Positions 1 to 64,000 of a stretch of DNA of 64,000 nt are shown here, one piece after another. The DNA is from Devosia aquimaris (GTDB lineage: Bacteria > Pseudomonadota > Alphaproteobacteria > Rhizobiales > Devosiaceae), in contig NZ_JAIEZN010000001.1 of assembly GCF_020169335.1 (NCBI RefSeq), forward strand, positions 2,159,805-2,223,804, read 5' to 3'. The position numbers were made by a program, and so were the translations under genes. The notes beneath the pieces are model-generated. The model had not been told where the DNA came from, made no database searches, and saw only the letters and a list, made by a program, of their open reading frames with translations. Positions within the stretch are counted from its first letter, which is position 1, and the number at the start of each line of letters is the position of its first letter.

Positions 1-720
1 TGCAGCACCGCTCTCGAGGTCGACGGTGTAGAGCATGGTCCCGGCCACCAGATAGGCCGTGTTGCTCAGGTCTTCGGTGGCAACGATATCGAAGGCATAA
101 TTGTCCGCCCCGTCGATCCCCAGCTTGCCGATGGCCGCCAGGACGCCGTCATTGGGCGATGTCTGCTGGATCAGCGCCACAATGGTGGCATCGATATCGA
201 ACATCGCCGTCTTTTCGGGCTTGCCGATGGAGTTGGTATAGGCTGCCGCCACGATGGCGGGCGTTTCCCCGGCATGCATGTCGGCACCGTCATAAGCCAG
301 CGAACCATCGACCGTGACCATGCCATCGTCGACATTGACGCGGTGGTTGGTGCCGTCGCTGGCCATCAGGCGCAGCCGATCGGCGGCCGGGTTGAAGTCG
401 ACAATCGCGCCATCATAGCTGGGCAGCTGTTCAGACACGGTGCTCTTGACCGTCGCCGCACCCGTGGCGGTGTCAATGGTCACGATCTCGCCGGCCTTGG
501 ACACGCCATAGAGCATCTTGTCGGCGGGGCGCACGTCGATGCCGGCCAGCGCGTCCACGCCAGTCACATCCATGGTGCCCGAGACGGCCAGCGTTTCGGT
601 ATCAAACATCACCAGCGTCTTGTCGCCGACCAGGCCAACGGCAGGGGCGGCCAATGCGGCAGCAGAAAAGGCCACCAGTGCGGTGCCGGACATCAGGGTC
701 AAGCCAAGCAGTTTCGTCAT
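1..720 (-). CDS. DUF4394 domain-containing exported protein (3' end beyond window)
   Basis: Reading frame open from the ATG at 720 to the window edge, so the C-terminus is missing. The first ~25 residues form a signal peptide (Lys near the start, hydrophobic core, ending near LAA), suggesting export. The mature part has the repeated pattern of DUF4394 proteins: short strands with phrases such as DTETLAVSG, GIDVRPADKMLYGV and DFNPAADRLRLMA, read as a beta-propeller-like fold. GGAG lies 7 nt before the ATG. It is divergent from an ECF sigma/anti-sigma pair and has its own ECF-like promoter, so it is probably a target of that sigma factor. Molecular function is unknown. Confidence 0.85.
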   Translation of the reverse strand, partial: MTKLLGLTLMSGTALVAFSAAALAAPAVGLVGDKTLVMFDTETLAVSGTMDVTGVDALAGIDVRPADKMLYGVSKAGEIVTIDTATGAATVKSTVSEQLPSYDGAIVDFNPAADRLRLMASDGTNHRVNVDDGMVTVDGSLAYDGADMHAGETPAIVAAAYTNSIGKPEKTAMFDIDATIVALIQQTSPNDGVLAAIGKLGIDGADNYAFDIVATEDLSNTAYLVAGTMLYTVDLESGAA

Positions 721-768
721 CGGTCATCTCCATTTCGGGATGGCGCTCTCTGCGCCCGTTACATTGGC

Positions 769-797
769 TCTACCCACCAGCGGCGCTTGCGGATGCA
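769..797 (-). promoter_or_regulatory. Candidate ECF-type promoter for the DUF4394 gene
   Basis: On the minus strand, TGCATCC (791-797) is followed after exactly 16 nt by GGTAGA (769-774). The divergent promoter at 823-852 has the same TGCATCC, the same 16-nt spacer and a GTA-containing -10. The shared architecture next to an ECF sigma gene is the basis for the call; it has not been tested. Confidence 0.55.
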
Positions 798-822
798 CCG
801 CCGCACAAAAAAATCTGCCGGG

Positions 823-852
823 TGCATCCACAGCCCCGTTCCGCGCGTAAGA
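823..852 (+). promoter_or_regulatory. Candidate autoregulated ECF-type promoter
   Basis: TGCATCC (823-829), a 16-nt spacer, then CGTAAGA (846-852), placing the transcript start about 15 nt before the sigma factor ATG. The elements resemble those read by alphaproteobacterial RpoE-like ECF factors (-35 near TGATCC, -10 near TAAGA). With its minus-strand twin it forms a 9-bp inverted repeat, 791-799 with 821-829. Confidence 0.55.
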
Positions 853-874
853 TGAGTGACAAAAGGCAGGACCC

Positions 875-1420
875 ATGGCCCCACAGGACCGAGACACCGC
901 CGCGCTGATCCGGCGCATCGCCGCCGGCGAGCAGACCGCCCTGGCGGAATTGTTTGCCGCCGAGGCCGGCCGGCTGGTGGCCATCGCCAGGCGCATCGTT
1001 CGCCGACAGGATCTGGCCGAGGAAGTGGTGCAGGACGCCTTTGTCGCGGTCTGGCAGCGCGCCGGCCAGTTCGACATGGCGCGCGGCAGCGCCGGTGCCT
1101 GGCTCACCACCATCGTGCGCAACCGCGCGCTCAACCTGCTGCGCGACAGCAGCCGCACCGACTATCACGACGGGGAAACCCTGGCGGCCCTGGGCGATCG
1201 CAATGCAGACGTCACCAATGCCTTTGATGCCCTGGCCGAGCGCGATGCCCTCAAGGCGTGCCTGCGCGGGCTGGACGAGGCCAAGCGGCGCGCCATCCTG
1301 CTGTGCTATGTCACCGGACTGAACCATGGTGAAGTCGCCGCCACGCTCAATGCCCCGCTGGGCACCGTGAAAGCCTGGATCCGCCGTGGCACCATCGCCT
1401 TGCAGGAGTGCCTGTCATGA
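875..1420 (+). CDS. ECF-family RNA polymerase sigma factor
   Basis: 181-residue sigma factor with only regions 2 and 4, the length and layout of the ECF group. Region 2 spans about residues 20-90, with the core-binding/-10 segment DLAEEVVQDAFVAVW at 47-60. Region 4 (about 120-175) carries a helix-turn-helix ending in GTVKAWIRRG. Its stop overlaps the ATG of an RskA-type anti-sigma factor (ATGA), so the two are translationally coupled. The ATG at 875 follows a weak AGG-rich site. By context it resembles SigK-type ECF factors paired with RskA; the inducing signal cannot be read from the sequence. Confidence 0.92.
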   Translation: MAPQDRDTAALIRRIAAGEQTALAELFAAEAGRLVAIARRIVRRQDLAEEVVQDAFVAVWQRAGQFDMARGSAGAWLTTIVRNRALNLLRDSSRTDYHDGETLAALGDRNADVTNAFDALAERDALKACLRGLDEAKRRAILLCYVTGLNHGEVAATLNAPLGTVKAWIRRGTIALQECLS

Positions 1421-2121
1421 CCCGCGAGGACAAGCTTGCGCTGGCTGGCGACTATGTGCTGGGCCTGCTCGACGATGCAGAACGGCACGATTTTGAGCAA
1501 CAGGCCGCCACCGACACCGAACTGGCGGAGATGGCCCGCGACCTCGGCGAACGCATGATGGCGCTGGACGATACCGTGACCCCGGCTGCATATGATCCAG
1601 GCCTCTGGGCGCGTATCGAGCAGCGGCTCGGTGCGGTTTCGGCCCCCAATGTCACGACGCTGCGCCCCGCCCGCCGGACCATGGCGCCCGCACAGCGTTG
1701 GCTGGCGCTGGCAGCCAGTGTCGTTGTTGCGCTCGGACTGGGCTATGTCGCCGGGCAGATCCAGCGTCCGTCCGAGCAGCCCACCGTCGTGGCGGTGCTG
1801 CTCAACCAGACCGATTCTTCTCCGGCGGTGATCGTGGAGGCCTTTGCCGATGACAGCTTGCGACTGATGCCGCTCGAGGCGCTGGCCGCACCGGCTGGGC
1901 AGGTGCTGCAGGTCTGGACCTTGCCCGATGCACAGACTGGTCCGGTATCGCTGGGCACGCTGCAGGTGGCGCAGGATCTGCGCCTGACCGGGCCCGACCT
2001 GCCGCTGCCGCAGGCCGGCCAGCTCTATGAAATTACCCTTGAACCGGCCCCCGGCTCACCCACAGGCAAGCCGACGGGCCCCATTCTGGTCAAAGGCTTT
2101 GCCAAGGCCGTGTCGCCTTAG
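1417..2121 (+). CDS. RskA-type membrane anti-sigma factor
   Basis: About 234 residues. The N-terminal ~75 residues form an anti-sigma domain ([15 protein letters not shown] near residue 13) without a zinc-binding His/Cys cluster, as in RskA. One transmembrane helix follows at about 95-113 ([16 protein letters not shown]), then an outer C-terminal domain. This topology suits an anti-sigma factor that holds the adjacent ECF sigma at the membrane until proteolysis or a periplasmic signal frees it. A GTG at 1408 is possible, but the ATG at 1417 has GGAG 8 nt upstream and gives the usual ATGA coupling. The stop overlaps that of the convergent neighbour. Confidence 0.88.
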
Positions 2122-3422
2122 GCGACGGTGACACGCCAGACGGCGTCGCCGACGTCGTCCACAGCCAGCAGCGCGCCATCCTTGGCGACAGCGACGCCCA
2201 CCGGGCGGCCGCGCGAGATCTTCTCGTCATCGGCAAGGAAACCGCTGAGGATGTCGATCGGCTGGCCGCTCGGCATGCCATTGGCAAACGGCACCAGGAT
2301 CACCTTGTAGCCGCTCAGCTTGCTGCGGTTCCACGAACCGTGCTGGCCGATCACCATGCCGGCCGGCAGCGCGCCCAGCGTGCCCTGCGGCGCCCAGCAC
2401 AGGCCCAGCGAAGCCGTGTGGCCACCCAGTGCGTAGTCGGGCGCCGTCGCGCGGGCCACCAGCGCGGCATTCTGCGGCACGCGGTCATCCACGGTCTGGC
2501 CCCAATAGCTGAAGGGCCAGCCGTAAAAGCCGCCATCCTTGACCGAGGTCAGATAATCCGGCGGGGTTTCGTCGCCCAGCCCGTCGCGCTCATTGACCAC
2601 GGTCCACAGCATGCCATTGGTCGGCTCCCAGGCCATGCCCACCGGATTGCGCAGGCCGCCGGCGAATTCGCGATGCTGCCCGGTCACCAGGTCCAACTCG
2701 AAAATGCAGGCGCGGCCCTCTTCGACCTCCATGCCGCTTTCGGCAATATTGCTCAGCGAGCCCACCGCCACATAGAGCTTGGTGCCCTCGGCATTGGCGA
2801 GCAGATTGCGCGTCCAGTGCCCGCCCGGCTTCATGGTCATCAGCGTCTTGCCCGGCGCGGTGATGCGTGTCTGGCCGGTGACATAGGGATAGGCCACCAC
2901 GCTGTCGGTATTGCCGATATAGAGCTGGTCACCCACCAGGGCCATGCCGAAGGGCTGGTTGAGCCCGCTCATGAACACTTCCCGCACTTCGGGCACGCCA
3001 TCGCCATCGGCATCGCGCAAGAGGGTAATCTGGTTGGCGCTCGGGCGCGTGGCGCCGGCACGGGCCATCACCCGGTTCATCGCATAGTCGCGGATATTCT
3101 TGGGCGTGCCCGGAATGCCGGCCGATTCGGCGATCAGCACGTCACCATTGGGCAGCACATAGGCCCAACGCGGATGCTTGAGATTGAGCGCAAAGGGCGT
3201 GACCTTGAGGCCTGGCGCCACAACCGGCTTCTCGCCCTTTTCCCAGCCCTTGGCCGTCGGCATCTTGAGCATGGGGATGGCGCCCTGCGGCTTGGCCTCG
3301 GGAATGGCCGGGGCCGCGCCCACCGCCTGGGCAAAGCTGCCCATGTGGCGGCCACGATAGTAATACCAGGCGCCGGCGGCGATCAGGGCGGCCAGGATGA
3401 CCAGAACGAGAATGAGGTTCAT
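2118..3422 (-). CDS. Membrane-anchored PQQ-dependent sorbosone/sugar dehydrogenase family protein
   Basis: 434 residues, starting at the ATG at 3422 with GGAGG about 7 nt upstream. A single N-terminal hydrophobic segment (about residues 3-20) anchors the protein facing the periplasm. The rest is a beta-propeller of the glucose/L-sorbosone dehydrogenase type, with landmarks [41 protein letters not shown] and GQHGSWNRS. Such enzymes oxidise aldoses or aldehydes with PQQ and pass electrons to the respiratory chain; the substrate here is unknown. No PQQ biosynthesis gene lies in the window. The frame is open upstream into ychF, but that extension is antisense sequence. Confidence 0.85.
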
Positions 3423-3588
3423 GCGACGCCTCCGACAGGAAAAGGGGGGAACACGGGATGCAGGCAGATAGATGTTAGCGGTAATACGATGCGCAGGCCC
3501 GCGCGACAAGCCGCCGATTGACCGCCACGCATTGACATCTCGGCCCATCCGAACGAAGTGAAGACCAACACTTTCCGGAGCTATCCCC

Positions 3589-4686
3589 ATGGGTTTCAAG
3601 ATGGGCATCGTCGGCCTGCCGAATGTCGGCAAGTCGACCCTCTTTAACGCGCTGACCCGCACCGCTGCCGCCCAGGCCGCAAACTTCCCCTTCTGCACCA
3701 TCGAGCCCAATGTGGGCGAAGTGGCCGTGCCCGATCCGCGTCTGGACAGGCTCGCCGTCATCGGCAAGTCGATCAATGTGCAGCCCGCCCGCATGAGCTT
3801 TGTCGATATTGCGGGCCTGGTCAAAGGCGCCTCCAAGGGCGAAGGCCTGGGCAACCAGTTCCTCGCCAATATCCGCGAATGCGACGCCATCGCCTATGTG
3901 CTGCGCTGCTTTGAAGACGGCAACATCATCCATGTCGCCAACAAGGTCGATCCGCTGGCCGACGCCGAAGTGGTCGAGACCGAGCTGATGCTGGCGGACC
4001 TTGAAAGCCTCGAGAAGCGCCGCGCGGGCGTGGAAAAGAAGGCCAAGGGCGGCGACAAGGATGCCAAGCTGACGCTCGACCTGATCGACCGCGCCCTGCT
4101 GTTGCTGCGCGACGGCAAGTCGGCCCGCTTCGTCAAGCGCGAAGCCGAGGAAGAAAAGGCCTTCCAAGAGCTGCAGCTGCTGACGTCCAAGCCCGCGCTC
4201 TATGTGTGCAATGTCGATGAAGGCTCAGCGGCCACCGGCAATGCCATGAGCAAGCAGGTGGAAGCCTACGCAAAAGAGCATGATGCCGGCGTCGTGGTGA
4301 TCTCCGCCGAAATCGAATCCCAGCTCGCTCAGCTCCCCAATGCCGAACAGGCCGAGTACCTGGAATCCCTGGGCCTGGAAGAAGCCGGCCTGAACCGGCT
4401 GATCCGCGAAGCCTATGACCTCTTGGGCCTGCAGACCTATTTCACGGTCGGCCCCAAGGAAAGCCGCGCCTGGACCATCCACAAGGGCGACAAGGCCCCG
4501 GCCGCCGCCGGCGTCATCCACTCCGATTTCGAGCGCGGCTTCATCCGCGCCCAGACGATCGCCTATGACGATTTCGTCGCCCTGGGCGGCGAAGTGGCCG
4601 CCAAGGAAGCCGGCAAGGCCCGCGACGAAGGCAAGGAATATGTCGTCAAGGACGGCGACGTCATGCTGTTCAAGTTTAATACTTAG
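3589..4686 (+). CDS. ychF: Redox-regulated ATPase/GTPase YchF (OBG family)
   Basis: 365 residues, the normal length for YchF. The P-loop GLPNVGKS is at 9-16, the switch segment [16 protein letters not shown] follows near 70, and the C-terminus is a TGS domain. YchF is a ribosome-associated P-loop NTPase that prefers ATP and is linked to translation and oxidative-stress responses. The ATG at 3589 is preceded by CGGAG at suitable spacing. The gene stands alone between divergent and repeat-containing sequence. Its stop codon lies inside the left arm of a nested inverted repeat (4682-4739). Confidence 0.96.
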
Positions 4687-4739
4687 GACCGGCCGCTGCG
4701 CGGTGAAATCGCTCCGGTGGAGCGATTTCAGGTCCTAAG
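4682..4739. terminator. Nested inverted repeat over the ychF stop, terminator-like
   Basis: Outer arms CTTAGGACC (4682-4690) and GGTCCTAAG (4731-4739) enclose a perfect 12-bp inner hairpin, TGAAATCGCTCC (4704-4715) and GGAGCGATTTCA (4719-4730), with a 3-nt loop. The outer left arm contains the TAG of ychF. There is no U-run, so it may act as a Rho-independent-like barrier, an RNA-stabilising hairpin, or be a dispersed repeat. Confidence 0.6.
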
Positions 4740-5024
4740 GCCATGAGAGCTATGCTCGAATGGCACAGATGTCCCGCAAACGCGATCTGGCCGGCATCGA
4801 CCAACCCACAACAAGCTTGGCTTGCTGACATATCTCAGGATGGATCCCGGCCTTTGCCGGGATGACATCGAGGGCGGGACGGCCCATGCGCTTGCGAACA
4901 ATCTCTGGGCAGGAAGCGATCCCATTACAGCCATAGTGGACAGCACTGCCAAATTCCAAAGGGGGCCGTTCGCAGCGCGTATTTGCGATTATGGAATCGT
5001 GAAGACGCTAATAAATCCGATCCA
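4687..5024. other. Intergenic gap holding two repeat elements
   Basis: No convincing gene. It contains the ychF-end inverted repeat and the repeat at 4842-4868. Short frames here, including one translating to a VIPAKAGIH-like string, are artefacts of the repeat. Confidence 0.6.
4842..4868. repeat. Dispersed palindromic intergenic repeat (VIPAKAGIH type)
   Basis: ATCCCGGC (4844-4851) and GCCGGGAT (4856-4863) form a hairpin with the loop CTTT, flanked by GG and GACAT. This core is widely scattered between genes in proteobacteria and is often mis-called as a small ORF containing VIPAKAGIH. Only one copy is seen in this window. Confidence 0.65.
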
Positions 5025-5459
5025 TCATGCCGCGGTCTTCTGAGATAGCGCTGCGGCCCTAATCAGTACTAGCCACCCTGCAAACAATATCGGTATGGGC
5101 GTCCACAGGTATTCCTGCCATGACATTTGCCTGAACAAGTCACTCAGCCCCAGCAGCAGACACGACAGCGCCGCTCCCCCAAGTATAAGCGAAATGGTTG
5201 CGCTCAAGAGGGGCCGCGCCGTATTCCAAGCAAAAACGCCGCCGCGCCCCGTTGAGCGCCACAGGCAAACCACAGTGATGCCGAGAAGTATCGGCGCCAG
5301 CAGCAGGGCCAGAATGACAACCCCGCCGATTGGCAAGATCGTGCTGTCGGCACTAGATGGAAGCCCCACCGAATCTGCAGGATAGTAGAACCACGGAACG
5401 ATGGCGATATAGGCTGGAATTGCTAACGCCAACGCCCAGCACGAACGCAACAGCCACAT
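5025..5459 (-). CDS. Predicted four-helix membrane protein, hypothetical
   Basis: 144 residues with about four hydrophobic segments (near 5-25, 45-65, 85-105 and 118-136), e.g. GGVVILALLLAPILLGITVV. No domain is recognised. The ATG at 5459 has GGGAG about 11 nt upstream, somewhat far. It stands alone beside a repeat-containing gap. No catalytic motif is visible, so only a membrane location can be inferred. Confidence 0.6.
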   Translation of the reverse strand: MWLLRSCWALALAIPAYIAIVPWFYYPADSVGLPSSADSTILPIGGVVILALLLAPILLGITVVCLWRSTGRGGVFAWNTARPLLSATISLILGGAALSCLLLGLSDLFRQMSWQEYLWTPIPILFAGWLVLIRAAALSQKTAA

Positions 5460-5675
5460 TTATTACATCGCTCCCGGCCATAGAGAGATGGAGAACACTT
5501 TGAACTCAAAAATCAAGATTTATGCACCGAAGCGACCACCCGGCAATCACAATAGCAGGCACGGTGCAAAAGTCAGGTGCTCGTCTAGTTGAAGACGTCT
5601 GCTTTCGACAGCCTTACACCTGAAGCCGCCAGTCCCGTTTCCGCCTCTACATGCACCGCCCCGCCCCTGCCCCCC

Positions 5676-6500
5676 TCAATGCGGCCCAGCCGGCATAGCC
5701 TGCACGGTTCCACACGGCCCGCCGTCACTGTTCACCCCGATCACCTGCCGCACGCCAGAAAAGCTCATCGCCTCGTACCAGTGGCTCATCTCCACCGTGC
5801 TGGCCGGCACATAGTGGAAGATCAGCGAGCGGCGGAAGCGGTCGGTGCTGGTGTTGGGCGTCGAGCCATGGATGACGCTGCCGTTGAAGAACAACACATC
5901 CCCCGCCTTGAGTTCCATCATCTGTGGCGTCAGGCCCGGCGGCGGCTCCACATGCTCGCTGGTGAAGAATAGTTTCGGGTCGGCCTGCTCGGGACAGGCG
6001 ATGTCGAGCCCTGACGTCTCGGGCACGCACATCATGCCGCCATTGCCGGCGTCGGCGTCGTCCACCGCCACCCAGGCGGCCATGCAGGTGCCCGGCTTGA
6101 CCCGCAGGTAGAAATTGTCCTGATGCAGATCCTGCCCGCGCGCGCCCGGCGGCTTGAAATAGAACATCGACTGGCAGGCATAGGGCTCTTCACCCAATAG
6201 ATCGGCCAGGATCGGCTCCAGCCGCGGATCGAGCATGTGGCGCATCGCCAATTGGCCGACGGCTTTGTCGGCATGCTTGTGCGGATGCATCATTCGGGGA
6301 AACCGGCTCAGCGGATCATTGCCCGCCACTGCACCACGCGGCAGGTCCGACAGGCCCGGCACCGGGCCATTGGCGGCCTCGGCCATGAAGGTGTCGCGGA
6401 TTTCATCGATCTCGGCAGCGCTGAACAGCCCGCGCACGGCCAAAAAGCCGTCTCGCTGAAAGTCTGCGCGCTGGGCGTCGGTCAGGTCTTGTGCAGTCAT
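5676..6500 (-). CDS. Phytanoyl-CoA dioxygenase (PhyH) family Fe(II)/2-oxoglutarate oxygenase
   Basis: 274 residues from the ATG at 6500 (AGAGG 7 nt upstream). The 2-His-1-carboxylate iron site is visible as HQD at 126-128 plus His211 in SVIHGS. Arg224 in the following RFRRS stretch is a candidate 2-oxoglutarate anchor. Family members hydroxylate small acids, compatible-solute precursors or lipids; the substrate here is unknown. It is divergent from an AraC-family regulator, with only about 40 nt to the first possible start (about 90 to the second), so the regulator probably controls it. The frame is open far upstream through the AraC gene, but that part is antisense. Confidence 0.88.
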   Translation of the reverse strand: MTAQDLTDAQRADFQRDGFLAVRGLFSAAEIDEIRDTFMAEAANGPVPGLSDLPRGAVAGNDPLSRFPRMMHPHKHADKAVGQLAMRHMLDPRLEPILADLLGEEPYACQSMFYFKPPGARGQDLHQDNFYLRVKPGTCMAAWVAVDDADAGNGGMMCVPETSGLDIACPEQADPKLFFTSEHVEPPPGLTPQMMELKAGDVLFFNGSVIHGSTPNTSTDRFRRSLIFHYVPASTVEMSHWYEAMSFSGVRQVIGVNSDGGPCGTVQAMPAGPH

Positions 6501-6539
6501 ATGGTCCTCTCTCCCTGCAGCTGATCCTGCGCGTCTTTG

Positions 6540-7409
6540 ATGTTTCCGACCATCGAATATGCTGCCAAACTCCTGTACTATCCTGCTATGGCGCATCACG
6601 CAGACACCCCATATCAGGCAACAAAGAGCCTGTTGACCGGACATTTCCATGAACAATCCGGCTATCGCGCCACGCGCCGCCAAGGTTCGGGCGATTGGTT
6701 GCTGATTCTGACGCTGGATGGCCAGGGGCGCTTTGGCCATGCGGGCGGCGATCTTCTGGCTACGCCTGGCGATTGGGTATTGCTGCGGCCCGGCACACCG
6801 CACGACTATGGTGTTGAGCCACAGCAGCAGCGCTGGGAATTGCTGTGGGCGCATTTCCAGCCCCGTGCGGACTGGTTTGCCTGGCTCGGCTGGCCCGAGG
6901 TCGCCAGGGGGTTGATGCGCCTGCACATCGAAGGCGAGGACGGGCGGCGCCTGGCCACACAATTCCTCGCTGTCCACGACCTGCTCAACAGCCAGCGCCG
7001 CCGTGCCGAGGCCCTGGCGGTCAATGCGCTCGAGGCGCTGCTGCTGGGTTGCGATGCGCAATTGGACCTGCAGGCCGGCACCGCGCAGGATGCGCGCATC
7101 GCCCGGGCACTCGATTATCTCGAACGGCACATGGCCGAGAAAATCCTGGTCGAGGACGTTGCCAACGCGGTTGGTCTCTCGGCGTCCCGCCTGGCGCATC
7201 TGTTCCGCCAGCACACTGGCCAGACCCTGCAGCAGCACCTGGAACTGCGCCGCATGCAGGTGGCGGCTGAACTGTTGCGCCGCACCGGATTTCCGGTCAA
7301 GCAGGTGGCTGCCAGCACCGGCTTTGACAGCCCGTTCTATTTCTCGCGCCGCTTCACCCAATGGGCGGGCCTGTCCCCCATTGCATTTCGCCGCCGGCGG
7401 CAGGGGTGA
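6540..7409 (+). CDS. AraC-family transcriptional regulator, divergent from PhyH gene
   Basis: Up to 289 residues. The N-terminal part is a cupin-like sensor domain (LLILTLDGQGRFGHAGG, then WVLLRPGTPHDYG). The C-terminal ~100 residues hold the double helix-turn-helix of AraC/XylS proteins (DVANAVGLSASRLAHLFR and QVAASTGFDSPFYFSRRF). The start is uncertain: ATG 6540 or ATG 6588 (MAHHADTP), neither with a clear ribosome site. Divergent placement makes it the likely local regulator of the dioxygenase. The ligand is unknown. Confidence 0.9.
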   Translation: MFPTIEYAAKLLYYPAMAHHADTPYQATKSLLTGHFHEQSGYRATRRQGSGDWLLILTLDGQGRFGHAGGDLLATPGDWVLLRPGTPHDYGVEPQQQRWELLWAHFQPRADWFAWLGWPEVARGLMRLHIEGEDGRRLATQFLAVHDLLNSQRRRAEALAVNALEALLLGCDAQLDLQAGTAQDARIARALDYLERHMAEKILVEDVANAVGLSASRLAHLFRQHTGQTLQQHLELRRMQVAAELLRRTGFPVKQVAASTGFDSPFYFSRRFTQWAGLSPIAFRRRRQG

Positions 7410-7418
7410 GGATCCCGC

Positions 7419-8342
7419 CTAGCCCTCGATGGTGTCCTTGCGCATCTGGCTCGGCGTCATGCCATAGGCCTTGCGGAAATGTTCGTAGAACTGCGTCTGG
7501 CTGACAAAGCCCGATTGGAACGCGACGTTGGCGATCGAGAGGCTGCCGTCGAACAGCAGCGAGCGCGCCCGGATCAGCCGCATGCGGATGACGAATTTCT
7601 GCACCGAGATATGCATCACCTTGGTGAACAGGTTCGTCGCGTAGTTGGGATGCAGCCCCACCACATCGGCGATGCTCTCCGAAGTCAGCGGCTCGGTGAT
7701 GTTCTCAACGATATGGCGCACCATGCGCACCACATAACGCACCGGCGAGCCCGTCCGCGTGCGCGAGCCCGCGCCTTCCACCCAGGGCGACAGCAGCGTG
7801 TCCCAGCCGGTGATCGCGGCCCGCCGGAACATGGTGCCGATCTCCGCGCGCACGATCTCGCTGCGCAGGGCATTGCCACTGCGATAGTCCTGATGCCAGC
7901 GGTCCAGCGTTTCCAGCCCCACGCAATCGGCATTGAGCTGGATGACGCCGCCGCCCATCAGCGTCTCGGTCAACCGGCCCAGCTGCGGCATTTCGAGAAA
8001 CGCATCCATGGGCAGGTAGATATTGAGCTGCCGGCCCATGGCCGTGTCAGGGCTGAGCGCAATGGTCTGGTGCGGTATCCCGGCCCAGAAGGCCACCAGT
8101 CGCCCCGAGCCGATGCTGACAGGCCCGCCGTCGAACACATAGTCCATGCTGCCTTGCGTCAGCCAGTTGAACTCGATGTGCCCATGGGTATGGGCATAGG
8201 CCATGAGCTGCGGAGCAAAGGAGCGAATGCCGAAGCGACCGAAGGCCTTGCCGGACGAATAAAAGCTGCGATCCGGCCGCGGCATCGGACGGGGTGCACT
8301 TTCGCGCGGCACCGCAGCAAGCACGCCAGCGCCCTTAATCAT
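7419..8342 (-). CDS. AraC-family regulator of the alpha-galactoside operon (AgpT/MelR-like)
   Basis: 307 residues. The N-terminal half is a sugar-binding cupin domain of the MelR kind (AHTHGHIEFNWLTQG, later AFWAGIPHQ). The C-terminus has two helix-turn-helix motifs (SIADVVGLHPNYATNLFTK and NVAFQSGFVSQTQFYEHFRK). It is divergent from the binding protein, permease, ATPase and GH4 genes starting at 8502, as for the AraC-type activator of the Sinorhizobium agp locus. A 25-bp inverted repeat (8366-8390) sits 24 nt upstream of its ATG and is the natural candidate operator. The assignment rests on domain type and context. Confidence 0.87.
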   Translation of the reverse strand: MIKGAGVLAAVPRESAPRPMPRPDRSFYSSGKAFGRFGIRSFAPQLMAYAHTHGHIEFNWLTQGSMDYVFDGGPVSIGSGRLVAFWAGIPHQTIALSPDTAMGRQLNIYLPMDAFLEMPQLGRLTETLMGGGVIQLNADCVGLETLDRWHQDYRSGNALRSEIVRAEIGTMFRRAAITGWDTLLSPWVEGAGSRTRTGSPVRYVVRMVRHIVENITEPLTSESIADVVGLHPNYATNLFTKVMHISVQKFVIRMRLIRARSLLFDGSLSIANVAFQSGFVSQTQFYEHFRKAYGMTPSQMRKDTIEG

Positions 8343-8365
8343 ACAATTCGCCCGTTCTTAGAAAA

Positions 8366-8390
8366 CCGGAATAAGTCTCTACTATTCCGG
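8366..8390. promoter_or_regulatory. Inverted-repeat operator candidate between AraC regulator and agp operon
   Basis: CCGGAATA (8366-8373), 9-nt spacer, TATTCCGG (8383-8390): a perfect 8-bp inverted repeat in the 159-bp divergent gap. It is close to the regulator start and about 110 nt before the binding-protein start, suggesting autoregulation, shared control, or both. Confidence 0.55.
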
Positions 8391-8501
8391 ATTGTTTACC
8401 GCGTGGCAAGGCGTAGGTTTTGCTGGTCAGCACGGGAAGACGCCGGATGGGAGTATCCGGACGCGGCCATTTAAAGCCGACCCGATGCTATGGGAGGTTT
8501 T

Positions 8502-10583
8502 ATGAGAAAACACACGATTGCCCTTGGCGGGGCAGGATTGATGCTGGGCGTTTCGCTGCTAGCAGTGCACGCCCAGGAACTGACCGGCGAACTTCCGGAT
8601 CCGCCGGAATTTGCAGCCCAGAGCGAACCGGTCTTTGTCAGCATCTCCGACATTCTCGAGTACAAGGCGCTGCCCGAATACCACGAGCCCGACTGGGTTA
8701 CCTCGAAATATGTCGAGGCCGGCACCCTGCCGCCAGTCGCAGAGCGCCTGCCCAAGGAACCCATGGTCTACAAGACCGCCAACATGCCCGACGGCGTCGG
8801 CGTATACGGCGACACCATGCGCCATGTCATCGGCGGCCGGCCGGAAGGTTGGAACTACATCGGCGGCCAGAGCCAGGGTTGGGGCGGTATCGACATCGGC
8901 CTCTCCGAGTGCCTGACGCGCACCGGTCCATTGTTCATGGTCAAGGCAGACGAACTTGAGCCCCTGCCGAACCTGGCCAAGAGCTGGGAATGGTCCGAAG
9001 ACGGCAAGTCGCTCACCATGCACCTGATCGAAGGCGCCAAGTGGTCCGACGGCGACCCCTTTGATGCTGACGACGTGATGTTCTACTGGGAAGACAACGT
9101 CAACGACGCCAATGTCTCCCCGCTGAACGGCGCGACGCCGGAATCCTGGGGTGTCGGCACCACACTTGAAGCCCTTGATCCCTATACGATCAAGTGGACC
9201 TTCAAGGAGGCCAATCCCACTCAGTATCTGTACACCATGGCCTATGGCACCTTCTGCCCGGGCCCGAGCCACATTCTCAAGCCGCAGCACCCCAAGTACA
9301 ACCCCGACAACACCTACGAAGAATACAAGAACGCCTTCCCGCCGGAATATATGAACATTCCGGTCATGGGCGCCTGGGTGCCGGTTGAGTATCGTGCTGA
9401 CGATATCGTCGTGATGCGCCGCAACCCCTACTACTGGAAGGTTGACGAGGCCGGCAACCAGCTGCCCTACCTTAACGAAATGCACTATCGCCTCAGCACT
9501 TGGGCTGACCGCGACGTCCAGGCCGTTGCCGGTTCGGGCGACTTCTCCAACCTCGAACAGGCGGAAAGCTTCGTTGAGTCGCTCAAGCGCTCGGCTGAAG
9601 ACAGTGCCCCTGCCCGTCTGCAGTTCGGTGCCCGCACCATCGGCTATGCCCTGCGCATGAACTTCTCGGCCAATGGCTGGGGTGAACCCGATGCACGCGG
9701 CCAGGCCGTCCGCGAACTCAACCGCAACCTCGATTTCCGCAAGGCAATCACAGTGGCGCTTGATCGCCAGCGCCTCGGCGACTCTCTGGTGCGCGGCCCC
9801 TTCACCGCCATCTATCCGGGTGGCCTGTATGCTGGCACCACCTACTACGACAAGGCCTCGACCGTGTACTATCCGTACAACATCGAAGCCGCCAACGCCC
9901 TGCTCGACGGCCTCGGTCTGACCGATACCGACGGCAATGGCATCCGCAACTTCCCGGCAGACCAGGCCGGCGGCGGTGACCTTGAGATCACCCTGCTTGC
10001 CAATACTGACTACGGCACCGATACCAATCTGGCCGAAGGCGTCATCGCGCAGCTCGAACCACTCGGCATCCGCGTTATCGCCAACTTCCAGAGCGGCACC
10101 GCCCGTGACGACATGGCCCAGTCCGGCCAGTTTGACTGGTCAGTTGAACGTCAGGGTTCCGAAGTCGTCTCGGTGGTTCAGGGCACGTCTGCCCTCGCTC
10201 CGACCGGCCCGCGCACCCATCCGTTCCACCGTGCCGGCACGGACGGAACGCTTGACCTGCTGCCTTTCGAACAGGAACTGGTCGACACCGTGAATGCATT
10301 TATCGCCACCAGCGACAATGCTGAACGCGCCGAACTGATGAAGAAGTATCAGAACGTCTTCACCGAGAACGTGTATTCCGTCGGCCTGACGCAGTACCCG
10401 GGCGCTCTGATCATCAACAAGCGCTTCGCCAACATCCCGGCTGGTTCTCCGATCTTCATGTTCAACTGGGCAGAAGACAACATCATCCGCGAACGCGTCT
10501 TTGTTCCGGCTGATCGCCAGGGCGACTTCGAGCTGCACCCCGAGACGCTACCTGGCGCTCCGGGCTCGGCTGGCCCGATGTGA
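8502..10583 (+). CDS. agpA: Periplasmic alpha-galactoside-binding protein (AgpA-like, SBP family 5)
   Basis: 693 residues. A signal peptide covers residues 1-25 (MRKH, hydrophobic core, cleavage near AVHA-QE). The remainder is a family 5 (oligopeptide type) solute-binding protein with typical segments (LTMHLIEGAKWSDGDPFDADDV, FRKAITVALDRQRLGDSLV). Family 5 proteins usually bind peptides, but the agpA branch of rhizobia binds raffinose and melibiose. Linkage to a GH4 glycosidase and an AraC regulator supports that reading. The ATG at 8502 has a strong GGGAGG 5 nt upstream. A stable hairpin follows the gene before the permeases. The alternative substrate is another oligosaccharide or a peptide. 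Confidence 0.82.
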   Translation: MRKHTIALGGAGLMLGVSLLAVHAQELTGELPDPPEFAAQSEPVFVSISDILEYKALPEYHEPDWVTSKYVEAGTLPPVAERLPKEPMVYKTANMPDGVGVYGDTMRHVIGGRPEGWNYIGGQSQGWGGIDIGLSECLTRTGPLFMVKADELEPLPNLAKSWEWSEDGKSLTMHLIEGAKWSDGDPFDADDVMFYWEDNVNDANVSPLNGATPESWGVGTTLEALDPYTIKWTFKEANPTQYLYTMAYGTFCPGPSHILKPQHPKYNPDNTYEEYKNAFPPEYMNIPVMGAWVPVEYRADDIVVMRRNPYYWKVDEAGNQLPYLNEMHYRLSTWADRDVQAVAGSGDFSNLEQAESFVESLKRSAEDSAPARLQFGARTIGYALRMNFSANGWGEPDARGQAVRELNRNLDFRKAITVALDRQRLGDSLVRGPFTAIYPGGLYAGTTYYDKASTVYYPYNIEAANALLDGLGLTDTDGNGIRNFPADQAGGGDLEITLLANTDYGTDTNLAEGVIAQLEPLGIRVIANFQSGTARDDMAQSGQFDWSVERQGSEVVSVVQGTSALAPTGPRTHPFHRAGTDGTLDLLPFEQELVDTVNAFIATSDNAERAELMKKYQNVFTENVYSVGLTQYPGALIINKRFANIPAGSPIFMFNWAEDNIIRERVFVPADRQGDFELHPETLPGAPGSAGPM

Positions 10584-10595
10584 TCTGACGCCATT

Positions 10596-10619
10596 GGGGT
10601 GGCGGTCCGCCGCCACCCC
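10596..10619 (+). other. Intercistronic hairpin after the binding-protein gene
   Basis: GGGGTGGCGG (10596-10605), loop TCCG, CCGCCACCCC (10610-10619): a perfect 10-bp stem without a U-run. Such hairpins after binding-protein genes commonly protect the upstream mRNA or limit read-through, giving more binding protein than permease. Confidence 0.6.
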
Positions 10620-10678
10620 TCTCCTTCACTTCCCCGCAAGGGTTAGGGGCCTCGCCCCGCTAGACTGAAGAGGCGATC

Positions 10679-11689
10679 ATGCTTCGATTTGTGACAATGC
10701 GCGTGCTCGGCGCCATTCCCCTGCTGTTCCTGCTCAGCATCGTGACCTTTGCCATCATCCAGGCGCCCCCGGGCGACTATGGTGACACGATCCGCTCCAT
10801 GCTGATGAACCAGGGCGGCGTGCCTGCGGTGCAGGCCGAAGCACAGGCCGAGATCTATCGCGAGGCCAATGGCCTGAACGATCCGATCATCGTGCAGTAT
10901 TTCCGCTGGATCACCGGCATCGTCACCCGCTTCGACTTCGGCCATTCCTTCTTCTACAACAAGGATGTCGGCCAGGTTGTGAGCGAACGCCTCCCCGCGA
11001 CCATTGCCCTGGCCCTGGTCTGCCATATCCTGGCCTCGCTACTCGGCATCGGCCTGGGCATCCTGGCTGCCACGCGCCAGTATTCCTGGGTCGACACGGG
11101 TCTGGGGATCATCTCCTTCCTCGGCATGACGATCCCGCGCTTCCTGCTGGCCATCATCATCCTCTATTTCCTCGTCTTCCGCTTCAACGTCTCGGAAGTG
11201 GGCATGTTCTTTTCTGCCCGCTATGGCGGGGCCCCCTGGAGCTGGGACAAGTTCGTCAACCTGATGACCCACATCTGGCCGGTCATCTTCATCGCCACGT
11301 TTGGCGGGCTCGCCTACAACATGCGTGTGATGCGCGCGAACCTGCTCGACGTGCTCAACAGCCAATATGTCGAGACCGCACGTGCCAAGGGGCTGCCGGA
11401 AGGCGCCGTGATCATGAAGCATGCCGTTCCCAACGCGCTGCATCCGCTGGTCGCCTACCAGGGTGTCGTGCTGCCTTACATGCTCACCGGCGAGATTGAA
11501 GTCGCCATCGTGTTCGGCCTTGCCACTGTTGGACCCGCAATCGTCGGCTCCATGGGTGTTGGCGACGTCTATGTCACCGCCACGTTCATGCTGGTGCTGG
11601 CCACCACGCTCATCATCGGCAACATCATTTCCGATGTGCTGCTCGTGGCGCTCGATCCGCGCGTCCGCCTGGGAGGAGGCAGCGAATGA
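10679..11689 (+). CDS. agpB: ABC transporter permease, DppB/OppB type (agp locus)
   Basis: 336 residues with six predicted membrane helices and the binding-protein-dependent permease signature (coupling loop with ARAKGLPEGAVIMKHAVPNAL near residue 235). The N-terminus has the usual OppB opening MLRFVTMRVLGAIPLLFLLS. The ATG at 10679 follows an AGAGG site. Its stop overlaps the next permease start (ATGA at 11686). It forms the inner-membrane channel with the following permease for the sugar delivered by the 8502 binding protein. The symbol follows the agp order and is tentative. Confidence 0.88.
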   Translation: MLRFVTMRVLGAIPLLFLLSIVTFAIIQAPPGDYGDTIRSMLMNQGGVPAVQAEAQAEIYREANGLNDPIIVQYFRWITGIVTRFDFGHSFFYNKDVGQVVSERLPATIALALVCHILASLLGIGLGILAATRQYSWVDTGLGIISFLGMTIPRFLLAIIILYFLVFRFNVSEVGMFFSARYGGAPWSWDKFVNLMTHIWPVIFIATFGGLAYNMRVMRANLLDVLNSQYVETARAKGLPEGAVIMKHAVPNALHPLVAYQGVVLPYMLTGEIEVAIVFGLATVGPAIVGSMGVGDVYVTATFMLVLATTLIIGNIISDVLLVALDPRVRLGGGSE

Positions 11690-12870
11690 CCACCGAAAGC
11701 CGCTCCTCCATCCCGCTGCCGACCGAAGCCGGCGGCCCCATGCCGACGCCCGCGCACGAGGCACAGACCGACGCCCCCGTGGTCACCCGCTTTGGCTCGG
11801 GCAACGAGACCTATGCCCTGCTGGTGTGGCGCCGTTTCCGCCGCTCGCCCATGGGCATGATCGGCCTGGTGCTGGTCAGTCTGATGCTGGTGGTCTCCAT
11901 CTTTGCCGACTTCTTCGCGCCGCTCGATCCCAAGCAGGCCAACCTGCCGTTCGCGCCACCCGACGTTATCGCGTTCGAGGACCCGGACGGCAATTTCAGC
12001 CTCATCCCCTATGTCTACCCAATCGGTGACACGGGTGAGTTCGACCCGGTGACGTTCCAGCCCCTGACCGGGCTGATCAAGGATAACCCGACGCCGACCG
12101 GCTTCTTCGTCACCGGCTATGAGTACAAGTTCCTGTGGCTCATTCCCTCCAACATCCACTTCTTCGGCTCTGTTGACGGGCGTCCCATCCAGCTGCTGGG
12201 CACCGACAAATTTGGTCGGGACATCCTGTCGCGCGGGATTGTGGGCTCCCGCATCTCCCTGATGATCGCGCTTGCCGTGGTGACCCTGACCACTGTGGTG
12301 GGAACGCTGGTGGGCATCACCTCCGGCTATATCGGTGGCCGCGTCGACAGTTGGGTGCAGCGCTTCGTCGACTTCGTGCTGGCCTTCCCGCAATTGCCGC
12401 TCTACCTGGCACTGACCTCGCTGATACCGGTGACGGCACCGTCCAATGTGTTCCTGACGTTCGTGATCTTCGTCATGGCCGTGCTGGGCTGGGCGCAACT
12501 GAGCCGCGAGGTGCGCTCCAAGACGCTGTCATTGGCCCGCATCGAATATGTCCGTGCCGCCATTGCGGTCGGCGCAACCGATGGCCGCATCATCACAAGG
12601 CATATCCTGCCCAACGTGCTCAGCCACATCATCGTGGCCATAACGCTGGCGATTCCGGGTGTGGTTCTGCTCGAGAGCTTTCTGGGCTTCCTGGGCTTTG
12701 CCGTGAAGCCGCCGCTGATTTCCTGGGGGCTGATGCTGCAGGATACCGGCACCTTCTCGGTGATTGGATCTTATCCCTGGATCCTGAGCCCCGTGATCTT
12801 TGTGCTCATCACCGTGTTCGCGTTCAACGCCCTGGGCGATGGCCTGCGCGACGCCATTGACCCCTATTGA
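11686..12870 (+). CDS. agpC: ABC transporter permease, DppC/OppC type (agp locus)
   Basis: 394 residues, longer than most OppC proteins because of an extended hydrophilic N-terminus (about 50 residues) and a periplasmic insert around residues 85-165. The first helix is near 60-80; the permease core holds GTDKFGRDILSRGIVGSRIS and the coupling loop EYVRAAIAVGATDGRIITRH. The ATG overlaps the previous stop, and GGGAGGAGG lies just upstream. It is the partner of the 10679 permease. The large periplasmic insert is typical of the DppC branch seen with oligosaccharide-type family 5 systems. Confidence 0.88.
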   Translation: MTTESRSSIPLPTEAGGPMPTPAHEAQTDAPVVTRFGSGNETYALLVWRRFRRSPMGMIGLVLVSLMLVVSIFADFFAPLDPKQANLPFAPPDVIAFEDPDGNFSLIPYVYPIGDTGEFDPVTFQPLTGLIKDNPTPTGFFVTGYEYKFLWLIPSNIHFFGSVDGRPIQLLGTDKFGRDILSRGIVGSRISLMIALAVVTLTTVVGTLVGITSGYIGGRVDSWVQRFVDFVLAFPQLPLYLALTSLIPVTAPSNVFLTFVIFVMAVLGWAQLSREVRSKTLSLARIEYVRAAIAVGATDGRIITRHILPNVLSHIIVAITLAIPGVVLLESFLGFLGFAVKPPLISWGLMLQDTGTFSVIGSYPWILSPVIFVLITVFAFNALGDGLRDAIDPY

Positions 12871-12881
12871 GGAACCAGGCC

Positions 12882-14552
12882 ATGACCGAACCAACCACCG
12901 CGCCTGTTTCCGACACGCGGCACGATCTGGGCAGCCACGGGCGTGAGCTGATCCTGGACGCACGCAACATCGGCGTCGACTTCCGCGTCGAGGGCGGTAC
13001 CGTCAACGCCGTGCGCGACGTGTCCTTCCAGCTCCACAAGGGCGAAACCATCGCCCTGGTGGGTGAATCGGGCTCGGGCAAATCGGTGACCGCGCGCACG
13101 CTGATGAAGCTGCTCACCAAGCGCGCGACCATCCTGCCCGAGACCCAGATTACCCTGTCGGGCAAGAACATCGTCACCATGAGCGACCGCGACATGCGCA
13201 AGCTGCGCGGCAACGACATCGCGATGATCTTCCAGGAGCCCATGAGCTCGCTCAACCCGGTCTATACGATCGGGCAGCAATTGTGCGAGGTGCTGCACCT
13301 GCACAACAGGATGAGCCGTGCCGAAGCCATGACCAAGGCCGAGGCGCTGCTCGAGGAAGTTCAGATTCCCGAGCCCAAGGCCCGGCTGAACAACTACCCC
13401 CACCAGCTCTCGGGCGGCCAGCGCCAGCGCGTCATGATCGCCATGGCCCTGGCCAATCGCCCTGACGTGCTGATTGCCGACGAACCCACCACCGCGCTCG
13501 ACGTCACGGTCCAGGCCCAGATCCTCAATCTGATCAAGGATCTCAAGGACAAGTATGGCATGGCGGTGATCCTGATCACCCATGACCTGACCGTGGTTCG
13601 CCAATTCAGCGAATATGTCTATGTCATGCAGAATGGTCGGGTGCAGGAGCACAACGCCACCGAGGCGCTGTTCGCCAATCCCACCCATCCCTATACCAAG
13701 CACCTGCTGGCGTCCGAACCCAAGGGCACGGCCAACCCCTTGGCCGAAGGTGCCCATGAGACTGTGCTTGAAGGCAAGCAGGTCAAGGTCAGCTTCACGC
13801 TCAAGCGCGGCGGCCTCTTCAAGCCCGACTTCTTCGAGCTCAAGGCGGTCGACAATCTCGACATCAAGCTGATGCGCCACGAAACCCTGGGCATCGTGGG
13901 AGAATCCGGCTCGGGCAAGACCACCTTTGGCCAGGCCCTGATCCGGCTGATTTCCAACCAGGGCGGCCAGATCTTCTTTGATGGCGAACGCATCGACACC
14001 AAGGACCGCGCGGCCATGCGTCCGCTGCGCTCGCGCATGCAGATCGTTTTCCAGGACCCCTTCGCCTCGCTCAACCCGCGCATGTCGATCCGCCAGATCA
14101 TCGAGGAAGGGCTGATCGTCAACAATATCGGCGCCAATCGCGCCGAGCGCGGCGATCGCGTCCGCCAGGCCCTCAAGGACGCCGGCATGCCCGATGGCGT
14201 GCTCAACCGCTTCCCGCATGAATTCTCGGGCGGCCAGCGCCAGCGCATCGCCATTGCCCGCGCCATTGCGCTCGAGCCCGAGTTCATCCTGCTCGACGAG
14301 CCCACCTCGGCGCTCGATCTGAGCGTCCAGGCCCAGATCATCGACCTGCTGCGCAAGCTGCAGGACGAGAAGGGCCTCTCCTACCTCTTCATCAGCCACG
14401 ATCTCAAAGTGGTGCGCGCCCTCTGTCACCGGGTGATGGTCATGCAGTACGGCAAGATCGTCGAACAGGGACCGGTGGCCGATGTCCTGACCAACCCTCA
14501 AACCGAATACACGGCCCGCCTGGTACGCGCCGCGTTCGAAATAGCCGCCTGA
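12882..14552 (+). CDS. agpD: Double-domain ABC transporter ATPase (DppD-DppF type fusion)
   Basis: 556 residues containing two complete ATP-binding cassettes. Domain 1 has Walker A GESGSGKS near residue 63, signature LSGGQRQR and Walker [13 protein letters not shown]. Domain 2 has GESGSGKTT near 340, FSGGQRQR and [12 protein letters not shown]. Both look catalytically intact, so one polypeptide energises the two permeases. The ATG at 12882 is preferred over the in-frame TTG at 12867 because GAGG precedes it. It sits 11 nt after the permease stop, in the same operon. The gene name follows the agp layout. Confidence 0.9.
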
Positions 14553-14564
14553 TCGGAGCATCCA

Positions 14565-15932
14565 ATGGCAAACCCCAAGATCACATTTATCGGTGCCGGT
14601 TCGGCCGTGTTCATGAAGAACATTGTCGGCGACATCCTGCAGCGTCCGGCCCTGACCGGCGCCACTATCCGCCTGATGGACATCAACCCAACGCGCCTCG
14701 AAGAGAGCGAGATCATTGCCAAGAAGCTGATCGCTACCCTGGGCGTGCCGGCGACCGTCGAGACCTATTCCAACCAGCGCCAGGCGCTTGATGGCACCAA
14801 TTTCGTCGTGGTCTGCTTCCAGATCGGCGGCTATGAGCCCTCGACGGTCATCGATTTCGACGTCCCCAAGAAGTACAATCTGCGCCAGACCATTGCCGAC
14901 ACCCTGGGCGTGGGCGGCATCATGCGCGGCCTGCGCACCGTGCCGCACCTGTGGAGCATCTGCGAGGACATGCTGCAGGTCGCGCCCGACGCGATCATGC
15001 TGCAGTATGTGAACCCCATGGCCATCAACACCTGGGCCATCTCGGAAAAATACCCCACCATCAAGCAGGTCGGGCTTTGCCACTCAGTGCAGGGCACGGC
15101 CATGGAACTGGCCCACGATCTCGACATTCCCTACGACGAGATCCGCTACCGCTCGGCCGGCATCAACCACATGGCCTTCTACCTCAAGTTCGAGCATCGC
15201 CAGGCCGACGGCAGCTATCGCGACCTCTATCCCGATCTGCTGCGCGCCTATGCCGAAGGCCGCGCCCCCAAGCCGACCTGGAACCCGCGCTGCCCCAACA
15301 AGGTGCGCTATGAAATGCTCACCCGCCTGGGCTATTTCGTCACCGAAAGCTCGGAACACTTCGCCGAATACACGCCCTATTTCATCAAGGAAGGCCGCGA
15401 GGACCTGATCGAGAAGTTCGGTATTCCGCTCGATGAATATCCCAAGCGCTGCGTCGAGCAGATTGCCAATTGGAAGAAGACCTCCGAGGACTACAAGAAG
15501 GCCGACCGCATCGAGGTCAAGCAGTCCAAGGAATACGCCAGCTCCATCGTCAACTCGGTCTGGACCGGCGAACCCTCGGTGATCTACGGCAATCTGCGCA
15601 ACAATGGCGTCATCACCAGCCTGCCCAACAATGCCGCGGTCGAAGTGCCGTGCCTGGTCGACGACAATGGCCTGCAGCCCACCTATATCGGTGAACTGCC
15701 GCCGCAGCTGACCGCGCTGATGCGCACCAACATCAATGTGCAGGAGCTCACCGTCCGCGCGCTGGTGGAAGAGAACCGCGAGCACATCTACCATGCCGCC
15801 ATGATGGACCCGCACACCGCCGCCGAACTGGATCTCGAGCAAATCTGGAATGTCGTCGACGACCTGCTCGAAGCCCATGGCAGCATGCTGCCCGAATGGG
15901 CCCGCGGCCCGCGCAAGCAGCGCGTCGCCTGA
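14565..15932 (+). CDS. melA: GH4 alpha-galactosidase (MelA-like), NAD- and Mn-dependent
   Basis: 455 residues. It opens with the dinucleotide-binding fold ITFIGAGSAVF. The metal/catalytic motif CHSVQ at 172-176 is the form found in MelA alpha-galactosidases, and the NPMA and GINH motifs of GH4 are present. GH4 enzymes cleave glycosides by an NAD-assisted redox-elimination mechanism in the cytoplasm, fitting intact uptake of melibiose or raffinose by the preceding transporter. The start has GGAG 7 nt upstream. It is the last gene of the agp-type operon; a strong terminator follows at 15964. Confidence 0.88.
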   Translation: MANPKITFIGAGSAVFMKNIVGDILQRPALTGATIRLMDINPTRLEESEIIAKKLIATLGVPATVETYSNQRQALDGTNFVVVCFQIGGYEPSTVIDFDVPKKYNLRQTIADTLGVGGIMRGLRTVPHLWSICEDMLQVAPDAIMLQYVNPMAINTWAISEKYPTIKQVGLCHSVQGTAMELAHDLDIPYDEIRYRSAGINHMAFYLKFEHRQADGSYRDLYPDLLRAYAEGRAPKPTWNPRCPNKVRYEMLTRLGYFVTESSEHFAEYTPYFIKEGREDLIEKFGIPLDEYPKRCVEQIANWKKTSEDYKKADRIEVKQSKEYASSIVNSVWTGEPSVIYGNLRNNGVITSLPNNAAVEVPCLVDDNGLQPTYIGELPPQLTALMRTNINVQELTVRALVEENREHIYHAAMMDPHTAAELDLEQIWNVVDDLLEAHGSMLPEWARGPRKQRVA

Positions 15933-15963
15933 TATCTCACTGAGGCCAGCCTCAGGCTGACCG

Positions 15964-15994
15964 GGCCCCGATGCCACTGGCATCGGGGCCTTTT
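15964..15994 (+). terminator. Rho-independent terminator of the agp-type operon
   Basis: GGCCCCGATGCC (15964-15975), 3-nt loop, GGCATCGGGGCC (15979-15990), then TTTT. A perfect 12-bp GC-rich stem. Confidence 0.85.
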
Positions 15995-16037
15995 GCTGCG
16001 CGAGCACTGGCCCGGTCGGCACGACAATGCCGGAACG

Positions 16038-16062
16038 AAAAAGGGCGCCCCGAAGGGCGCCC
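16038..16062 (-). terminator. Rho-independent terminator of the second GH4 gene
   Basis: Arms GGGCGCCC at 16043-16050 and 16055-16062 with loop CGAA. On the minus strand the stem is followed by a T-run (A-run at 16038-16042 on the plus strand). It lies 25 nt past the stop codon at 16087. Confidence 0.82.
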
Positions 16063-16086
16063 GATCCGGGAGGACATCCGGATGGT

Positions 16087-17541
16087 TTAGTGGTGGCCAC
16101 CCACCATTTCGCGGAGCTCTTCGACCGAGCGCACGCGCTTGCGGGCAGCGCCTTCCCACTCGATGGTCTTGACGGTCGATTTGGCCATGCGCTCCTTGGC
16201 GGCCGGCACGGCATCGGCATATTGCGGCAGCCACTGGGCCTGGGCCACCACCATCTCGTCGACCATCGCCCACACCTCGTCGGGCGTGCAGATGGCGCCG
16301 ACCAGCGGGTCATGCAGCACGGCCAGCTTGAGCGTATCGATATTGCCCGTCATTGCCGCCTCGACCGAGAGGCGCTGCACCGAGACCGACACTGAGCAGG
16401 TCGCCGCGCAGGCGGTCGGCAGGGTGATGCCTTCGACCATATTGATGCCGAAGCGATCCACGAAGCCGGGGCTTTCGATGATGGCGTCATCGGGCAGATT
16501 GGTGATGATGCCATTGTTGCGGCGGTTGAAATGGCCGCGATAGGTGCGCCCGGTTTCCATCGCCTCGATGATGTAGCTGGCGTGTTCGGTGGTCCGCTTG
16601 TGTTCGCTCAGCGGCTTGTTTGCCTGCTCCTTGAACATCGGGAAGTCGGTTTCGAACCAGTTGCGACGCTCGGTGGAGTGACGGAGATAGCCGCCGGTCT
16701 CGCCATGGATCCAGTCGCTCATGTCGATCCAGCGATTGATCTCCTCGGGACGCTTGCGATACCACGGCAGGTATTCGCTCAGATGGCCATTGGACTCGGT
16801 GGAATAGACACCGAAGCGCTTGAGCACGTCGATGCGCACCTTTTCCTGCTTGGAATAGACCGGGTGCGCCTCAAAGCCAGCGATCAGCTCGTCGGCCTCG
16901 ATCTTGCGGCCCTTGGCGCGGATGTCGATGTACCAGGTCTGGTGATTGATGCCGGCACAGACATAGTCCAGCTCGTCGTCCGTGACGCCCAGCACATTGG
17001 CGATCTGGTGCGCGCCATGCTGCACGCCGTGGCACAGCCCCACCACGTTGACGCCGCCATACTGCTCGGCGGCCCAGGTGTTCATGGCCATGGGGTTGGC
17101 ATAGTTGAGGAACAGCGCGCCGGGCTCGGCGACCTCGCGGATATCCTTGCAGAAATCCAGGATCACCGGGATGTTGCGCTGGCCATAGAGAATGCCGCCG
17201 GCGCAGATCGTGTCGCCCACGCACTGGTCGACGCCATATTTGAGCGGGATGCGGATATCGGTGGCAAAGGCATCGAGGCCCCCAACGCGCACGCAGCTCA
17301 TGACATAGCGCGCGCCGGTGATGGCCGCGCGGCGATCCGTCGTTGCGGTCACCTTGGCCGGCAGCTTGTTGACCGACACGATGGTCTCGATGATCTGCCG
17401 GGCCATATCCAGATTGGCCGGATTGATATCGGTCAGCGCGAACTCGCAATCAACGAATTCGGGGACCTTGAGCAGATCCGAGATCAGGGTCTTGGTGAAG
17501 CCGATCGAACCGGCACCGATGACCGTAACTTTGAATGACAT
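16087..17541 (-). CDS. GH4 family glycosidase, second copy
   Basis: 484 residues from the ATG at 17541 (GGAGG 7 nt upstream). It begins with the NAD-binding motif VTVIGAGSIGF and carries CHGVQ at 170-174 as the metal-binding motif, with NYANPMAMNTW and GINHQTW. The variant motif and low similarity to the 14565 enzyme suggest a different specificity (alpha-galactosidase, alpha-glucosidase or alpha-galacturonidase). It faces the agp operon convergently and has its own divergent AraC regulator, so it may be induced by a different sugar although it could share the same importer. Confidence 0.85.
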   Translation of the reverse strand: MSFKVTVIGAGSIGFTKTLISDLLKVPEFVDCEFALTDINPANLDMARQIIETIVSVNKLPAKVTATTDRRAAITGARYVMSCVRVGGLDAFATDIRIPLKYGVDQCVGDTICAGGILYGQRNIPVILDFCKDIREVAEPGALFLNYANPMAMNTWAAEQYGGVNVVGLCHGVQHGAHQIANVLGVTDDELDYVCAGINHQTWYIDIRAKGRKIEADELIAGFEAHPVYSKQEKVRIDVLKRFGVYSTESNGHLSEYLPWYRKRPEEINRWIDMSDWIHGETGGYLRHSTERRNWFETDFPMFKEQANKPLSEHKRTTEHASYIIEAMETGRTYRGHFNRRNNGIITNLPDDAIIESPGFVDRFGINMVEGITLPTACAATCSVSVSVQRLSVEAAMTGNIDTLKLAVLHDPLVGAICTPDEVWAMVDEMVVAQAQWLPQYADAVPAAKERMAKSTVKTIEWEGAARKRVRSVEELREMVGGHH

Positions 17542-17645
17542 GAGCGTCCTCCACTGGTCGCATTTGCTGCGAATTGGTGCCCATAGTGCTAGCCGTTGCC
17601 ACAGCATAAGTGGTAGAGAAAGCTTGTGCGATTGCGGGTAATTTT

Positions 17646-18518
17646 GTGCTCACTGAACTGATCAACTATGGCCATCGCGTGCGTCGGCTGGAGCTGCCGA
17701 AGTCGGCCGTGCCGCTCCATTGCATGGCGGTCAGCGCCGGCTATGAGCAGCGCATCAACGAAGTCTATTCCTGGGATGGGCTGCAGCGCGGCGATGCGCC
17801 GTTCCTCGTCATCCAGCACACCCTGGTCGGTGAGGGCCGGCTCGATTTCGCCGGCACGCATTATCGGCTGACGCCCGGCCAGACCATGGTGCTGAGCCTC
17901 CCTCATGCCCATCGCTACTGGCTGGAGCGCGGTGGCCATTGGGAATATTTCTGGATGGTGCTCAACGGACGCGAGGCGCTGCGCCTGGCCCGCGAGATCA
18001 TCGATGCCGCCGGCCCCGTCTCTACCCTGCCCATGCCGATTGTCGATCGCCTGGCCGCCGCCTGCCTCACCCTGATCGACCGCACCGACATCAGTCCCGG
18101 CGAAGCCTCCAGCGCCACCTACGCCGCCATGACAGCCCTGCACGACGGCGTCTTTTCCGCCCGCGCCACGCCGGAGCGCAGCCTGCCCCCCGCCATGGCC
18201 CGCGTCGTCACCCATATCGAGGCCAATCTGGCCCGCCCCTTGCAGGTCGAGCGCCTTGCCGCCGTCGCCGAAATGAGCCGCGGCCACTTCGTCCGCCAGT
18301 TCACCCTCGCCACCGGCCAGGCACCATCCGACTTCGTGCTGGCGCGCCGCATCGACCATATCGAGCGCCTGCTGCTGGCCACCGACATGACGGTGGCGGC
18401 CATTGCTACCGCGACCGGCTTCGCCGACGCCAACTACATGGCCAAGGCCTTCCGGCGCAAGCGCGCCATGGCGCCGCTGGAGTTTCGTCGCAACGGGCGC
18501 CTGCGCGCCGGAACGTGA
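17646..18518 (+). CDS. AraC-family regulator, divergent from the second GH4 gene
   Basis: About 290 residues. The N-terminal sensor domain includes GRLDFAGTHYRLTPGQTMVLSLPHAHRYW (split over residues ~60-90). The C-terminus has the AraC double helix-turn-helix (RLAAVAEMSRGHFVRQF and AIATATGFADANYMAKAFRR). No ATG exists near the 5' end. GTG at 17646 or GTG at 17610 are the options, and neither has a good ribosome site; 17646 gives the usual length. It shares a ~100-bp gap with the GH4 gene and is presumably its activator. Confidence 0.87.
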   Translation: MLTELINYGHRVRRLELPKSAVPLHCMAVSAGYEQRINEVYSWDGLQRGDAPFLVIQHTLVGEGRLDFAGTHYRLTPGQTMVLSLPHAHRYWLERGGHWEYFWMVLNGREALRLAREIIDAAGPVSTLPMPIVDRLAAACLTLIDRTDISPGEASSATYAAMTALHDGVFSARATPERSLPPAMARVVTHIEANLARPLQVERLAAVAEMSRGHFVRQFTLATGQAPSDFVLARRIDHIERLLLATDMTVAAIATATGFADANYMAKAFRRKRAMAPLEFRRNGRLRAGT

Positions 18519-18629
18519 CAGCACATTGCTGGCCGGCGGGCGCCCGGCCCGGGCACATTTTGGGTTGAATCCGGGTTGTCTTGGGCGCACAAAGGGCGCA
18601 CATGGGCGGTTGACCTATAGGGCAATGCA

Positions 18630-19109
18630 ATGACCAATACTGTAACTGCGGACCGCAGGCACTTCGAGGATCTCGCCGTTGGCGAGGTGATCACCCTGGG
18701 CCACACCAAGGTGACCCGCGAGATGATCATCGGCTTCGCCAAGCAGTTCGATCCCTTCCCCTTTCACCTCGACGAAGCCGCCGCCAAGGCCAGTCTTCTG
18801 GGCGGTCTGGCCTCCAGCGGCTGGCAAACCGGCGCCCTGAGCCTGCGCATGCTGGTCGACAGTTTCCTCAGCACGGTCGCCTCCGCCGGCGGCCTGGGCT
18901 TTCGCAACCTCAAATGGAAGAACCCCGTCATGGTCGACGACACCATCGGCGGCACCGTCACCATCGTCGAGCTGCGCCGCTCCGAAAGCCACCCGCAATG
19001 GGGCATCGTCACGCTCGACTTCGACGTCCGCAACCAGAAGAACGCGCCGGTCCTCACCATGCGCCTGGCCAATCTGGTCGATACGCGCAACCCGGGAGCC
19101 CAGCCATGA
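18630..19109 (+). CDS. MaoC-like hotdog-fold dehydratase, first of pair
   Basis: 159 residues of the MaoC/R-hydratase hotdog family. The characteristic segment FAKQFDPFPFHLDEAAAK (near residue 37), with Asp and His of the hydratase-type active site, is followed by LASSGWQTG. Such proteins hydrate enoyl-CoA or act on related thioesters. The gene overlaps the next MaoC-like gene by ATGA, suggesting a heterodimer or consecutive roles. No acyl-CoA ligase or dehydrogenase is adjacent, so the pathway is open. Confidence 0.85.
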   Translation: MTNTVTADRRHFEDLAVGEVITLGHTKVTREMIIGFAKQFDPFPFHLDEAAAKASLLGGLASSGWQTGALSLRMLVDSFLSTVASAGGLGFRNLKWKNPVMVDDTIGGTVTIVELRRSESHPQWGIVTLDFDVRNQKNAPVLTMRLANLVDTRNPGAQP

Positions 19110-19663
19110 CCCGCTGGTTTGAGGACATCGTGCTCGGCGAGGAGTTCGCCCTTGGCGATCATATGTTCAGCCAGGACGAAATCACTGCCTTCGCCACGCT
19201 CTACGATCCGCAATATTTCCACATCGACCCCGAGGCGGCCCGCCAGAGCCACTTTGGCGGCATTGTCGCCAGTGGCTGGCACACCGTCAGCATCGGCCAC
19301 CGCCTGATGGTCGACGCCCTGTTTGCCGAGGAGGACCGCCTGCGTGCACTCGGCCAGGAGCCTGGCGTCTCCGGCCCCTCCCCCGGCGTGAACAGCATGG
19401 ACTTCAAGGTGCCCGTACGCCCCGGTGACACCGTGCGCTACACCCTTGTGGTCACCGACAAGCGCCCGTCGAACTCCATTCCCGGCTGGGGCCTGTTGTT
19501 CAATACCATCACCGCCGTCAATCAGCGCGACGAACTGGTCTATCGCGCCGAACTGGTCGGCTTCTCCAAGCGCCGCGATTATGTGATGCCGCTTTCACTC
19601 AAGCTGATGCAGGCGCTGAGCAAATCGCCGGTAATCGGCAAATGGATCAAGCGCGGCTCTTGA
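19106..19663 (+). CDS. MaoC-like hotdog-fold dehydratase, second of pair
   Basis: 185 residues from the ATG at 19106, which overlaps the previous stop and has GGGAG upstream. The hotdog core has YDPQYFHIDPEAARQS near residue 32 and GGIVASGWHT. It is about 25 residues longer than its partner, with a basic C-terminal extension ending in GKWIKRGS. The tandem arrangement resembles the two-subunit MaoC-type hydratases used in acyl-CoA or polyketide-like degradation. Substrate unknown. Confidence 0.85.
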   Translation: MTRWFEDIVLGEEFALGDHMFSQDEITAFATLYDPQYFHIDPEAARQSHFGGIVASGWHTVSIGHRLMVDALFAEEDRLRALGQEPGVSGPSPGVNSMDFKVPVRPGDTVRYTLVVTDKRPSNSIPGWGLLFNTITAVNQRDELVYRAELVGFSKRRDYVMPLSLKLMQALSKSPVIGKWIKRGS

Positions 19664-19695
19664 AAGCCGCGCGCCGGACCGGCACTGTCTCCGAC

Positions 19696-20040
19696 ATGCG
19701 CCGAATCGCCCTGACTGCCGCCCTGATCGCTCTGACTGCCTCGCCCGCTCTGGCCCAGAGCTTTGAGGGCAATTGGGGCTGCCGCGATGCCGACGGCACC
19801 AAGGCCGGCATGCTGACCATCTATGGCGGCGTCTATGGCTTTGCCTCCACCATCGTTGGCGACACCAGCTCCGGCACCGGGACCATCACGGGCTATCAGG
19901 ATGGCGTTGGCTTCAATGATGGCGCGCTGAAAGCATCGCGCGGCATCGAGGCTGGGCGCATCGTCGCCCATCCCAATGCGGGCGTCGCCATTCAGCTGGA
20001 GACCAAGACGGCCGCCGTCATGCTCTGCACGCCACGCTAG
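19696..20040 (+). CDS. Small secreted protein, hypothetical
   Basis: 114 residues from the ATG at 19696. A clear signal peptide (MRRIALTAALIALTASPALA, then QS) is followed by a mature ~94-residue domain with two Cys, one in NWGCRDADG and one in VMLCTPR, which could form a disulfide. The body is rich in Gly/Thr beta-strand patterns (GTITGYQDGVGFNDG). No family is recognised. The upstream open frame overlaps the MaoC gene and is not used. Confidence 0.7.
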   Translation: MRRIALTAALIALTASPALAQSFEGNWGCRDADGTKAGMLTIYGGVYGFASTIVGDTSSGTGTITGYQDGVGFNDGALKASRGIEAGRIVAHPNAGVAIQLETKTAAVMLCTPR

Positions 20041-20183
20041 GCGCCGGCGGCCAGGGTCTGCCGCTTCGGGCAGGACATTGCCAATCTTTCATCGCTTGGA
20101 CGCACCCCGGTTAGTTTGGGCGCCCTATCTAGGGTGCACCAGATGAACCGCCTCTCTTCTGGAATAGGGGGCCGCAGGAAGGA

Positions 20184-21098
20184 ATGCGCATGTCCATGCA
20201 CGATGACAACGATCACCACGAACACGATCTGGGGCTCGCCCACGATCTCAAATTCATGCTCGGCCGCCGCAAGCTGCTGGCGCTGATGGGCGGCGTTGGG
20301 GTCGCGAGCCTTTCGGGCCTGCCTGCCCTGGCGCTCGAATGCGTCGCCCTGCCCTGGGAAACGCAGGGCCCCTATCCGGCAGACGGCTCCAATGTCCGCG
20401 ACGGCCAGGTGATCAATGCCCTGACCCAGGAAGGCGTGATCCGGCAGGACCTGCGCCCCTCGTTCGGCACGCTCACCCCGGTCGCCGACGGGCTGCAGTT
20501 CGACCTCGAGCTCACCCTGGTCAATGCCGATGGCTGCACCCCGCTGGCGGGCCACGCCGTCTACATCTGGCACTGCGACACCATCGGCAAATACTCGCTC
20601 TACGACATCACCGATGCCAATTACCTGCGCGGCGTCGGCATCTCCGATGCCGATGGCAAGGTGAAGTTCACCACCATTTTCCCCGGCTGCTATGACGGCC
20701 GCTGGCCACATATCCATTTTGAGGTCTTCGAGAGCGCGACCAAGGCGGTCAGCGGCGACAACGCCCTGCTGACAGCCCAGATCGCCATGCCCGAGGCCGA
20801 ATGCAGCGCGGTCTATGCCGCCGACAGCCGCTATTCCAGCAGCACGCAGAATCTGGGCCGCATCACCATCCCGACGGACAATGTGTTCGGCGACAATACC
20901 GCCGAGGAAGTCGCCCAGCAGACGCCGGCCATGAGCGGGAGCCCCACCACCGGCTACACCGGCACCGTGACCATTCCGATCGACTTTACGGCCGAACGCA
21001 GCACCGGTGCATCAATGCCGGCGGGCGGTGCGGGCGGCCCACCTCCCGGCGCCCCCGCCGATGGCAGCCAGCCTTCGGGCCCGCCGCCGAGCAACTGA
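20184..21098 (+). CDS. Intradiol ring-cleavage dioxygenase-like protein with Tat-type signal
   Basis: 304 residues. The N-terminus is His/Asp rich, then a twin-arginine-like stretch (GRRKLLALMGG, near 34) and a hydrophobic segment ending in LPALA, suggesting export with the cofactor bound. The catalytic domain matches intradiol dioxygenases (protocatechuate/catechol type): ETQGPYP, a Tyr-rich segment YSLYDITDANYLRGVG, and RWPHIHFEVF, which supply the Tyr and His iron ligands. The last ~25 residues are Pro/Gly rich. Members of this exported branch are common but mostly uncharacterised. Several ATGs lie close together (20184, 20190, 20196); AAGGA precedes the first. Confidence 0.85.
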   Translation: MRMSMHDDNDHHEHDLGLAHDLKFMLGRRKLLALMGGVGVASLSGLPALALECVALPWETQGPYPADGSNVRDGQVINALTQEGVIRQDLRPSFGTLTPVADGLQFDLELTLVNADGCTPLAGHAVYIWHCDTIGKYSLYDITDANYLRGVGISDADGKVKFTTIFPGCYDGRWPHIHFEVFESATKAVSGDNALLTAQIAMPEAECSAVYAADSRYSSSTQNLGRITIPTDNVFGDNTAEEVAQQTPAMSGSPTTGYTGTVTIPIDFTAERSTGASMPAGGAGGPPPGAPADGSQPSGPPPSN

Positions 21099-21115
21099 CC
21101 GCAAGGCATATCTGG

Positions 21116-21238
21116 CCCCCGTTTTCACATGGCGCGGAGACGGGGGTTGAAATTTGCGCCGTTTCATCCATGTTAGGGGCGCAGCGCCGGGCCCCTCTGG
21201 CGAGAGCCTGTTTGCTCTCGTGATGTCGGAGCTGCTCC
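21116..21238 (+). promoter_or_regulatory. Structured leader region upstream of terC, possible cis-regulatory RNA
   Basis: The 165-nt gap before terC contains several stems: CCCCCGT/ACGGGGG (21116-21122 with 21140-21146), GGGGC/GCCCC (21176-21180 with 21191-21195), CGAGAGC/GCTCTCG (21201-21207 with 21214-21220) and GGAG/CTCC (21228-21231 with 21235-21238). terC/alx genes are often under Mn-responsive yybP-ykoY riboswitches, but I cannot match that consensus here. The first stem may instead end the upstream transcript. Confidence 0.4.
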
Positions 21239-21263
21239 AAACTCTCATGGAGAAGGTCCGGCG

Positions 21264-22283
21264 ATGGATTCGCTACTTGCAGCCCTGATGGGCGATTTTC
21301 TGGGTACCCCCGTCTATTTCTGGATCGCGTTCATCGCGATCGTTATCGGCCTGTTGGTCTTTGACCTGGGCATTCTGCACAAGGACGATCACGAGATCGG
21401 CGCCAAGGAGAGCCTGACGCTCTATGGCTTCTATGTCGCGATCGCCATGGCCTTTGGTGGCTGGGTCTGGTGGCAGCGCGGCGCACAGGCCGGCCTCGAA
21501 TTCTTCACCGGCTACCTGATCGAGCAGTCCCTGGCGATGGACAATATGTTCGTCATCGCCACCATCTTCGGCTTCCTCGCCATCCCCCGCATTTACCAGC
21601 ACCGCGTGCTGTTCTGGGGCATTTTGGGCGTCATCGCCTTCCGCGCCATTCTCATCGGCCTGGGCGCGGCCCTGGTCTATCAGTTCAGCGCGATCCTGTT
21701 CTTCTTCGGCGCCTTCCTGGTGTTCACCGGCATCCGCATGTTCCGTCATCAGGACGAAACGCCCGATATTGCCGAGAACCCGGTGTTCCGCTTCATCACC
21801 AGCCGCTTCCGCGTGACCAAGGAACTGCATGGCCACAACTTCACGGTGATGCAGCCCCACCCCAAGACGGGCAAGCTGGTGCGCTGGCTGACCCCGCTGG
21901 CCGTCGCCCTGATCATGGTCGAGGTGGTGGACCTGGTCTTTGCCGTCGATTCCGTGCCCGCCGTCTTCGCCGTGACCCAGGACACCTTCATTGTCTACAC
22001 GTCCAACATCTTCGCCATCCTGGGCCTGCGCGCGCTCTACTTCGCCCTGGCGGCGGCGATGAACCGCTTCCGCTACCTGCAGACCTCGCTGGCCATCATC
22101 CTGGTGCTGGTGGGTATCAAGATCTTCCTGGTGCCCCTGGGCATCAAGATCGACACCCTGCTCTCCCTGCTGGTGACGGTATCCATCCTGGCCGGCGGTG
22201 TCCTGTTCTCGCTGTGGAAGACCCGCAACGAGCCCGACATCAGCGCCGAGCAGCAGCCCAAGACGGGCCAACTCGAGCCCTAG
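21264..22283 (+). CDS. TerC/Alx-family integral membrane protein
   Basis: 339 residues with about nine membrane helices and the acidic intramembrane motifs of TerC proteins (FFTGYLIEQSLAMDNMF and MVEVVDLVFAVDSVPAVFAVT). Family members are linked to tellurite resistance and to manganese export or metal loading of exported enzymes. The C-terminal tail is short and hydrophilic. The ATG at 21264 has GGAG about 11 nt upstream. An 11-bp hairpin follows the stop (22298-22321). The structured leader upstream hints at RNA-level control. Confidence 0.92.
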   Translation: MDSLLAALMGDFLGTPVYFWIAFIAIVIGLLVFDLGILHKDDHEIGAKESLTLYGFYVAIAMAFGGWVWWQRGAQAGLEFFTGYLIEQSLAMDNMFVIATIFGFLAIPRIYQHRVLFWGILGVIAFRAILIGLGAALVYQFSAILFFFGAFLVFTGIRMFRHQDETPDIAENPVFRFITSRFRVTKELHGHNFTVMQPHPKTGKLVRWLTPLAVALIMVEVVDLVFAVDSVPAVFAVTQDTFIVYTSNIFAILGLRALYFALAAAMNRFRYLQTSLAIILVLVGIKIFLVPLGIKIDTLLSLLVTVSILAGGVLFSLWKTRNEPDISAEQQPKTGQLEP

Positions 22284-22297
22284 ATCGAATTGCTGGC

Positions 22298-22321
22298 AGA
22301 GCGGCGCCCAGGCGCCGCTCT
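22298..22321. terminator. Hairpin downstream of terC
   Basis: AGAGCGGCGCC (22298-22308) and GGCGCCGCTCT (22311-22321) form a perfect 11-bp inverted repeat separated by CA. No U-run follows, so termination is inferred only from position. Confidence 0.55.
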
Positions 22322-22410
22322 CGCCCGTCCCGCCGTGCCGTGCCCGCCTGCGCCAGTCTTGCCGCATTTTCCCGCTAACCAGCGAGGGAATTGATGACAA
22401 GGAGACGACC

Positions 22411-22803
22411 ATGGGCAAGATCCACGAGATCGTGTTCGATTGTGAGAAGCCGGCGACCCTCGCCGCTTTCTGGGCCAGCCTGCTCGATGGCTATGCGGTC
22501 CGCAGCACCGATCCCGCAACCTTGGCGGCACTGTCAGACCTCGGCCTCGAGCCAGTGCCCGAACCCACGGTGATGATCGACGGCCCGGGTCCCTCGATCT
22601 GCTTCCAGAACATCGACGGTCGCCGCCCGGACAACAACCGCGTGCACTTCGACATTGCCGTCGACGACCGCGCCGGCCTCGTCGAGACACTGACCCAGTC
22701 AGGCGCCGAGACCGTCCGCGTGCTGCCCACCTACACCGTAATGCGCGACCCCGAGGGCAACCAGTTCGTGATTGTCGACACGGCCGTTGAACTGGCGGCG
22801 TGA
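22411..22803 (+). CDS. VOC (glyoxalase/bleomycin-resistance) family protein
   Basis: 130 residues starting at the ATG at 22411 with AAGGAG 7 nt upstream. It shows the beta-alpha-beta-beta-beta halves of the vicinal oxygen chelate fold: EIVFDCEKPATLAAFWASLL at the start, RVHFDIAVDD in the middle and MRDPEGNQFVIVD near the end. This small, single-unit form is widespread and usually uncharacterised. The stop codon lies in an 8-bp inverted repeat (22802-22809 with 22829-22836). Confidence 0.85.
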   Translation: MGKIHEIVFDCEKPATLAAFWASLLDGYAVRSTDPATLAALSDLGLEPVPEPTVMIDGPGPSICFQNIDGRRPDNNRVHFDIAVDDRAGLVETLTQSGAETVRVLPTYTVMRDPEGNQFVIVDTAVELAA

Positions 22804-22877
22804 CGTCAGGCAGGTCTGCTGACACAGTCTGACGTCGCAAGGCGGCACTTTGGGCCCGGTCCAAAAGGAGCCCTGCC

Positions 22878-23273
22878 ATGTCCCTGACCCTCAAATGCCA
22901 TTGCGGCGCAACCCAGATTACCCTGCCACGGCCTCCGGCCCGCGCCGGTCGCTGCAACTGCACCTATTGCGCCCGCGCCGGGGCGGTGTGGGGCTACTAC
23001 GGCGAAGGTGACCTCACCATCGTGGCAAACGAGGGCGAGCGCACCTACAGCGCCAGCGGCCTGAACAGGCACCATTTCTGCGGCACCTGCGGCATGCAAA
23101 CCTGGGGCGACTCGCCGGACTGGAGCAGCATGTACAATGCCGACGGCACGCCCAAGGACGGCGTGGGCGGCATGCCGACGGCGCGCAGCTACTCGGTCAA
23201 TCTCAATCTCATTGACGATTTTGACTGGAGCAGCGTGACGGTCGACGAATTCGACGGCCGCCACAACTGGTAG
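22878..23273 (+). CDS. GFA/CENP-V family zinc-binding protein
   Basis: 131 residues with the zinc-binding cysteines of the Gfa family: CHCGA near residue 6, RCNCTYC near 31 and FCGTCGMQ near 68. Family members include glutathione-dependent formaldehyde-activating enzyme, but most paralogs have no proven activity. The ATG at 22878 is preceded by AAAAGGAG. It is convergent with apt. Assignment to the family is firm; the specific function is not. Confidence 0.88.
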   Translation: MSLTLKCHCGATQITLPRPPARAGRCNCTYCARAGAVWGYYGEGDLTIVANEGERTYSASGLNRHHFCGTCGMQTWGDSPDWSSMYNADGTPKDGVGGMPTARSYSVNLNLIDDFDWSSVTVDEFDGRHNW

Positions 23274-23291
23274 GCGCCTCAGCGCACTGGC

Positions 23292-23825
23292 TCAGTGGCC
23301 GTCAAATTCCATGAGCGCCGTCACCGGTACGCCTTCGGCGGCCAGCTTGGCGGCCCCGCCCAGTACGGGCAGGTCGATGACAAAGGCCGCGCCGGCCACA
23401 GTGGCGCCGGTGCGCCGCAAAAGCCCCGCAGCCGCAATGGCCGTGCCGCCGGTGGCGATCAGGTCATCGACCAGCAGCACCGTATGGCTGTGGTCGATCA
23501 CATCGGCATGGATCTCGATAGTGTCCACGCCGTATTCGAGCGCGTAGTTCTGCCCGATGGTCTCGCCGGGCAGCTTGCCCTTCTTGCGCACGGGAATGAA
23601 GCCCACGCCCAGCGCAATGGCCACGCCGGCGCCGAAGATGAAGCCGCGGGCCTCAATGCCGGCGACATGGGTAATGCCCTTGCCGCGATAGAGGCTGGCG
23701 ATGTCCTCAACGCTCTGCTTGAAGCCCTCCGGATGCTCGATCAGCGTGGTGATGTCACGAAACAGGATCCCCTTCTTGGGATAGTCCGGAATCGTGCGCA
23801 CGAGGGCCTTGAGGTCGAGCGACAT
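23292..23825 (-). CDS. apt: Adenine phosphoribosyltransferase
   Basis: 177 residues, standard length. The PRPP-binding loop is visible at about 116-129 (VLLVDDLIATGGTA), with the adenine-binding region GIEARGFIFG at 56-65 and the flexible-loop segment RKKGKLPGE. It converts adenine plus PRPP to AMP in purine salvage. It follows a small-protein gene and the petABC operon on the same strand, a neighbourhood common in Alphaproteobacteria, and is separated from them by a hairpin at 24139. Confidence 0.95.
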   Translation of the reverse strand: MSLDLKALVRTIPDYPKKGILFRDITTLIEHPEGFKQSVEDIASLYRGKGITHVAGIEARGFIFGAGVAIALGVGFIPVRKKGKLPGETIGQNYALEYGVDTIEIHADVIDHSHTVLLVDDLIATGGTAIAAAGLLRRTGATVAGAAFVIDLPVLGGAAKLAAEGVPVTALMEFDGH

Positions 23826-23849
23826 GGCAAACCTAACAGAGAGTAAGAA

Positions 23850-24044
23850 TCAGGGGAGACGGCGGCCAATCAGGTGCCGCGCGACAACGCCGGCGTTATA
23901 GGCCGCCTTGCGCGTGACCTTGATGGCTGTTTCGCGGGCCTGGGGATTGCTGGCAACGGCCGTTATCCCCGCACGCACCACAGGGTGACGGCTCAAGGTG
24001 AGGGCGGCACCGACGACGGTGGCGGCAAGGCGGATGGCGGACAT
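23850..24044 (-). CDS. Small conserved-looking protein between petC and apt
   Basis: 64 residues from the ATG at 24044, with GGGGAG 7 nt upstream, a strong ribosome site. The N-terminal third is hydrophobic (IRLAATVVGAALTL); the rest is basic (TAIKVTRKAAYNAGVVARHLIGRR). It may be a membrane-associated or nucleic-acid-contacting peptide. No family is recognised. A longer open frame to 24107 exists but has no better start. Confidence 0.6.
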   Translation of the reverse strand: MSAIRLAATVVGAALTLSRHPVVRAGITAVASNPQARETAIKVTRKAAYNAGVVARHLIGRRLP

Positions 24045-24138
24045 GCTGGCTCCCCGGCGCAAGAGACGATCACCCCTCCATATTGCGGGCCTGCGCCCGA
24101 TTGGCAAGGGGCAGCAGCGTCACAACCTCGCAAACGAC

Positions 24139-24161
24139 AAAGGGCCCCATCGGGGCCCTTT
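24139..24161. terminator. Terminator hairpin after petABC
   Basis: AAAGGGCCCC (24139-24148) and GGGGCCCTTT (24152-24161) with a 3-nt loop, 26 nt past the petC stop. The stem is strong and ends in a short T-run on either strand. Confidence 0.7.
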
Positions 24162-24186
24162 GAGAATTTGGATGATGTCGAGGCGA

Positions 24187-25059
24187 TCAGTGCTCGATGC
24201 CGGCCCAGATCTTGCGCTTGGTGCCATACATCAGGCCCGCAAACAGCACCAGGAACAGCAGCACGGCAAAGCCGGTCTGCTTGCGCGAGACCAGGCCCGG
24301 CTCGGCCATCCACATCATGAAGGCAGCAACGTCCTTGGAGTACTGGTCCACCGTCAGCGGCACGGCGGCCTCGCCCTCGGCCACTTCATAGGAGATCTGG
24401 CCATCCTGCAGCGGCGGCGCCATGCCGATGGCGTGACCGGGGAAGTAGTCGTTGTAGTACTTGCCTTCAGGCAGTTCGAACGGGGTGCCGTCAGCATTGT
24501 GCGGCGCCGATTCCGGCACTTCTTCGTGGTAGCCGTTCAGCAGGGCGTGGATATAGTCCGGGCCGCCTTCGGAATAGCCGGTGAAGTAGTTGAAGATCCA
24601 GAACGGGAAGGCGTCATGCACGCCACGGGCCTTGGCCAGCACCGAGAAGTCCGGCGGCAGCGCGCCGCCATTGGCATCGCGGGCATCCTGTTCGGTGGCG
24701 AACGGCGACGGCCAGCGATCGGCAGCCACGCCCTTGCGGGTGCCGCCGTCAGCGGTGGAGTCGGCAATGTCATACTCGGCGGCGAGCGCCTTGACCTGCT
24801 CTTCAGAGAAGCCAGGACCGCCCTCTTCAGCCAGGTTGCGGAACGAGATCAGCCGGGCGCTGTGGCAGCTCGAGCAGACTTCGCGGAACACCTGAAAGCC
24901 GCGCTGCAGCTGGTTCTGGTCATAGGTCCCGAAGATGCCGGCAAAGCTCCAGCTCTGCTTCTCGATATGCGGGGCCTCTTCAGCCGCCTGTGCTGCCGGC
25001 ATGCCGGCGAGCCCGGCCAGAATGGCCACAGTGGCAAGGATCGTCTTGGTATTGAACAT
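24187..25059 (-). CDS. petC: Cytochrome c1 of the bc1 complex
   Basis: 290 residues from the ATG at 25059. A signal peptide covers about 1-25 (ends PAAQA). The haem-binding motif CSSCH is at 62-66, and the region around MAPPL is a candidate for the axial Met. A C-terminal membrane anchor (TGFAVLLFLVLFAGLMYG) ends in a basic tail. It receives electrons from the Rieske protein and passes them to soluble or membrane cytochrome c. It is the last gene of the petA-petB-petC operon, 16 nt after petB. Sequence and order are standard for Alphaproteobacteria. Confidence 0.96.
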   Translation of the reverse strand: MFNTKTILATVAILAGLAGMPAAQAAEEAPHIEKQSWSFAGIFGTYDQNQLQRGFQVFREVCSSCHSARLISFRNLAEEGGPGFSEEQVKALAAEYDIADSTADGGTRKGVAADRWPSPFATEQDARDANGGALPPDFSVLAKARGVHDAFPFWIFNYFTGYSEGGPDYIHALLNGYHEEVPESAPHNADGTPFELPEGKYYNDYFPGHAIGMAPPLQDGQISYEVAEGEAAVPLTVDQYSKDVAAFMMWMAEPGLVSRKQTGFAVLLFLVLFAGLMYGTKRKIWAGIEH

Positions 25060-25075
25060 GGTTCCTGCCCCTCTC

Positions 25076-26326
25076 TTACGCATGCGACTTGCTGAGGACG
25101 CTTTCCGAGATGCTGGTCGGCAGCGGCCGGGGCGTCTCGATGCGGCCAAGGACTGGCAGAATGACGATGAAGTGGATGAAGTAGTAAGCCGTGCAGATCT
25201 TGGACAGCAGCACGTAGATGCCATCGGCCGGCTGCGCGCCCAGATAGGTCAGGGCCACGAAGTTGATCACGAACAGCCAGTAGAACCAGCGGAACATCGG
25301 ACGGAAATTGCCCGAACGCACCTTGGAGGTGTCCAGCCACGGCAGCAGGAACAGGATCAGGATCGAACCGCCGAAGAAGATCACGCCCAACAGCTTGGAG
25401 TCGATGAACAGCAGGTTGAAGTCGATGGCGCGCAGGATCGCGTAGAACGGCAGGAAGTACCATTCGGGAACGATGTGGGCCGGCGTCACCTGGCTGTCGA
25501 ACTGGATGTAGTTATCCGGGTGACCCAGGATATCGGGGGCAAAGAAGATGAACCACGCGAACGGGATCATGAACAGCACCATGCCGAACAGATCCTTCAT
25601 CGTGTAGTAGGGGTGGAAGGGCAGCGTATCGCGGCTGTCCTTGACGTCCACACCAGTGGGATTGTTGTTGCCCGGCACGTGCAGCGCCCAGATGTGCAGC
25701 GCAACGACCGCGGCAATCACGAACGGCAGCAGGTAGTGTAGCGAGAAGAAGCGGTTGAGCGTGGGGTTGCCCACCGAGAAACCGCCGCGCAGCAGCTCGA
25801 GCAGCGGCGTACCGATGACCGGGATGGCCGCGAAGATATTGGTGATCACGGTCGCGGCCCAGCCGGACATCTGGCCCCAGGGGAGCACATAGCCCATGAA
25901 GGCGGTGGCCATCATCAGCAGGAAGATCAGCACGCCCAGGATCCACAGGATTTCGCGGGGCGCCTTGTAGGAGCCGAAATACATGCCGCGGAAGATGTGG
26001 ATGTAGACGGCAGCAAAGAACATCGAGGCGCCCACGGCATGGGTGGCCTGGATGATGCGGCCGCCGTTGACGTCGCGACGGATATGCTCGACCGAGTCGA
26101 AGGCCATGGCGATATTGGGGGTGTAGTGCATCGCCAGGATCACGCCGGTGACGATCTGCACCAAAAGGCACATCACCAGGATCGCACCGAACGTCCACCA
26201 GTAGTTGAGGTTCTTCGGCGTCGGGAAATCCATCAGGTGCTCTTTGGAGAACCGGATGATCGGCAGGCGTTCATCGAGCCACTTCTCGATGCCCGAGCCG
26301 GGTGTGTAAGTCGAATGTTCAGACAT
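25076..26326 (-). CDS. petB: Cytochrome b of the bc1 complex
   Basis: 416 residues with eight membrane helices. Haem-ligand regions are visible ([16 protein letters not shown] and [17 protein letters not shown]), and the quinol-site motif PEWYF is present. The ATG at 26326 (MSEHS) is preferred over an upstream in-frame codon. It lies 14 nt after petA and before petC. It carries the quinol oxidation and reduction sites of complex III. Nothing unusual in length or motifs. Confidence 0.97.
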
Positions 26327-26340
26327 CGGAGAAGCCCCCA

Positions 26341-26865
26341 CTAACCGATCTTGATCAACGTATCGTTGATGAATTCATAGGGCGGCACGACCAGGTTGGT
26401 CGGCGCGGGCCCCTTGCGGATACGACCGGCAGTATCGAACTGCGAACCATGGCACGGGCAGGCCCAGCCATCGAATTCGCCGGACTCGCCGACGGGAATG
26501 CAGCCCAGATGGGTGCAGTTGGCGATCATCACCAGCCAGTTCTCGTGGCCTTCCTTGGTCCGGGACTCATCGGTCGCGGGATCCTTGAGCTCGCTCAGCG
26601 GAACGGCCTTGGCCTCTTCGATCTCCTTGGCCGTGCGATTGCGCACGAACACGGGCAGACCGCGCCAGAGAATGGTCACCGACTGACCTTCCTCGATGCC
26701 GGCAAGGCTGAATTCGATGCTGGCCAGAGCCAGGGTCGAAGCGTCCGGGTTCATCTGGTTGATCAATGGCCAGACGACCGCAGCAGCGCCGACTGCGCCG
26801 ACTGCACCGGTTGCGACAAACAGGAAATCCCGCCGTGTCGTTGAATGTTGTGTTTGCGTGGCCAA
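26341..26865 (-). CDS. petA: Rieske iron-sulfur subunit of the bc1 complex
   Basis: 174 residues if it starts at TTG 26865 ([16 protein letters not shown]), which places a Tat-like TRRDFLF motif and a membrane helix at about 10-33, as in family members. An ATG at 26916 would add 17 residues of unlikely sequence. The [2Fe-2S] ligands are CTHLGC (117-122) and CPCHG (136-140). This is the mobile electron carrier of complex III and the first gene of the operon. The non-ATG start is inferred from the family N-terminus. Confidence 0.94.
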
Positions 26866-27100
26866 GGTCCGTATCCCCGTACAAAGCAGATCCGACGCAG
26901 CCTGCAGCAGCAACACCGTTCTCGCATACGCAGAATCGGCAGCCGTCCGCCCTCAAGCGGCCCGTCAGTTGCGGCTCTTTTTGCACTGTCCCATGCGCTT
27001 GTCCAGTGATCGCAACCGTGACAGCCCGCATCTGCGACACTATACCCAGCCCAGCCCCGTAAAACCGGGCATTTTTCACCCTGATCACCTGGGGACTGCC

Positions 27101-27571
27101 ATGCCGGTCGATCTCGCCCTCTACCAGCCCGACATCGCCAACAACACCGGCACCCTCATTCGGCTGAGCGCCTGCCTGGGCACGATCATCCACATCATCC
27201 ACCCCACCGGCTTCGTCTTTTCGCCCAAGAACCTGGCGCGGGCCGGGCTGGACTATGTCGATCAGGCGTCCGTGCGCGAGCATGACAGCTGGAGCCAGTT
27301 CGACGCCTGGCGGCGGGCCGAGGGGCGGCGACTGGTGCTGCTCACCACCAAGGCCGAGACCAGCCTCTACGCCGCCCGCTTTGAAGACAGCGACATCCTG
27401 ATGATGGGCCGGGAAAGCGCGGGCGTCCCGGACGCCGTCGCCGAGGGGGCCGACCTGAGGCTGCGCATCCCCATGCGCCCCGGCCTGCGCTCGATCAACG
27501 TGGCCCTGGCGGCCACTTTGGTGCTCGGCGAAGCAAAAAGACAGACCGACGGCTTTACAGGCCTCGTTTGA
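27101..27571 (+). CDS. trmL: tRNA (cytidine(34)-2'-O)-methyltransferase TrmL, SPOUT family
   Basis: 156 residues from the ATG at 27101, the normal size for this minimal SPOUT enzyme. Visible motifs are [16 protein letters not shown] at the start, the AdoMet-binding knot segments [11 protein letters not shown] and [22 protein letters not shown]. It methylates the wobble ribose of certain tRNA-Leu. It is divergent from petA, with a 235-bp gap. The stop is 20 nt before hemF. A longer open frame upstream overlaps the petA region and is not supported. Confidence 0.93.
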
Positions 27572-27591
27572 GCGTTCATTTCACTTCCATC

Positions 27592-28479
27592 ATGACAGAC
27601 GCTCCCGCCGCTCTCCCGCCCGACATTGACGCCAAAAAGGCCACGGCCCAGGCGTGGTTCCGCACTCTGCGCGACCGCATCTGCGCGGCCTTCGAGGCCA
27701 TCGAGGCCGAACACCAGGGTCCCAATGCCCATCTGCCTGCCGGCACATTCGAGCGCACCCCCTGGGACCGCGCCGCCGGCGGCGGCGGCGAGATGGGCAT
27801 GCTGCACGGCCGCGTCTTCGAAAAAGCCGGCGTGCATATCTCGGCTGTCCACGGCGAGTTCTCGGCCGATTTTGCCAAGCAGATGCCCGGCACCGAAGCC
27901 GGCGCCCAGTTCTGGAGCGCCGGGATTTCGCTGATCGTGCATCCCTGCAATCCGCATGTGCCGGCCGTGCACATGAACACGCGCATGATCGTCACCGGCA
28001 AGCAGTGGTTCGGCGGCGGCGCGGACCTCACCCCCGTGCTCGATCGGCGCCGCACCCAGGACGATCCCGACACGGTCGATTTCCACGCCGCCATGCGCGC
28101 TGCCTGCGCTGACCGGCCCGGCGTCGACTACGACCGCTACAAGGCCTGGTGCGACGAGTATTTCTTCCTGCCCCACCGCAACGAACCGCGCGGCATCGGC
28201 GGCATCTTCTACGACCACCACAATTCGGGCGACTGGGACGCCGACTTTGCCTTCACCCAGGCGGTGGGCGAGGCCTTCCTCGGCATCTATCCCGCGCTGG
28301 TGCGGCGCAATGTCGATACGCCCTGGACCGAGGCCGATCGCCACGAGCAACTTGTGCGCCGCGGCCGCTATGTCGAGTTCAACCTGCTCTATGACAGGGG
28401 CACCACATTCGGCCTCAAGACCGGCGGCAATGTGAACTCGATCCTCTCGTCCATGCCCCCGGAAGTCCGCTGGCCCTGA
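27592..28479 (+). CDS. hemF: Oxygen-dependent coproporphyrinogen III oxidase
   Basis: 295 residues from the ATG at 27592; a TTG at 27568 overlapping the trmL stop is an alternative. HemF signatures are clear: [22 protein letters not shown] and the C-terminal [18 protein letters not shown]. It decarboxylates coproporphyrinogen III to protoporphyrinogen IX using O2, consistent with an aerobic organism carrying a bc1 complex. No good ribosome site is visible at either start. The next gene begins 1 nt after its stop. Confidence 0.95.
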
Positions 28480-28480
28480 C

Positions 28481-29653
28481 ATGACGCTGACAGCCGTTGA
28501 GATCACTGGCTACCGCTCCATCCGCAAGATCCGGTTTCCGGTGCGGCAGTTGACGGTGCTGGTGGGTGGCAATGGCGTGGGCAAGACCAATCTCTATCGC
28601 TCGCTGGAGCTGCTGCAGGCCGCTGCACGCGGCACGCTGACCGACGAGATCGCGCGCGAGGGTGGCCTTGGCTCCATATTCTGGGCCGGCGGCAAGAATC
28701 TGAGCCCCGATGGCGGCTTTGATCCCAAATATCGCACCGATGGCTATCGCAAGGGCGAGGGCAACAAGCTGCAGTTGGCGGCCGGCTTCGCTGACCTCGC
28801 CGATGGCGACTTCGATCCGACCTATCGGCTTGAGCTGGGCTTTCCCACCCCGACGGCTGCCGCCTTTCCCAATGAAGCGCAGGTGACCCATGAGTCCCTT
28901 GATTGGCAGCAGCGGGGCAAGCCGGTCAATCTGATGGAGCGCAAGGGCGGCGTGATCTGGGCGCGGGATGCCGAGGGTCGACGCGAAACGGTCGATGATG
29001 ATGTGCTGGCCAGCGAGACGGCGCTCGCCGCGCTGTCAGGCCGCACAGAGATCGCCCTGGTGCGCGACTCCCTGATCGCCTGGCGCTTCTTCCATGGCTT
29101 CCGCACCGATGCCGACTCGCCCCTGCGTCGTCCATCGCGCGCCGTCACCGCCCCGGCCCTCGCTTCCGACGGCAGCAATCTGGGCGCAGTCCTGGCAACG
29201 CTGCATCATATCCGGGGCGACCGCGTCGATCTCGACCGCGCTGTTGCTGACGCCTTCCCGGGCGCGGAACTGGTCATTCCGGAGGTCGGCGATTTCGCCA
29301 GCTTCGGCATGCGTTACGAGGAAATGCCCAAGCGTGTGTTCGGGCCGCACGAGCTGTCGGACGGAACGCTGCAGTTTCTGGCGCTGGCCGGAGCTTTGCT
29401 GTCCTACCGCCTGCCGCCCTTCATCGCGCTCAACGAGCCCGAGAACAGCCTTCACCCCAGCCTTTTGCCGGTGCTGGCGCAATTGATCGTCAAGGCGGCT
29501 GAGCGCAGCCAGATCTGGGTCGTCACCCATGCGCGAGACCTGGCCGACGCCATAGCCGCCGAAAGCGGCATCCTGCCACGCGAAGTGATCCGCGATGACA
29601 ATGGCACCTGGCTGGATGGCCTGACCCAGATCGGCGAATTCGACGACGACTGA
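28481..29653 (+). CDS. Predicted ATPase of the AAA/COG4637 type
   Basis: 390 residues. Walker A is GGNGVGKTN at about 29-37 and the Walker B-like element is FIALNEPENSLHP near 310, with Asn in place of the usual first Asp, as I recall for COG4637-type proteins. The fold is the SMC/RecF-like ATPase head without a long coiled coil. There is no nuclease (TOPRIM) domain. The ATG is 1 nt after the hemF stop, implying translational coupling. Function unknown; related proteins occur both as standalone genes and in defence loci, but nothing else here suggests defence. Confidence 0.8.
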   Translation: MTLTAVEITGYRSIRKIRFPVRQLTVLVGGNGVGKTNLYRSLELLQAAARGTLTDEIAREGGLGSIFWAGGKNLSPDGGFDPKYRTDGYRKGEGNKLQLAAGFADLADGDFDPTYRLELGFPTPTAAAFPNEAQVTHESLDWQQRGKPVNLMERKGGVIWARDAEGRRETVDDDVLASETALAALSGRTEIALVRDSLIAWRFFHGFRTDADSPLRRPSRAVTAPALASDGSNLGAVLATLHHIRGDRVDLDRAVADAFPGAELVIPEVGDFASFGMRYEEMPKRVFGPHELSDGTLQFLALAGALLSYRLPPFIALNEPENSLHPSLLPVLAQLIVKAAERSQIWVVTHARDLADAIAAESGILPREVIRDDNGTWLDGLTQIGEFDDD

Positions 29654-29661
29654 CGGCGGAC

Positions 29662-30243
29662 CTAATTGGTGGATGACGGGGCTGCGTTGCCGGCCGCGAG
29701 GCGCTTGTCTGCCAGGCGGGCCTGCCGCAGCGCGCGGAAACGGGACACCAGCGCCCGCACCACCACGTAGAACACGCCATAGACCAGCACGGCGATCGGC
29801 AGGCCGCCGATCATCATGGTCTGAAAGCTGGGCCAGATGGCTTCAAAGCCAGCCGAGAACAGGCCATGGCTGAGCTGCTCGCCCGTTGCCGCCAGTTGTG
29901 CCTGTTCTCCCGTGCTGACGCCGCCACCACCCAGGATGAGGTCGCCCAGCCCATAGGCCGCGGCAAAGAAGAACGGAAACGTCAGGGGATTGCCCCAGGC
30001 GGTGCCAATGGCCGCGGCAATCATGTTGCCGCGCGTGGCAAACGCCAGCACGAAGCCGAGGAAGAAATGCAGCCCGATGAGCGGCAGCATGGACACGGCC
30101 GCCCCCGAGGCGACCCCGGCAGCGATGGCATGTGGACTGGCCGAGAGCCGCATCACCCGCTTGACCAGATAGCGGCTATAGCGTCGCAGACCCATGCGCG
30201 GCCACACCACGTCCCTGATCTTGTTCACCAGCCCTGCCCGCAT
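29662..30243 (-). CDS. DUF2062 domain-containing membrane protein
   Basis: 193 residues with the DUF2062 core SASPHAIAAGVASGAAVSMLPLIG near residue 33 and IAAAIGTAWGNPLTFP, and two to three membrane helices (around 45-75, 85-105 and 145-165). A basic C-terminal tail ends with PSSTN. These proteins are conserved membrane proteins of unknown role in many proteobacteria. It is convergent with the preceding ATPase gene. Confidence 0.85.
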   Translation of the reverse strand: MRAGLVNKIRDVVWPRMGLRRYSRYLVKRVMRLSASPHAIAAGVASGAAVSMLPLIGLHFFLGFVLAFATRGNMIAAAIGTAWGNPLTFPFFFAAAYGLGDLILGGGGVSTGEQAQLAATGEQLSHGLFSAGFEAIWPSFQTMMIGGLPIAVLVYGVFYVVVRALVSRFRALRQARLADKRLAAGNAAPSSTN

Positions 30244-30391
30244 GCGTTTTCAACCCTCCGATGGCCTCGCGCCGACAGGCTATGAGCAAACCGCCGCCGC
30301 ACCCAGGAAAACTATCGTGATATCTGCACTGGCGTCAAAATATGGCCCCTTTGGTGGTGTCTTCTCAAAAAGTCGAAACAAGGAGGACATG

Positions 30392-30595
30392 ATGAAACGC
30401 TTTGAGTCTGCGTCATTGATCCCCGGTGCCACCTGGGTTGCCCAGGCCGACAGCGAGGCCGAAGTCGTGCGCCGTGCCGTGGAAAACCTGCGCCGCCTGC
30501 ATGGCGAGGACCAGGTGCGTCCCGAAATGATCGATCGCATCAAGGAGCGCATCACCGACACCGATGCGTCCGAGCCGCGCAAGTTGCACGGCTAG
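30392..30595 (+). CDS. Small DUF1059-like protein
   Basis: 67 residues (MKRFESASLIPGATWVAQ at the start). The pattern LIPGATWVAQADSEAEVVRRAVENLRRLHG resembles small DUF1059 proteins (split here into residues 9-27 and on). Two consecutive ATGs occur; the second (30392) is chosen because AGGAGG lies 5 nt upstream of it but only 2 nt upstream of the first. The stop TAG overlaps the convergent cca stop in CTAG. Function unknown. Confidence 0.72.
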   Translation: MKRFESASLIPGATWVAQADSEAEVVRRAVENLRRLHGEDQVRPEMIDRIKERITDTDASEPRKLHG

Positions 30596-31767
30596 ACCGA
30601 GACCTTCGTCAGCAGAGCTGCCTTCCCCAAGGTAAAGCCGCTGTCGATCCAGATCCGCTCGAGCTGCGCCAGCTGTGTTCCTATGGCCGGCCCGGGCGGC
30701 ACACCGATCTCCATGAGATCATTGCCCTTTACCGGAAAGGGCGGCACCACCAGACGGCTTAGCATGCGCGCCGCTTCCGCCAGATGCGCCGGGCGCCAAT
30801 CGTCTCGAGCGGCTGCGAGTGCCAGCCCCTCCACCGCCACTTCGCCATGGCGATAGGCGGCCTCGCCGATACGATCGGCAGCCAGGATATCGGCGGCCAC
30901 CAGCGTCGCCCGCGCCGTTTTCACCAGATCGCCAGACAGCCGCCACATCGCCTGGGCGTCGTCGATCCTGCTGCCGGCCAGCAGCGCCAGCCGCGTGGCC
31001 GGCGCTTGTCCGCCGAGCAGTTCATAGCGCAGCAAGGCCTTGGCCACCGCCTCCTCGATCTGCAACAGGCCGATCCCGGCCATAGTCGCCAGCGTCATGG
31101 CAACGCGGGGCAACCCCAGCATCCGCACCATTTCCTGCCCGATCCGCTCGCGCGACAAATGGTCGAGCGCATGGACGGCGTCAGCACAGGCCGACAAGCC
31201 CGCCTGATCGAACTGTTCGCCGCCGTGGCTGGCCGAGAAGCGGAAGAAGCGATAGACCCGCAGACCGTCTTCGGCGATGCGCTGTCGGGCGTCCCCGATG
31301 AAACGCACCCGGCTGGACAAGGCATCGTCCAGCCCGCCGAGCGGGTCATAGAGCGTGCCGTCGGCCGCGCAATAGAGCGCGTTGAGCGTGAAATCGCGCC
31401 GGCTCGCGTCGAGAACCCAGTCTGTCCCAAAGGCCACCACGGCGTGCCGCCCATCGGTTTCGGTATCCTGCCGCAGCGTGGTGACCTCTGCCAGCGTCTC
31501 GCCCAGCTTCAGCGTCACCGTGCCATGCGCAAGGCCGGTGGGATAGGTGGCTATGCCTGCCGCCTGGGCGCGCGCCATCACTTCGTCGGGCAGCAGCTCG
31601 GTCGCCATGTCGATGTCGGGATTGGCACGCTGCCGCTCCAGGATCGTATCGCGCACCACGCCGCCCACCGCGCGGGTGCGCCGCCTGTCGCCGTCCAGCG
31701 CGGCAAAGATCGCCTGCGTTTCCGGCCGCCGCAGCCAGTCCGCCGTCTGCAATGCGGCCACGCTCAC
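30592..31767 (-). CDS. cca: CCA tRNA nucleotidyltransferase
   Basis: 391 residues of the class II nucleotidyltransferase/poly(A) polymerase fold. RAVGGVVRD (near 33) and the metal-binding DIDMATE (near 54) mark the catalytic head; RRDFTLNALY and RIAEDGLRVYRFFRF are the downstream signature motifs. It adds or repairs the 3' CCA of tRNAs. It starts with GTG, overlapping the TGA of the upstream Nudix gene (GTGA), so the two are coupled. Confidence 0.94.
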   Translation of the reverse strand: MSVAALQTADWLRRPETQAIFAALDGDRRRTRAVGGVVRDTILERQRANPDIDMATELLPDEVMARAQAAGIATYPTGLAHGTVTLKLGETLAEVTTLRQDTETDGRHAVVAFGTDWVLDASRRDFTLNALYCAADGTLYDPLGGLDDALSSRVRFIGDARQRIAEDGLRVYRFFRFSASHGGEQFDQAGLSACADAVHALDHLSRERIGQEMVRMLGLPRVAMTLATMAGIGLLQIEEAVAKALLRYELLGGQAPATRLALLAGSRIDDAQAMWRLSGDLVKTARATLVAADILAADRIGEAAYRHGEVAVEGLALAAARDDWRPAHLAEAARMLSRLVVPPFPVKGNDLMEIGVPPGPAIGTQLAQLERIWIDSGFTLGKAALLTKVSV

Positions 31768-32390
31768 GCGGCCACCTCGCCCATGGCCAGGTCACGAAAC
31801 AGACGGGTAATGTTGGCGGTGATGCCCCAGATGCGATGGCCGTCGTGGTCGATCTGCCAGGTGCGGTGCTCCTTGCCGTCGCGAGTGATGCGAAACTCGC
31901 CATAGCTTTCCGGATGGAGAATGCGCGCCAAGGGTACCTCGAACACCGAATGCACTTCGCCTGGATTGGGCACGAACGGCCCGGAGGGCCAGACCTGCGC
32001 GACCACCGGGGTGATCAGGTAGTTGGTGCCGGTGAAATAGGTCGGCATGAAGCCGATGACCTCCGCTTCGCTGCGCACCATGCCCACTTCCTCATGTGCC
32101 TCGCGCAGCGCCGCGGCGGCCACATCGGCATCGCCGGCATCCACCTTGCCGCCGGGAAAGGCCACCTGGCCGGAGTGCGAGCGCAGGTCGGGCGAGCGCT
32201 CGGTATAGAGCACGGTGACGCCCTCGGGCCGCCGGATCAGGGCAATGAGCACGGCCGCCGGCACAGGCGGACGGTTGAACGGACGCGGCGGCGCCCAATC
32301 GGGCACCAGTCGCTCCGCCGCCGGTGCGGGCGGCGGCACCGCAAGCAACCGGCCCGACAGACGGTCGATAAAGCTGTCGTCAGACGTCAA
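31764..32390 (-). CDS. Nudix hydrolase, CoA pyrophosphatase type
   Basis: About 208 residues. The Nudix box runs FPGGKVDAGDADVAAAALRE, then AHEEVGM; the insertion and REAHEEVG form match the CoA-diphosphatase (NudL/YeaB) subgroup, preceded by the family-typical YTERSPDLRSHSGQVAFPGG stretch (first part only quoted). The start is uncertain: TTG 32390 is proposed because no in-frame ATG lies near the family N-terminus and upstream codons look non-coding. It precedes cca in the same operon. It probably hydrolyses CoA or related dinucleotides. Confidence 0.85.
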   Translation of the reverse strand: MTSDDSFIDRLSGRLLAVPPPAPAAERLVPDWAPPRPFNRPPVPAAVLIALIRRPEGVTVLYTERSPDLRSHSGQVAFPGGKVDAGDADVAAAALREAHEEVGMVRSEAEVIGFMPTYFTGTNYLITPVVAQVWPSGPFVPNPGEVHSVFEVPLARILHPESYGEFRITRDGKEHRTWQIDHDGHRIWGITANITRLFRDLAMGEVAA

Positions 32391-32529
32391 CGCGTCACCA
32401 GAATTGGTTTCATCGCCAAAGATTAGAACAGCGCACGCGCAGTGGCTACCCGCACTGCAGAGGTGGGCGCCTGGCACCAAGCCGTCAAGTCTGCAGACGC
32501 CATTGGCCCGCCAGTGGCGGGCCAGGCAA

Positions 32530-33090
32530 TCAGCCCTGCTGCCAGGCCGCGATCGGGCCAGAGAGCGTTGCGGCCAGGCTCTTGTCCTCGGCAAACAGCA
32601 ACACGCGGGTGGGGTCCACCGGGCCGGGGAATTCGATATTGCCCGGCGTCGTCGGCTCCCAGCCCAGCGGGCAGTAATAGTCGCGATCACCGACCAGCAT
32701 GACGAACTTGCCTTCGCCACGCTCCAGCGCCCGCCGCGTCACTTCCCGCGCCAGGAGTTTGCCCGCGCCCAGCTTGCGGAACCCGGGATGGGTCGCCAGC
32801 GGGCCCAGCATATAGCCATTGAGGCCACCAATGCTGATCGGCGTCATCCACACCGAGCCACAGGGCGTGCCGTTGACTTCGGCAACCAGGCTCAGGCTCT
32901 TGTCGATGGGCAGCCGCTCGCGAATGCGAAAGGCCGTGCGCGCAAACCGGCCCGGACCAAAGGCCAGGGCCTGCAGCTCTTCAATGAAGGCATCATCGCC
33001 CGGCTGGTCAGCGGGACGAACAGTGGGAACCCGTACAGGCGATGAGGTGACAGCAGCAACCGCAGCCGAGGGCGCAGGGACAAGGGACAT
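32530..33090 (-). CDS. GNAT-family N-acetyltransferase
   Basis: 186 residues from the ATG at 33090 (MSLVPAPSA). The acetyl-CoA-binding motif appears as LGPLATHPGFRKLGAGKLL, followed by LVGDRDYYCPLGWEP, which is typical of a predicted N-acetyltransferase subgroup. The N-terminal ~25 residues are low complexity (Ala/Pro/Val). The substrate is not predictable. It is monocistronic and divergent from the 33441 gene across a 350-bp gap. Confidence 0.83.
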   Translation of the reverse strand: MSLVPAPSAAVAAVTSSPVRVPTVRPADQPGDDAFIEELQALAFGPGRFARTAFRIRERLPIDKSLSLVAEVNGTPCGSVWMTPISIGGLNGYMLGPLATHPGFRKLGAGKLLAREVTRRALERGEGKFVMLVGDRDYYCPLGWEPTTPGNIEFPGPVDPTRVLLFAEDKSLAATLSGPIAAWQQG

Positions 33091-33440
33091 GGCAGGATCC
33101 AGATTTGGGAATGCGTCGAACAACCCGGCGCGCAACATGCACCGGCACAAGGGGGACCGCTTACGGTCGTCGAATCAAACGCAATACCTTCACCATCCTG
33201 GGCGCCTCCACGCCTGAAAATCGCATTAGCACCACCGGCGCGGCACGTAAACAAAAACTCATTGTCCAACCCCGCAAAATGGGGACCTGGCCGCCAGCTG
33301 TGTCCGAAATGCACAACGCTTCGTTACGTCAATGCGGACTTATCCCTCGCGCCAGACCGCCCTATGTGTAAACCAACGCAGGCAACAGCCCCGATAAGAC
33401 GCGCTGATGGCGTCGACAACATGACGGAAAGGCTTCGATT
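33091..33440. other. 350-bp divergent intergenic region
   Basis: No convincing gene. It separates the GNAT and hydroquinone-reductase genes. A small CCCC/GGGG hairpin lies around 33271-33285 and an ACCG/CGGT hairpin around 33158-33170. The base composition is less GC-rich than its surroundings, consistent with two divergent promoters, but I cannot place -35/-10 boxes with confidence. Confidence 0.5.
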
Positions 33441-34400
33441 GTGGGACAATTGATAGACGGAAAATGGTCCACCCAGTGGTACGACACCAAGAAGACCGGT
33501 GGCAAATTCGAGCGCAGCCAGGCTGGGTTCCGCAATTGGGTCACCGCTGATGGCAGTGCAGGCCCCTCGGGCGATGCCGGCTTCAAGGCCGAGCCCGGCC
33601 GCTACCACCTCTATGTCTCGCTGGCCTGCCCCTGGGCGCACCGCACGCTGATCTTCCGCAAGCTCAAGAACCTGGAAGACCTGATCTCGGTCTCGGTGGT
33701 CTCCCCCAAGATGCCCGACGAGACCGGCTGGAGCTTTGACACATCCACCGGCTCAACCGGCGATGCCCTGTTTGGCAAGGAAACGTTGTGGCAGGTCTAT
33801 ACCCAGGCCGTCCCGGACTATACCGGCCGCGTCACCGTGCCCGTGCTGTGGGACAAGCAGACCGGCCGTATCGTGTCCAACGAGAGCTCGGAAATCATCC
33901 GCATGTTCAACTCGGCCTTTGACGAGCTGACCGGCAACACCGAGGACTATTACCCCGCCGAGCTCCGGTCGGTGATCGATCCCATCAACGACCGCGTCTA
34001 TGACGACATCAACAACGGCGTCTACAAGGCCGGCTTTGCCACCACCCAGGCCGCCTATGAAGAGGCAGTCGGCAAGCTGTTCGACGCGCTCGACTGGGTC
34101 GAGGCCAAGCTGGGCGAAACCGCTTACCTCACCGGCGACAGCATCACCGAAGCCGATTGGCGCCTGTTCACCACGCTGGTGCGCTTCGACGCGGTCTATG
34201 TCGGTCACTTCAAGTGCAACCGCCGCCGCATCGCCGACTATCCGAACCTGTCGCATTATCTCAAGGCGCTCTACGAGGTGCCAGGCGTCAAGGAAACGGT
34301 CGACCTCGCCCACATCAAGACGCACTATTACTGGAGCCACATCACCATCAACCCGACGCGGATTGTCCCGACGGGTCCGGATCTGGAATTCCTCAAGTAG
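33441..34400 (+). CDS. yqjG: Glutathionyl-hydroquinone reductase (Xi-class GST, YqjG/EcM4 type)
   Basis: 319 residues, matching the Xi-class glutathione transferases. The N-terminal GQLIDGKWSTQWYDT and the catalytic Cys in SLACPWAHRTLI (near residue 62) are diagnostic, as are the later NIGVYKAGFA-like segment (here NNGVYKAGFATTQ) and HYYWSH. These enzymes reduce glutathionyl-hydroquinones using glutathione. The start is GTG with GGAAAGG about 9 nt upstream. A GC-rich hairpin separates it from the convergent Nudix gene. Confidence 0.9.
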   Translation: MGQLIDGKWSTQWYDTKKTGGKFERSQAGFRNWVTADGSAGPSGDAGFKAEPGRYHLYVSLACPWAHRTLIFRKLKNLEDLISVSVVSPKMPDETGWSFDTSTGSTGDALFGKETLWQVYTQAVPDYTGRVTVPVLWDKQTGRIVSNESSEIIRMFNSAFDELTGNTEDYYPAELRSVIDPINDRVYDDINNGVYKAGFATTQAAYEEAVGKLFDALDWVEAKLGETAYLTGDSITEADWRLFTTLVRFDAVYVGHFKCNRRRIADYPNLSHYLKALYEVPGVKETVDLAHIKTHYYWSHITINPTRIVPTGPDLEFLK

Positions 34401-34408
34401 CTCGCTTC

Positions 34409-34432
34409 GGCCCCTCCCCACGGGGAGGGGCC
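34409..34432. terminator. Hairpin between convergent genes
   Basis: GGCCCCTCCCC (34409-34419) and GGGGAGGGGCC (34422-34432), a perfect 11-bp inverted repeat with a 2-nt gap, between two convergent stop codons. It may act in both directions; there is no U-run. Confidence 0.6.
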
Positions 34433-34439
34433 GCTGGCC

Positions 34440-34916
34440 TCAGTAGCCCCAGACGTCGCGCTTGGGCACGCGGTCGAAATATTCATCGATGCGCTGGCTG
34501 GTTGCCGGCGTCACCTTGTCGGGCAAGGCATGGCGGTCGAACCAACCCACTTCGGCAATCTCGCGGTCCGGCTTGCGCTCAAACACCTTCTCAAAACCAT
34601 GCGCGACATAGAAGGCCACATGGTCACGATCGGTCACCGGGCTGGAATTATGGTAGATGCCGAACAGTTCCATCGGTCCGACGATCTTGTAGCCGGTCTC
34701 TTCCAGGGTCTCGCGCGCGCCCGCCTGCTCCAGCGTTTCGCCCGGGCTCACCCCGCCGCCCGGAAACTGCCAACCCGGCACATAGGTGTGGCGGATCAGC
34801 AAGACCTTGTCGCCATCCACCACCATCACCCGCGACCCCATGGTCAGCCGGTGCCAGAACCCCTTGAGGGTCAGGAACACCTTGGCCAAAAGCCTTTGCC
34901 GGCGATTCATCTGCAT
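34440..34916 (-). CDS. Nudix hydrolase
   Basis: 158 residues with an intact Nudix box: FPGGGVSPGETLEQAGARE then TLEETGY (around residues 51-75). The preceding LIRHTYVPGW is common in the ADP-ribose/GDP-mannose-like subgroups but does not fix the substrate. The N-terminus is basic and partly amphipathic (RRQRLLAKVFLTLKGFWHRL), suggesting membrane association. ATG 34916 or 34910 are possible starts. Confidence 0.87.
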   Translation of the reverse strand: MQMNRRQRLLAKVFLTLKGFWHRLTMGSRVMVVDGDKVLLIRHTYVPGWQFPGGGVSPGETLEQAGARETLEETGYKIVGPMELFGIYHNSSPVTDRDHVAFYVAHGFEKVFERKPDREIAEVGWFDRHALPDKVTPATSQRIDEYFDRVPKRDVWGY

Positions 34917-35026
34917 GCGAACTCTCCTTGGGTGCCTACCGGTATCAGAGGTTTGATGACCACAAAATCAACCGGCGGGGCGATTCTGCATTTTCTTGCC
35001 GGCTGCCATCTGGCATTACGCCTGCG

Positions 35027-35917
35027 ATGATCACCCTGGCCCACATTTCCGACATCCACCTTTCCCCGATGCCCGAGGTGGGCTGGCGCGATCTGCTCGG
35101 CAAGCGCCTGACCGGCTACCTGAACTGGAAGCTCAAGCGCCACGACGAGCTGAACAGCGAGACGCTGGCGAGCCTTGTCAGCCATCTGCAGACCCAGAAT
35201 GCCGATTTCACCGCCGTCACCGGCGATCTGGTGAACCTGGCCCTGCCCTTCGAGATCGAACGCGCCGGCCGCTGGCTGCGGGCGCTGGGCCAGTCGGACA
35301 AGATCGCGGTCTGCCCCGGCAATCACGACGCCTATGTCTCGGGGGCACTGGAAGCCGCCCAGCAGAACTGGGGCGAATATATGCAGGGTGAAACCCTGGA
35401 CGCCGCGGTCTTCCCCTTTGTTCGTCGCGTCGGCGAGCTGGCCGTGATCTCTTGCTCCAGCGCTGTGCCCACCCGCCCCTTCCTGGCAGTCGGACGCTTC
35501 GACGAGGCCCAGGCCGACCGCCTTGGCCGCATTCTCAAGGTCATGGGTGAGGCCGGCTATTTCCGCACCGTGCTGATCCACCACCCGCCCAATCCCGAAT
35601 TGCAGCATCCCTCCTTTGGCCTCAAGGGACATAAGCTGTTCCGCTCGGTGATCGCCGAACACGGCGCCGAGCTGATCCTGCATGGGCACACCCACCGCTC
35701 GTCGATCCACTCCATCCCCGGCAAGGGTGCCGAGGTGCCCGTCGTCGGCGTCGCTGCGGCCAGCTCCGCCCAGGGCGGCACGCTCGATGATCCAGCCCGC
35801 TACAACCTGTTCCGCATCGAGCGCGCCGGCAATGGCTGGAGCTGCACCATGCGCGAGTTCGGTTACCAGCGCCTGGGCAGCGAGATCGTGATGCGCCTGC
35901 AGATGCGCATCTGCTGA
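35027..35917 (+). CDS. Calcineurin-like metallophosphoesterase
   Basis: 296 residues from the ATG at 35027. The five metallophosphoesterase blocks are visible: AHISDIHL (start), GDLVN (near 67), CPGNHDAY (near 94), LIHHPP (near 185) and LHGHTHRS (near 220). Such enzymes cleave phosphodiesters or phosphomonoesters (cyclic nucleotides, UDP-lipids, nucleotides). No signal peptide is seen, so it is cytoplasmic. It lies upstream of and co-directional with murL, 117 nt away, so a role near envelope metabolism is possible but unproven. Confidence 0.85.
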   Translation: MITLAHISDIHLSPMPEVGWRDLLGKRLTGYLNWKLKRHDELNSETLASLVSHLQTQNADFTAVTGDLVNLALPFEIERAGRWLRALGQSDKIAVCPGNHDAYVSGALEAAQQNWGEYMQGETLDAAVFPFVRRVGELAVISCSSAVPTRPFLAVGRFDEAQADRLGRILKVMGEAGYFRTVLIHHPPNPELQHPSFGLKGHKLFRSVIAEHGAELILHGHTHRSSIHSIPGKGAEVPVVGVAAASSAQGGTLDDPARYNLFRIERAGNGWSCTMREFGYQRLGSEIVMRLQMRIC

Positions 35918-36034
35918 TCGGCAACTGCCTCACTCCAAACCAACTTCAGTGCCATCAGACTCCCGCTGGCCGACATGTGAGCCAGCCCCTCCCCCCGGCC
36001 CGGCAAATCACCTATATGAGGGGCACCGCCAAGA

Positions 36035-37375
36035 GTGACCCCTTTGACTGAACAGTTCCGCATCGAGCGCCCGCACTTCGACCCTGCCACGGGGCTGGCC
36101 AGATTTGGCTATCGCCTGGGCGACCTGCATTTCGTGGAAACCCTTGGGCTGCCGCCCGGCAGCGATGCCACGGCGGCCACCAGCGCCAATTTCATCAAGC
36201 TGCTCGACCTGACCGCGATTGTGCTGGGCGTCAGCTATTTCAAGCTGCGCGCGCCGTTTGCGATTGTGGCCGATGCCATTCCGCTGACGGAAAGCGAGCG
36301 CGCCTTTGCCATCGACATCTATGAGAATGGCCTGGGCGAATTCTACGCCCGCAACCAGTTGCAGCGCTTTGGCCGGCTGACCATCGACGCGCCCGACGAC
36401 GCCAACGCCCCCCTGCCCCGTGTCCAGCTTCCGGAACGCACCTTGTTGCCGATCGGCGGCGGCAAGGACTCCTTGGTCAGCGTCGACCTGCTGACCCACA
36501 CCGGCGTCCCCTTCACGCCCTTTGCCGTCAATCCCAAGGGGCCGATCCTGACCTCGGTTACCGCCATCGGCACCGATCCGGTCTATGTGACCCGCACGCT
36601 CGACGCCGAGATGATCCGCCTGGGCAAGGAACCGGGCTACTACAACGGCCATGTGCCCTCGACGGCCATCAACTCGATGATCGCCGCACTCTGCGCCCTG
36701 CTCTATGGCTACAACCAGATCGTGCTCAGCAATGAGCGCTCGGCCAGCGAGGGCAATGTCGAGTTCGACGGGCGCGAGACCAATCACCAGTATTCCAAGT
36801 CCCTGGGCTTCGAGCTGCGCATCGCCGGCATTCTGGCGGACGCCACCGGCGGCGCGCTGCAGTATTTCTCGCTGCTGCGGCCCTATTCGGAGGCCCGCAT
36901 CGCCTCGCTGTTCACCCACGAGACCAAGTTCGACCACGTCTTTTCGAGCTGCAACCGCAATTTCCGCCTGACGGGCAATGACGGCCCGCTGTGGTGCGGC
37001 GAATGCCCCAAGTGCCACTTCGTCTTCCTGATCTTTGCGCCCTTCATGGCCAAGGACAGGCTGCTATCGATCTTCGGCAAGGACCTGCTCGACAATCCCG
37101 CGCACGAAGGCTCGTTCCGCGAACTGGCCGGGCTCGCCGGCCAAAAGCCATGGGAATGTGTCGGCGAAATCCTCGAGGCCGCAGCCTGCCTCTATACGTT
37201 GACCCGCCACGCCGACTGGCACGAGGCCGCCGTGGTCCGTGCGGTTAAAGCCGATCTCCTGGCCCAATATGGCGAGCCGCGCCTGCAGGCCGCCATGGCC
37301 GAATGCCTGACGGACAGCCACGACCACCACATTCCGCCCGCGCTGGCAGCAAAGGTGGCGGCCTATGCGGTTTGA
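36035..37375 (+). CDS. murL: UDP-N-acetyl-alpha-D-muramoyl-L-alanyl-L-glutamate epimerase (MurL)
   Basis: 446 residues. It carries a PP-loop-like ATP site PIGGGKDS (GGGKDS at 141-146), NERSASEGNVEFDGRETNHQYS near 235, and a Cys cluster WCGECPKC at 320-327, the hallmarks of MurL first described in Xanthomonas. MurL converts the terminal L-Glu of UDP-MurNAc-L-Ala-L-Glu to D-Glu in an ATP-dependent step. The stop overlaps the start of a MurD2-type ligase by 11 nt, the same pair used in that pathway. The start is GTG 36035 (GAGGGG 11 nt upstream) or TTG 36044. Confidence rests on the motif set plus the partner gene. Confidence 0.88.
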   Translation: MTPLTEQFRIERPHFDPATGLARFGYRLGDLHFVETLGLPPGSDATAATSANFIKLLDLTAIVLGVSYFKLRAPFAIVADAIPLTESERAFAIDIYENGLGEFYARNQLQRFGRLTIDAPDDANAPLPRVQLPERTLLPIGGGKDSLVSVDLLTHTGVPFTPFAVNPKGPILTSVTAIGTDPVYVTRTLDAEMIRLGKEPGYYNGHVPSTAINSMIAALCALLYGYNQIVLSNERSASEGNVEFDGRETNHQYSKSLGFELRIAGILADATGGALQYFSLLRPYSEARIASLFTHETKFDHVFSSCNRNFRLTGNDGPLWCGECPKCHFVFLIFAPFMAKDRLLSIFGKDLLDNPAHEGSFRELAGLAGQKPWECVGEILEAAACLYTLTRHADWHEAAVVRAVKADLLAQYGEPRLQAAMAECLTDSHDHHIPPALAAKVAAYAV

Positions 37376-38666
37376 CGAACCCGTCCTGCTCTATGGCGCT
37401 GGCCGCGAGGCGCTATCCACCCGGGCCTTTCTCAAGGCACGCCAGCCGGACCTCAAGGTCTATGTGACCGTCGACAGCGGCACCGCCGACATTCCCGAGA
37501 CGACGCCGGTCGCGCTCGAAGAGCTCCCCTCAGCGCTGCGCAACCATCTGGTCGGCCATATCATCAAGAGCCCGGGCGTGTCGCTCTACAAGCCCGTGTT
37601 CTCGATTGCCCGCGACGCCGGCATTGCCGTCACCTCGAACCTCAACCTCTGGGGCGGTGCCTACCGCAATGGCCGCACGGTGATCGCCATCACCGGCACC
37701 AAGGGCAAATCCACCACGGCCACGCTTGTCCACCTCATGCTGACCCGCTCGCGCATCGATGCGGGCCTGGCCGGCAATGTCGGGCTGGCGCCGCTCGACA
37801 TCGCGGATCGCCACGCCGTGGTGATCTTTGAGCTGTCGAGCTATCAGACCGCCGACATGAACTTCCTGCCCGATATCGCGGCGGTGACCAATCTCTATCC
37901 CGAACATGTCGACTGGCATGGCTCGGTCGACACCTATTACCGTGACAAGCTGCACCTGATTGACCGCGATGGCGGCTTCCCGGTCGCCCTGGGCGCCGCC
38001 GCCAAGGGCAATACCCGCGTCGCCATGGCCGTGCGTGACCATCGCCGGCTGATCCGCGATCTCAGTGCCGATGAATTGTCGGCGGTGGATGCCGCCGTCG
38101 ACCGCTCGCGGCTCAAGGGCGCACACAATCGCGACAATGCCCATCTCGCCGCGCAGATCGCCCTGGCCGCCGGCGGCACGCTGGACGGCATTGTCCAGGG
38201 CATTCGCGCCTTCTCGCCTTTGCCGCATCGGCTGGAAGAACATGAATTCGGCGCGACGCTGTTCGTCGACGATTCCATTTCCACCACGCCCGAGGCAACC
38301 AAGGCTGCCCTTGCCGCCTATGCCGGCCGGCGCCTTGCCCTGATTGCCGGTGGTCATGAACGTGAGCAGGACTACGCCGAACTGGCGCAGCGCCTGGTCG
38401 GCTACGGGGTGACAACCCTGGCCTGCCTGCCCGTTACCGGTGCGCGACTGGCCAGCGCCACGCGGAGCGCTGCACCCTATATCGGCGTCATCGAGGCGCC
38501 CGATCTTGCGGCAGCCATGCAGGCCCTGCGGGCGCGCAGCGACGATTTCGACACCGTGATCCTCTCGCCCGGCGCACCATCCTACAACCAGTTCAAGAAT
38601 TTTGAGGAACGCGGCGACCGTTTCATCGCACTTGCGCGCGATCTGTTCGGTCCATCCACACCATGA
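37365..38666 (+). CDS. murD2: UDP-N-acetylmuramoyl-L-alanine--L-glutamate ligase (MurD2-type)
   Basis: 433 residues of the Mur ligase family. The ATP-binding P-loop GTKGKST is at 111-117, followed by ELSSYQ, NLYPEHVDWHGS and the C-terminal ligase part with LIAGGHERE. It differs from ordinary MurD in adding L-Glu to UDP-MurNAc-L-Ala, to be epimerised afterwards by MurL; that specificity is inferred from the overlapping murL gene. It overlaps the next gene (SMR transporter) by ATGA. Whether the genome also holds ordinary murD and murI cannot be seen here. Confidence 0.86.
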   Translation: MRFDEPVLLYGAGREALSTRAFLKARQPDLKVYVTVDSGTADIPETTPVALEELPSALRNHLVGHIIKSPGVSLYKPVFSIARDAGIAVTSNLNLWGGAYRNGRTVIAITGTKGKSTTATLVHLMLTRSRIDAGLAGNVGLAPLDIADRHAVVIFELSSYQTADMNFLPDIAAVTNLYPEHVDWHGSVDTYYRDKLHLIDRDGGFPVALGAAAKGNTRVAMAVRDHRRLIRDLSADELSAVDAAVDRSRLKGAHNRDNAHLAAQIALAAGGTLDGIVQGIRAFSPLPHRLEEHEFGATLFVDDSISTTPEATKAALAAYAGRRLALIAGGHEREQDYAELAQRLVGYGVTTLACLPVTGARLASATRSAAPYIGVIEAPDLAAAMQALRARSDDFDTVILSPGAPSYNQFKNFEERGDRFIALARDLFGPSTP

Positions 38667-38995
38667 ACGGGGCCATCTATCTGGGCATTGCCATCGTCGG
38701 CGAGGTGATTGCCACCTCCTTCCTGCGCGCCTCGCAGGGATTTACGCAATTGGTTCCCAGCGTCGTGGTGGTGCTGGGCTATGGCATCACCTTCTACTTC
38801 TTCTCGCTGGCGCTGCAGACCATCCCCGTGGGTATTGGCTATGCCATATGGTCGGGCGTGGGCATCGTTCTGGTTTCGCTGATCGCCTATTTCGCCTATG
38901 GGCAGACCCTAGACCTGCCGGCGCTGATCGGCATGGCGCTGATCCTTGCCGGTGTCCTGGTCATCAATCTCTTCTCGCACTCCAGCGCGCACTAG
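38663..38995 (+). CDS. Small multidrug resistance (SMR/EmrE-type) membrane transporter
   Basis: 110 residues, four membrane helices, with the proton/substrate-coupling Glu14 of EmrE conserved (IVGEVIATS) and the helix 3 motif YAIWSGVGIVL. SMR proteins work as antiparallel dimers exporting cationic compounds, guanidinium or, in relatives, polyprenyl-linked molecules. Its start overlaps murD2, making it the third gene of the murL operon, an unusual place for a drug exporter. The stop overlaps the convergent gene in CTAG. Confidence 0.9.
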   Translation: MNGAIYLGIAIVGEVIATSFLRASQGFTQLVPSVVVVLGYGITFYFFSLALQTIPVGIGYAIWSGVGIVLVSLIAYFAYGQTLDLPALIGMALILAGVLVINLFSHSSAH

Positions 38996-40734
38996 AACCC
39001 ATTGACCAGCGAAGCCTGCGGCACGCCGGCAGCCAGCAGGGCAATGCGCGCCTGCTCAATCAGTGCAGGGTCCGAAATTCGCTCGCGCAACCGGGGCAGA
39101 ACGCCGGCAACGCGGAATGCCGGCACCTCCAGCACCTGCGCGACATAGCGGTTGACGATTGCCGGGTCGGCGGCGCGTTGCCCGGCCATGATGGCGAGGA
39201 TCGGGCCCAGTTCCCGATCCGCGCGCGAATAGGATTCCGCGTAGATCGCCGCCAGCTCTGGCTTCCCCTGGCGCAGCGCCTCGAGCGCCGGCGCGCCGAA
39301 ATACCAGTCTGGCGGATCGGCGGTACTGTCCAAGGCATCCTGCGCCATGGCGGCCGCATCGCCCACCTCGCCCGACAGCGCCAGTTGCAGCCCATAGGCA
39401 GCCAGGGCATCGGCATTGGCCGGATTGAGCTGCAGTGAAGAGCTGAAGGCAGCGCGCGCCCGCTCCGTCGCCCCGGCGGCCAGCCGCGTCCGCGCCAGCT
39501 GCTCCCAGACGAACGCACTGGTGGGGTCCGTCTGCAACGCCTTGTTGAGCAGGACTTCGGCGCGGCTGATGCTGACCGGGCTGGCAAAGCGGTCGCCATT
39601 TCCGGTGCCGAGCCGGTCGACAATCAGGCTTGCCTCGATGGCCAGCATGGCCGCTGACGGCTCACCCTGCAGGTGGAGCTTGGCCAGACAGGTCTGCACC
39701 AGCTCGGCAGCCGCCTGAGCGGCCGTGTCCCGGTAGCGGTGAAACATCATGGTACACAGATAGTCGGTAACCGGCCCATCTGGCAGCTGCGCCTCGTCCA
39801 GCAGCGCCTGCGCCTTGCGATGCAGCGGGCCGCGCGCACTGCCCAGGCGAAGGCTCAGCTGGCGCGACACATCATCCAGCACGCCGGGCTGGGTGGCGGC
39901 CTGGGCGGTTTCCGCGATGGACTGGTTCCACACTACAAGGCCCGAGTTGACGTCGGTGAGAATGGCACTGAACTGGACCATGTCGCCATCCGGCCGCACG
40001 ATGCCGGTGAGCACATAGTCGGTTGCCGCATCGCCCATCGTCGCCGCGTCACCACCGCCGCCATAGCGGACGATCAATTCGTCGAACAGCTCAAGATCGG
40101 TGACCAGCTCAATGGCCAACCCGCCCGACGGTGCCACGAAGCCCTGCAGGCCACCCAGCGTCTGGAACTCCACAACTGTCAGGCTTGGCCGGTCCAGCGC
40201 ATCGCCAGTGGCCTCCACACTGTCGCGCGGCCAGAACGCGACCAGGGCGAGCGACAGCACCAGAACGCCGGCAACCAGCATCATCAGCGCAAACCAGGAC
40301 ACGCCGAAGCTGTCGCCCTTGGCAACATTGACCGCCGGCAACGCGGGCATGGCACTGAGCGGCTCGGGCTCCCTAAGGGGAGGCAGCGACTCCTCCCGCT
40401 CCACCAGCTCCGGCACATAGCGCCCCACCGGCAGCCGGATGCGCAGCGTCTCGGCCGCCCCATCGGTGAGGTAGTATTGGTCCAGAAGGGCCCGCAGGCG
40501 ACGGGCCTGCACGCGCACGATGGGGTCGGCCTGTGGATCAAAATCGGCTGGCCGGCCCAGAACATCCACGGCAATGGCATAGGCCTTGATCGCCTGTTCC
40601 TGCCCCTCCAGCTTGCGCCGGACAATGTAATCGAGAAATTTGGCCAGCTGCGGAGACCGCGCGATTTCGGGCCAAGTGAGCAATCGCTCCAAAGCCTGGA
40701 TCGCTCTGTCATTTGATTGCGCCGGCTCGGCCAC
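38992..40734 (-). CDS. Membrane-anchored TPR protein with an alphaproteobacterial regulator-like N-terminus
   Basis: 580 residues starting at GTG 40734 (GGAG 7 nt upstream). The cytoplasmic N-terminus (about 1-110) has SPQLAKFLDYIVRRKLEGQ and DFDPQADPIVRVQARRLRALL, a domain shared by many alphaproteobacterial sensor-like proteins of the adenylate cyclase/TolB-N type. One membrane helix lies at about 147-168. The outer part includes a TolB-N-like stretch and TPR-like helices after about 390. It may sense an envelope signal. It is divergent from a receiver-domain protein across a gap with a 12-bp palindrome. Confidence 0.8.
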   Translation of the reverse strand: MAEPAQSNDRAIQALERLLTWPEIARSPQLAKFLDYIVRRKLEGQEQAIKAYAIAVDVLGRPADFDPQADPIVRVQARRLRALLDQYYLTDGAAETLRIRLPVGRYVPELVEREESLPPLREPEPLSAMPALPAVNVAKGDSFGVSWFALMMLVAGVLVLSLALVAFWPRDSVEATGDALDRPSLTVVEFQTLGGLQGFVAPSGGLAIELVTDLELFDELIVRYGGGGDAATMGDAATDYVLTGIVRPDGDMVQFSAILTDVNSGLVVWNQSIAETAQAATQPGVLDDVSRQLSLRLGSARGPLHRKAQALLDEAQLPDGPVTDYLCTMMFHRYRDTAAQAAAELVQTCLAKLHLQGEPSAAMLAIEASLIVDRLGTGNGDRFASPVSISRAEVLLNKALQTDPTSAFVWEQLARTRLAAGATERARAAFSSSLQLNPANADALAAYGLQLALSGEVGDAAAMAQDALDSTADPPDWYFGAPALEALRQGKPELAAIYAESYSRADRELGPILAIMAGQRAADPAIVNRYVAQVLEVPAFRVAGVLPRLRERISDPALIEQARIALLAAGVPQASLVNGF

Positions 40735-40768
40735 GACAGACTCCGCTTCTACTGTCGATTTGGCGCGA

Positions 40769-40780
40769 TTTACATGTAAA
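40769..40780. promoter_or_regulatory. Perfect 12-bp palindrome in divergent promoter region
   Basis: TTTACATGTAAA at 40769-40780, 35 nt upstream of the TPR-protein start codon and about 220 nt before the receiver-like gene. Its AT-rich context differs from the surrounding sequence, as expected for an operator or promoter region. No regulator is assigned. Confidence 0.45.
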
Positions 40781-40998
40781 ACGCAAGCACAATTACACCC
40801 TGTTACGTGCGTTCCTCTAGCCGCCGAACGAATTGTGCGGCATAGCTAAGGGCATATAGTGCGGCGATGGAATTTATTAGACCTGCCGGGTTAGGCCCCC
40901 TGCAAGTCGCTTCGCCTTCTTCGACATCGCTTCCAGTCCAGCGTGGTTTTTTGCCCTGGCCGGTAGTTGCGTTTGAATTGTCCGAACGGCACGGACAC

Positions 40999-41457
40999 AT
41001 GAGGCACATTGTGAACGACGACAGTAGCAGCGCGCCTCAATTGGCGTTGATCGATGATGATTCCTTCTCGGCGGGCTTGTTGATGCGCACGCTGGAAGCG
41101 CAGGGCGGTCCGGAAATGCAGTGGTATGGCAATGCCGAGCGCGGCGCTGCCCTGCTGTCTGGCGTGCTGGGCGGGGCTCCCCGCCACTGGCCCTCGGCCG
41201 TCATCGTCGACCTCAAGGCCCATAGCGGCGCCAATCTGGAGTTCATCACCGCCATTCGGCGGCTGGTCGCCAGCAAGGGCATTTCCGTGCTGGTCATGAC
41301 CGCCGCTGCCGATAGCGCTGCCCGCGCAGAGCTGATCGCGGCCGGTGCAGCAGCCGTCTTTACCCGCCATGCCGACGTCGCGGCCTATCGCGACGAAGCC
41401 ATGGCCATTCTCGAATTCTGGTCGCTGTCTCAGCGGCCCGAAGCAGTTGGCATGTAG
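40999..41457 (+). CDS. Receiver-like (CheY-fold) single-domain protein, degenerate
   Basis: About 152 residues from the ATG at 40999. The receiver pattern is present: acidic pocket IDDD at 18-21, phospho-acceptor-like Asp71 in VIVDL, and Thr101 in VLVMTA. The invariant Lys expected near residue 122 (VFTRH) is absent, so phosphorylation control may be altered. There is no output domain. A longer frame from 40867 adds ~44 residues of low-complexity sequence and is not preferred. It is divergent from the membrane TPR protein, possibly its partner. Confidence 0.7.
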   Translation: MRHIVNDDSSSAPQLALIDDDSFSAGLLMRTLEAQGGPEMQWYGNAERGAALLSGVLGGAPRHWPSAVIVDLKAHSGANLEFITAIRRLVASKGISVLVMTAAADSAARAELIAAGAAAVFTRHADVAAYRDEAMAILEFWSLSQRPEAVGM

Positions 41458-41486
41458 CGCCTGCGTCCACAGGTTGCATGTCAGGC

Positions 41487-41608
41487 CCGGAGGGGTGTCG
41501 CACGCGGTTCTCGGATCGTCTGCATTCCCAGGCATCCCCTCCGGCCATTATTTCCCGGCTGTTGAACCTCCTCCAGCAGTTGGGCCGGGCCTTCTTCCCG
41601 GAAGGCCC
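41487..41608. other. Structured intergenic segment, nature unknown
   Basis: The 273-nt gap 41458-41730 holds a 9-bp stem CCGGAGGGG (41487-41495) with CCCCTCCGG (41536-41544), and a hairpin GGGCCTTC (41587-41594) with GAAGGCCC (41601-41608). Neither is followed by a U-run. It could be a small RNA or read-through barriers between convergent genes. No gene is seen. Confidence 0.3.
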
Positions 41609-41730
41609 AGGTCGAAGCGCGACGTCACCTCCCTGTCGTCCGCGCACGGGGGGAGAAGCAGAGCTGAATGGGCGCTTGTCCCTCGAGCGCATCGCAGCAC
41701 ACCTGCTTCTCCCCGCGGCCACGCAAGGCA

Positions 41731-42534
41731 CTAGGCTCCCCTCAGCACCATCTCCCCGCCCGCGGCCCGCACGTCCGGATCCGCAAGAATTGGCATCGCC
41801 CATGGCGCGATGAAAGCGGGGGGCGGCAGGATGATCCAGCCCTCCGCATCGCCGGCTGCACAATAGTCCTGCCCCGCCACGCCCAACGCCGTCAGGGCAC
41901 AGACCAGGGCGGCACGATCATCGTGGTTTGTTACGCTGGCAAATGCTGCCGCGGACGCCCGACCCGGCAGATGGTGATGCAACAGACGCTCCAGCGTGCC
42001 GTCGGCCACGAGCGCAGTGTAGTAGCGATCCGAACGGCTGCCGCGCCCGCCCTTGTGCGGCGCCGGATCGCCCAGCATCAGGCCAAGGAAGCAATTGGGA
42101 AACGCCTCGGCAATGGCCAGCGGATGGATCGCCTGCGCATGGCGCGCCACCCCCACCCGTCCCGAGGCAATCACGTCGCGGGCACAGGCATTGGTGGCGC
42201 GATTGAGCAACCGGCCATTGCCGCTGTTGGACTGCGCCAGCTTGCCGATGGCCTCGCGCAGCGGACGGATGCTGAGCAGCCGCTCGGCCGCGCGATAGAC
42301 ATCGATTTCGCTGAGGTCGCCGCGCAACGGCCCATCGAACGCCGCCGCCAGCAGCGGCGTGTCGCCGATCACTCCAGCCAGGGTGGCCCGGCGATCATCG
42401 TCCTGCGCCGTAAACCGGGCGATGCGCCAATGCACCGATGAGCCATCCCAGCGCAGCAGGCACACCGCGCTCGAGCGCTGGCGCAGCGACCAGCCGATAT
42501 CGACACCCAGGACCGCGCCGCTCCGCGGCAGCAT
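41731..42534 (-). CDS. DUF429-like predicted nuclease/RNase H-fold protein
   Basis: 267 residues from the ATG at 42534, which shares one base with the SDR stop (TGATG). The opening GAVLGVDIGWS, with Asp in the first strand, and the later PNCFLGLML and DDRAALVCALTALG are in line with DUF429 proteins, predicted RNase H-like folds of unknown substrate. It is last in the frc-dehydrogenase gene series. The family call is moderate; no biochemical role is known. Confidence 0.6.
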   Translation of the reverse strand: MLPRSGAVLGVDIGWSLRQRSSAVCLLRWDGSSVHWRIARFTAQDDDRRATLAGVIGDTPLLAAAFDGPLRGDLSEIDVYRAAERLLSIRPLREAIGKLAQSNSGNGRLLNRATNACARDVIASGRVGVARHAQAIHPLAIAEAFPNCFLGLMLGDPAPHKGGRGSRSDRYYTALVADGTLERLLHHHLPGRASAAAFASVTNHDDRAALVCALTALGVAGQDYCAAGDAEGWIILPPPAFIAPWAMPILADPDVRAAGGEMVLRGA

Positions 42535-43319
42535 CAGACTGTCTGCAGCCAGCCGCCGTCCACGAAATAGGTCGAGCCCGTCGAGTAGCTGGCCTTGTCC
42601 GAACACATGAAGACAAAGAAATTGGCCAGTTCTTCGGGCGTAGCGAAACGCTTCATGCCGCCGGCAGCGTCGGCGACGCCCTGCAGATGCGCCTGCCAGC
42701 CGTCTTCGCCGGCAATCTGCTTGGCCGTCTTGATCCAGTCCGGCGTCAGCACCAGGCCGGGGTTGATGGTGTTGACGCGGATATTGCTGCCCACCACCTC
42801 ATTGGCCAGCGTCTTGGAAAACATCATCAAGGCGGCCTTGGTGGTGTTGTAGATCGGCTCATACCAGAGCGGCTGCACGGCACAGATCGAAGCATTGTGC
42901 AGCACCACGCCGCCGCCGCGCTTCTTCATGGTCGGCACCAACCCACGCGCCAGCCGCACGGCGGCCATCACATGCAGATCCCAGTAATACTGCCATTTGG
43001 CATCATCAGCCTCGGCAATGGTCTCATTGGAGCCCGTGCCGGCATTGTTGATCAGAATATCGGCGCCGCCAAAGGCCTTGATCGTGCCGGCGATCACCGC
43101 GTCGCACCCCTCTGCCGTCGCCACATCAGCCGCAATGGCCGTGGTGATGACGCCATAGCGATCCGCAATGCGCGAGGCTTCGTCATCGGCCCGATCACGA
43201 TTGCGCCCGACCAGCACCAGATTGGCGCCCTCCGCCGCCAGCCCCTCGGCCACGGCCAGGCCAATGCCCACCGTGCCGCCCGTGATGACGGCGACCTTGT
43301 CGCGCAGGTTGAGATCCAT
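42534..43319 (-). CDS. Short-chain dehydrogenase/reductase
   Basis: 261 residues, classical SDR. The NAD(P) motif is TGGTVGIG at about 13-20, the structural NNAG near 91, the catalytic Ser in NASICAV and YxxxK in YNTTK (near 155). The end GSTYFVDGGWLQ is typical. The Arg-rich loop after beta-2 (VGRNRDRAD) does not settle NAD versus NADP. It follows a polyol-type dehydrogenase and the frc transporter on the same strand, so it is probably in sugar or polyol oxidation. Confidence 0.92.
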   Translation of the reverse strand: MDLNLRDKVAVITGGTVGIGLAVAEGLAAEGANLVLVGRNRDRADDEASRIADRYGVITTAIAADVATAEGCDAVIAGTIKAFGGADILINNAGTGSNETIAEADDAKWQYYWDLHVMAAVRLARGLVPTMKKRGGGVVLHNASICAVQPLWYEPIYNTTKAALMMFSKTLANEVVGSNIRVNTINPGLVLTPDWIKTAKQIAGEDGWQAHLQGVADAAGGMKRFATPEELANFFVFMCSDKASYSTGSTYFVDGGWLQTV

Positions 43320-43352
43320 GCTGTCCTCCCTCTGGTCGCCTCGATGCTTCCG

Positions 43353-44405
43353 CTAGTTGGCGACCCTGATCTGCAGTTTCACATCGCTCGGCCTTGCCTC
43401 GACCGCCCGGTCAAACGCCGCCTTGGAGTCTTCAAAGGCAAAGGTCTCCGAGATCAGCGGCTTGAGGTCGACCTTGCCCGAGGCGATCAGCGCAATGGCG
43501 CGATCATACTGATGGGCATAGCGGAAGACGTTCTCGATGCGCAGTTCCTTGACCGAGGCCCCGGCGACATCGACCGCCACCGGCTCGACCGGCAACCCGA
43601 CCACGACGATGCAGCCGCCGGGACGCGGCAGGTCCATGATGGTCTTCCAGGCATGCGGCGACCCCGAGCACTCGAACACCACATCGGCGCCCCAGCCCTC
43701 GGTCAGCCGCGCCACCTCGGCCACGATGTTGCTGTCGCGGATATTGACCGGAATGATGCCCTGGTATTGCGCGGCAATGTCGAGCTTGGGCTGGGCCAGG
43801 TCGGCGACGATCACGCGGGCGCAGCCACCCGCCAGTGCCGCCAGCGCCACCATGGTGCCAATCGGCCCTGCACCGAGAACAACTGCGGTATCGCCGGGCG
43901 TGATGCGCGCCTTGGTGGCCGCCTGCATGCCCACTGCAAAAGGCTCCACCATCGCGCCTTCGGCAAAGCTGACGTGGTCGGGCAGCTTGAAGGTGTAATT
44001 GGCCGGATGCACCACTTCAGGCGTCAGCACACCATGCACCGGCGGCGTCGCCCAGAACTGCACGGCCGGATCAACATTATACATGCCCAGCCGGCTGGCG
44101 CGCGAATTGGCATCGGGAATGCCCGGCTCCATGCAGACCCGGTCGCCCACCTTGAGATGGGTGACACCCGCACCAACCTCAGTCACCGTGCCGGCCGCCT
44201 CATGCCCCAGCACCATGGGCGCATTGACGACAAAGGGGCCGATCTTGCCATGGGTGTAATAGTGCACATCCGAACCGCACACGCCCACGGTGTGGATGGC
44301 GATCTTGACCATGCCCGGGCCGACATCGAGCGGCATGTCGATCTCGCGCAGGGCCAGTTCGTGCTGGCGTTCAAGAACAAGGGCGCGCACTTTGGTCATG
44401 GTCAT
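43353..44405 (-). CDS. Zinc-type polyol dehydrogenase (xylitol/sorbitol dehydrogenase family)
   Basis: 350 residues, medium-chain dehydrogenase. Catalytic zinc ligands are in VCGSDVHYY (Cys near 43) and GHEAAG (His near 68). The structural zinc Cys cluster is replaced by [13 protein letters not shown], as in bacterial xylitol dehydrogenases. The NAD motif is [10 protein letters not shown] near 178. ATG 44405 or 44399 are both possible. It lies 118 nt downstream of frcA, so the transporter may bring in a polyol or ketose that this enzyme interconverts. Confidence 0.88.
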
Positions 44406-44523
44406 TTTCCCGAGGCATCACAGAGTTGCGGGCGCATCAAACCGTGATGCACCCGCCTCCGTTCTAGCCTGTTCCGTGCCCGCCGCGAAGGGCGCGCGAC
44501 GGCCTTTGCGTTCGCTCCGGCGA

Positions 44524-45315
44524 TCAGCCCGCCATCGCCTCGACCATTTCTGGCGGCTGCATGGCGCCCGTCATGATCGCCACGGCATCGGACATGGAAT
44601 AGTCCTTGGGCCGGATCACGGCGATCCGCTTGCCCAGCCGGTGGATATGGATGCGATCCGCCACCTCGAACACATGCGGCATGTTGTGGCTGATCAGGAT
44701 GATCGGAATGCCGCGTGAGCGGACATCCAGGATCAACTCGAGGACGCGCCGCGATTCCTTGACGCCCAGCGCTGCCGTCGGCTCGTCGAGGATGATGACC
44801 TTGGAGCCGAAAGCGGCCGCCCGGGCCACAGCCACGCCCTGCCGCTGCCCACCCGACAGGGTTTCGACCGCCTGGTTGATGTCTTGAATGGTCATCAGGC
44901 CCAGTTCGCTCAGCTTCTCGCGGGCAAACTTCTGCATGTGGCCACGGTCCATCATGCGGAGCAGCGACCCCAGCAGGCCGGATCGGCGCACCTCACGTCC
45001 CAGGAACATGTTGTCGGCAATCGAGAGGGCCGGCGACAGTGCCAGGTTCTGGTAAACCGTCTCGATCCCGGCGTTGCGCGCGTCCTCGGGCGAACGGAAA
45101 TGCACCGGCTTGCCTTCGAAAGCGATTTCGCCGTGATCGGGAATGATTGCGCCGCTGATGGCCTTGATGAGGGTGGACTTGCCCGCACCATTGTCGCCGA
45201 TCACGGCGAGGATTTCGCCGGGATAGAGATCGAAGTCCGCGCCGTTGAGCGCGACCACGGTGCCGTAGCGCTTGAGCAGGCCACGCGCTTTCAGGATTGG
45301 CTCGATATCGCTCAT
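44524..45315 (-). CDS. frcA: Sugar ABC transporter ATPase, FrcA type
   Basis: 263 residues, single ATP-binding cassette: Walker A GDNGAGKST near 41, signature LSGGQRQG near 142, Walker B VIILDEPTAAL, and the H-loop LISHN. One cassette per polypeptide distinguishes FrcA from the double RbsA/XylG type. The ATG at 45315 overlaps the permease stop (ATGA); the frame to 45336 is less likely. It energises the FrcC permease. Identified with the fructose system mainly through the very FrcB-like binding protein. Confidence 0.9.
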   Translation of the reverse strand: MSDIEPILKARGLLKRYGTVVALNGADFDLYPGEILAVIGDNGAGKSTLIKAISGAIIPDHGEIAFEGKPVHFRSPEDARNAGIETVYQNLALSPALSIADNMFLGREVRRSGLLGSLLRMMDRGHMQKFAREKLSELGLMTIQDINQAVETLSGGQRQGVAVARAAAFGSKVIILDEPTAALGVKESRRVLELILDVRSRGIPIILISHNMPHVFEVADRIHIHRLGKRIAVIRPKDYSMSDAVAIMTGAMQPPEMVEAMAG

Positions 45316-46391
45316 TGCGATGCCCTCCGCAGCCATTGATCAAGTGCAACAGCGATGATCACCAGCGTGCCCGCCGCGAACATCTGCCAATAGTCGTCCA
45401 CCCCGGCCAGCGACAGGCCGGTGTTGAACACGCCAACAATGATGGCGCCGAGCACCGAGCCGACGATGGAACCGCGCCCACCAAAGAGCGACGTGCCGCC
45501 GATCACCACGGCGGTGATCGAGCCCAGATTGACCGTGTCAAAGGAGATTGGCGACACCGAGCCAACCCGGCCGATGGCGACCCAGCCAGCGAAGCCGCAG
45601 ATCAGCCCGGCCAGCGCATAGACCGAGATCAGCGTCCGCCGCGTGCGAATGCCCGAAAGCCGCGCCGCATCAGGATCATCGCCAATGGCATGCACATGGC
45701 GCCCCCACGCGGTGCGATTGAGCATGTACCAGACGATGGCGGCCACCACCGCCAGCGAAATGGTGCCGTAGGTCAGCTTGAAGCCGCCGAAACGCACGGC
45801 CTCGCCGAACCACAACAGGCCCGGCGCCTTTTCGAGAATGTCGGCATTGCGGATCGATTCCGAATGCGAATACCAGAGCTTGAGCGCCGTAAAGATTGAG
45901 AGCGTGCCCAGTGTCACGATGAAGGGCGGCAGCTTGATGATGGCCACCAGCACGCCGTTGAGCCACCCCATCAGCGCGCCGAACATCATGCCCACCCCGA
46001 TCGCAATCGGCAGCGGCACGCCCAGATTGACCGCCATATTGCCCATGATCAGCGAGGTGACCACCAGGATCGCGCCCACCGACAGGTCGATGCCAGCGGT
46101 CAGGATCACCAGCGTCTGGGCAATGGCAATGATGCCGGTGACGGTGATCTGCTGCAGGACCGTCGACAGGGCGCCCGGCCCCAGGAAACGCGGTGCAATC
46201 AGACCAAAGGCCGCGATGCTGACGATCAGCACCAGCGTAGGAATTGTTGTTGGATTGGTCCTGAGGAAAGACCGCACAATGTGAAACAGGCTTCTGTCGT
46301 CCCGCTCGAAGCTGGCGACGGATTTGTCTGCCTGGGCCAGTTTGGCCTCGAAGTCTGAAATGGTTTTGGTCGGCGCGTTGCTGTCGCTCAT
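45312..46391 (-). CDS. frcC: Sugar ABC transporter permease, FrcC type
   Basis: 359 residues with about eight to ten membrane helices in the RbsC/FrcC pattern; landmarks are ILTAGIDLSVGAILVVTSL and GGTSLFGGRGSIVGSVLGA. The N-terminus is a longer hydrophilic stretch (~40 residues) than in RbsC. It overlaps frcA by 4 nt and is separated from frcB by a 101-nt gap with overlapping hairpins, which may set the ratio of binding protein to permease. Confidence 0.92.
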   Translation of the reverse strand: MSDSNAPTKTISDFEAKLAQADKSVASFERDDRSLFHIVRSFLRTNPTTIPTLVLIVSIAAFGLIAPRFLGPGALSTVLQQITVTGIIAIAQTLVILTAGIDLSVGAILVVTSLIMGNMAVNLGVPLPIAIGVGMMFGALMGWLNGVLVAIIKLPPFIVTLGTLSIFTALKLWYSHSESIRNADILEKAPGLLWFGEAVRFGGFKLTYGTISLAVVAAIVWYMLNRTAWGRHVHAIGDDPDAARLSGIRTRRTLISVYALAGLICGFAGWVAIGRVGSVSPISFDTVNLGSITAVVIGGTSLFGGRGSIVGSVLGAIIVGVFNTGLSLAGVDDYWQMFAAGTLVIIAVALDQWLRRASQ

Positions 46392-46413
46392 GGCTCTCCC
46401 TGCCCAATGCTGG

Positions 46414-46469
46414 CTGTCCGCCCTGTCAAGGCGCAGGCGGACAGGGGGCGACTGACACGCCGCCCCCTG
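46414..46469 (-). other. Overlapping hairpins between frcB and frcC
   Basis: CTGTCCGCC (46414-46422) pairs with GGCGGACAG (46436-46444), and CAGGGGGCG (46442-46450) pairs with CGCCCCCTG (46461-46469). The two 9-bp stems share three bases, so they compete. As in other binding-protein operons, they may stabilise frcB mRNA or attenuate read-through. Confidence 0.55.
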
Positions 46470-46492
46470 CTCACGGTCTGGTCAGCGGGCCA

Positions 46493-47512
46493 TTAGCCCC
46501 AGCAGAGCTCGGTGCCCTTGGTGCTGTCGATCGAGGGAACGCCATCGACAGGCTGGTCGGTGACCAGATTGACGCCGGTGTTAAAGAAGCTCAGGCCTTC
46601 GGTGGCCACGGGCTTGGTGCCGTCCTTGGCAAAGGCGGCAATGGCTTCCACGCCCTTGGATGCCATCAGCAGCGGGTACTGCTGCGAGGTGGCGCCGATC
46701 ACGCCGGCCTTGACGTTGGCGATGCCGGGGCAACCGCCGTCGACCGAAACGATCAGCACGCCGGTCTTGCCGGCCTTGGTCAGGGCCTGGTAGGCGCCCT
46801 CGGCCGCCGGTTCGTTGATGGTGTAGACCACGTTCATGTCGGGGTCCTTGGCCAGCAGATTCTCAACCGAGGTCACGCCGCCTTCCGGATTTGCACCCGA
46901 GGATTCATGGCCGATCACGCGCGGGTCGGTCTCGGAGCCCATGACCTTGAGATCGGGCACGTCGATGCCGAAGCCGACCAGGAACCCGGTGTCACGCGCC
47001 ACGTCCACCGAGATATTGTCCTTGTTGATGTCGAGCATGCCGATCTTGGCGGTCTTGACACCCTCCGGCCCAAGCTTGGCGGCAGCCCACTTGCCGATCA
47101 GCATGCCGGCTTCGAAGTTGTCCGTGGCAAAGGTCATGTCCTGCGCTTCAGGATCCGCCAGCGGCGTATCGAGCGCGATCACCAGGATGCCGGCAGCGCG
47201 CGCATCCTTGAGCAGCGGACCGACGGAGTCGTTGGAGGGCGTGATCAGAATGCCCTTGGCACCGGCCGCCATGCAGTTCTCGATGGCTGTCAGCTGCGGC
47301 GAGGCATCGCCATCCTTCTCACCGGCATAGGCCTTGAAATCGAGTCCGGCAGCCTTGGCGGCAGCTTCGGCGCCTTCCTTCATCTTCACGAAGAACGGAT
47401 TGGTGTTGTTCTTGGTGATCAGGCAGGCCAGATCGGCCGCCATGACCGCCGGTGCGGAGAGAAAGGCACAGGCAGCAGCGCCCAGCAGCAGCGAAGTCTT
47501 GAATTTGGTCAC
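46493..47512 (-). CDS. frcB: Periplasmic sugar-binding protein, FrcB type
   Basis: 339 residues from GTG 47512 (GGAGG about 9 nt upstream). The signal peptide is about 1-25 (ends AVMA-AD). The periplasmic binding domain has CLITKNNTNPFFVKMKEGAE, LVIALDTPL, VYTINEPAAEGAYQAL, VSVDGGCPG and the C-terminal ELCWG, which I recognise as the FrcB pattern of Sinorhizobium. FrcB binds fructose, with mannose and ribose as weaker ligands. It is the first gene of the operon and divergent from the ROK regulator. The linked dehydrogenases leave room for a polyol ligand. Confidence 0.9.
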   Translation of the reverse strand: MTKFKTSLLLGAAACAFLSAPAVMAADLACLITKNNTNPFFVKMKEGAEAAAKAAGLDFKAYAGEKDGDASPQLTAIENCMAAGAKGILITPSNDSVGPLLKDARAAGILVIALDTPLADPEAQDMTFATDNFEAGMLIGKWAAAKLGPEGVKTAKIGMLDINKDNISVDVARDTGFLVGFGIDVPDLKVMGSETDPRVIGHESSGANPEGGVTSVENLLAKDPDMNVVYTINEPAAEGAYQALTKAGKTGVLIVSVDGGCPGIANVKAGVIGATSQQYPLLMASKGVEAIAAFAKDGTKPVATEGLSFFNTGVNLVTDQPVDGVPSIDSTKGTELCWG

Positions 47513-47835
47513 GTCGGTTTCCTCCCAGGAAAATGGTCCCGGCGCGCAGCTGTTTTTGCTCAGTCTTGCGGGCCTTCGATCCGACGGCGGCAGGTCGCTG
47601 CCCGGTCCGTCGATCGGCCAGACACTACCAAGGCCAATCCATCTGTCAATAAGTTATTCCACCGGATTTATTTATTATCCGACTTTCTCTGTCTCGACCG
47701 CTCGGGGAGCCTGTATTGCAATCAAAACCCGCGATCCGGCGTCTGGAGGCATGCTGAAAGGGATTGCTTTCGCGCTGCGGATGCGGCCTAAAGCTGTGCG
47801 TTGCACTGCGCTGTGCAACCGAGGGGGACTTGTTG
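47513..47835. other. Divergent frcB-frcR control region
   Basis: A 323-bp gap without a supported gene. An AT-rich centre (about 47640-47690) stands out from the GC-rich surroundings and carries the palindrome at 47648 and a GGAT/ATCC repeat near 47664-47680, so both promoters probably lie here. Confidence 0.6.
47648..47658. promoter_or_regulatory. AT-rich palindrome, candidate ROK operator
   Basis: AATAAGTTATT, a perfect 11-bp palindrome about 136 nt upstream of the frcB start and 178 nt upstream of the ROK gene. ROK repressors such as Mlc and NagC bind AT-rich inverted repeats with TTATT/AATAA-like arms, so this is the best operator candidate. Confidence 0.5.
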
Positions 47836-49068
47836 ATGGTCATGGCGAATACCGCTGGCACCGGCACGGACAGCCTCAGCCGGGGCACAAATCAGTCAGG
47901 CGTGCGCCTGTACAACGAACGGCTGGTGCTCTCGCTGATCCGTCGCCACGGCGCCCTGCCCAAGGCCGACATTGCGCGCCGGACCGGCCTGTCGCCTCAG
48001 ACCATTTCCACCATCGCCAATGCGCTGGAAGCCGATGGCATCCTGCTGCGCCTTGATCCGCTGCGCGGCAAGGTGGGCCAGCCTTTGGTCCCCTATGCGC
48101 TCAATCCCCGCGGCGCCTTCTTTCTCGGGCTCAAGATCGGCCGCCGCAGCTCCGACGTGGTGCTGATGGACTTCCTGGGCAATGTGCTCGGCCGCCTGCA
48201 CGAGCCCCATCCCTACCCCACGCCCGAGATCATCGTCGACCTCGCGCGCCGTGGCATCGATGAACTGACGATCAGCCTCTCGGAAGGCGAACGCGCCCGC
48301 ATCGCCGGCTTCGGCATTGCCGCGCCCTTCGAGCTCTGGAACTGGGAGTCCCAGATCGGGGCACCACCCGACGTTCTCGAAGCCTGGCGCAATGCGGACA
48401 TGCGCGCCGCCATCGCCGCCATCTGTCCCTGGCCGGTCTATTTGCACAATGACGGCACCGCCGCCTGTGCGGCCGAACTGGTGCTCGGCAATGGCCAGCA
48501 CGGCGACGATTTCCTCTATGTTTTCCTGGGCTCGTTCGTGGGCGGTGGCGTCGTGCTCAACAGCCACCTTTTCCCCGGTCGCACCGGCTATGCCGGGGCC
48601 CTGGCGCCCATGCCCATCGCCACGCCCTCCGGTTTCCAGCAGTTGATGAAGAGCGCCTCGATCTATGTGCTGGCCGAGGCGCTGGCCGCTGCCGGCAAGG
48701 ACGCCAGCATATTGTGGCGCGATCCCAGTGACTGGGGCGAGATCGGCCCCGAGATCACGCAGTGGATTGCCGATGCAGCCCGCAGCCTTGCGGTGGCCTC
48801 CGTGAGTGCTGTCTCGATCATCGATTTCAGCACGATCGTCATCGACGGAGCCTTTCCCCCGGTGGTGCGCGCAGCGCTCGTCGCAGCGGTCCGCGAGGCT
48901 GTCGCGGGCTTTGACCGCCAGGGCCTTGCCCCCTTCGAAGTGGTTGAAGGCACCATTGGCTTTGGGGCCCGCGAGATCGGCGGCGCCTGCCTGCCGTTGC
49001 TGGCCAATTTCACCCAGGACCGTGAAGTGCTGTTCAAGGACAATATTCCGCCGCAGCACAATCATTAA
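47836..49068 (+). CDS. frcR: ROK-family transcriptional regulator (FrcR-like)
   Basis: 410 residues. The N-terminal winged helix-turn-helix (GALPKADIARRTGLSPQTIS, about 43-62) precedes a ROK/ASKHA sugar-kinase-like body with YLHNDGTAACAAELVLG and SFVGGGVVL. The zinc-binding Cys triad of classic ROK proteins is not evident; the GRTGYAGALAPMP region has no Cys. The start ATG 47836 has GAGGGGG 8 nt upstream; ATG 47842 is also possible. Its divergence from frcB fits a sugar-responsive repressor of the transporter. Confidence 0.88.
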   Translation: MVMANTAGTGTDSLSRGTNQSGVRLYNERLVLSLIRRHGALPKADIARRTGLSPQTISTIANALEADGILLRLDPLRGKVGQPLVPYALNPRGAFFLGLKIGRRSSDVVLMDFLGNVLGRLHEPHPYPTPEIIVDLARRGIDELTISLSEGERARIAGFGIAAPFELWNWESQIGAPPDVLEAWRNADMRAAIAAICPWPVYLHNDGTAACAAELVLGNGQHGDDFLYVFLGSFVGGGVVLNSHLFPGRTGYAGALAPMPIATPSGFQQLMKSASIYVLAEALAAAGKDASILWRDPSDWGEIGPEITQWIADAARSLAVASVSAVSIIDFSTIVIDGAFPPVVRAALVAAVREAVAGFDRQGLAPFEVVEGTIGFGAREIGGACLPLLANFTQDREVLFKDNIPPQHNH

Positions 49069-49159
49069 GGCATTGCTGCAAAAAGGGATTTCCCCGCGGT
49101 AACAAGTCCTAAACTTCGTTGGGGTTAAACTGTGGACTGTACGTACACAAGATTGACCT

Positions 49160-51403
49160 ATGCAGCCACCAAACCCCTCCGCCATCAGACGGCACGTGCC
49201 CGTGGCCGTGTTGCTGCCGGTCGTGCTGATGCTGGCCCTGGCCATCATCACCGTGCTGGGTTTTGTGGTGTGGTCCACAGCCAATATCGACCAGCGCTCG
49301 CTGGAGCGGCAGACCCAGTCCGTGTCGCGTGTGATTCAGGCGCGGCGCGACCAGATGCAGATGCAGGCTGCCAGCCTGGCCGTGTGGGATGAGACGCTGA
49401 TCAATACCAAGCTGGCGTTCAACGCCAATTGGATCGAGCGCAATTTGGCCAGCCGCATGCATGCCAATTTCGGCTATGACGCCCTTGTGGTGGTGGACGA
49501 GGCCAACAACCCCACATACGCCATGGTGGACGGCTTTCCGGTCATCCTCCCCGAGAACGCCAGCAACAACACCCCCTACCGGACGCTGTTGGCCGATCTG
49601 CGCGCGACCCATCTGCAGGCCGCGCCCATCGGCACCGGGCAGCAGCCCGTCATCCTGACCGACTTCCTGCTGGTCGATGATCGCCCGGCCCTGGTCACGG
49701 CAGCCACCATCGTGTCCGATACCGGCGCGCTGCAACAGCAGCCGGGGACCGAATATGTGCTGGTCCTGACGCGCTTCCTCGACACCACGGTAGCGACCGA
49801 GATCAACCGCCAATACGCCATCGAAGCCGGTCACTTCACCATGACCAGCGGAACGGCGCCCGACCAGGCCGTCTACCCGATCGTCAACAATGCCGGCCGC
49901 TTCATCACCTTTTTCCAGTGGACGCTGGATCGTCCTGGCCAGACCGTGCTCAGCCAGACCATTCCCATGCTCAGCGTCACCTTCCTGGTCATCGGCGGCC
50001 TGGTCCTGCTGCTGCTCAACCAGTTGCGCCGCTATGCCGAGGCCCTCGAGGCCGGCAAGCACTTCAGCCGCTACCAGGCCAGCCACGACGAGCTGACCGG
50101 CCTGCCCAATCGCTCCAGCTTCGAGGCCGAACTGGCGCGGCGCCTCGATGGGCGCGGCCATGAGGTGGGCACCATCAGCCTCCTGATGCTTGACCTGGAT
50201 CGCTTCAAGCAGGTCAACGACACCCTGGGCCACCAGGCCGGCGACGAGCTGATTTGCGCCGTCGCCGACAGGCTCCGCGCTGTGCTGGGCAAGGACACCT
50301 TGATCGCGCGCCTCGGTGGCGACGAATTCGGCATTGTGCTGGTGCACAACGCATCGGACACCGACCTGCCCCAGACCTCCCAGCGCGTCATCGATGCCAT
50401 TGGCCAGCCCTTCGAGCTGCACCACTACAAGGCTCATGTCGGCGCCAGCATTGGCATCGTCAGCATCGACCGCGGCAGCGAAGAGGTCGGCTCCAGCGAG
50501 CTGATGCGCAAGGCCGACATCGCGCTCTACGAAGCCAAGGCCGGCGGACGCAACCGCGCCATGGTGTACGAGGAGCACATGAACGAGATGCTGCAGTTGC
50601 AGCACACGATCGAAGGCGAGCTGCGCGAGGCGCTGCAGCGCGACGACCAGCTGTCGGTGGTGTTCCAGCCGCTCGTCAGCCAGGAGACCCGCCGTGTCGT
50701 GGGCGCCGAGGCACTGTCGCGCTGGTCCCATCCCAAGTATGGACAGATCTCCCCGGCCCGCTTCATTCCGGTGGCAGAGAACACCGGGCTCATTGAAGCG
50801 CTGGGCGAGTTCGTGCTGCGCCGGGCCTGCGAACTGGGCGCCAATGCCCCCGGCCGCACCATTGCCGTCAACATCTCCCCCACCCAGCTGCGCAATCCGC
50901 AGTTCTCCCATGTCGTGTTCGACATTCTCCATCGCACCGGCATGCGCCCCAGCGATCTCGAGCTCGAGATCACCGAGTCCATCCTCCTCGACGACGAACA
51001 TGTCTCATCGCAGAACCTGCGTACCTTCCGGACGGCCGGCATCAAGATCGCGCTCGATGACTTCGGCACCGGCTATTCATCGCTGAGCTATCTCAAGCGC
51101 TATCCGGTTGATCGCATCAAGATCGACCGGTCCTTCGTCAGCCAGCTGGCCGAGGGGCATGTCTCTGTGTCAATCACCCAGGCCATCGTCACCCTGGCCC
51201 ATGCCATGGACATCGAGGTGACGGCTGAAGGCGTGGAAACCGAGATCCAGGCCACCATCCTCGGACAGATGGGCTGCAATGTGTTGCAGGGCTTCCTGTT
51301 TTCCTCCGGCGTCCCCCGCGAGAAGATCGTCGATGTCTTCGCCGATCCCGCCAATGCGCTGATGTCGCGCGGCGCCCGCAGCGTCAAGGCAATGGCTCGT
51401 TAA
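49160..51403 (+). CDS. CHASE4-GGDEF-EAL membrane protein (cyclic-di-GMP metabolism)
   Basis: 747 residues. Two membrane helices (about 15-37 and 275-293) enclose a periplasmic CHASE4-like sensor domain with ASLAVWDETLINTKLAFNAN. The cytoplasmic part has an intact GGDEF (386-390) and an EAL domain with EAL at 517-519, QLRNPQF, DDFGTGYSSLSYL and KIDRSF. Both active sites look complete, so it could make or break cyclic-di-GMP depending on signal. It is followed by a shorter CHASE4-GGDEF relative. Confidence 0.93.
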   Translation: MQPPNPSAIRRHVPVAVLLPVVLMLALAIITVLGFVVWSTANIDQRSLERQTQSVSRVIQARRDQMQMQAASLAVWDETLINTKLAFNANWIERNLASRMHANFGYDALVVVDEANNPTYAMVDGFPVILPENASNNTPYRTLLADLRATHLQAAPIGTGQQPVILTDFLLVDDRPALVTAATIVSDTGALQQQPGTEYVLVLTRFLDTTVATEINRQYAIEAGHFTMTSGTAPDQAVYPIVNNAGRFITFFQWTLDRPGQTVLSQTIPMLSVTFLVIGGLVLLLLNQLRRYAEALEAGKHFSRYQASHDELTGLPNRSSFEAELARRLDGRGHEVGTISLLMLDLDRFKQVNDTLGHQAGDELICAVADRLRAVLGKDTLIARLGGDEFGIVLVHNASDTDLPQTSQRVIDAIGQPFELHHYKAHVGASIGIVSIDRGSEEVGSSELMRKADIALYEAKAGGRNRAMVYEEHMNEMLQLQHTIEGELREALQRDDQLSVVFQPLVSQETRRVVGAEALSRWSHPKYGQISPARFIPVAENTGLIEALGEFVLRRACELGANAPGRTIAVNISPTQLRNPQFSHVVFDILHRTGMRPSDLELEITESILLDDEHVSSQNLRTFRTAGIKIALDDFGTGYSSLSYLKRYPVDRIKIDRSFVSQLAEGHVSVSITQAIVTLAHAMDIEVTAEGVETEIQATILGQMGCNVLQGFLFSSGVPREKIVDVFADPANALMSRGARSVKAMAR

Positions 51404-51494
51404 CTGCCGCGCACGAATGAATTAGCAATTTACGTGGCCGTAAAGCGGCCCGGGGATAGTACCCCGGTGCAGCGCATCGCTTGGAGCCACACCT

Positions 51495-52976
51495 ATGGAG
51501 ACCAGTCGGGACAGGGAGCAGTTTGCGACGCGGGTGATCCTGCCCATCGTCGCCGCATTCGTGGTCACCATGACCGCCCTGGCCGGCTTTGTAGGCCTGG
51601 TGATCAACAGTGTCGACGCCGATGCCATCGAGCACCAGCGTCGCCTGGTCGCCCGGGCCCTCGAGACCTTTATCCGCACCGCAACCCACGGTCAGGATGA
51701 CATTACCGCCTGGGACGCCCTGGTGACCGCAAGCCAGACACGCGATATCAACTGGCTGTCCGATACGCTGCTCTCGGAATCCTATGACTATCTGGGACAG
51801 ACCGAACTCTATGTGGTGACGGCGGACGGCCAGCCCGTCTTTGCCGCTCGCCAGGGCCAGATGGTCGAGCCAGACAGCTTTCAGACCGTGCAGGTCCAGG
51901 CTGCTCCGCTGATGGCGCAGCTGTCCTCTGACAGCAACCGCCGGGCGCTCGATGCCTACCTGCAGGGCATTCGCGACGGCACGCCCCACGCCTTTGACGT
52001 GGCGGTGGTCAATGGCGTGCCTTCCATCCTGGTCGCCACCCCCATTGTTTCGGATACGATTGAAGCGCGCGTTGCTGGCGGGCCGCTGCTGATCACCGCC
52101 ACGGCCCTGGATCGTAACCTGGGACAATCCATCGCCGAGCAGTTCATGCTGCGCGACGCGCACTTCAGCGACACGCCCGAATGGCCGTTTTCCGCCGCGG
52201 TCTTTCCGGTCGAGAACGCCAGTGGTGAGGTGGTGTCATGGTTCAAGTGGCTGCCGGCCCGCCCCGGCCGCAACATCATCGACTCCACGCTGCCCGCGCT
52301 GGGTGCAGCCATGGCGATCGTGGCCGTCATCATTGCTCTGCTGCTGCGCAATCTGCGGCGGGCATCGCGCCAGCTGCTTGCCGAGCGTGCCGATGCCAAT
52401 CACCGGGCCCTGCATGATCCGCTGACTGGCCTGGGCAACCGCGCCATGTTCGAGAGCCGCCTCGCCGAGGCGTTGGCGGAAGCAGCGCCAGGCGCACGGC
52501 GGCTGGCGCTGCACTGCCTGGATCTCGACCGCTTCAAGCCCGTCAATGATACGCTCGGTCACAAGGCCGGCGACGACCTGCTGCAGCAGGTTTCACGGCG
52601 GATCAAGGCGCAGTTGGGCCCGCGCGATACGCTGGTGCGCCTGGGCGGCGATGAGTTCGCTATTATTCAGCCCGGCATTTCCGGCGCCGAGCAGCCCGCG
52701 GACCTTGCAGCCTGCATCATCGGTGTGGTTGGCCAACCCTTCGTCGTCCAGGGAAAGCGCGTCAACATTGGCATCAGCATCGGCATAGCCACCGTGCCCG
52801 AACATGCCCGGACAGAACTCGACTTGCTGATCTGTGCCGACACCGCCCTCTACCAGGCCAAGGCGGACGGCCGGAACCGCTACTGCTTTTTTAGCCCAGC
52901 CGAGACAGCCAGCGGCTCACCGGCAGAGCTCGGCAAGCGGCTTGCAACCGCCTTTGCCAAGCGCGGGATTGCCTGA
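51495..52976 (+). CDS. CHASE4-GGDEF diguanylate cyclase
   Basis: 493 residues, same layout as its upstream neighbour but without EAL. The sensor domain contains GQDDITAWDALVTASQTRDINW; membrane helices lie near 14-36 and 270-290. GGDEF is intact at 384-388 in VRLGGDEFAII. It is expected to synthesise cyclic-di-GMP in response to a periplasmic cue. The pair looks like a tandem duplication with EAL loss or gain. The next gene is separated by a 10-bp inverted repeat. Confidence 0.92.
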   Translation: METSRDREQFATRVILPIVAAFVVTMTALAGFVGLVINSVDADAIEHQRRLVARALETFIRTATHGQDDITAWDALVTASQTRDINWLSDTLLSESYDYLGQTELYVVTADGQPVFAARQGQMVEPDSFQTVQVQAAPLMAQLSSDSNRRALDAYLQGIRDGTPHAFDVAVVNGVPSILVATPIVSDTIEARVAGGPLLITATALDRNLGQSIAEQFMLRDAHFSDTPEWPFSAAVFPVENASGEVVSWFKWLPARPGRNIIDSTLPALGAAMAIVAVIIALLLRNLRRASRQLLAERADANHRALHDPLTGLGNRAMFESRLAEALAEAAPGARRLALHCLDLDRFKPVNDTLGHKAGDDLLQQVSRRIKAQLGPRDTLVRLGGDEFAIIQPGISGAEQPADLAACIIGVVGQPFVVQGKRVNIGISIGIATVPEHARTELDLLICADTALYQAKADGRNRYCFFSPAETASGSPAELGKRLATAFAKRGIA

Positions 52977-53018
52977 CACCCATGCCAGCCATGCCAGCGC
53001 GGCCTTGACGTCATGGGG

Positions 53019-53040
53019 TGCGGGACACCAGTGTCCCGCA
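53019..53040. repeat. Near-perfect palindrome between GGDEF gene and ade
   Basis: TGCGGGACAC (53019-53028), CA, GTGTCCCGCA (53031-53040): a perfect 10-bp inverted repeat with a 2-nt gap. No U-run follows. It lies 43 nt past the GGDEF stop and 24 nt before ade, so it could be a terminator, a dispersed repeat or an operator. Confidence 0.5.
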
Positions 53041-53063
53041 TGAGACAACCCCAGGATGGACTG

Positions 53064-54773
53064 ATGACCTCTGCACACTCGCTCACCCGCATGATCATGG
53101 CCGGTCAGGGCCGGGAGCCCGCAGACCTGGTGGTGCGCAATGTGCAGCTCCTCGATGTCATCACCGGCGCGGTGACCACCACCGACATCGCCATCGTTGA
53201 CGACCGCATCGTCGGCACCCATGCCCCCTATCAGGGCAAGGTGGAGATCGATGGTCGCGGACGCTTCGCTGTCCCCGGCTTCATCGATACCCATCTGCAC
53301 ATCGAGTCCTCCTTGGTGACACCCCTGGAGTTCGATCGCTGCGTGCTGCCCCATGGCGTCACCACCGTGATCTGTGATCCGCACGAGATCGCCAATGTGC
53401 TGGGCAGCGAAGGCATCCGCTATTTCCTCGACTGCGCCGAGCAGACGGTGATGGACATTCGCGTCAACCTCTCGTCCTGCGTGCCGGCGACGGGCTTTGA
53501 GACGTCGGGCGCCGCCCTTGAGATCGACGACCTCAACGTGTTCCGCGACCACCCCAAGGTCATCGGCCTGGCCGAGATGATGAACTTCCCCGGCGTGCTC
53601 AATGCAGACCCCGGCATTCTGGCCAAGCTCGTGGCCTTCCAGGGCGGCCACATCGATGGTCATGCGCCCCTGCTGCTGGGCCAGGCGCTCAACGGCTACC
53701 TCGCCGCCGCCATCCGCACCGACCATGAGGCCACCAGCGCTGCGGAAGCCCGTGAAAAACTGGCCAAGGGCATGGCCATCCTCATTCGCGAAGGCTCTGT
53801 CTCCAAGGATCTCAAGGCCCTGGCCGAAGTGCTGGACGAGAACACCTCGAGCTTTGTGGCGCTCTGCACCGATGACCGCAACCCGCTCGACATTGCCGAG
53901 GAAGGCCATCTCGATAGCTCCATCCGCCGCCTGATCGCCATGGGTCGGCCACTGCACCATGTTTATCGCGCCGCCAGCCATTCGGCGGCCCGTATCTTTG
54001 GCCTCACCGACCGCGGCCTGGTCGCGCCCGGCTGGCGCGCCGACATCGCCCTGCTCGATAGCCTGGACGATTGCCGCGTTACCGATGTCATCACAGCGGG
54101 GCGTCTGGTCACTCCCGAACTATTCGCGGCACGGACTGAAGTGGCCCCCGTTGGCCTCACCTCCATGAAGGCGACGCCGGTCACCGCCGAGAGCTTCATC
54201 ACCGAGCCGCGCGCCGGCCAGAATGCCACTCCGGTCATCGGCGTGCGCCCCGGCCTGATCCTGACGTTCCGTGAAGAAGCGACGCTGGCTGTCACGGAAG
54301 CCGGTCTGCAGCCCGATCTGGCCACCGATGTCATCAAGGTCGCCGTCATCGAACGGCATGGGAAGAATGGCAATATCGGCCGCAGCTTCGTCACCGGCTT
54401 CGGCCTCAAGCGCGGCGCCATCGCCTCATCGGTCGGCCACGACAGCCACAACATCACTGTCATCGGCGCCACTGACGCCGACATGGCCGTGGCAGTCAAT
54501 CGCCTGATCGAGCTGGGCGGCGGCTTTGCCGTGTCCGATGGCGGCCAGATCACCGCCGAACTGGCCCTGCCCATTGCCGGCCTGATGAGTCCGAAGCCAT
54601 TCGAAGCCGTCACTCATGACCTGCACGCCCTGCGCGACGCCGCCTATGCGCTCGGCTGCGTCCTGCCAGAACCCTTCCTGCAGGTCGCCTTCCTGGCGCT
54701 GCCGGTCATCCCCCATCTCAAGATGACCGACCGCGGCTTGTTCGACGTCGACAAGTTCGACTTCGTCAGCTGA
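53064..54773 (+). CDS. ade: Adenine deaminase (amidohydrolase family)
   Basis: 569 residues. The metal-binding motif FIDTHLHIESS is near residue 77, followed by VICDPHEIANVLG and HAPLL, with the C-terminal IGRSFVTGFGLKRGAIASS typical of Ade. It converts adenine to hypoxanthine and ammonia. The ATG at 53064 is favoured because AGGATGGA lies just upstream; ATG 53040 is inside the palindrome. It is convergent with the malate synthase-guaD-puuD series and fits the purine block on the right of the window. Confidence 0.93.
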   Translation: MTSAHSLTRMIMAGQGREPADLVVRNVQLLDVITGAVTTTDIAIVDDRIVGTHAPYQGKVEIDGRGRFAVPGFIDTHLHIESSLVTPLEFDRCVLPHGVTTVICDPHEIANVLGSEGIRYFLDCAEQTVMDIRVNLSSCVPATGFETSGAALEIDDLNVFRDHPKVIGLAEMMNFPGVLNADPGILAKLVAFQGGHIDGHAPLLLGQALNGYLAAAIRTDHEATSAAEAREKLAKGMAILIREGSVSKDLKALAEVLDENTSSFVALCTDDRNPLDIAEEGHLDSSIRRLIAMGRPLHHVYRAASHSAARIFGLTDRGLVAPGWRADIALLDSLDDCRVTDVITAGRLVTPELFAARTEVAPVGLTSMKATPVTAESFITEPRAGQNATPVIGVRPGLILTFREEATLAVTEAGLQPDLATDVIKVAVIERHGKNGNIGRSFVTGFGLKRGAIASSVGHDSHNITVIGATDADMAVAVNRLIELGGGFAVSDGGQITAELALPIAGLMSPKPFEAVTHDLHALRDAAYALGCVLPEPFLQVAFLALPVIPHLKMTDRGLFDVDKFDFVS

Positions 54774-54815
54774 GGCTCAGATCGCTTCAAGTTCAGATTG
54801 ACGAGGTCCATCGCC

Positions 54816-54836
54816 CCCTCCCCTCAAGGGGGAGGG
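54816..54836. terminator. Hairpin between ade and glcB
   Basis: CCCTCCCCT (54816-54824) pairs with GGGGGAGGG (54828-54836), with one wobble pair and a 3-nt loop, between two convergent genes. It resembles the hairpin at 34409 in composition. Confidence 0.45.
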
Positions 54837-54875
54837 AGGCAAGAGAGCCGCAAATCCAGTTAAGGGTGGAACGAT

Positions 54876-57035
54876 CTAAAGCCCGTCGCGCGCCTTGACC
54901 TTGCGGCGCGCGGCATGCAGCAGCGGCTCGGTATAGCCACTGGGCTGATCGGCGCCATGCAGCGCCAGATCGAGTGCTGCATTAAAGGCTATGGACTGAA
55001 AATTCTCTGCCATCGGACGATAGAGCGGATCGCCAGCATTCTGGCCATCCACCACCGCCGCCATGCGCTCGAAGGTGGCGGTCACCTCATCGCGCGAGAC
55101 CAGGCCATGCCGCAGCCAGTTGGCCACGGCCTGGCTGGAGATGCGGCAGGTGGCCCGATCTTCCATGAGCCCGACATTGTTGATGTCAGGCACCTTGGAA
55201 CAGCCCACGCCCTGCTGCACCCAGCGCACGACATAGCCCAGGATGCCCTGCGCATTGTTCTCCAGCTCGCGGGTGATCTCTTCGCGGCTGAGCGAGAACG
55301 GCGCCTGCACCGGCATCGAGAACAGATCTGTCAACGACGGCAGCGGCTGGTTGTGCCGGCGACGCTGCGCCTCGAACACATCGATCTCATGATAGTGCAG
55401 CGCGTGCAGCGTGGCCGCCGTCGGCGACGGCACCCAGGCCGTATTGGCGCCGGCATTGGGATGGCCCGACTTGGAGCTCATCATGGCCGCCATGTCATCG
55501 GGCCGCGCCCACATGCCCTTGCCGATCTGCGCGCGGCCGGACAGGCCGCAGGCCAGCCCGATCAGCACATTGCGGTCTTCGTAGGAGCTGATCCAGCGTT
55601 CGGACTTGATCTCGTCCTTGCGCAGCACGGCGCCGGCTTCCATCGAGGTGTGGATCTCGTCGCCCGTGCGGTCGAGGAAGCCGGTGTTGATGAAGAACAC
55701 CCGCGCCCGGGCCTCATAGATGGCGGCCTTGAGATTGGCCGAGGTGCGGCGCTCCTCATCCATGATGCCGATCTTGATCGTATTGGGGGCCAGCCCCAGG
55801 AAGGCCTCGACCGAGGCGAAGATGGCGCAGGCAAAGGCCACTTCCTCAGGGCCATGCATCTTGGGCTTGACGATATAGATCGCCCCGGTGCGGCTGTTGA
55901 CCTTGTCCTGCATGGCGCACAGCACTGTCACGGCGGCGTCCATCAGGCCCTCGCCGATGGGCGCACCGTTCCACAGCACCGCGTCGGTGGTCATCAGATG
56001 GCCGACATTGCGCACCAGCAGCAGCGAGCGCCCCTTGAGCACCAATGGTGCGCCATTGACGTCCCTGTAGCTGCGGTCGGCATTAAGCTTGCGGGTGACG
56101 CTGCGGCCACCCTTTTCAAACGTGTCCGAAAGCGTGCCATTCATCAGGCCCAGCCAGTTGCGATAGACGCCGACTTTGTCGGCAGCATCGACCGCTGCAA
56201 CAGAGTCCTCGCAATCCTGGATCGTGGTCAGCGCCGCCTCGACCATCACGTCGCTCAGCCCGGCCTTGTGGGCGCCGCCGATGACGCTGGCCGGGTCGAT
56301 CACCAGGACGACATGCAGCCCATGGTGCACCAGCACCAGCTCGCCCTTGACCTCGGTGCCGCCATAGCCGACGAAGGCCGCCGGATCGCGCAGCCCTGTG
56401 CGGCCGGCAGTCGTGTCGACCTCCAGGTGGCGCACGTCGTCCTGCTTGACCACGTGATAGCCGGTCACGTCACGATGGCTGCCGCTCGCCAGCGGGAAAT
56501 TGGCATCAAGGAACTGCGCCGCGCGCTCGACCACGGCGGCGCCGCGCTCGGCATTGTAGCTCTTGCCAGGCGCCAGCGCGCCATCGCGCGAGATCACATC
56601 GGTGCCATAGAGCGCGTCATAGAGGCTGCCCCAGCGGGCATTGGCGGCGTTGAGCGCATAGCGCGCATTGCTCACCGGCACCACCAGCTGCGGGCCACAG
56701 AGCGTGGAAATCTCGGGGTCGAGCCCATCGGTCTCGATGGTGAAATCCGCCGGCTCAGGCACCAGATAGCCGATGTCGCGCAGGAAGAACTCATAGCCCT
56801 GCGGATTGTTCGCCACCGGTCCGTAGCGACGATGCCAGTCATCGATCTGGCTCTGTAGCGCATCGCGTCGCGCCAGGAGCCGCACATTGGTGGGCGCATG
56901 CTCGGCGACCATGGCCGCAAAGCCACTCCAGAACTGCTCGGCCGACACGCTAAGCCCGGGCAACGCTTCCTGCTCGACGAAATCGACCAGCAGGGAATGC
57001 ACCGACAGGCCGGACTTCGTCTGATAGTCGTTCAT
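54876..57035 (-). CDS. glcB: Malate synthase G
   Basis: 719 residues, full length for the G isoform. Characteristic segments are VGYGGTEVKGELVLVHHGLH, IYIVKPKMHGPEEVAFA and GDEIHTSMEAGAVLRKD, with the cofactor-binding acidic residues of the TIM barrel. It condenses glyoxylate with acetyl-CoA to malate. It lies downstream of guaD and puuD on the same strand, so here it probably uses glyoxylate released from ureide breakdown rather than from isocitrate lyase. The second of two adjacent ATGs (57035) has the better-spaced AAGGA. Confidence 0.95.
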   Translation of the reverse strand: MNDYQTKSGLSVHSLLVDFVEQEALPGLSVSAEQFWSGFAAMVAEHAPTNVRLLARRDALQSQIDDWHRRYGPVANNPQGYEFFLRDIGYLVPEPADFTIETDGLDPEISTLCGPQLVVPVSNARYALNAANARWGSLYDALYGTDVISRDGALAPGKSYNAERGAAVVERAAQFLDANFPLASGSHRDVTGYHVVKQDDVRHLEVDTTAGRTGLRDPAAFVGYGGTEVKGELVLVHHGLHVVLVIDPASVIGGAHKAGLSDVMVEAALTTIQDCEDSVAAVDAADKVGVYRNWLGLMNGTLSDTFEKGGRSVTRKLNADRSYRDVNGAPLVLKGRSLLLVRNVGHLMTTDAVLWNGAPIGEGLMDAAVTVLCAMQDKVNSRTGAIYIVKPKMHGPEEVAFACAIFASVEAFLGLAPNTIKIGIMDEERRTSANLKAAIYEARARVFFINTGFLDRTGDEIHTSMEAGAVLRKDEIKSERWISSYEDRNVLIGLACGLSGRAQIGKGMWARPDDMAAMMSSKSGHPNAGANTAWVPSPTAATLHALHYHEIDVFEAQRRRHNQPLPSLTDLFSMPVQAPFSLSREEITRELENNAQGILGYVVRWVQQGVGCSKVPDINNVGLMEDRATCRISSQAVANWLRHGLVSRDEVTATFERMAAVVDGQNAGDPLYRPMAENFQSIAFNAALDLALHGADQPSGYTEPLLHAARRKVKARDGL

Positions 57036-57072
57036 CATTGCTTCCTTTGAATGCGTTTGCTGCAGACTTAAG

Positions 57073-58383
57073 TCATGCCCGCGGGGCTGCCAACCCGCCT
57101 AAAGTCGACTTCGCCCTTGCGCCAGCGACATAGGCTTCCACCACGGAACGATCGTCTCCCATGGTCTGGAGCAGGAACAGCTCATCGGCGAGAGTGCCGA
57201 TATTGCCCTGGCGCAGCCGCATCGCCGGCGTCGCGCCGGCATCGAGCACCACCAGATCGGCAGCATGCCCCGGGGCGATGGCGCCAATGGTGCCCTCGAG
57301 CGACAGCGACCGGGCATTGCCCAGCGTGGCCATATAGAACGAAGCAAGCGGGTTGAGGCGCTGCCCGCGCAGCTGCAACACCTTATAGGCTTCGCCCATG
57401 GTCGCCATCATGCCAAAGCTGGTGCCGCCGCCAATATCGGTGGCCAGCCCCATGCGCACGCCGGCCTTGGCCAGCCGCTCGCGGTCGAACAGTCCCGAAC
57501 CCAGGAACAGGTTCGATGTCGGGCAGAACACGGCCACGGCGCCCGTCTCGGCCAGAACGCCCGTCTCGCGGTGGTTGAGGTGGATGCAATGGCCCAGCAG
57601 CGTCCTGGACCCGAGCAGGCCATAGTCCTCATAGATGCCCGTGTAATCCGGCGAATCCGGATAGAGCTCCATGGAAAAGCTGATCTCGGCGTCGTTCTCG
57701 CTGAGATGGGTCTGCACATAGCAGTCCGGGAATTCGCGCACCAAGGCGCGCGACGCCTCCAGCTGCTCCGGCGTCGACGTGATGGCAAAGCGCGGCGAAA
57801 TGGCATAGAGCCCGCGCCCCCGCCCATGCCAGCGCTCGATCAGCATCTTGCTGTCGTCATAGCCCGACTGGGCCGTGTCGCACAGCGCCTCGGGCGCATT
57901 GCGATCCATCATCACCTTGCCGCCGACCATGAGCATATTGCGCTTCTCGGCCTCGCCGAAAAACGCATCCACCGAACGCGGGTGGCTGGAGCAATAGGCC
58001 ACCGCCGTGGTCGTGCCATTGCGCAGGAGTTCATCGAAGAACGCCGTCGCCATGGCCTCGGCATGGCCCTGCTGGCGGAACTTCTGCTCCTCAACGAAGG
58101 TGTAGGTGTTGAGCCATTCCAGCAGCGATCCCGCATAGGAGCCCACGATCTGGCTCTGCACATAATGCAGATGCATGTCGATGAACCCGGGCAGGATCAG
58201 GTGCGGGCGATGATCGACTACCTCCGCACCCGCTTCGGCGACGAAATCGCCAACCGCGACGATAACGCCGTTCTCGATGGTAATGCCGCCGTCGCTGAAA
58301 TAGCGATAGCTGCCCGCATCATCGATGCTCAGCGGCTCGCGTTCAAAACTCAGAACGCGCCCGCGCAGGATGGTCCGCGTCAT
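57073..58383 (-). CDS. guaD: Guanine deaminase
   Basis: 436 residues of the amidohydrolase family. Zinc-binding motifs are FIDMHLHYVQSQ (near 69) and QTHLSENDAE (near 223), with GHCIHL and the late ATDIGGGTSF. It converts guanine to xanthine. The ATG at 58383 overlaps the puuD stop (ATGA), so the two are translated as a coupled pair. The 436-residue length is normal. Confidence 0.95.
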   Translation of the reverse strand: MTRTILRGRVLSFEREPLSIDDAGSYRYFSDGGITIENGVIVAVGDFVAEAGAEVVDHRPHLILPGFIDMHLHYVQSQIVGSYAGSLLEWLNTYTFVEEQKFRQQGHAEAMATAFFDELLRNGTTTAVAYCSSHPRSVDAFFGEAEKRNMLMVGGKVMMDRNAPEALCDTAQSGYDDSKMLIERWHGRGRGLYAISPRFAITSTPEQLEASRALVREFPDCYVQTHLSENDAEISFSMELYPDSPDYTGIYEDYGLLGSRTLLGHCIHLNHRETGVLAETGAVAVFCPTSNLFLGSGLFDRERLAKAGVRMGLATDIGGGTSFGMMATMGEAYKVLQLRGQRLNPLASFYMATLGNARSLSLEGTIGAIAPGHAADLVVLDAGATPAMRLRQGNIGTLADELFLLQTMGDDRSVVEAYVAGARAKSTLGGLAAPRA

Positions 58384-59606
58384 TGTCCCGAACCCTCGCG
58401 GAACCAGGCCACGATCAGCGCCCGTTCCTCGGGGGTGATTTCGGTCACATTGCCCGGCGGCATGGCATGGGCATAGCCCGCCTGGATGGCAATGTCCTTG
58501 GCGTGGTTGGCGATGGCGATGTCATTGTCGAGGATCACGTTCTTGGGCGCCTCATAGACGCCGGGCCAGGCCGGCTCGGCCGTGTGGCACATGGCGCAGC
58601 GGGTCTGCACCGTCAGGCTGGCCGCGGCAAAATGCTCTGCATCGAGAAAGGGCTCGGCCGCACGAGACGCCACCTCCTCTCCCGCCGAGCCCGGCAGCTT
58701 GGGGCCTGAGGACAGCCAGGCGATGAGGATGAACAGGATCACCGCCACCGGCCAGGTCCAGTGCGGATTGCCCTTGCGGGCATGGCGGGTGTTGAAATAG
58801 TGCCGGATCACCACGCCGACCAGGAAGATCAGCGACGCGATCAGCCAGTTCCACTGCGTGGCAAAGGCCAGCGGGTAGTGGCTGCTCAACATGAAGAAGA
58901 TCACGGGCAGCGTCAGGTAATTGTTGTGCAGGCTGCGCTGCTTGGCGATTTTGCCATATTTGGCATCGGGCACGCGGCCGGCCTTGAGATCGGCGACGAC
59001 GATTTTCTGGTTGGGGATGATGATCATGGCCACATTGGCCGCCATGATCGAGGCTGTGAACGCGCCCATGTGCAGCAGCGCGGCGCGGCCGGTGAAGAGC
59101 TGCGTATAGCCCCACGCCATGGCCGTCAGGATCACGAACAGCACCAGCATCAGCCCGTTCTGCGAATTGCCCAGCGGCGACTTGCACAGCCGGTTGTAGA
59201 CCACAAAGCCCACCACGATGGAGGCCATCGAGATCAGGATGGCGGCCCAATTGGGCACATCGAGCACATTGCGGTCGATCAGATAGATGTCGGCGCCCAC
59301 ATAATAGACCAGCACCATCAGCATGAAGCCGCTCAGCCAGGTCCAGTAGCTTTCCCATTTGAACCAGGTCAGGTGCTCGGGCAGGAACTCGGGCGCCACC
59401 AGATATTTCTGGATGTGATAGAAGCCCCCGCCATGCACCTGCCATTCCTCGCCATGCGCCAGCGGCGGCAGGCTCGGCGTCTTGCGCAAGCCCAGGTCGA
59501 GGGCGATGAAATAGAACGACGACCCGATCCAGGCGATGGCCGTGATCACGTGCAGCCAGCGCACGGCAAACATCAGCCATTCGTAGAAAATGATGTAATC
59601 GGGCAT
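58380..59606 (-). CDS. puuD: Urate hydroxylase PuuD (membrane protein with cytochrome c domain)
   Basis: 408 residues. About eight membrane helices with conserved histidines (FAVRWLHVITAIAWIGSSFYF at the N-terminus) are followed by a C-terminal cytochrome c domain with CAMCH at 337-341 and a possible Met ligand in AHAMPPGNVTE. PuuD-type enzymes oxidise urate to 5-hydroxyisourate using the respiratory chain instead of O2. It is coupled to guaD and downstream of the BMP-type transporter. This type replaces soluble uricase in many Alphaproteobacteria. Confidence 0.93.
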   Translation of the reverse strand: MPDYIIFYEWLMFAVRWLHVITAIAWIGSSFYFIALDLGLRKTPSLPPLAHGEEWQVHGGGFYHIQKYLVAPEFLPEHLTWFKWESYWTWLSGFMLMVLVYYVGADIYLIDRNVLDVPNWAAILISMASIVVGFVVYNRLCKSPLGNSQNGLMLVLFVILTAMAWGYTQLFTGRAALLHMGAFTASIMAANVAMIIIPNQKIVVADLKAGRVPDAKYGKIAKQRSLHNNYLTLPVIFFMLSSHYPLAFATQWNWLIASLIFLVGVVIRHYFNTRHARKGNPHWTWPVAVILFILIAWLSSGPKLPGSAGEEVASRAAEPFLDAEHFAAASLTVQTRCAMCHTAEPAWPGVYEAPKNVILDNDIAIANHAKDIAIQAGYAHAMPPGNVTEITPEERALIVAWFREGSGQ

Positions 59607-59733
59607 GCGTCGCTCTCCGTTTGCCCGCCGCGTGCCGCCCCCCTCGGGTCAGCAACCTGTCCTGCGCTGGGCACTGCTCAGAAAAAGGGGGCGGGCACAA
59701 CCCGCCCCCCTGGAATTTGCATCAGGACAGGCC

Positions 59734-60822
59734 TTATGCGGGCGGGTTCACGCCTTCGACATACCAGTCCATGCTGAGCAGCTCGGCATCGGTGAGCGTC
59801 ACGCCTGCCGGCACCTTCTCGGCACCGGTGTGGTCGTTGATCGGGCCGGTGAAGATGTTGAACGAGCCGTCGATCTGGCCGTTCTTGACAGCTTCGGCGG
59901 CAGCCACGACGTCGGCGGGGATGGACTCATTGTAGGGCCCGATCACCACTTCGCCTTCCTTCAGGCCCGGCCAGCGGTCGCCCGAGGTCCAGGTGCCGGC
60001 GATCACGGCTTCTGCGGCTTCCACATAGTGCGGACCCCAGTTGTCGATGATCGAGGTCAGCTGTGCCTTGGGAGCAAAGGCGCTCATGTCGGCGCCCTGG
60101 CCGAAGCCGCCGACAATGCCGCGTTCTTCGGCAACCTGCAGGGCAGCCGGACCGTCGGTGTGCTGGGCAATCACGTCGATGCCCTGGTCGATCATGGCGC
60201 GGGCAGCGTCGGCTTCCTTGGCCGGGTCATTCCAGGTCGAGATATAGACCGGGGTGATGGTGAACTCGGGGTTGACCTTGCGGGCTGCCAGCACGAAGGC
60301 ATTGATGCCCATCACCACTTCCGGGATCGGGAAGGAGCCGATGTAGCCCGCCTTGCCGGTCTTGGAGAGATGGCCGGCCAGCGTACCACACACGGCGCGA
60401 CCTTCATGGAAGCGCGCATTGTAGGTCGCCACATTGTCCGAGCGCTGGTAGCCCGTGGCATGCTCGAACTTCACGTCGGGGAACTGCTGGGCGACCTTGA
60501 TGACATAGTCGCCATAGCCGAAGCTGGTCGCAAAGATCAGCTTGTGGCCCGACTGGGCCAGTTCGCGCAGCACGCGCTCGCAGTCCGGGCCTTCTGGCAC
60601 GTTTTCCACGATCGTGGGCTCAGCAACGGCATCGCCCAGCGCGTCCTTCATGAACTTGGCGCCGGTGGCGTGGCCGAAGTTCCAGCCATTGTCATTGACA
60701 GTTCCGATGAGCATGAAGCCGACCTTGAGCGGTTCGCTCTGGGCGAAGGCGCGCGACCCCAGCAGCGGCAGGGCCGCGGCAGCGCCGCCGATCTTGAGGA
60801 TATTGCGACGAGTGATTGTCAT
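59734..60822 (-). CDS. BMP-family (basic membrane protein/PnrA-type) substrate-binding protein
   Basis: 362 residues from the ATG at 60822 with AGGAG 7 nt upstream. The N-terminus MTITRRNILKIGG resembles a Tat signal; the hydrophobic part ends near SRAFA. The BMP fold is marked by IGTVNDNGWNFGHATG, IFATSFGYGDYV, DVIAQHTDGPAALQ and DNWGPHYV. BMP proteins bind nucleosides or purine-type compounds. Context with PuuD and guanine deaminase supports a purine or urate-related ligand. It is the downstream end of the transporter operon, 128 nt before puuD. Confidence 0.9.
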   Translation of the reverse strand: MTITRRNILKIGGAAAALPLLGSRAFAQSEPLKVGFMLIGTVNDNGWNFGHATGAKFMKDALGDAVAEPTIVENVPEGPDCERVLRELAQSGHKLIFATSFGYGDYVIKVAQQFPDVKFEHATGYQRSDNVATYNARFHEGRAVCGTLAGHLSKTGKAGYIGSFPIPEVVMGINAFVLAARKVNPEFTITPVYISTWNDPAKEADAARAMIDQGIDVIAQHTDGPAALQVAEERGIVGGFGQGADMSAFAPKAQLTSIIDNWGPHYVEAAEAVIAGTWTSGDRWPGLKEGEVVIGPYNESIPADVVAAAEAVKNGQIDGSFNIFTGPINDHTGAEKVPAGVTLTDAELLSMDWYVEGVNPPA

Positions 60823-60874
60823 CTGTTTCTCCTGAATGACTTTTCTTAGTTGATCGAGCGCCGTTGGGCGGCCC

Positions 60875-61804
60875 TCAATTGCTGGGCAGAAACGGCCTGC
60901 CGAGACAGGCCGGTGCATTGGTGGATGCGTCGCGGCGGATCGAGATGAGCACCAGCACGACGACGGTAGCCAGATAGGGCAAGGCCGCCCACAATTCGCT
61001 GGGGATCGCGGACAGGGGCCCGCCACCGGCCTTGGCGTAGAGCTCCATGGTCATCACCAGGCCGAACAGATAGGCCCCTGCCAGCAGGCGGAAGGGCCGC
61101 CAGGAGGCAAAGACCACCAGCGCCACGGCAATCCAGCCACGGCCGGCCGTCATACGCTCCGCCCATTGCGGCGTCAGCAGCAGCGGGAAGCAGGCGCCGG
61201 CGATGCCGGCCATGGCGCCGCCGAAGGCGACGGCGGCATAGCGCACGCCGATCACCGAATAGCCGATGGAATGGGCCGACAGATCGTTCTCGCCCACGGC
61301 GCGCAGGATCAGCCCTGCCCGGGTCTTCTTGAGAAACCACCACACGGCCACGACCATGATGAGCGCAAAATAGACCAGCGCCGAATAGCCGAACACGATG
61401 CGCAACACCGGATGGGTGGCGAGGTCTGCCGGAAACAGCGGCCCCAGCAGCGTCACGGGCCGGGCGCTGTAGCCCTGCCCGGCCAGCGCCGAAAAGCCAG
61501 TGCCGAAAATGGTCAGTGCCAGCCCCGTGGCCGTCTGGTTGGCGGAAAGGCTCAGGGTCAGAAAACCAAAGATCATCGAGGTGGCAATGCCGGCCCCCGC
61601 TGCCAGCACGATGGCCAAATAGTGCTGCCCCGTCAGGAACACGACGAGGAACGCGGTGATGGCGCCCACCAGCATCATGCCCTCGACACCCAGGTTCAGC
61701 ACACCGGATTTTTCCACCACCAGCTCGCCGGTGGCCGCAATCAGGATCGGCGTTGATGCGCCGACCACGGTGATGAAGATGGCGATCAACAGGTCCAGGT
61801 TCAT
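60875..61804 (-). CDS. ABC transporter permease (BMP/nucleoside type), second subunit
   Basis: 309 residues with about nine membrane helices and the signatures of the nucleoside-type permeases (EKSGVLNLGVEGMMLVGA and LRAVGENDLSAHSIGY). The ATG at 61804 overlaps the previous permease stop by 4 nt (ATGA). It pairs with the 61801 permease as the transmembrane channel. The substrate is inferred from the neighbouring purine genes. Confidence 0.9.
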   Translation of the reverse strand: MNLDLLIAIFITVVGASTPILIAATGELVVEKSGVLNLGVEGMMLVGAITAFLVVFLTGQHYLAIVLAAGAGIATSMIFGFLTLSLSANQTATGLALTIFGTGFSALAGQGYSARPVTLLGPLFPADLATHPVLRIVFGYSALVYFALIMVVAVWWFLKKTRAGLILRAVGENDLSAHSIGYSVIGVRYAAVAFGGAMAGIAGACFPLLLTPQWAERMTAGRGWIAVALVVFASWRPFRLLAGAYLFGLVMTMELYAKAGGGPLSAIPSELWAALPYLATVVVLVLISIRRDASTNAPACLGRPFLPSN

Positions 61805-62883
61805 GCGCGCGCCTCCTGCGCCGGAATGACCCGCTTGAGGCGGTATCGCACCAAAATGTCCCCGGCCAAGAGGAAGAATAGCATCATCGACTGGAACACG
61901 CCCGTGGCCGAGCTCGACAGCCCAATGGTGGTCTGAGCCACCTCGCCGCCCACGAACGTGATGGCCATCACGATACCGGCCAGGATCACGCCGAGCGGAT
62001 TGAGCCGCCCCAGGAAGGCAACGATGATGGCCGTAAAGCCGTAATTGGTCGGAAAGCCCGGCACCATGCGCTGGAACGGCCCGGCGACCTCCAGCATGCC
62101 GGCCAGGCCTGCCAGCGCGCCACTGACCAGCAGCGCCAGCCAGATCGTCTTGTTTTCCGAGAACCCGCCGTAGCGCGCGGCGTGCGGCGCAGCGCCAACC
62201 ACCTTCATCTGGTAGCCAAAAACCGAACGCGACATCACGAACCAGGCGATCAATGCCACCACGATGGCAATCGGCACCCCCAGATGCACGATCGTGCCTG
62301 GAATGATGTTGGGCAGCAGCGCATCCGCGGCAAAGCGCCGGGTCTGCGGAAAGCCCATGCCCATGGGGTCCTTCCATGGCGCGCGCACCAGGTAATAGAT
62401 CAGCTGCACCGAGGCATAGGTCAGCATCAGGCTGGTAAGGATCTCATTGACGCCCAGGCGGGTCTTGAGCAGGGCCGGCACTGCCGCATAGGCCGCCCCG
62501 CCGGCAATGCCCGCGATCATCATCAGCGGCAGGATCCACCAGCCGGTCATGCCATAGGTGGCCAGCGCCACCCCGGTGGCCGCCAGCCCGCCCATTACAT
62601 ATTGCCCTTCCGCACCGATGTTCCACACATTGGCGCGATAGGCGATCGACAGCCCGACGCCGATGATGATCAGCGGCGCCGCCTTGACGCCCAGGTCCTG
62701 CCATTTGAAGGAATTGGTCAGCGGCGTCAGGAAGATTTCGCGAACCGCACCGACACCGTCATAGCCGATCAGCGAGAAGATGATCGCGCCCACCAGCATC
62801 GTCAGCAGCACCGAGGCCACCGGCGTCACATAGAGCATCAGCTTGGACGGCTCGGGTCGCTTCTCAAGCCGGAACTGCATCAT
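61801..62883 (-). CDS. ABC transporter permease (BMP/nucleoside type), first subunit
   Basis: 360 residues, with a longer N-terminal hydrophilic stretch (~17 residues) than its partner and about eight membrane helices; landmarks are ANVWNIGAEGQYVMGGLAA and NYGFTAIIVAFLGRLNPLG. Its start overlaps the upstream ATPase by 20 nt (ATG 62883 or 62880). Part of the purine/nucleoside importer. Confidence 0.9.
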   Translation of the reverse strand: MMQFRLEKRPEPSKLMLYVTPVASVLLTMLVGAIIFSLIGYDGVGAVREIFLTPLTNSFKWQDLGVKAAPLIIIGVGLSIAYRANVWNIGAEGQYVMGGLAATGVALATYGMTGWWILPLMMIAGIAGGAAYAAVPALLKTRLGVNEILTSLMLTYASVQLIYYLVRAPWKDPMGMGFPQTRRFAADALLPNIIPGTIVHLGVPIAIVVALIAWFVMSRSVFGYQMKVVGAAPHAARYGGFSENKTIWLALLVSGALAGLAGMLEVAGPFQRMVPGFPTNYGFTAIIVAFLGRLNPLGVILAGIVMAITFVGGEVAQTTIGLSSSATGVFQSMMLFFLLAGDILVRYRLKRVIPAQEARA

Positions 62884-64000
62884 GCGCCTCCGTGGCTCCG
62901 TGCACGCCGCCCATCAGCAGGCCGATTTCTTCAATGGACATCTCCGCATTGGGCTTGGCTGGCGACAACTGCCCCAGGTTGATCACCGCCAGCGTGTCGC
63001 ACAGCGCCCTGAGCTCATCCAGATCCTGGCTGATCACCACGATGGCGGAACCCACCGCTGCCAGATCGACCAGCGCCTGGTGAATGGCGGCAGCCGCGCC
63101 GGCATCCACGCCCCAGGTCGGCTGGCTCACCACCAGCACGCTGGGCTTCTGCAGGATTTCCCGGCCCATGATATATTTCTGCAGGTTGCCGCCCGACAGC
63201 GAACCGGCCATGGAAGCCGGCCCCAGGGCCTTGACGGCAAACTCGGCAATCACCTTGCCGGTATAGGTGCGGGCGGCCCCCGAATTGATCAGGCCCATCA
63301 CCACCATGCCCAGGCGGTCGCGCGCGGTCAGCACCGAATTGTCGCTGAGCGAGAATTCGCCCACCGCAGCGTGGCCATTGCGCTCTTCCGGCACGGCACA
63401 GAGGCCGCGCTTGCGCCGCTCCGTGGTGTCCAGCAGACCCAGCGGAAACCCGTCTATGGTGATGCTTTCCGCATCATCGGAGCGGATTTCCCCGCTCAGG
63501 GCATCGAGCAGGGCATTCTGCCCATTGCCCGCGACCCCGGCGATGCCGAAGATCTCGCCTGCCCGGACAGTGAAGCTCACCTTGTTGACGGGCACATCGA
63601 AATGGCCCGTCTTTGCCGTCGACAGGCGCGACACCACCAGCTTGGGCTCGCCCATGCTGCGCCCCTCGGGCCTGACGATATCCTTGAGGCCCGCGCCGAT
63701 CATCTTTTCCGCCATCGACCGGCTGGTCTCCTGCTTGGGGTCGCAGGTGTCCACTAGGCGCCCGCCGCGCAGGATCGTCGCCGTGTCGCACAGCGCCTTG
63801 ATCTCATGCAGCTTGTGGGAAATGTAGAGAATGGAACAGCCCTGCGCTGCAAGCCGGCGCAGCACGTCGAACAGCTGTTCCACTTCCTGTGGCGTCAGCA
63901 CCGACGTGGGCTCATCCATGATCAGCAGCTTGGGCTCGAGCAGCAGGGCGCGAACGATTTCGATGCGCTGGCGCTCGCCCACCGACAGGGTCGCCACCGT
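62864..64000 (-). CDS. Double-domain ABC ATPase of the BMP transporter (5' end beyond window)
   Basis: About 378 residues visible; the N-terminus, with Walker A of the first cassette, lies past the window edge. The first cassette shows LSVGERQRIEIVRALLLEPK and LLIMDEPTSVLTP, so its signature and Walker B are intact. The second cassette has a modified Walker A (GVAGNGQNALL) with Gln for Lys, the normal form in this RbsA/YufO-like group, with signature LSGGNLQKYI. It couples ATP hydrolysis to the two downstream permeases. Confidence 0.9.
   Translation of the reverse strand, partial: TVATLSVGERQRIEIVRALLLEPKLLIMDEPTSVLTPQEVEQLFDVLRRLAAQGCSILYISHKLHEIKALCDTATILRGGRLVDTCDPKQETSRSMAEKMIGAGLKDIVRPEGRSMGEPKLVVSRLSTAKTGHFDVPVNKVSFTVRAGEIFGIAGVAGNGQNALLDALSGEIRSDDAESITIDGFPLGLLDTTERRKRGLCAVPEERNGHAAVGEFSLSDNSVLTARDRLGMVVMGLINSGAARTYTGKVIAEFAVKALGPASMAGSLSGGNLQKYIMGREILQKPSVLVVSQPTWGVDAGAAAAIHQALVDLAAVGSAIVVISQDLDELRALCDTLAVINLGQLSPAKPNAEMSIEEIGLLMGGVHGATEAHDAVPA

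Follow-up and report, generated by a model that had tools for sequence, protein, structure and literature searches.

A probable MurD2/MurL route to peptidoglycan D-glutamate in Devosia and its family

Introduction

How does a Devosia cell obtain the D-glutamate (D-Glu) of its peptidoglycan when no glutamate racemase gene (murI) is matched in its genome? The question is raised by three overlapping genes in a 64,000-nt stretch of DNA (the window) on contig 1 of a 3.81 Mb genome (completeness 92.7%) belonging to Devosia, within Devosiaceae, Hyphomicrobiales. A preliminary description, made from the letters of the window, had read these genes as murL, a Mur ligase gene (murD2) and an SMR transporter gene, and had proposed that they encode the alternative D-Glu pathway described in Xanthomonas, in a setting considered unusual for Hyphomicrobiales. 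The two reactions of this pathway and the accompanying formation of AMP are published enzymology of other bacteria, with the adenylate mechanism put forward as a hypothesis of those authors. Reviews from 2018 and 2021 describe the MurL epimerase as devoid of known domains; PMC8788868 names no Devosia enzymes among the assayed pairs and proposes the MurD2/MurL route as a narrow-spectrum antibiotic target. Our analysis adds to this picture a ligase residue signature, a murD-less dcw cluster and a predicted QueC-like fold of MurL.

Gene organisation of the locus

Open reading frames and family-model matches confirmed the gene order murL, Mur ligase and SMR on the forward strand, with overlaps of 11 nt between MurL and the ligase and 4 nt between the ligase and the SMR. 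MurL (36035–37375, + strand, 446 aa, GTG start) matches the NF041275 model (MurL_Xanthmoales; E = 2e-115, 385.9 bits), and its closest named match is that of Devosia sp. FKR38 (93%). The MurD-like ligase, MurD2 (37365–38666, + strand, 433 aa, ATG start), scores 257.9 bits against the MurD model TIGR01087 (cut-off 211.95), and the EmrE-like SMR transporter (38663–38995, + strand, 110 aa, ATG start), a facultative neighbour, scores 94.5 bits against PF00893 (gathering score 23.7). Upstream, across a gap of 117 nt, lies a calcineurin-like metallophosphoesterase gene (34928–35917, + strand).

The locus resembles the MurD2/MurL pair of X. oryzae (XOO_1320/XOO_1319) in its adjoining murL and murD2 genes, in the absence of a murI over cut-off and in the E, R and P residues of the ligase. 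It differs in its neighbours, which are the metallophosphoesterase and SMR genes at this locus and, in three Xanthomonadales-like loci, an upstream lysA-like decarboxylase gene; its MurL, at 386 bits for NF041275, also falls short of the Xanthomonadales cut-off of 700.

D-glutamate supply in the host genome

Searches for murI, for a D-amino-acid transaminase (dat) and for a second murD, which the preliminary description had proposed as a check, returned none over cut-off in the host genome. TIGR00067 (murI) gave no match of any kind in this 92.7% complete assembly, no gene passed the TIGR01121 (dat) cut-off of 277, and the only ligase over the MurD cut-off was the window gene itself, with no second one found. 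The single TIGR01121 match, of 107 bits, was considered as a dat candidate and rejected, the gene being IlvE, a branched-chain transaminase. The dcw cluster of the host (L146) runs murE, murF, mraY, ftsW, murG, murC; in E. coli K-12 murD sits between mraY and ftsW, whereas in the Devosia host this slot is a 120-nt gap without murD.

MurD2/MurL is the sole dedicated D-Glu route found in this Devosia. With no murI match, no dat over cut-off and L-Glu-type residues in the ligase (see below), the original assignment of the pair held, and we infer with high confidence that the locus provides the MurD2/MurL route to peptidoglycan D-Glu. In such a route, MurD2 would attach L-Glu, MurL would flip the attached L-Glu in place to D-Glu, and MurE from the ordinary dcw cluster would extend the product; the pair would have replaced murI together with a canonical murD, an exchange that probably dates to an early stage of the family.

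Residue signature and phylogeny of the ligase

According to PMC8788868, E197 and R358 set the L-Glu specificity of X. oryzae MurD2, the E197D/R358K exchange switched that enzyme to D-Glu, and K319T made E. coli MurD accept L-Glu. Using the published E. coli MurD numbering (without Met1), we located at the corresponding positions of the window ligase, all on the + strand, E180 (37902–37904; E. coli D182, X. oryzae E197), I305 (38277–38279; E. coli K319), R333 (38361–38363; E. coli K348, X. oryzae R358) and P405 (38577–38579; E. coli A414, X. oryzae P433) (PMC8788868). The window ligase therefore has both residues, E180 and R333, that match the specificity pair E197/R358.

The same signature recurred in 107 ligases (87 distinct sequences) from 110 family loci, the ligases of L038, L082 and L114 being incomplete: E, I and R were present in all 107, and P in 106 with one gap. 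Ligases beside a MurL over the Xanthomonadales cut-off carried E, I, R and P in nine of nine cases, and in nine ligases of other MurL genomes E and R were likewise constant, with I in eight (N in one) and P in eight (a gap in one). Canonical MurD proteins of other Hyphomicrobiales, represented by the 30 best-scoring of 121 genomes searched, had D, K, K and A without exception (30/30). In a tree of 56 rows (the window ligase, 21 of the 107 family ligases, the nine and nine others, 15 of the 30 canonical proteins and E. coli MurD), one branch (support 100/99) separated MurL-linked from canonical ligases, with E. coli MurD and L143 forming long branches. This two-sided topology indicates that the Devosia ligase groups with other MurD2 proteins and is not a remodelled alphaproteobacterial MurD. 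The window ligase passes the NCBI MurD model, under which it would be called a D-Glu ligase; ligases of this type are therefore probably given the wrong substrate in automatic annotation.

Distribution of MurL and murI

The family considered here is that of the window; it comprises 136 genomes and is regarded as Devosiaceae on the basis of named relatives. MurL was detected in 131 of them (E 0.001) and in 117 of the 119 of good quality; it was not found in five, two of which are at least 90% complete. No family genome carried a MurL over the Xanthomonadales cut-off (0/136), and none had a murI over the TIGR00067 cut-off (0/136), with weak matches in 62. The alternative D-Glu route thus appears to be the default throughout this bacterial family, where it goes with a fixed residue signature, and is no oddity. 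The description of the route as unusual in Hyphomicrobiales cannot be maintained in the face of these counts and of the 2021 review PMC8788868, which names Devosia and Pelagibacterium; with Devosia, Pelagibacterium and Parvularcula all listed there, the taxonomic occurrence of the route is already known.

Two minor observations concern individual family genomes. The best weak murI-like gene (G007:C236:1055-1654, L117) scored 113 bits, below cut-off, in a genome, G007, that also has MurL. In G012, G022, G061 and G113, MurL was split into two matches or, in G113, interrupted by an in-frame stop, reflecting either sequencing error or loss.

Across 398 Pseudomonadota genomes, MurL was found in 20 (host included) and murI over cut-off in 278, with no overlap between the two sets; the NF041275 cut-off was passed by nine of the 398, and weak murI matches occurred in five of the 20 MurL genomes (G229, G289, G419, G437 and G528). 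In family f48, all seven genomes with MurL fall in genus g133, alongside ten genomes of g120 with strong murI. Within a single genus, g109, the MurL genome G243 was seen alongside murI genomes. This occurrence of MurL beside murI genomes within g109 and f48 points to repeated swaps between the two routes.

Motifs and predicted fold of MurL

The two motifs originally picked out in MurL, GGGKDS and WCGECPKC, are real: G141, G142, G143, K144, D145 and S146 of the former and W320, C321, C324, P325, K326 and C327 of the latter do not vary across the 52 MurL rows aligned, so that chance is no explanation for them. C306 is equally invariant. The GGGKDS stretch (residues 141–146; 36455–36472, + strand) would form the PP-loop of a predicted ATP-pyrophosphatase core, and C306 together with C321xxC324xxC327 (36950–37015, + strand) a QueC-like putative zinc site. 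In an alignment enlarged from 52 to 71 rows by 19 more distant MurL sequences, both GGGKDS and the four cysteines keep a conservation of 98% or higher, and are thus shared by Devosia and Xanthomonadales-like MurL proteins.

The MurL core yielded a confident structure prediction, folded like the QueC/QatC ATP-pyrophosphatases and containing the QueC core fold, so that MurL has in common with QueC, QatC and Cap9 a predicted core fold, a PP-loop and a four-cysteine motif. In the accessible part of PMC13329287, QueC is defined by an SGGxDS loop and a C(x)8CxxCxxC zinc motif; the MurL counterparts are the GGGKDS loop and C(x)14CxxCxxC, the cysteine spacing differing from that of QueC. MurL also differs from QueC in its Pfam profile, the 52 MurL rows having no credible Pfam family and no PF06508 (QueC) match up to E 1, and the Devosia host has a separate QueC of its own. 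A QueC-like core with a PP-loop, as mapped here on the model, would explain the conversion of ATP to AMP by MurL. On balance, we lean slightly towards MurL being a repurposed QueC/QatC-type ATP-pyrophosphatase, whose PP-loop would adenylate the alpha-carboxylate of the peptidyl L-Glu, driving one-way epimerisation.

Such a fold would offer a testable active site for the MurL epimerase. If MurL is indeed of the QueC/QatC type, peptide carboxylate activation would be a candidate reaction for QatC too. PMC13279940 calls the immune reaction of that protein unresolved; the accessible part of PMC13329287 favours deazaguanylation of the QatB N-terminus instead. Neither of the two 2026 QueC-family papers searched mentions MurL or such epimerisation chemistry.

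The SMR transporter gene

The SMR protein aligns over its full length with EmrE, its nearest solved relative (115 bits), and shares with it Glu14, a residue named in the preliminary description and read here from the translation. It differs from EmrE in lying below the NCBIfam cut-offs for the Qac and EmrE equivalogs (NF033137, 147.2 bits against 188; NF042984, 123.8 bits against 226). No other PF00893 gene was found in the host genome.

SMR relatives, at E 1e-15 or better, occurred in 88 of the 136 family genomes. At least 68 of the 131 MurL genomes carry a same-strand SMR gene no more than 3.5 kb downstream of MurL, 43 of them in the window's own genus and 25 in five others, a count that includes broken contigs and is therefore a lower bound. 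The linkage was also seen in Maritalea mobilis (L113) and in four of seven testable Pelagibacterium-named loci. Seventy-two of 80 named loci extend at least 1.5 kb past MurD2; SMR was there in 37 and not found in 35. Outside the family, tblastn (E 0.001) showed no SMR gene beside MurL in any of the 17 MurL genomes whose sequence extends 4.1 kb or more past MurD2. The linkage is therefore not peculiar to this genome, and the expectation that the SMR gene keeps its place in relatives holds for at least 68 of 131 family MurL genomes, the linkage not being found in the other half or beyond the family.

In Candidatus Devosia symbiotica (L060, one of the 37 loci), the SMR match falls in two frames (8623–8953) with MurL and MurD2 open, and a TPR gene at 9033–9684 is matched in fragments only.

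Alternative explanations

The host genome encodes a YgeA-like Asp/Glu racemase on contig 2 (L178 1483–2169; 204 bits for TIGR00035, cut-off 93.1; 279 bits for NF007569, below its cut-off of 417) and a second protein of the PF01177 racemase superfamily on contig 1 (L177 1492–2226; 184 bits), and because of these genes another source of D-Glu is possible. E. coli has ygeA yet still requires murI. A conventional racemase, be it the YgeA-like protein or a moonlighting DapF of the kind reported as a D-Glu racemase in Chlamydia (in the accessible part of PMC5885031), might supply free D-Glu to a window ligase that is an ordinary MurD, as TIGR01087 would call it. We consider this highly improbable, given that L-Glu-type residues mark every one of the 107 family ligases linked to MurL and none of the 30 canonical proteins, that 131 of the 136 family genomes have MurL against 62 with TIGR00067 matches, all below cut-off, and that the host shows no second MurD over cut-off to use D-Glu. 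The MurD2/MurL route is the reading we retain.

For MurL itself, the match to QueC could reflect a generic Rossmann-like PP-loop resemblance, with catalysis following another scheme. This would suit the weak signal from sequence alone, given by the hhalign probabilities for MurL against QueC (3.6%, and 8.6–9.0% in another run, with reversed profiles at 0.1–1.9% and a MurD profile at 0.7% as controls), the missing Pfam match, the Foldseek comparison of the whole MurL model with QatC (TM just 0.40, rmsd 11.2) and the absence of QatC among the matches listed for the isolated N-domain. We consider it unlikely, and lean slightly towards a QueC/QatC-type MurL. A functional part for the SMR protein in the wall route, such as by-product export or protection from a wall-directed compound, would fit the 4-nt overlap with murD2, the recurrent linkage in its own genus, in others and in Maritalea mobilis, and its standing as the only PF00893 protein found in the host. 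We judge it improbable: the gene was not found downstream in 35 of the 72 named loci with enough flank, nor in any testable MurL genome outside the family, Candidatus Devosia symbiotica has a frameshift in it but open MurL and MurD2 frames, and its closest solved relative is EmrE. The cell-wall role initially suggested for the transporter thus finds no backing in these patterns. The best explanation is a gene that lies downstream in about half of the family and is unneeded for the pathway, probably a passenger EmrE-like efflux gene that descended together with the cluster and has frequently been lost.

Other neighbours of MurL

Inside the family, the metallophosphoesterase gene is a commoner neighbour of MurL than SMR: of 74 named loci flanked by 1.5 kb or more, 65 have it upstream in the same orientation, separated from MurL by 3–5698 nt (by no more than 100 nt in 40 of them). 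For the other 19 of the 20 Pseudomonadota MurL genomes, longer regions around MurL were compared: MurD2 adjoins MurL in 18, the contig of the remaining one ending first, and neither SMR nor metallophosphoesterase was found near MurL in any of the 19 (tblastn, E 0.001). In one of these genomes, G192, the contig ends 89 nt past the MurL frame with no MurD2 seen. Upstream of MurL, eight non-family loci were occupied by genes for a lysA-like decarboxylase (three), a histidine kinase, RecJ, MgsA and a D-glutamate-cyclase-like protein (one each), with one neighbour left unassigned; the D-glutamate-cyclase-like gene (PF14336; L134 399–1475) lies in G192.
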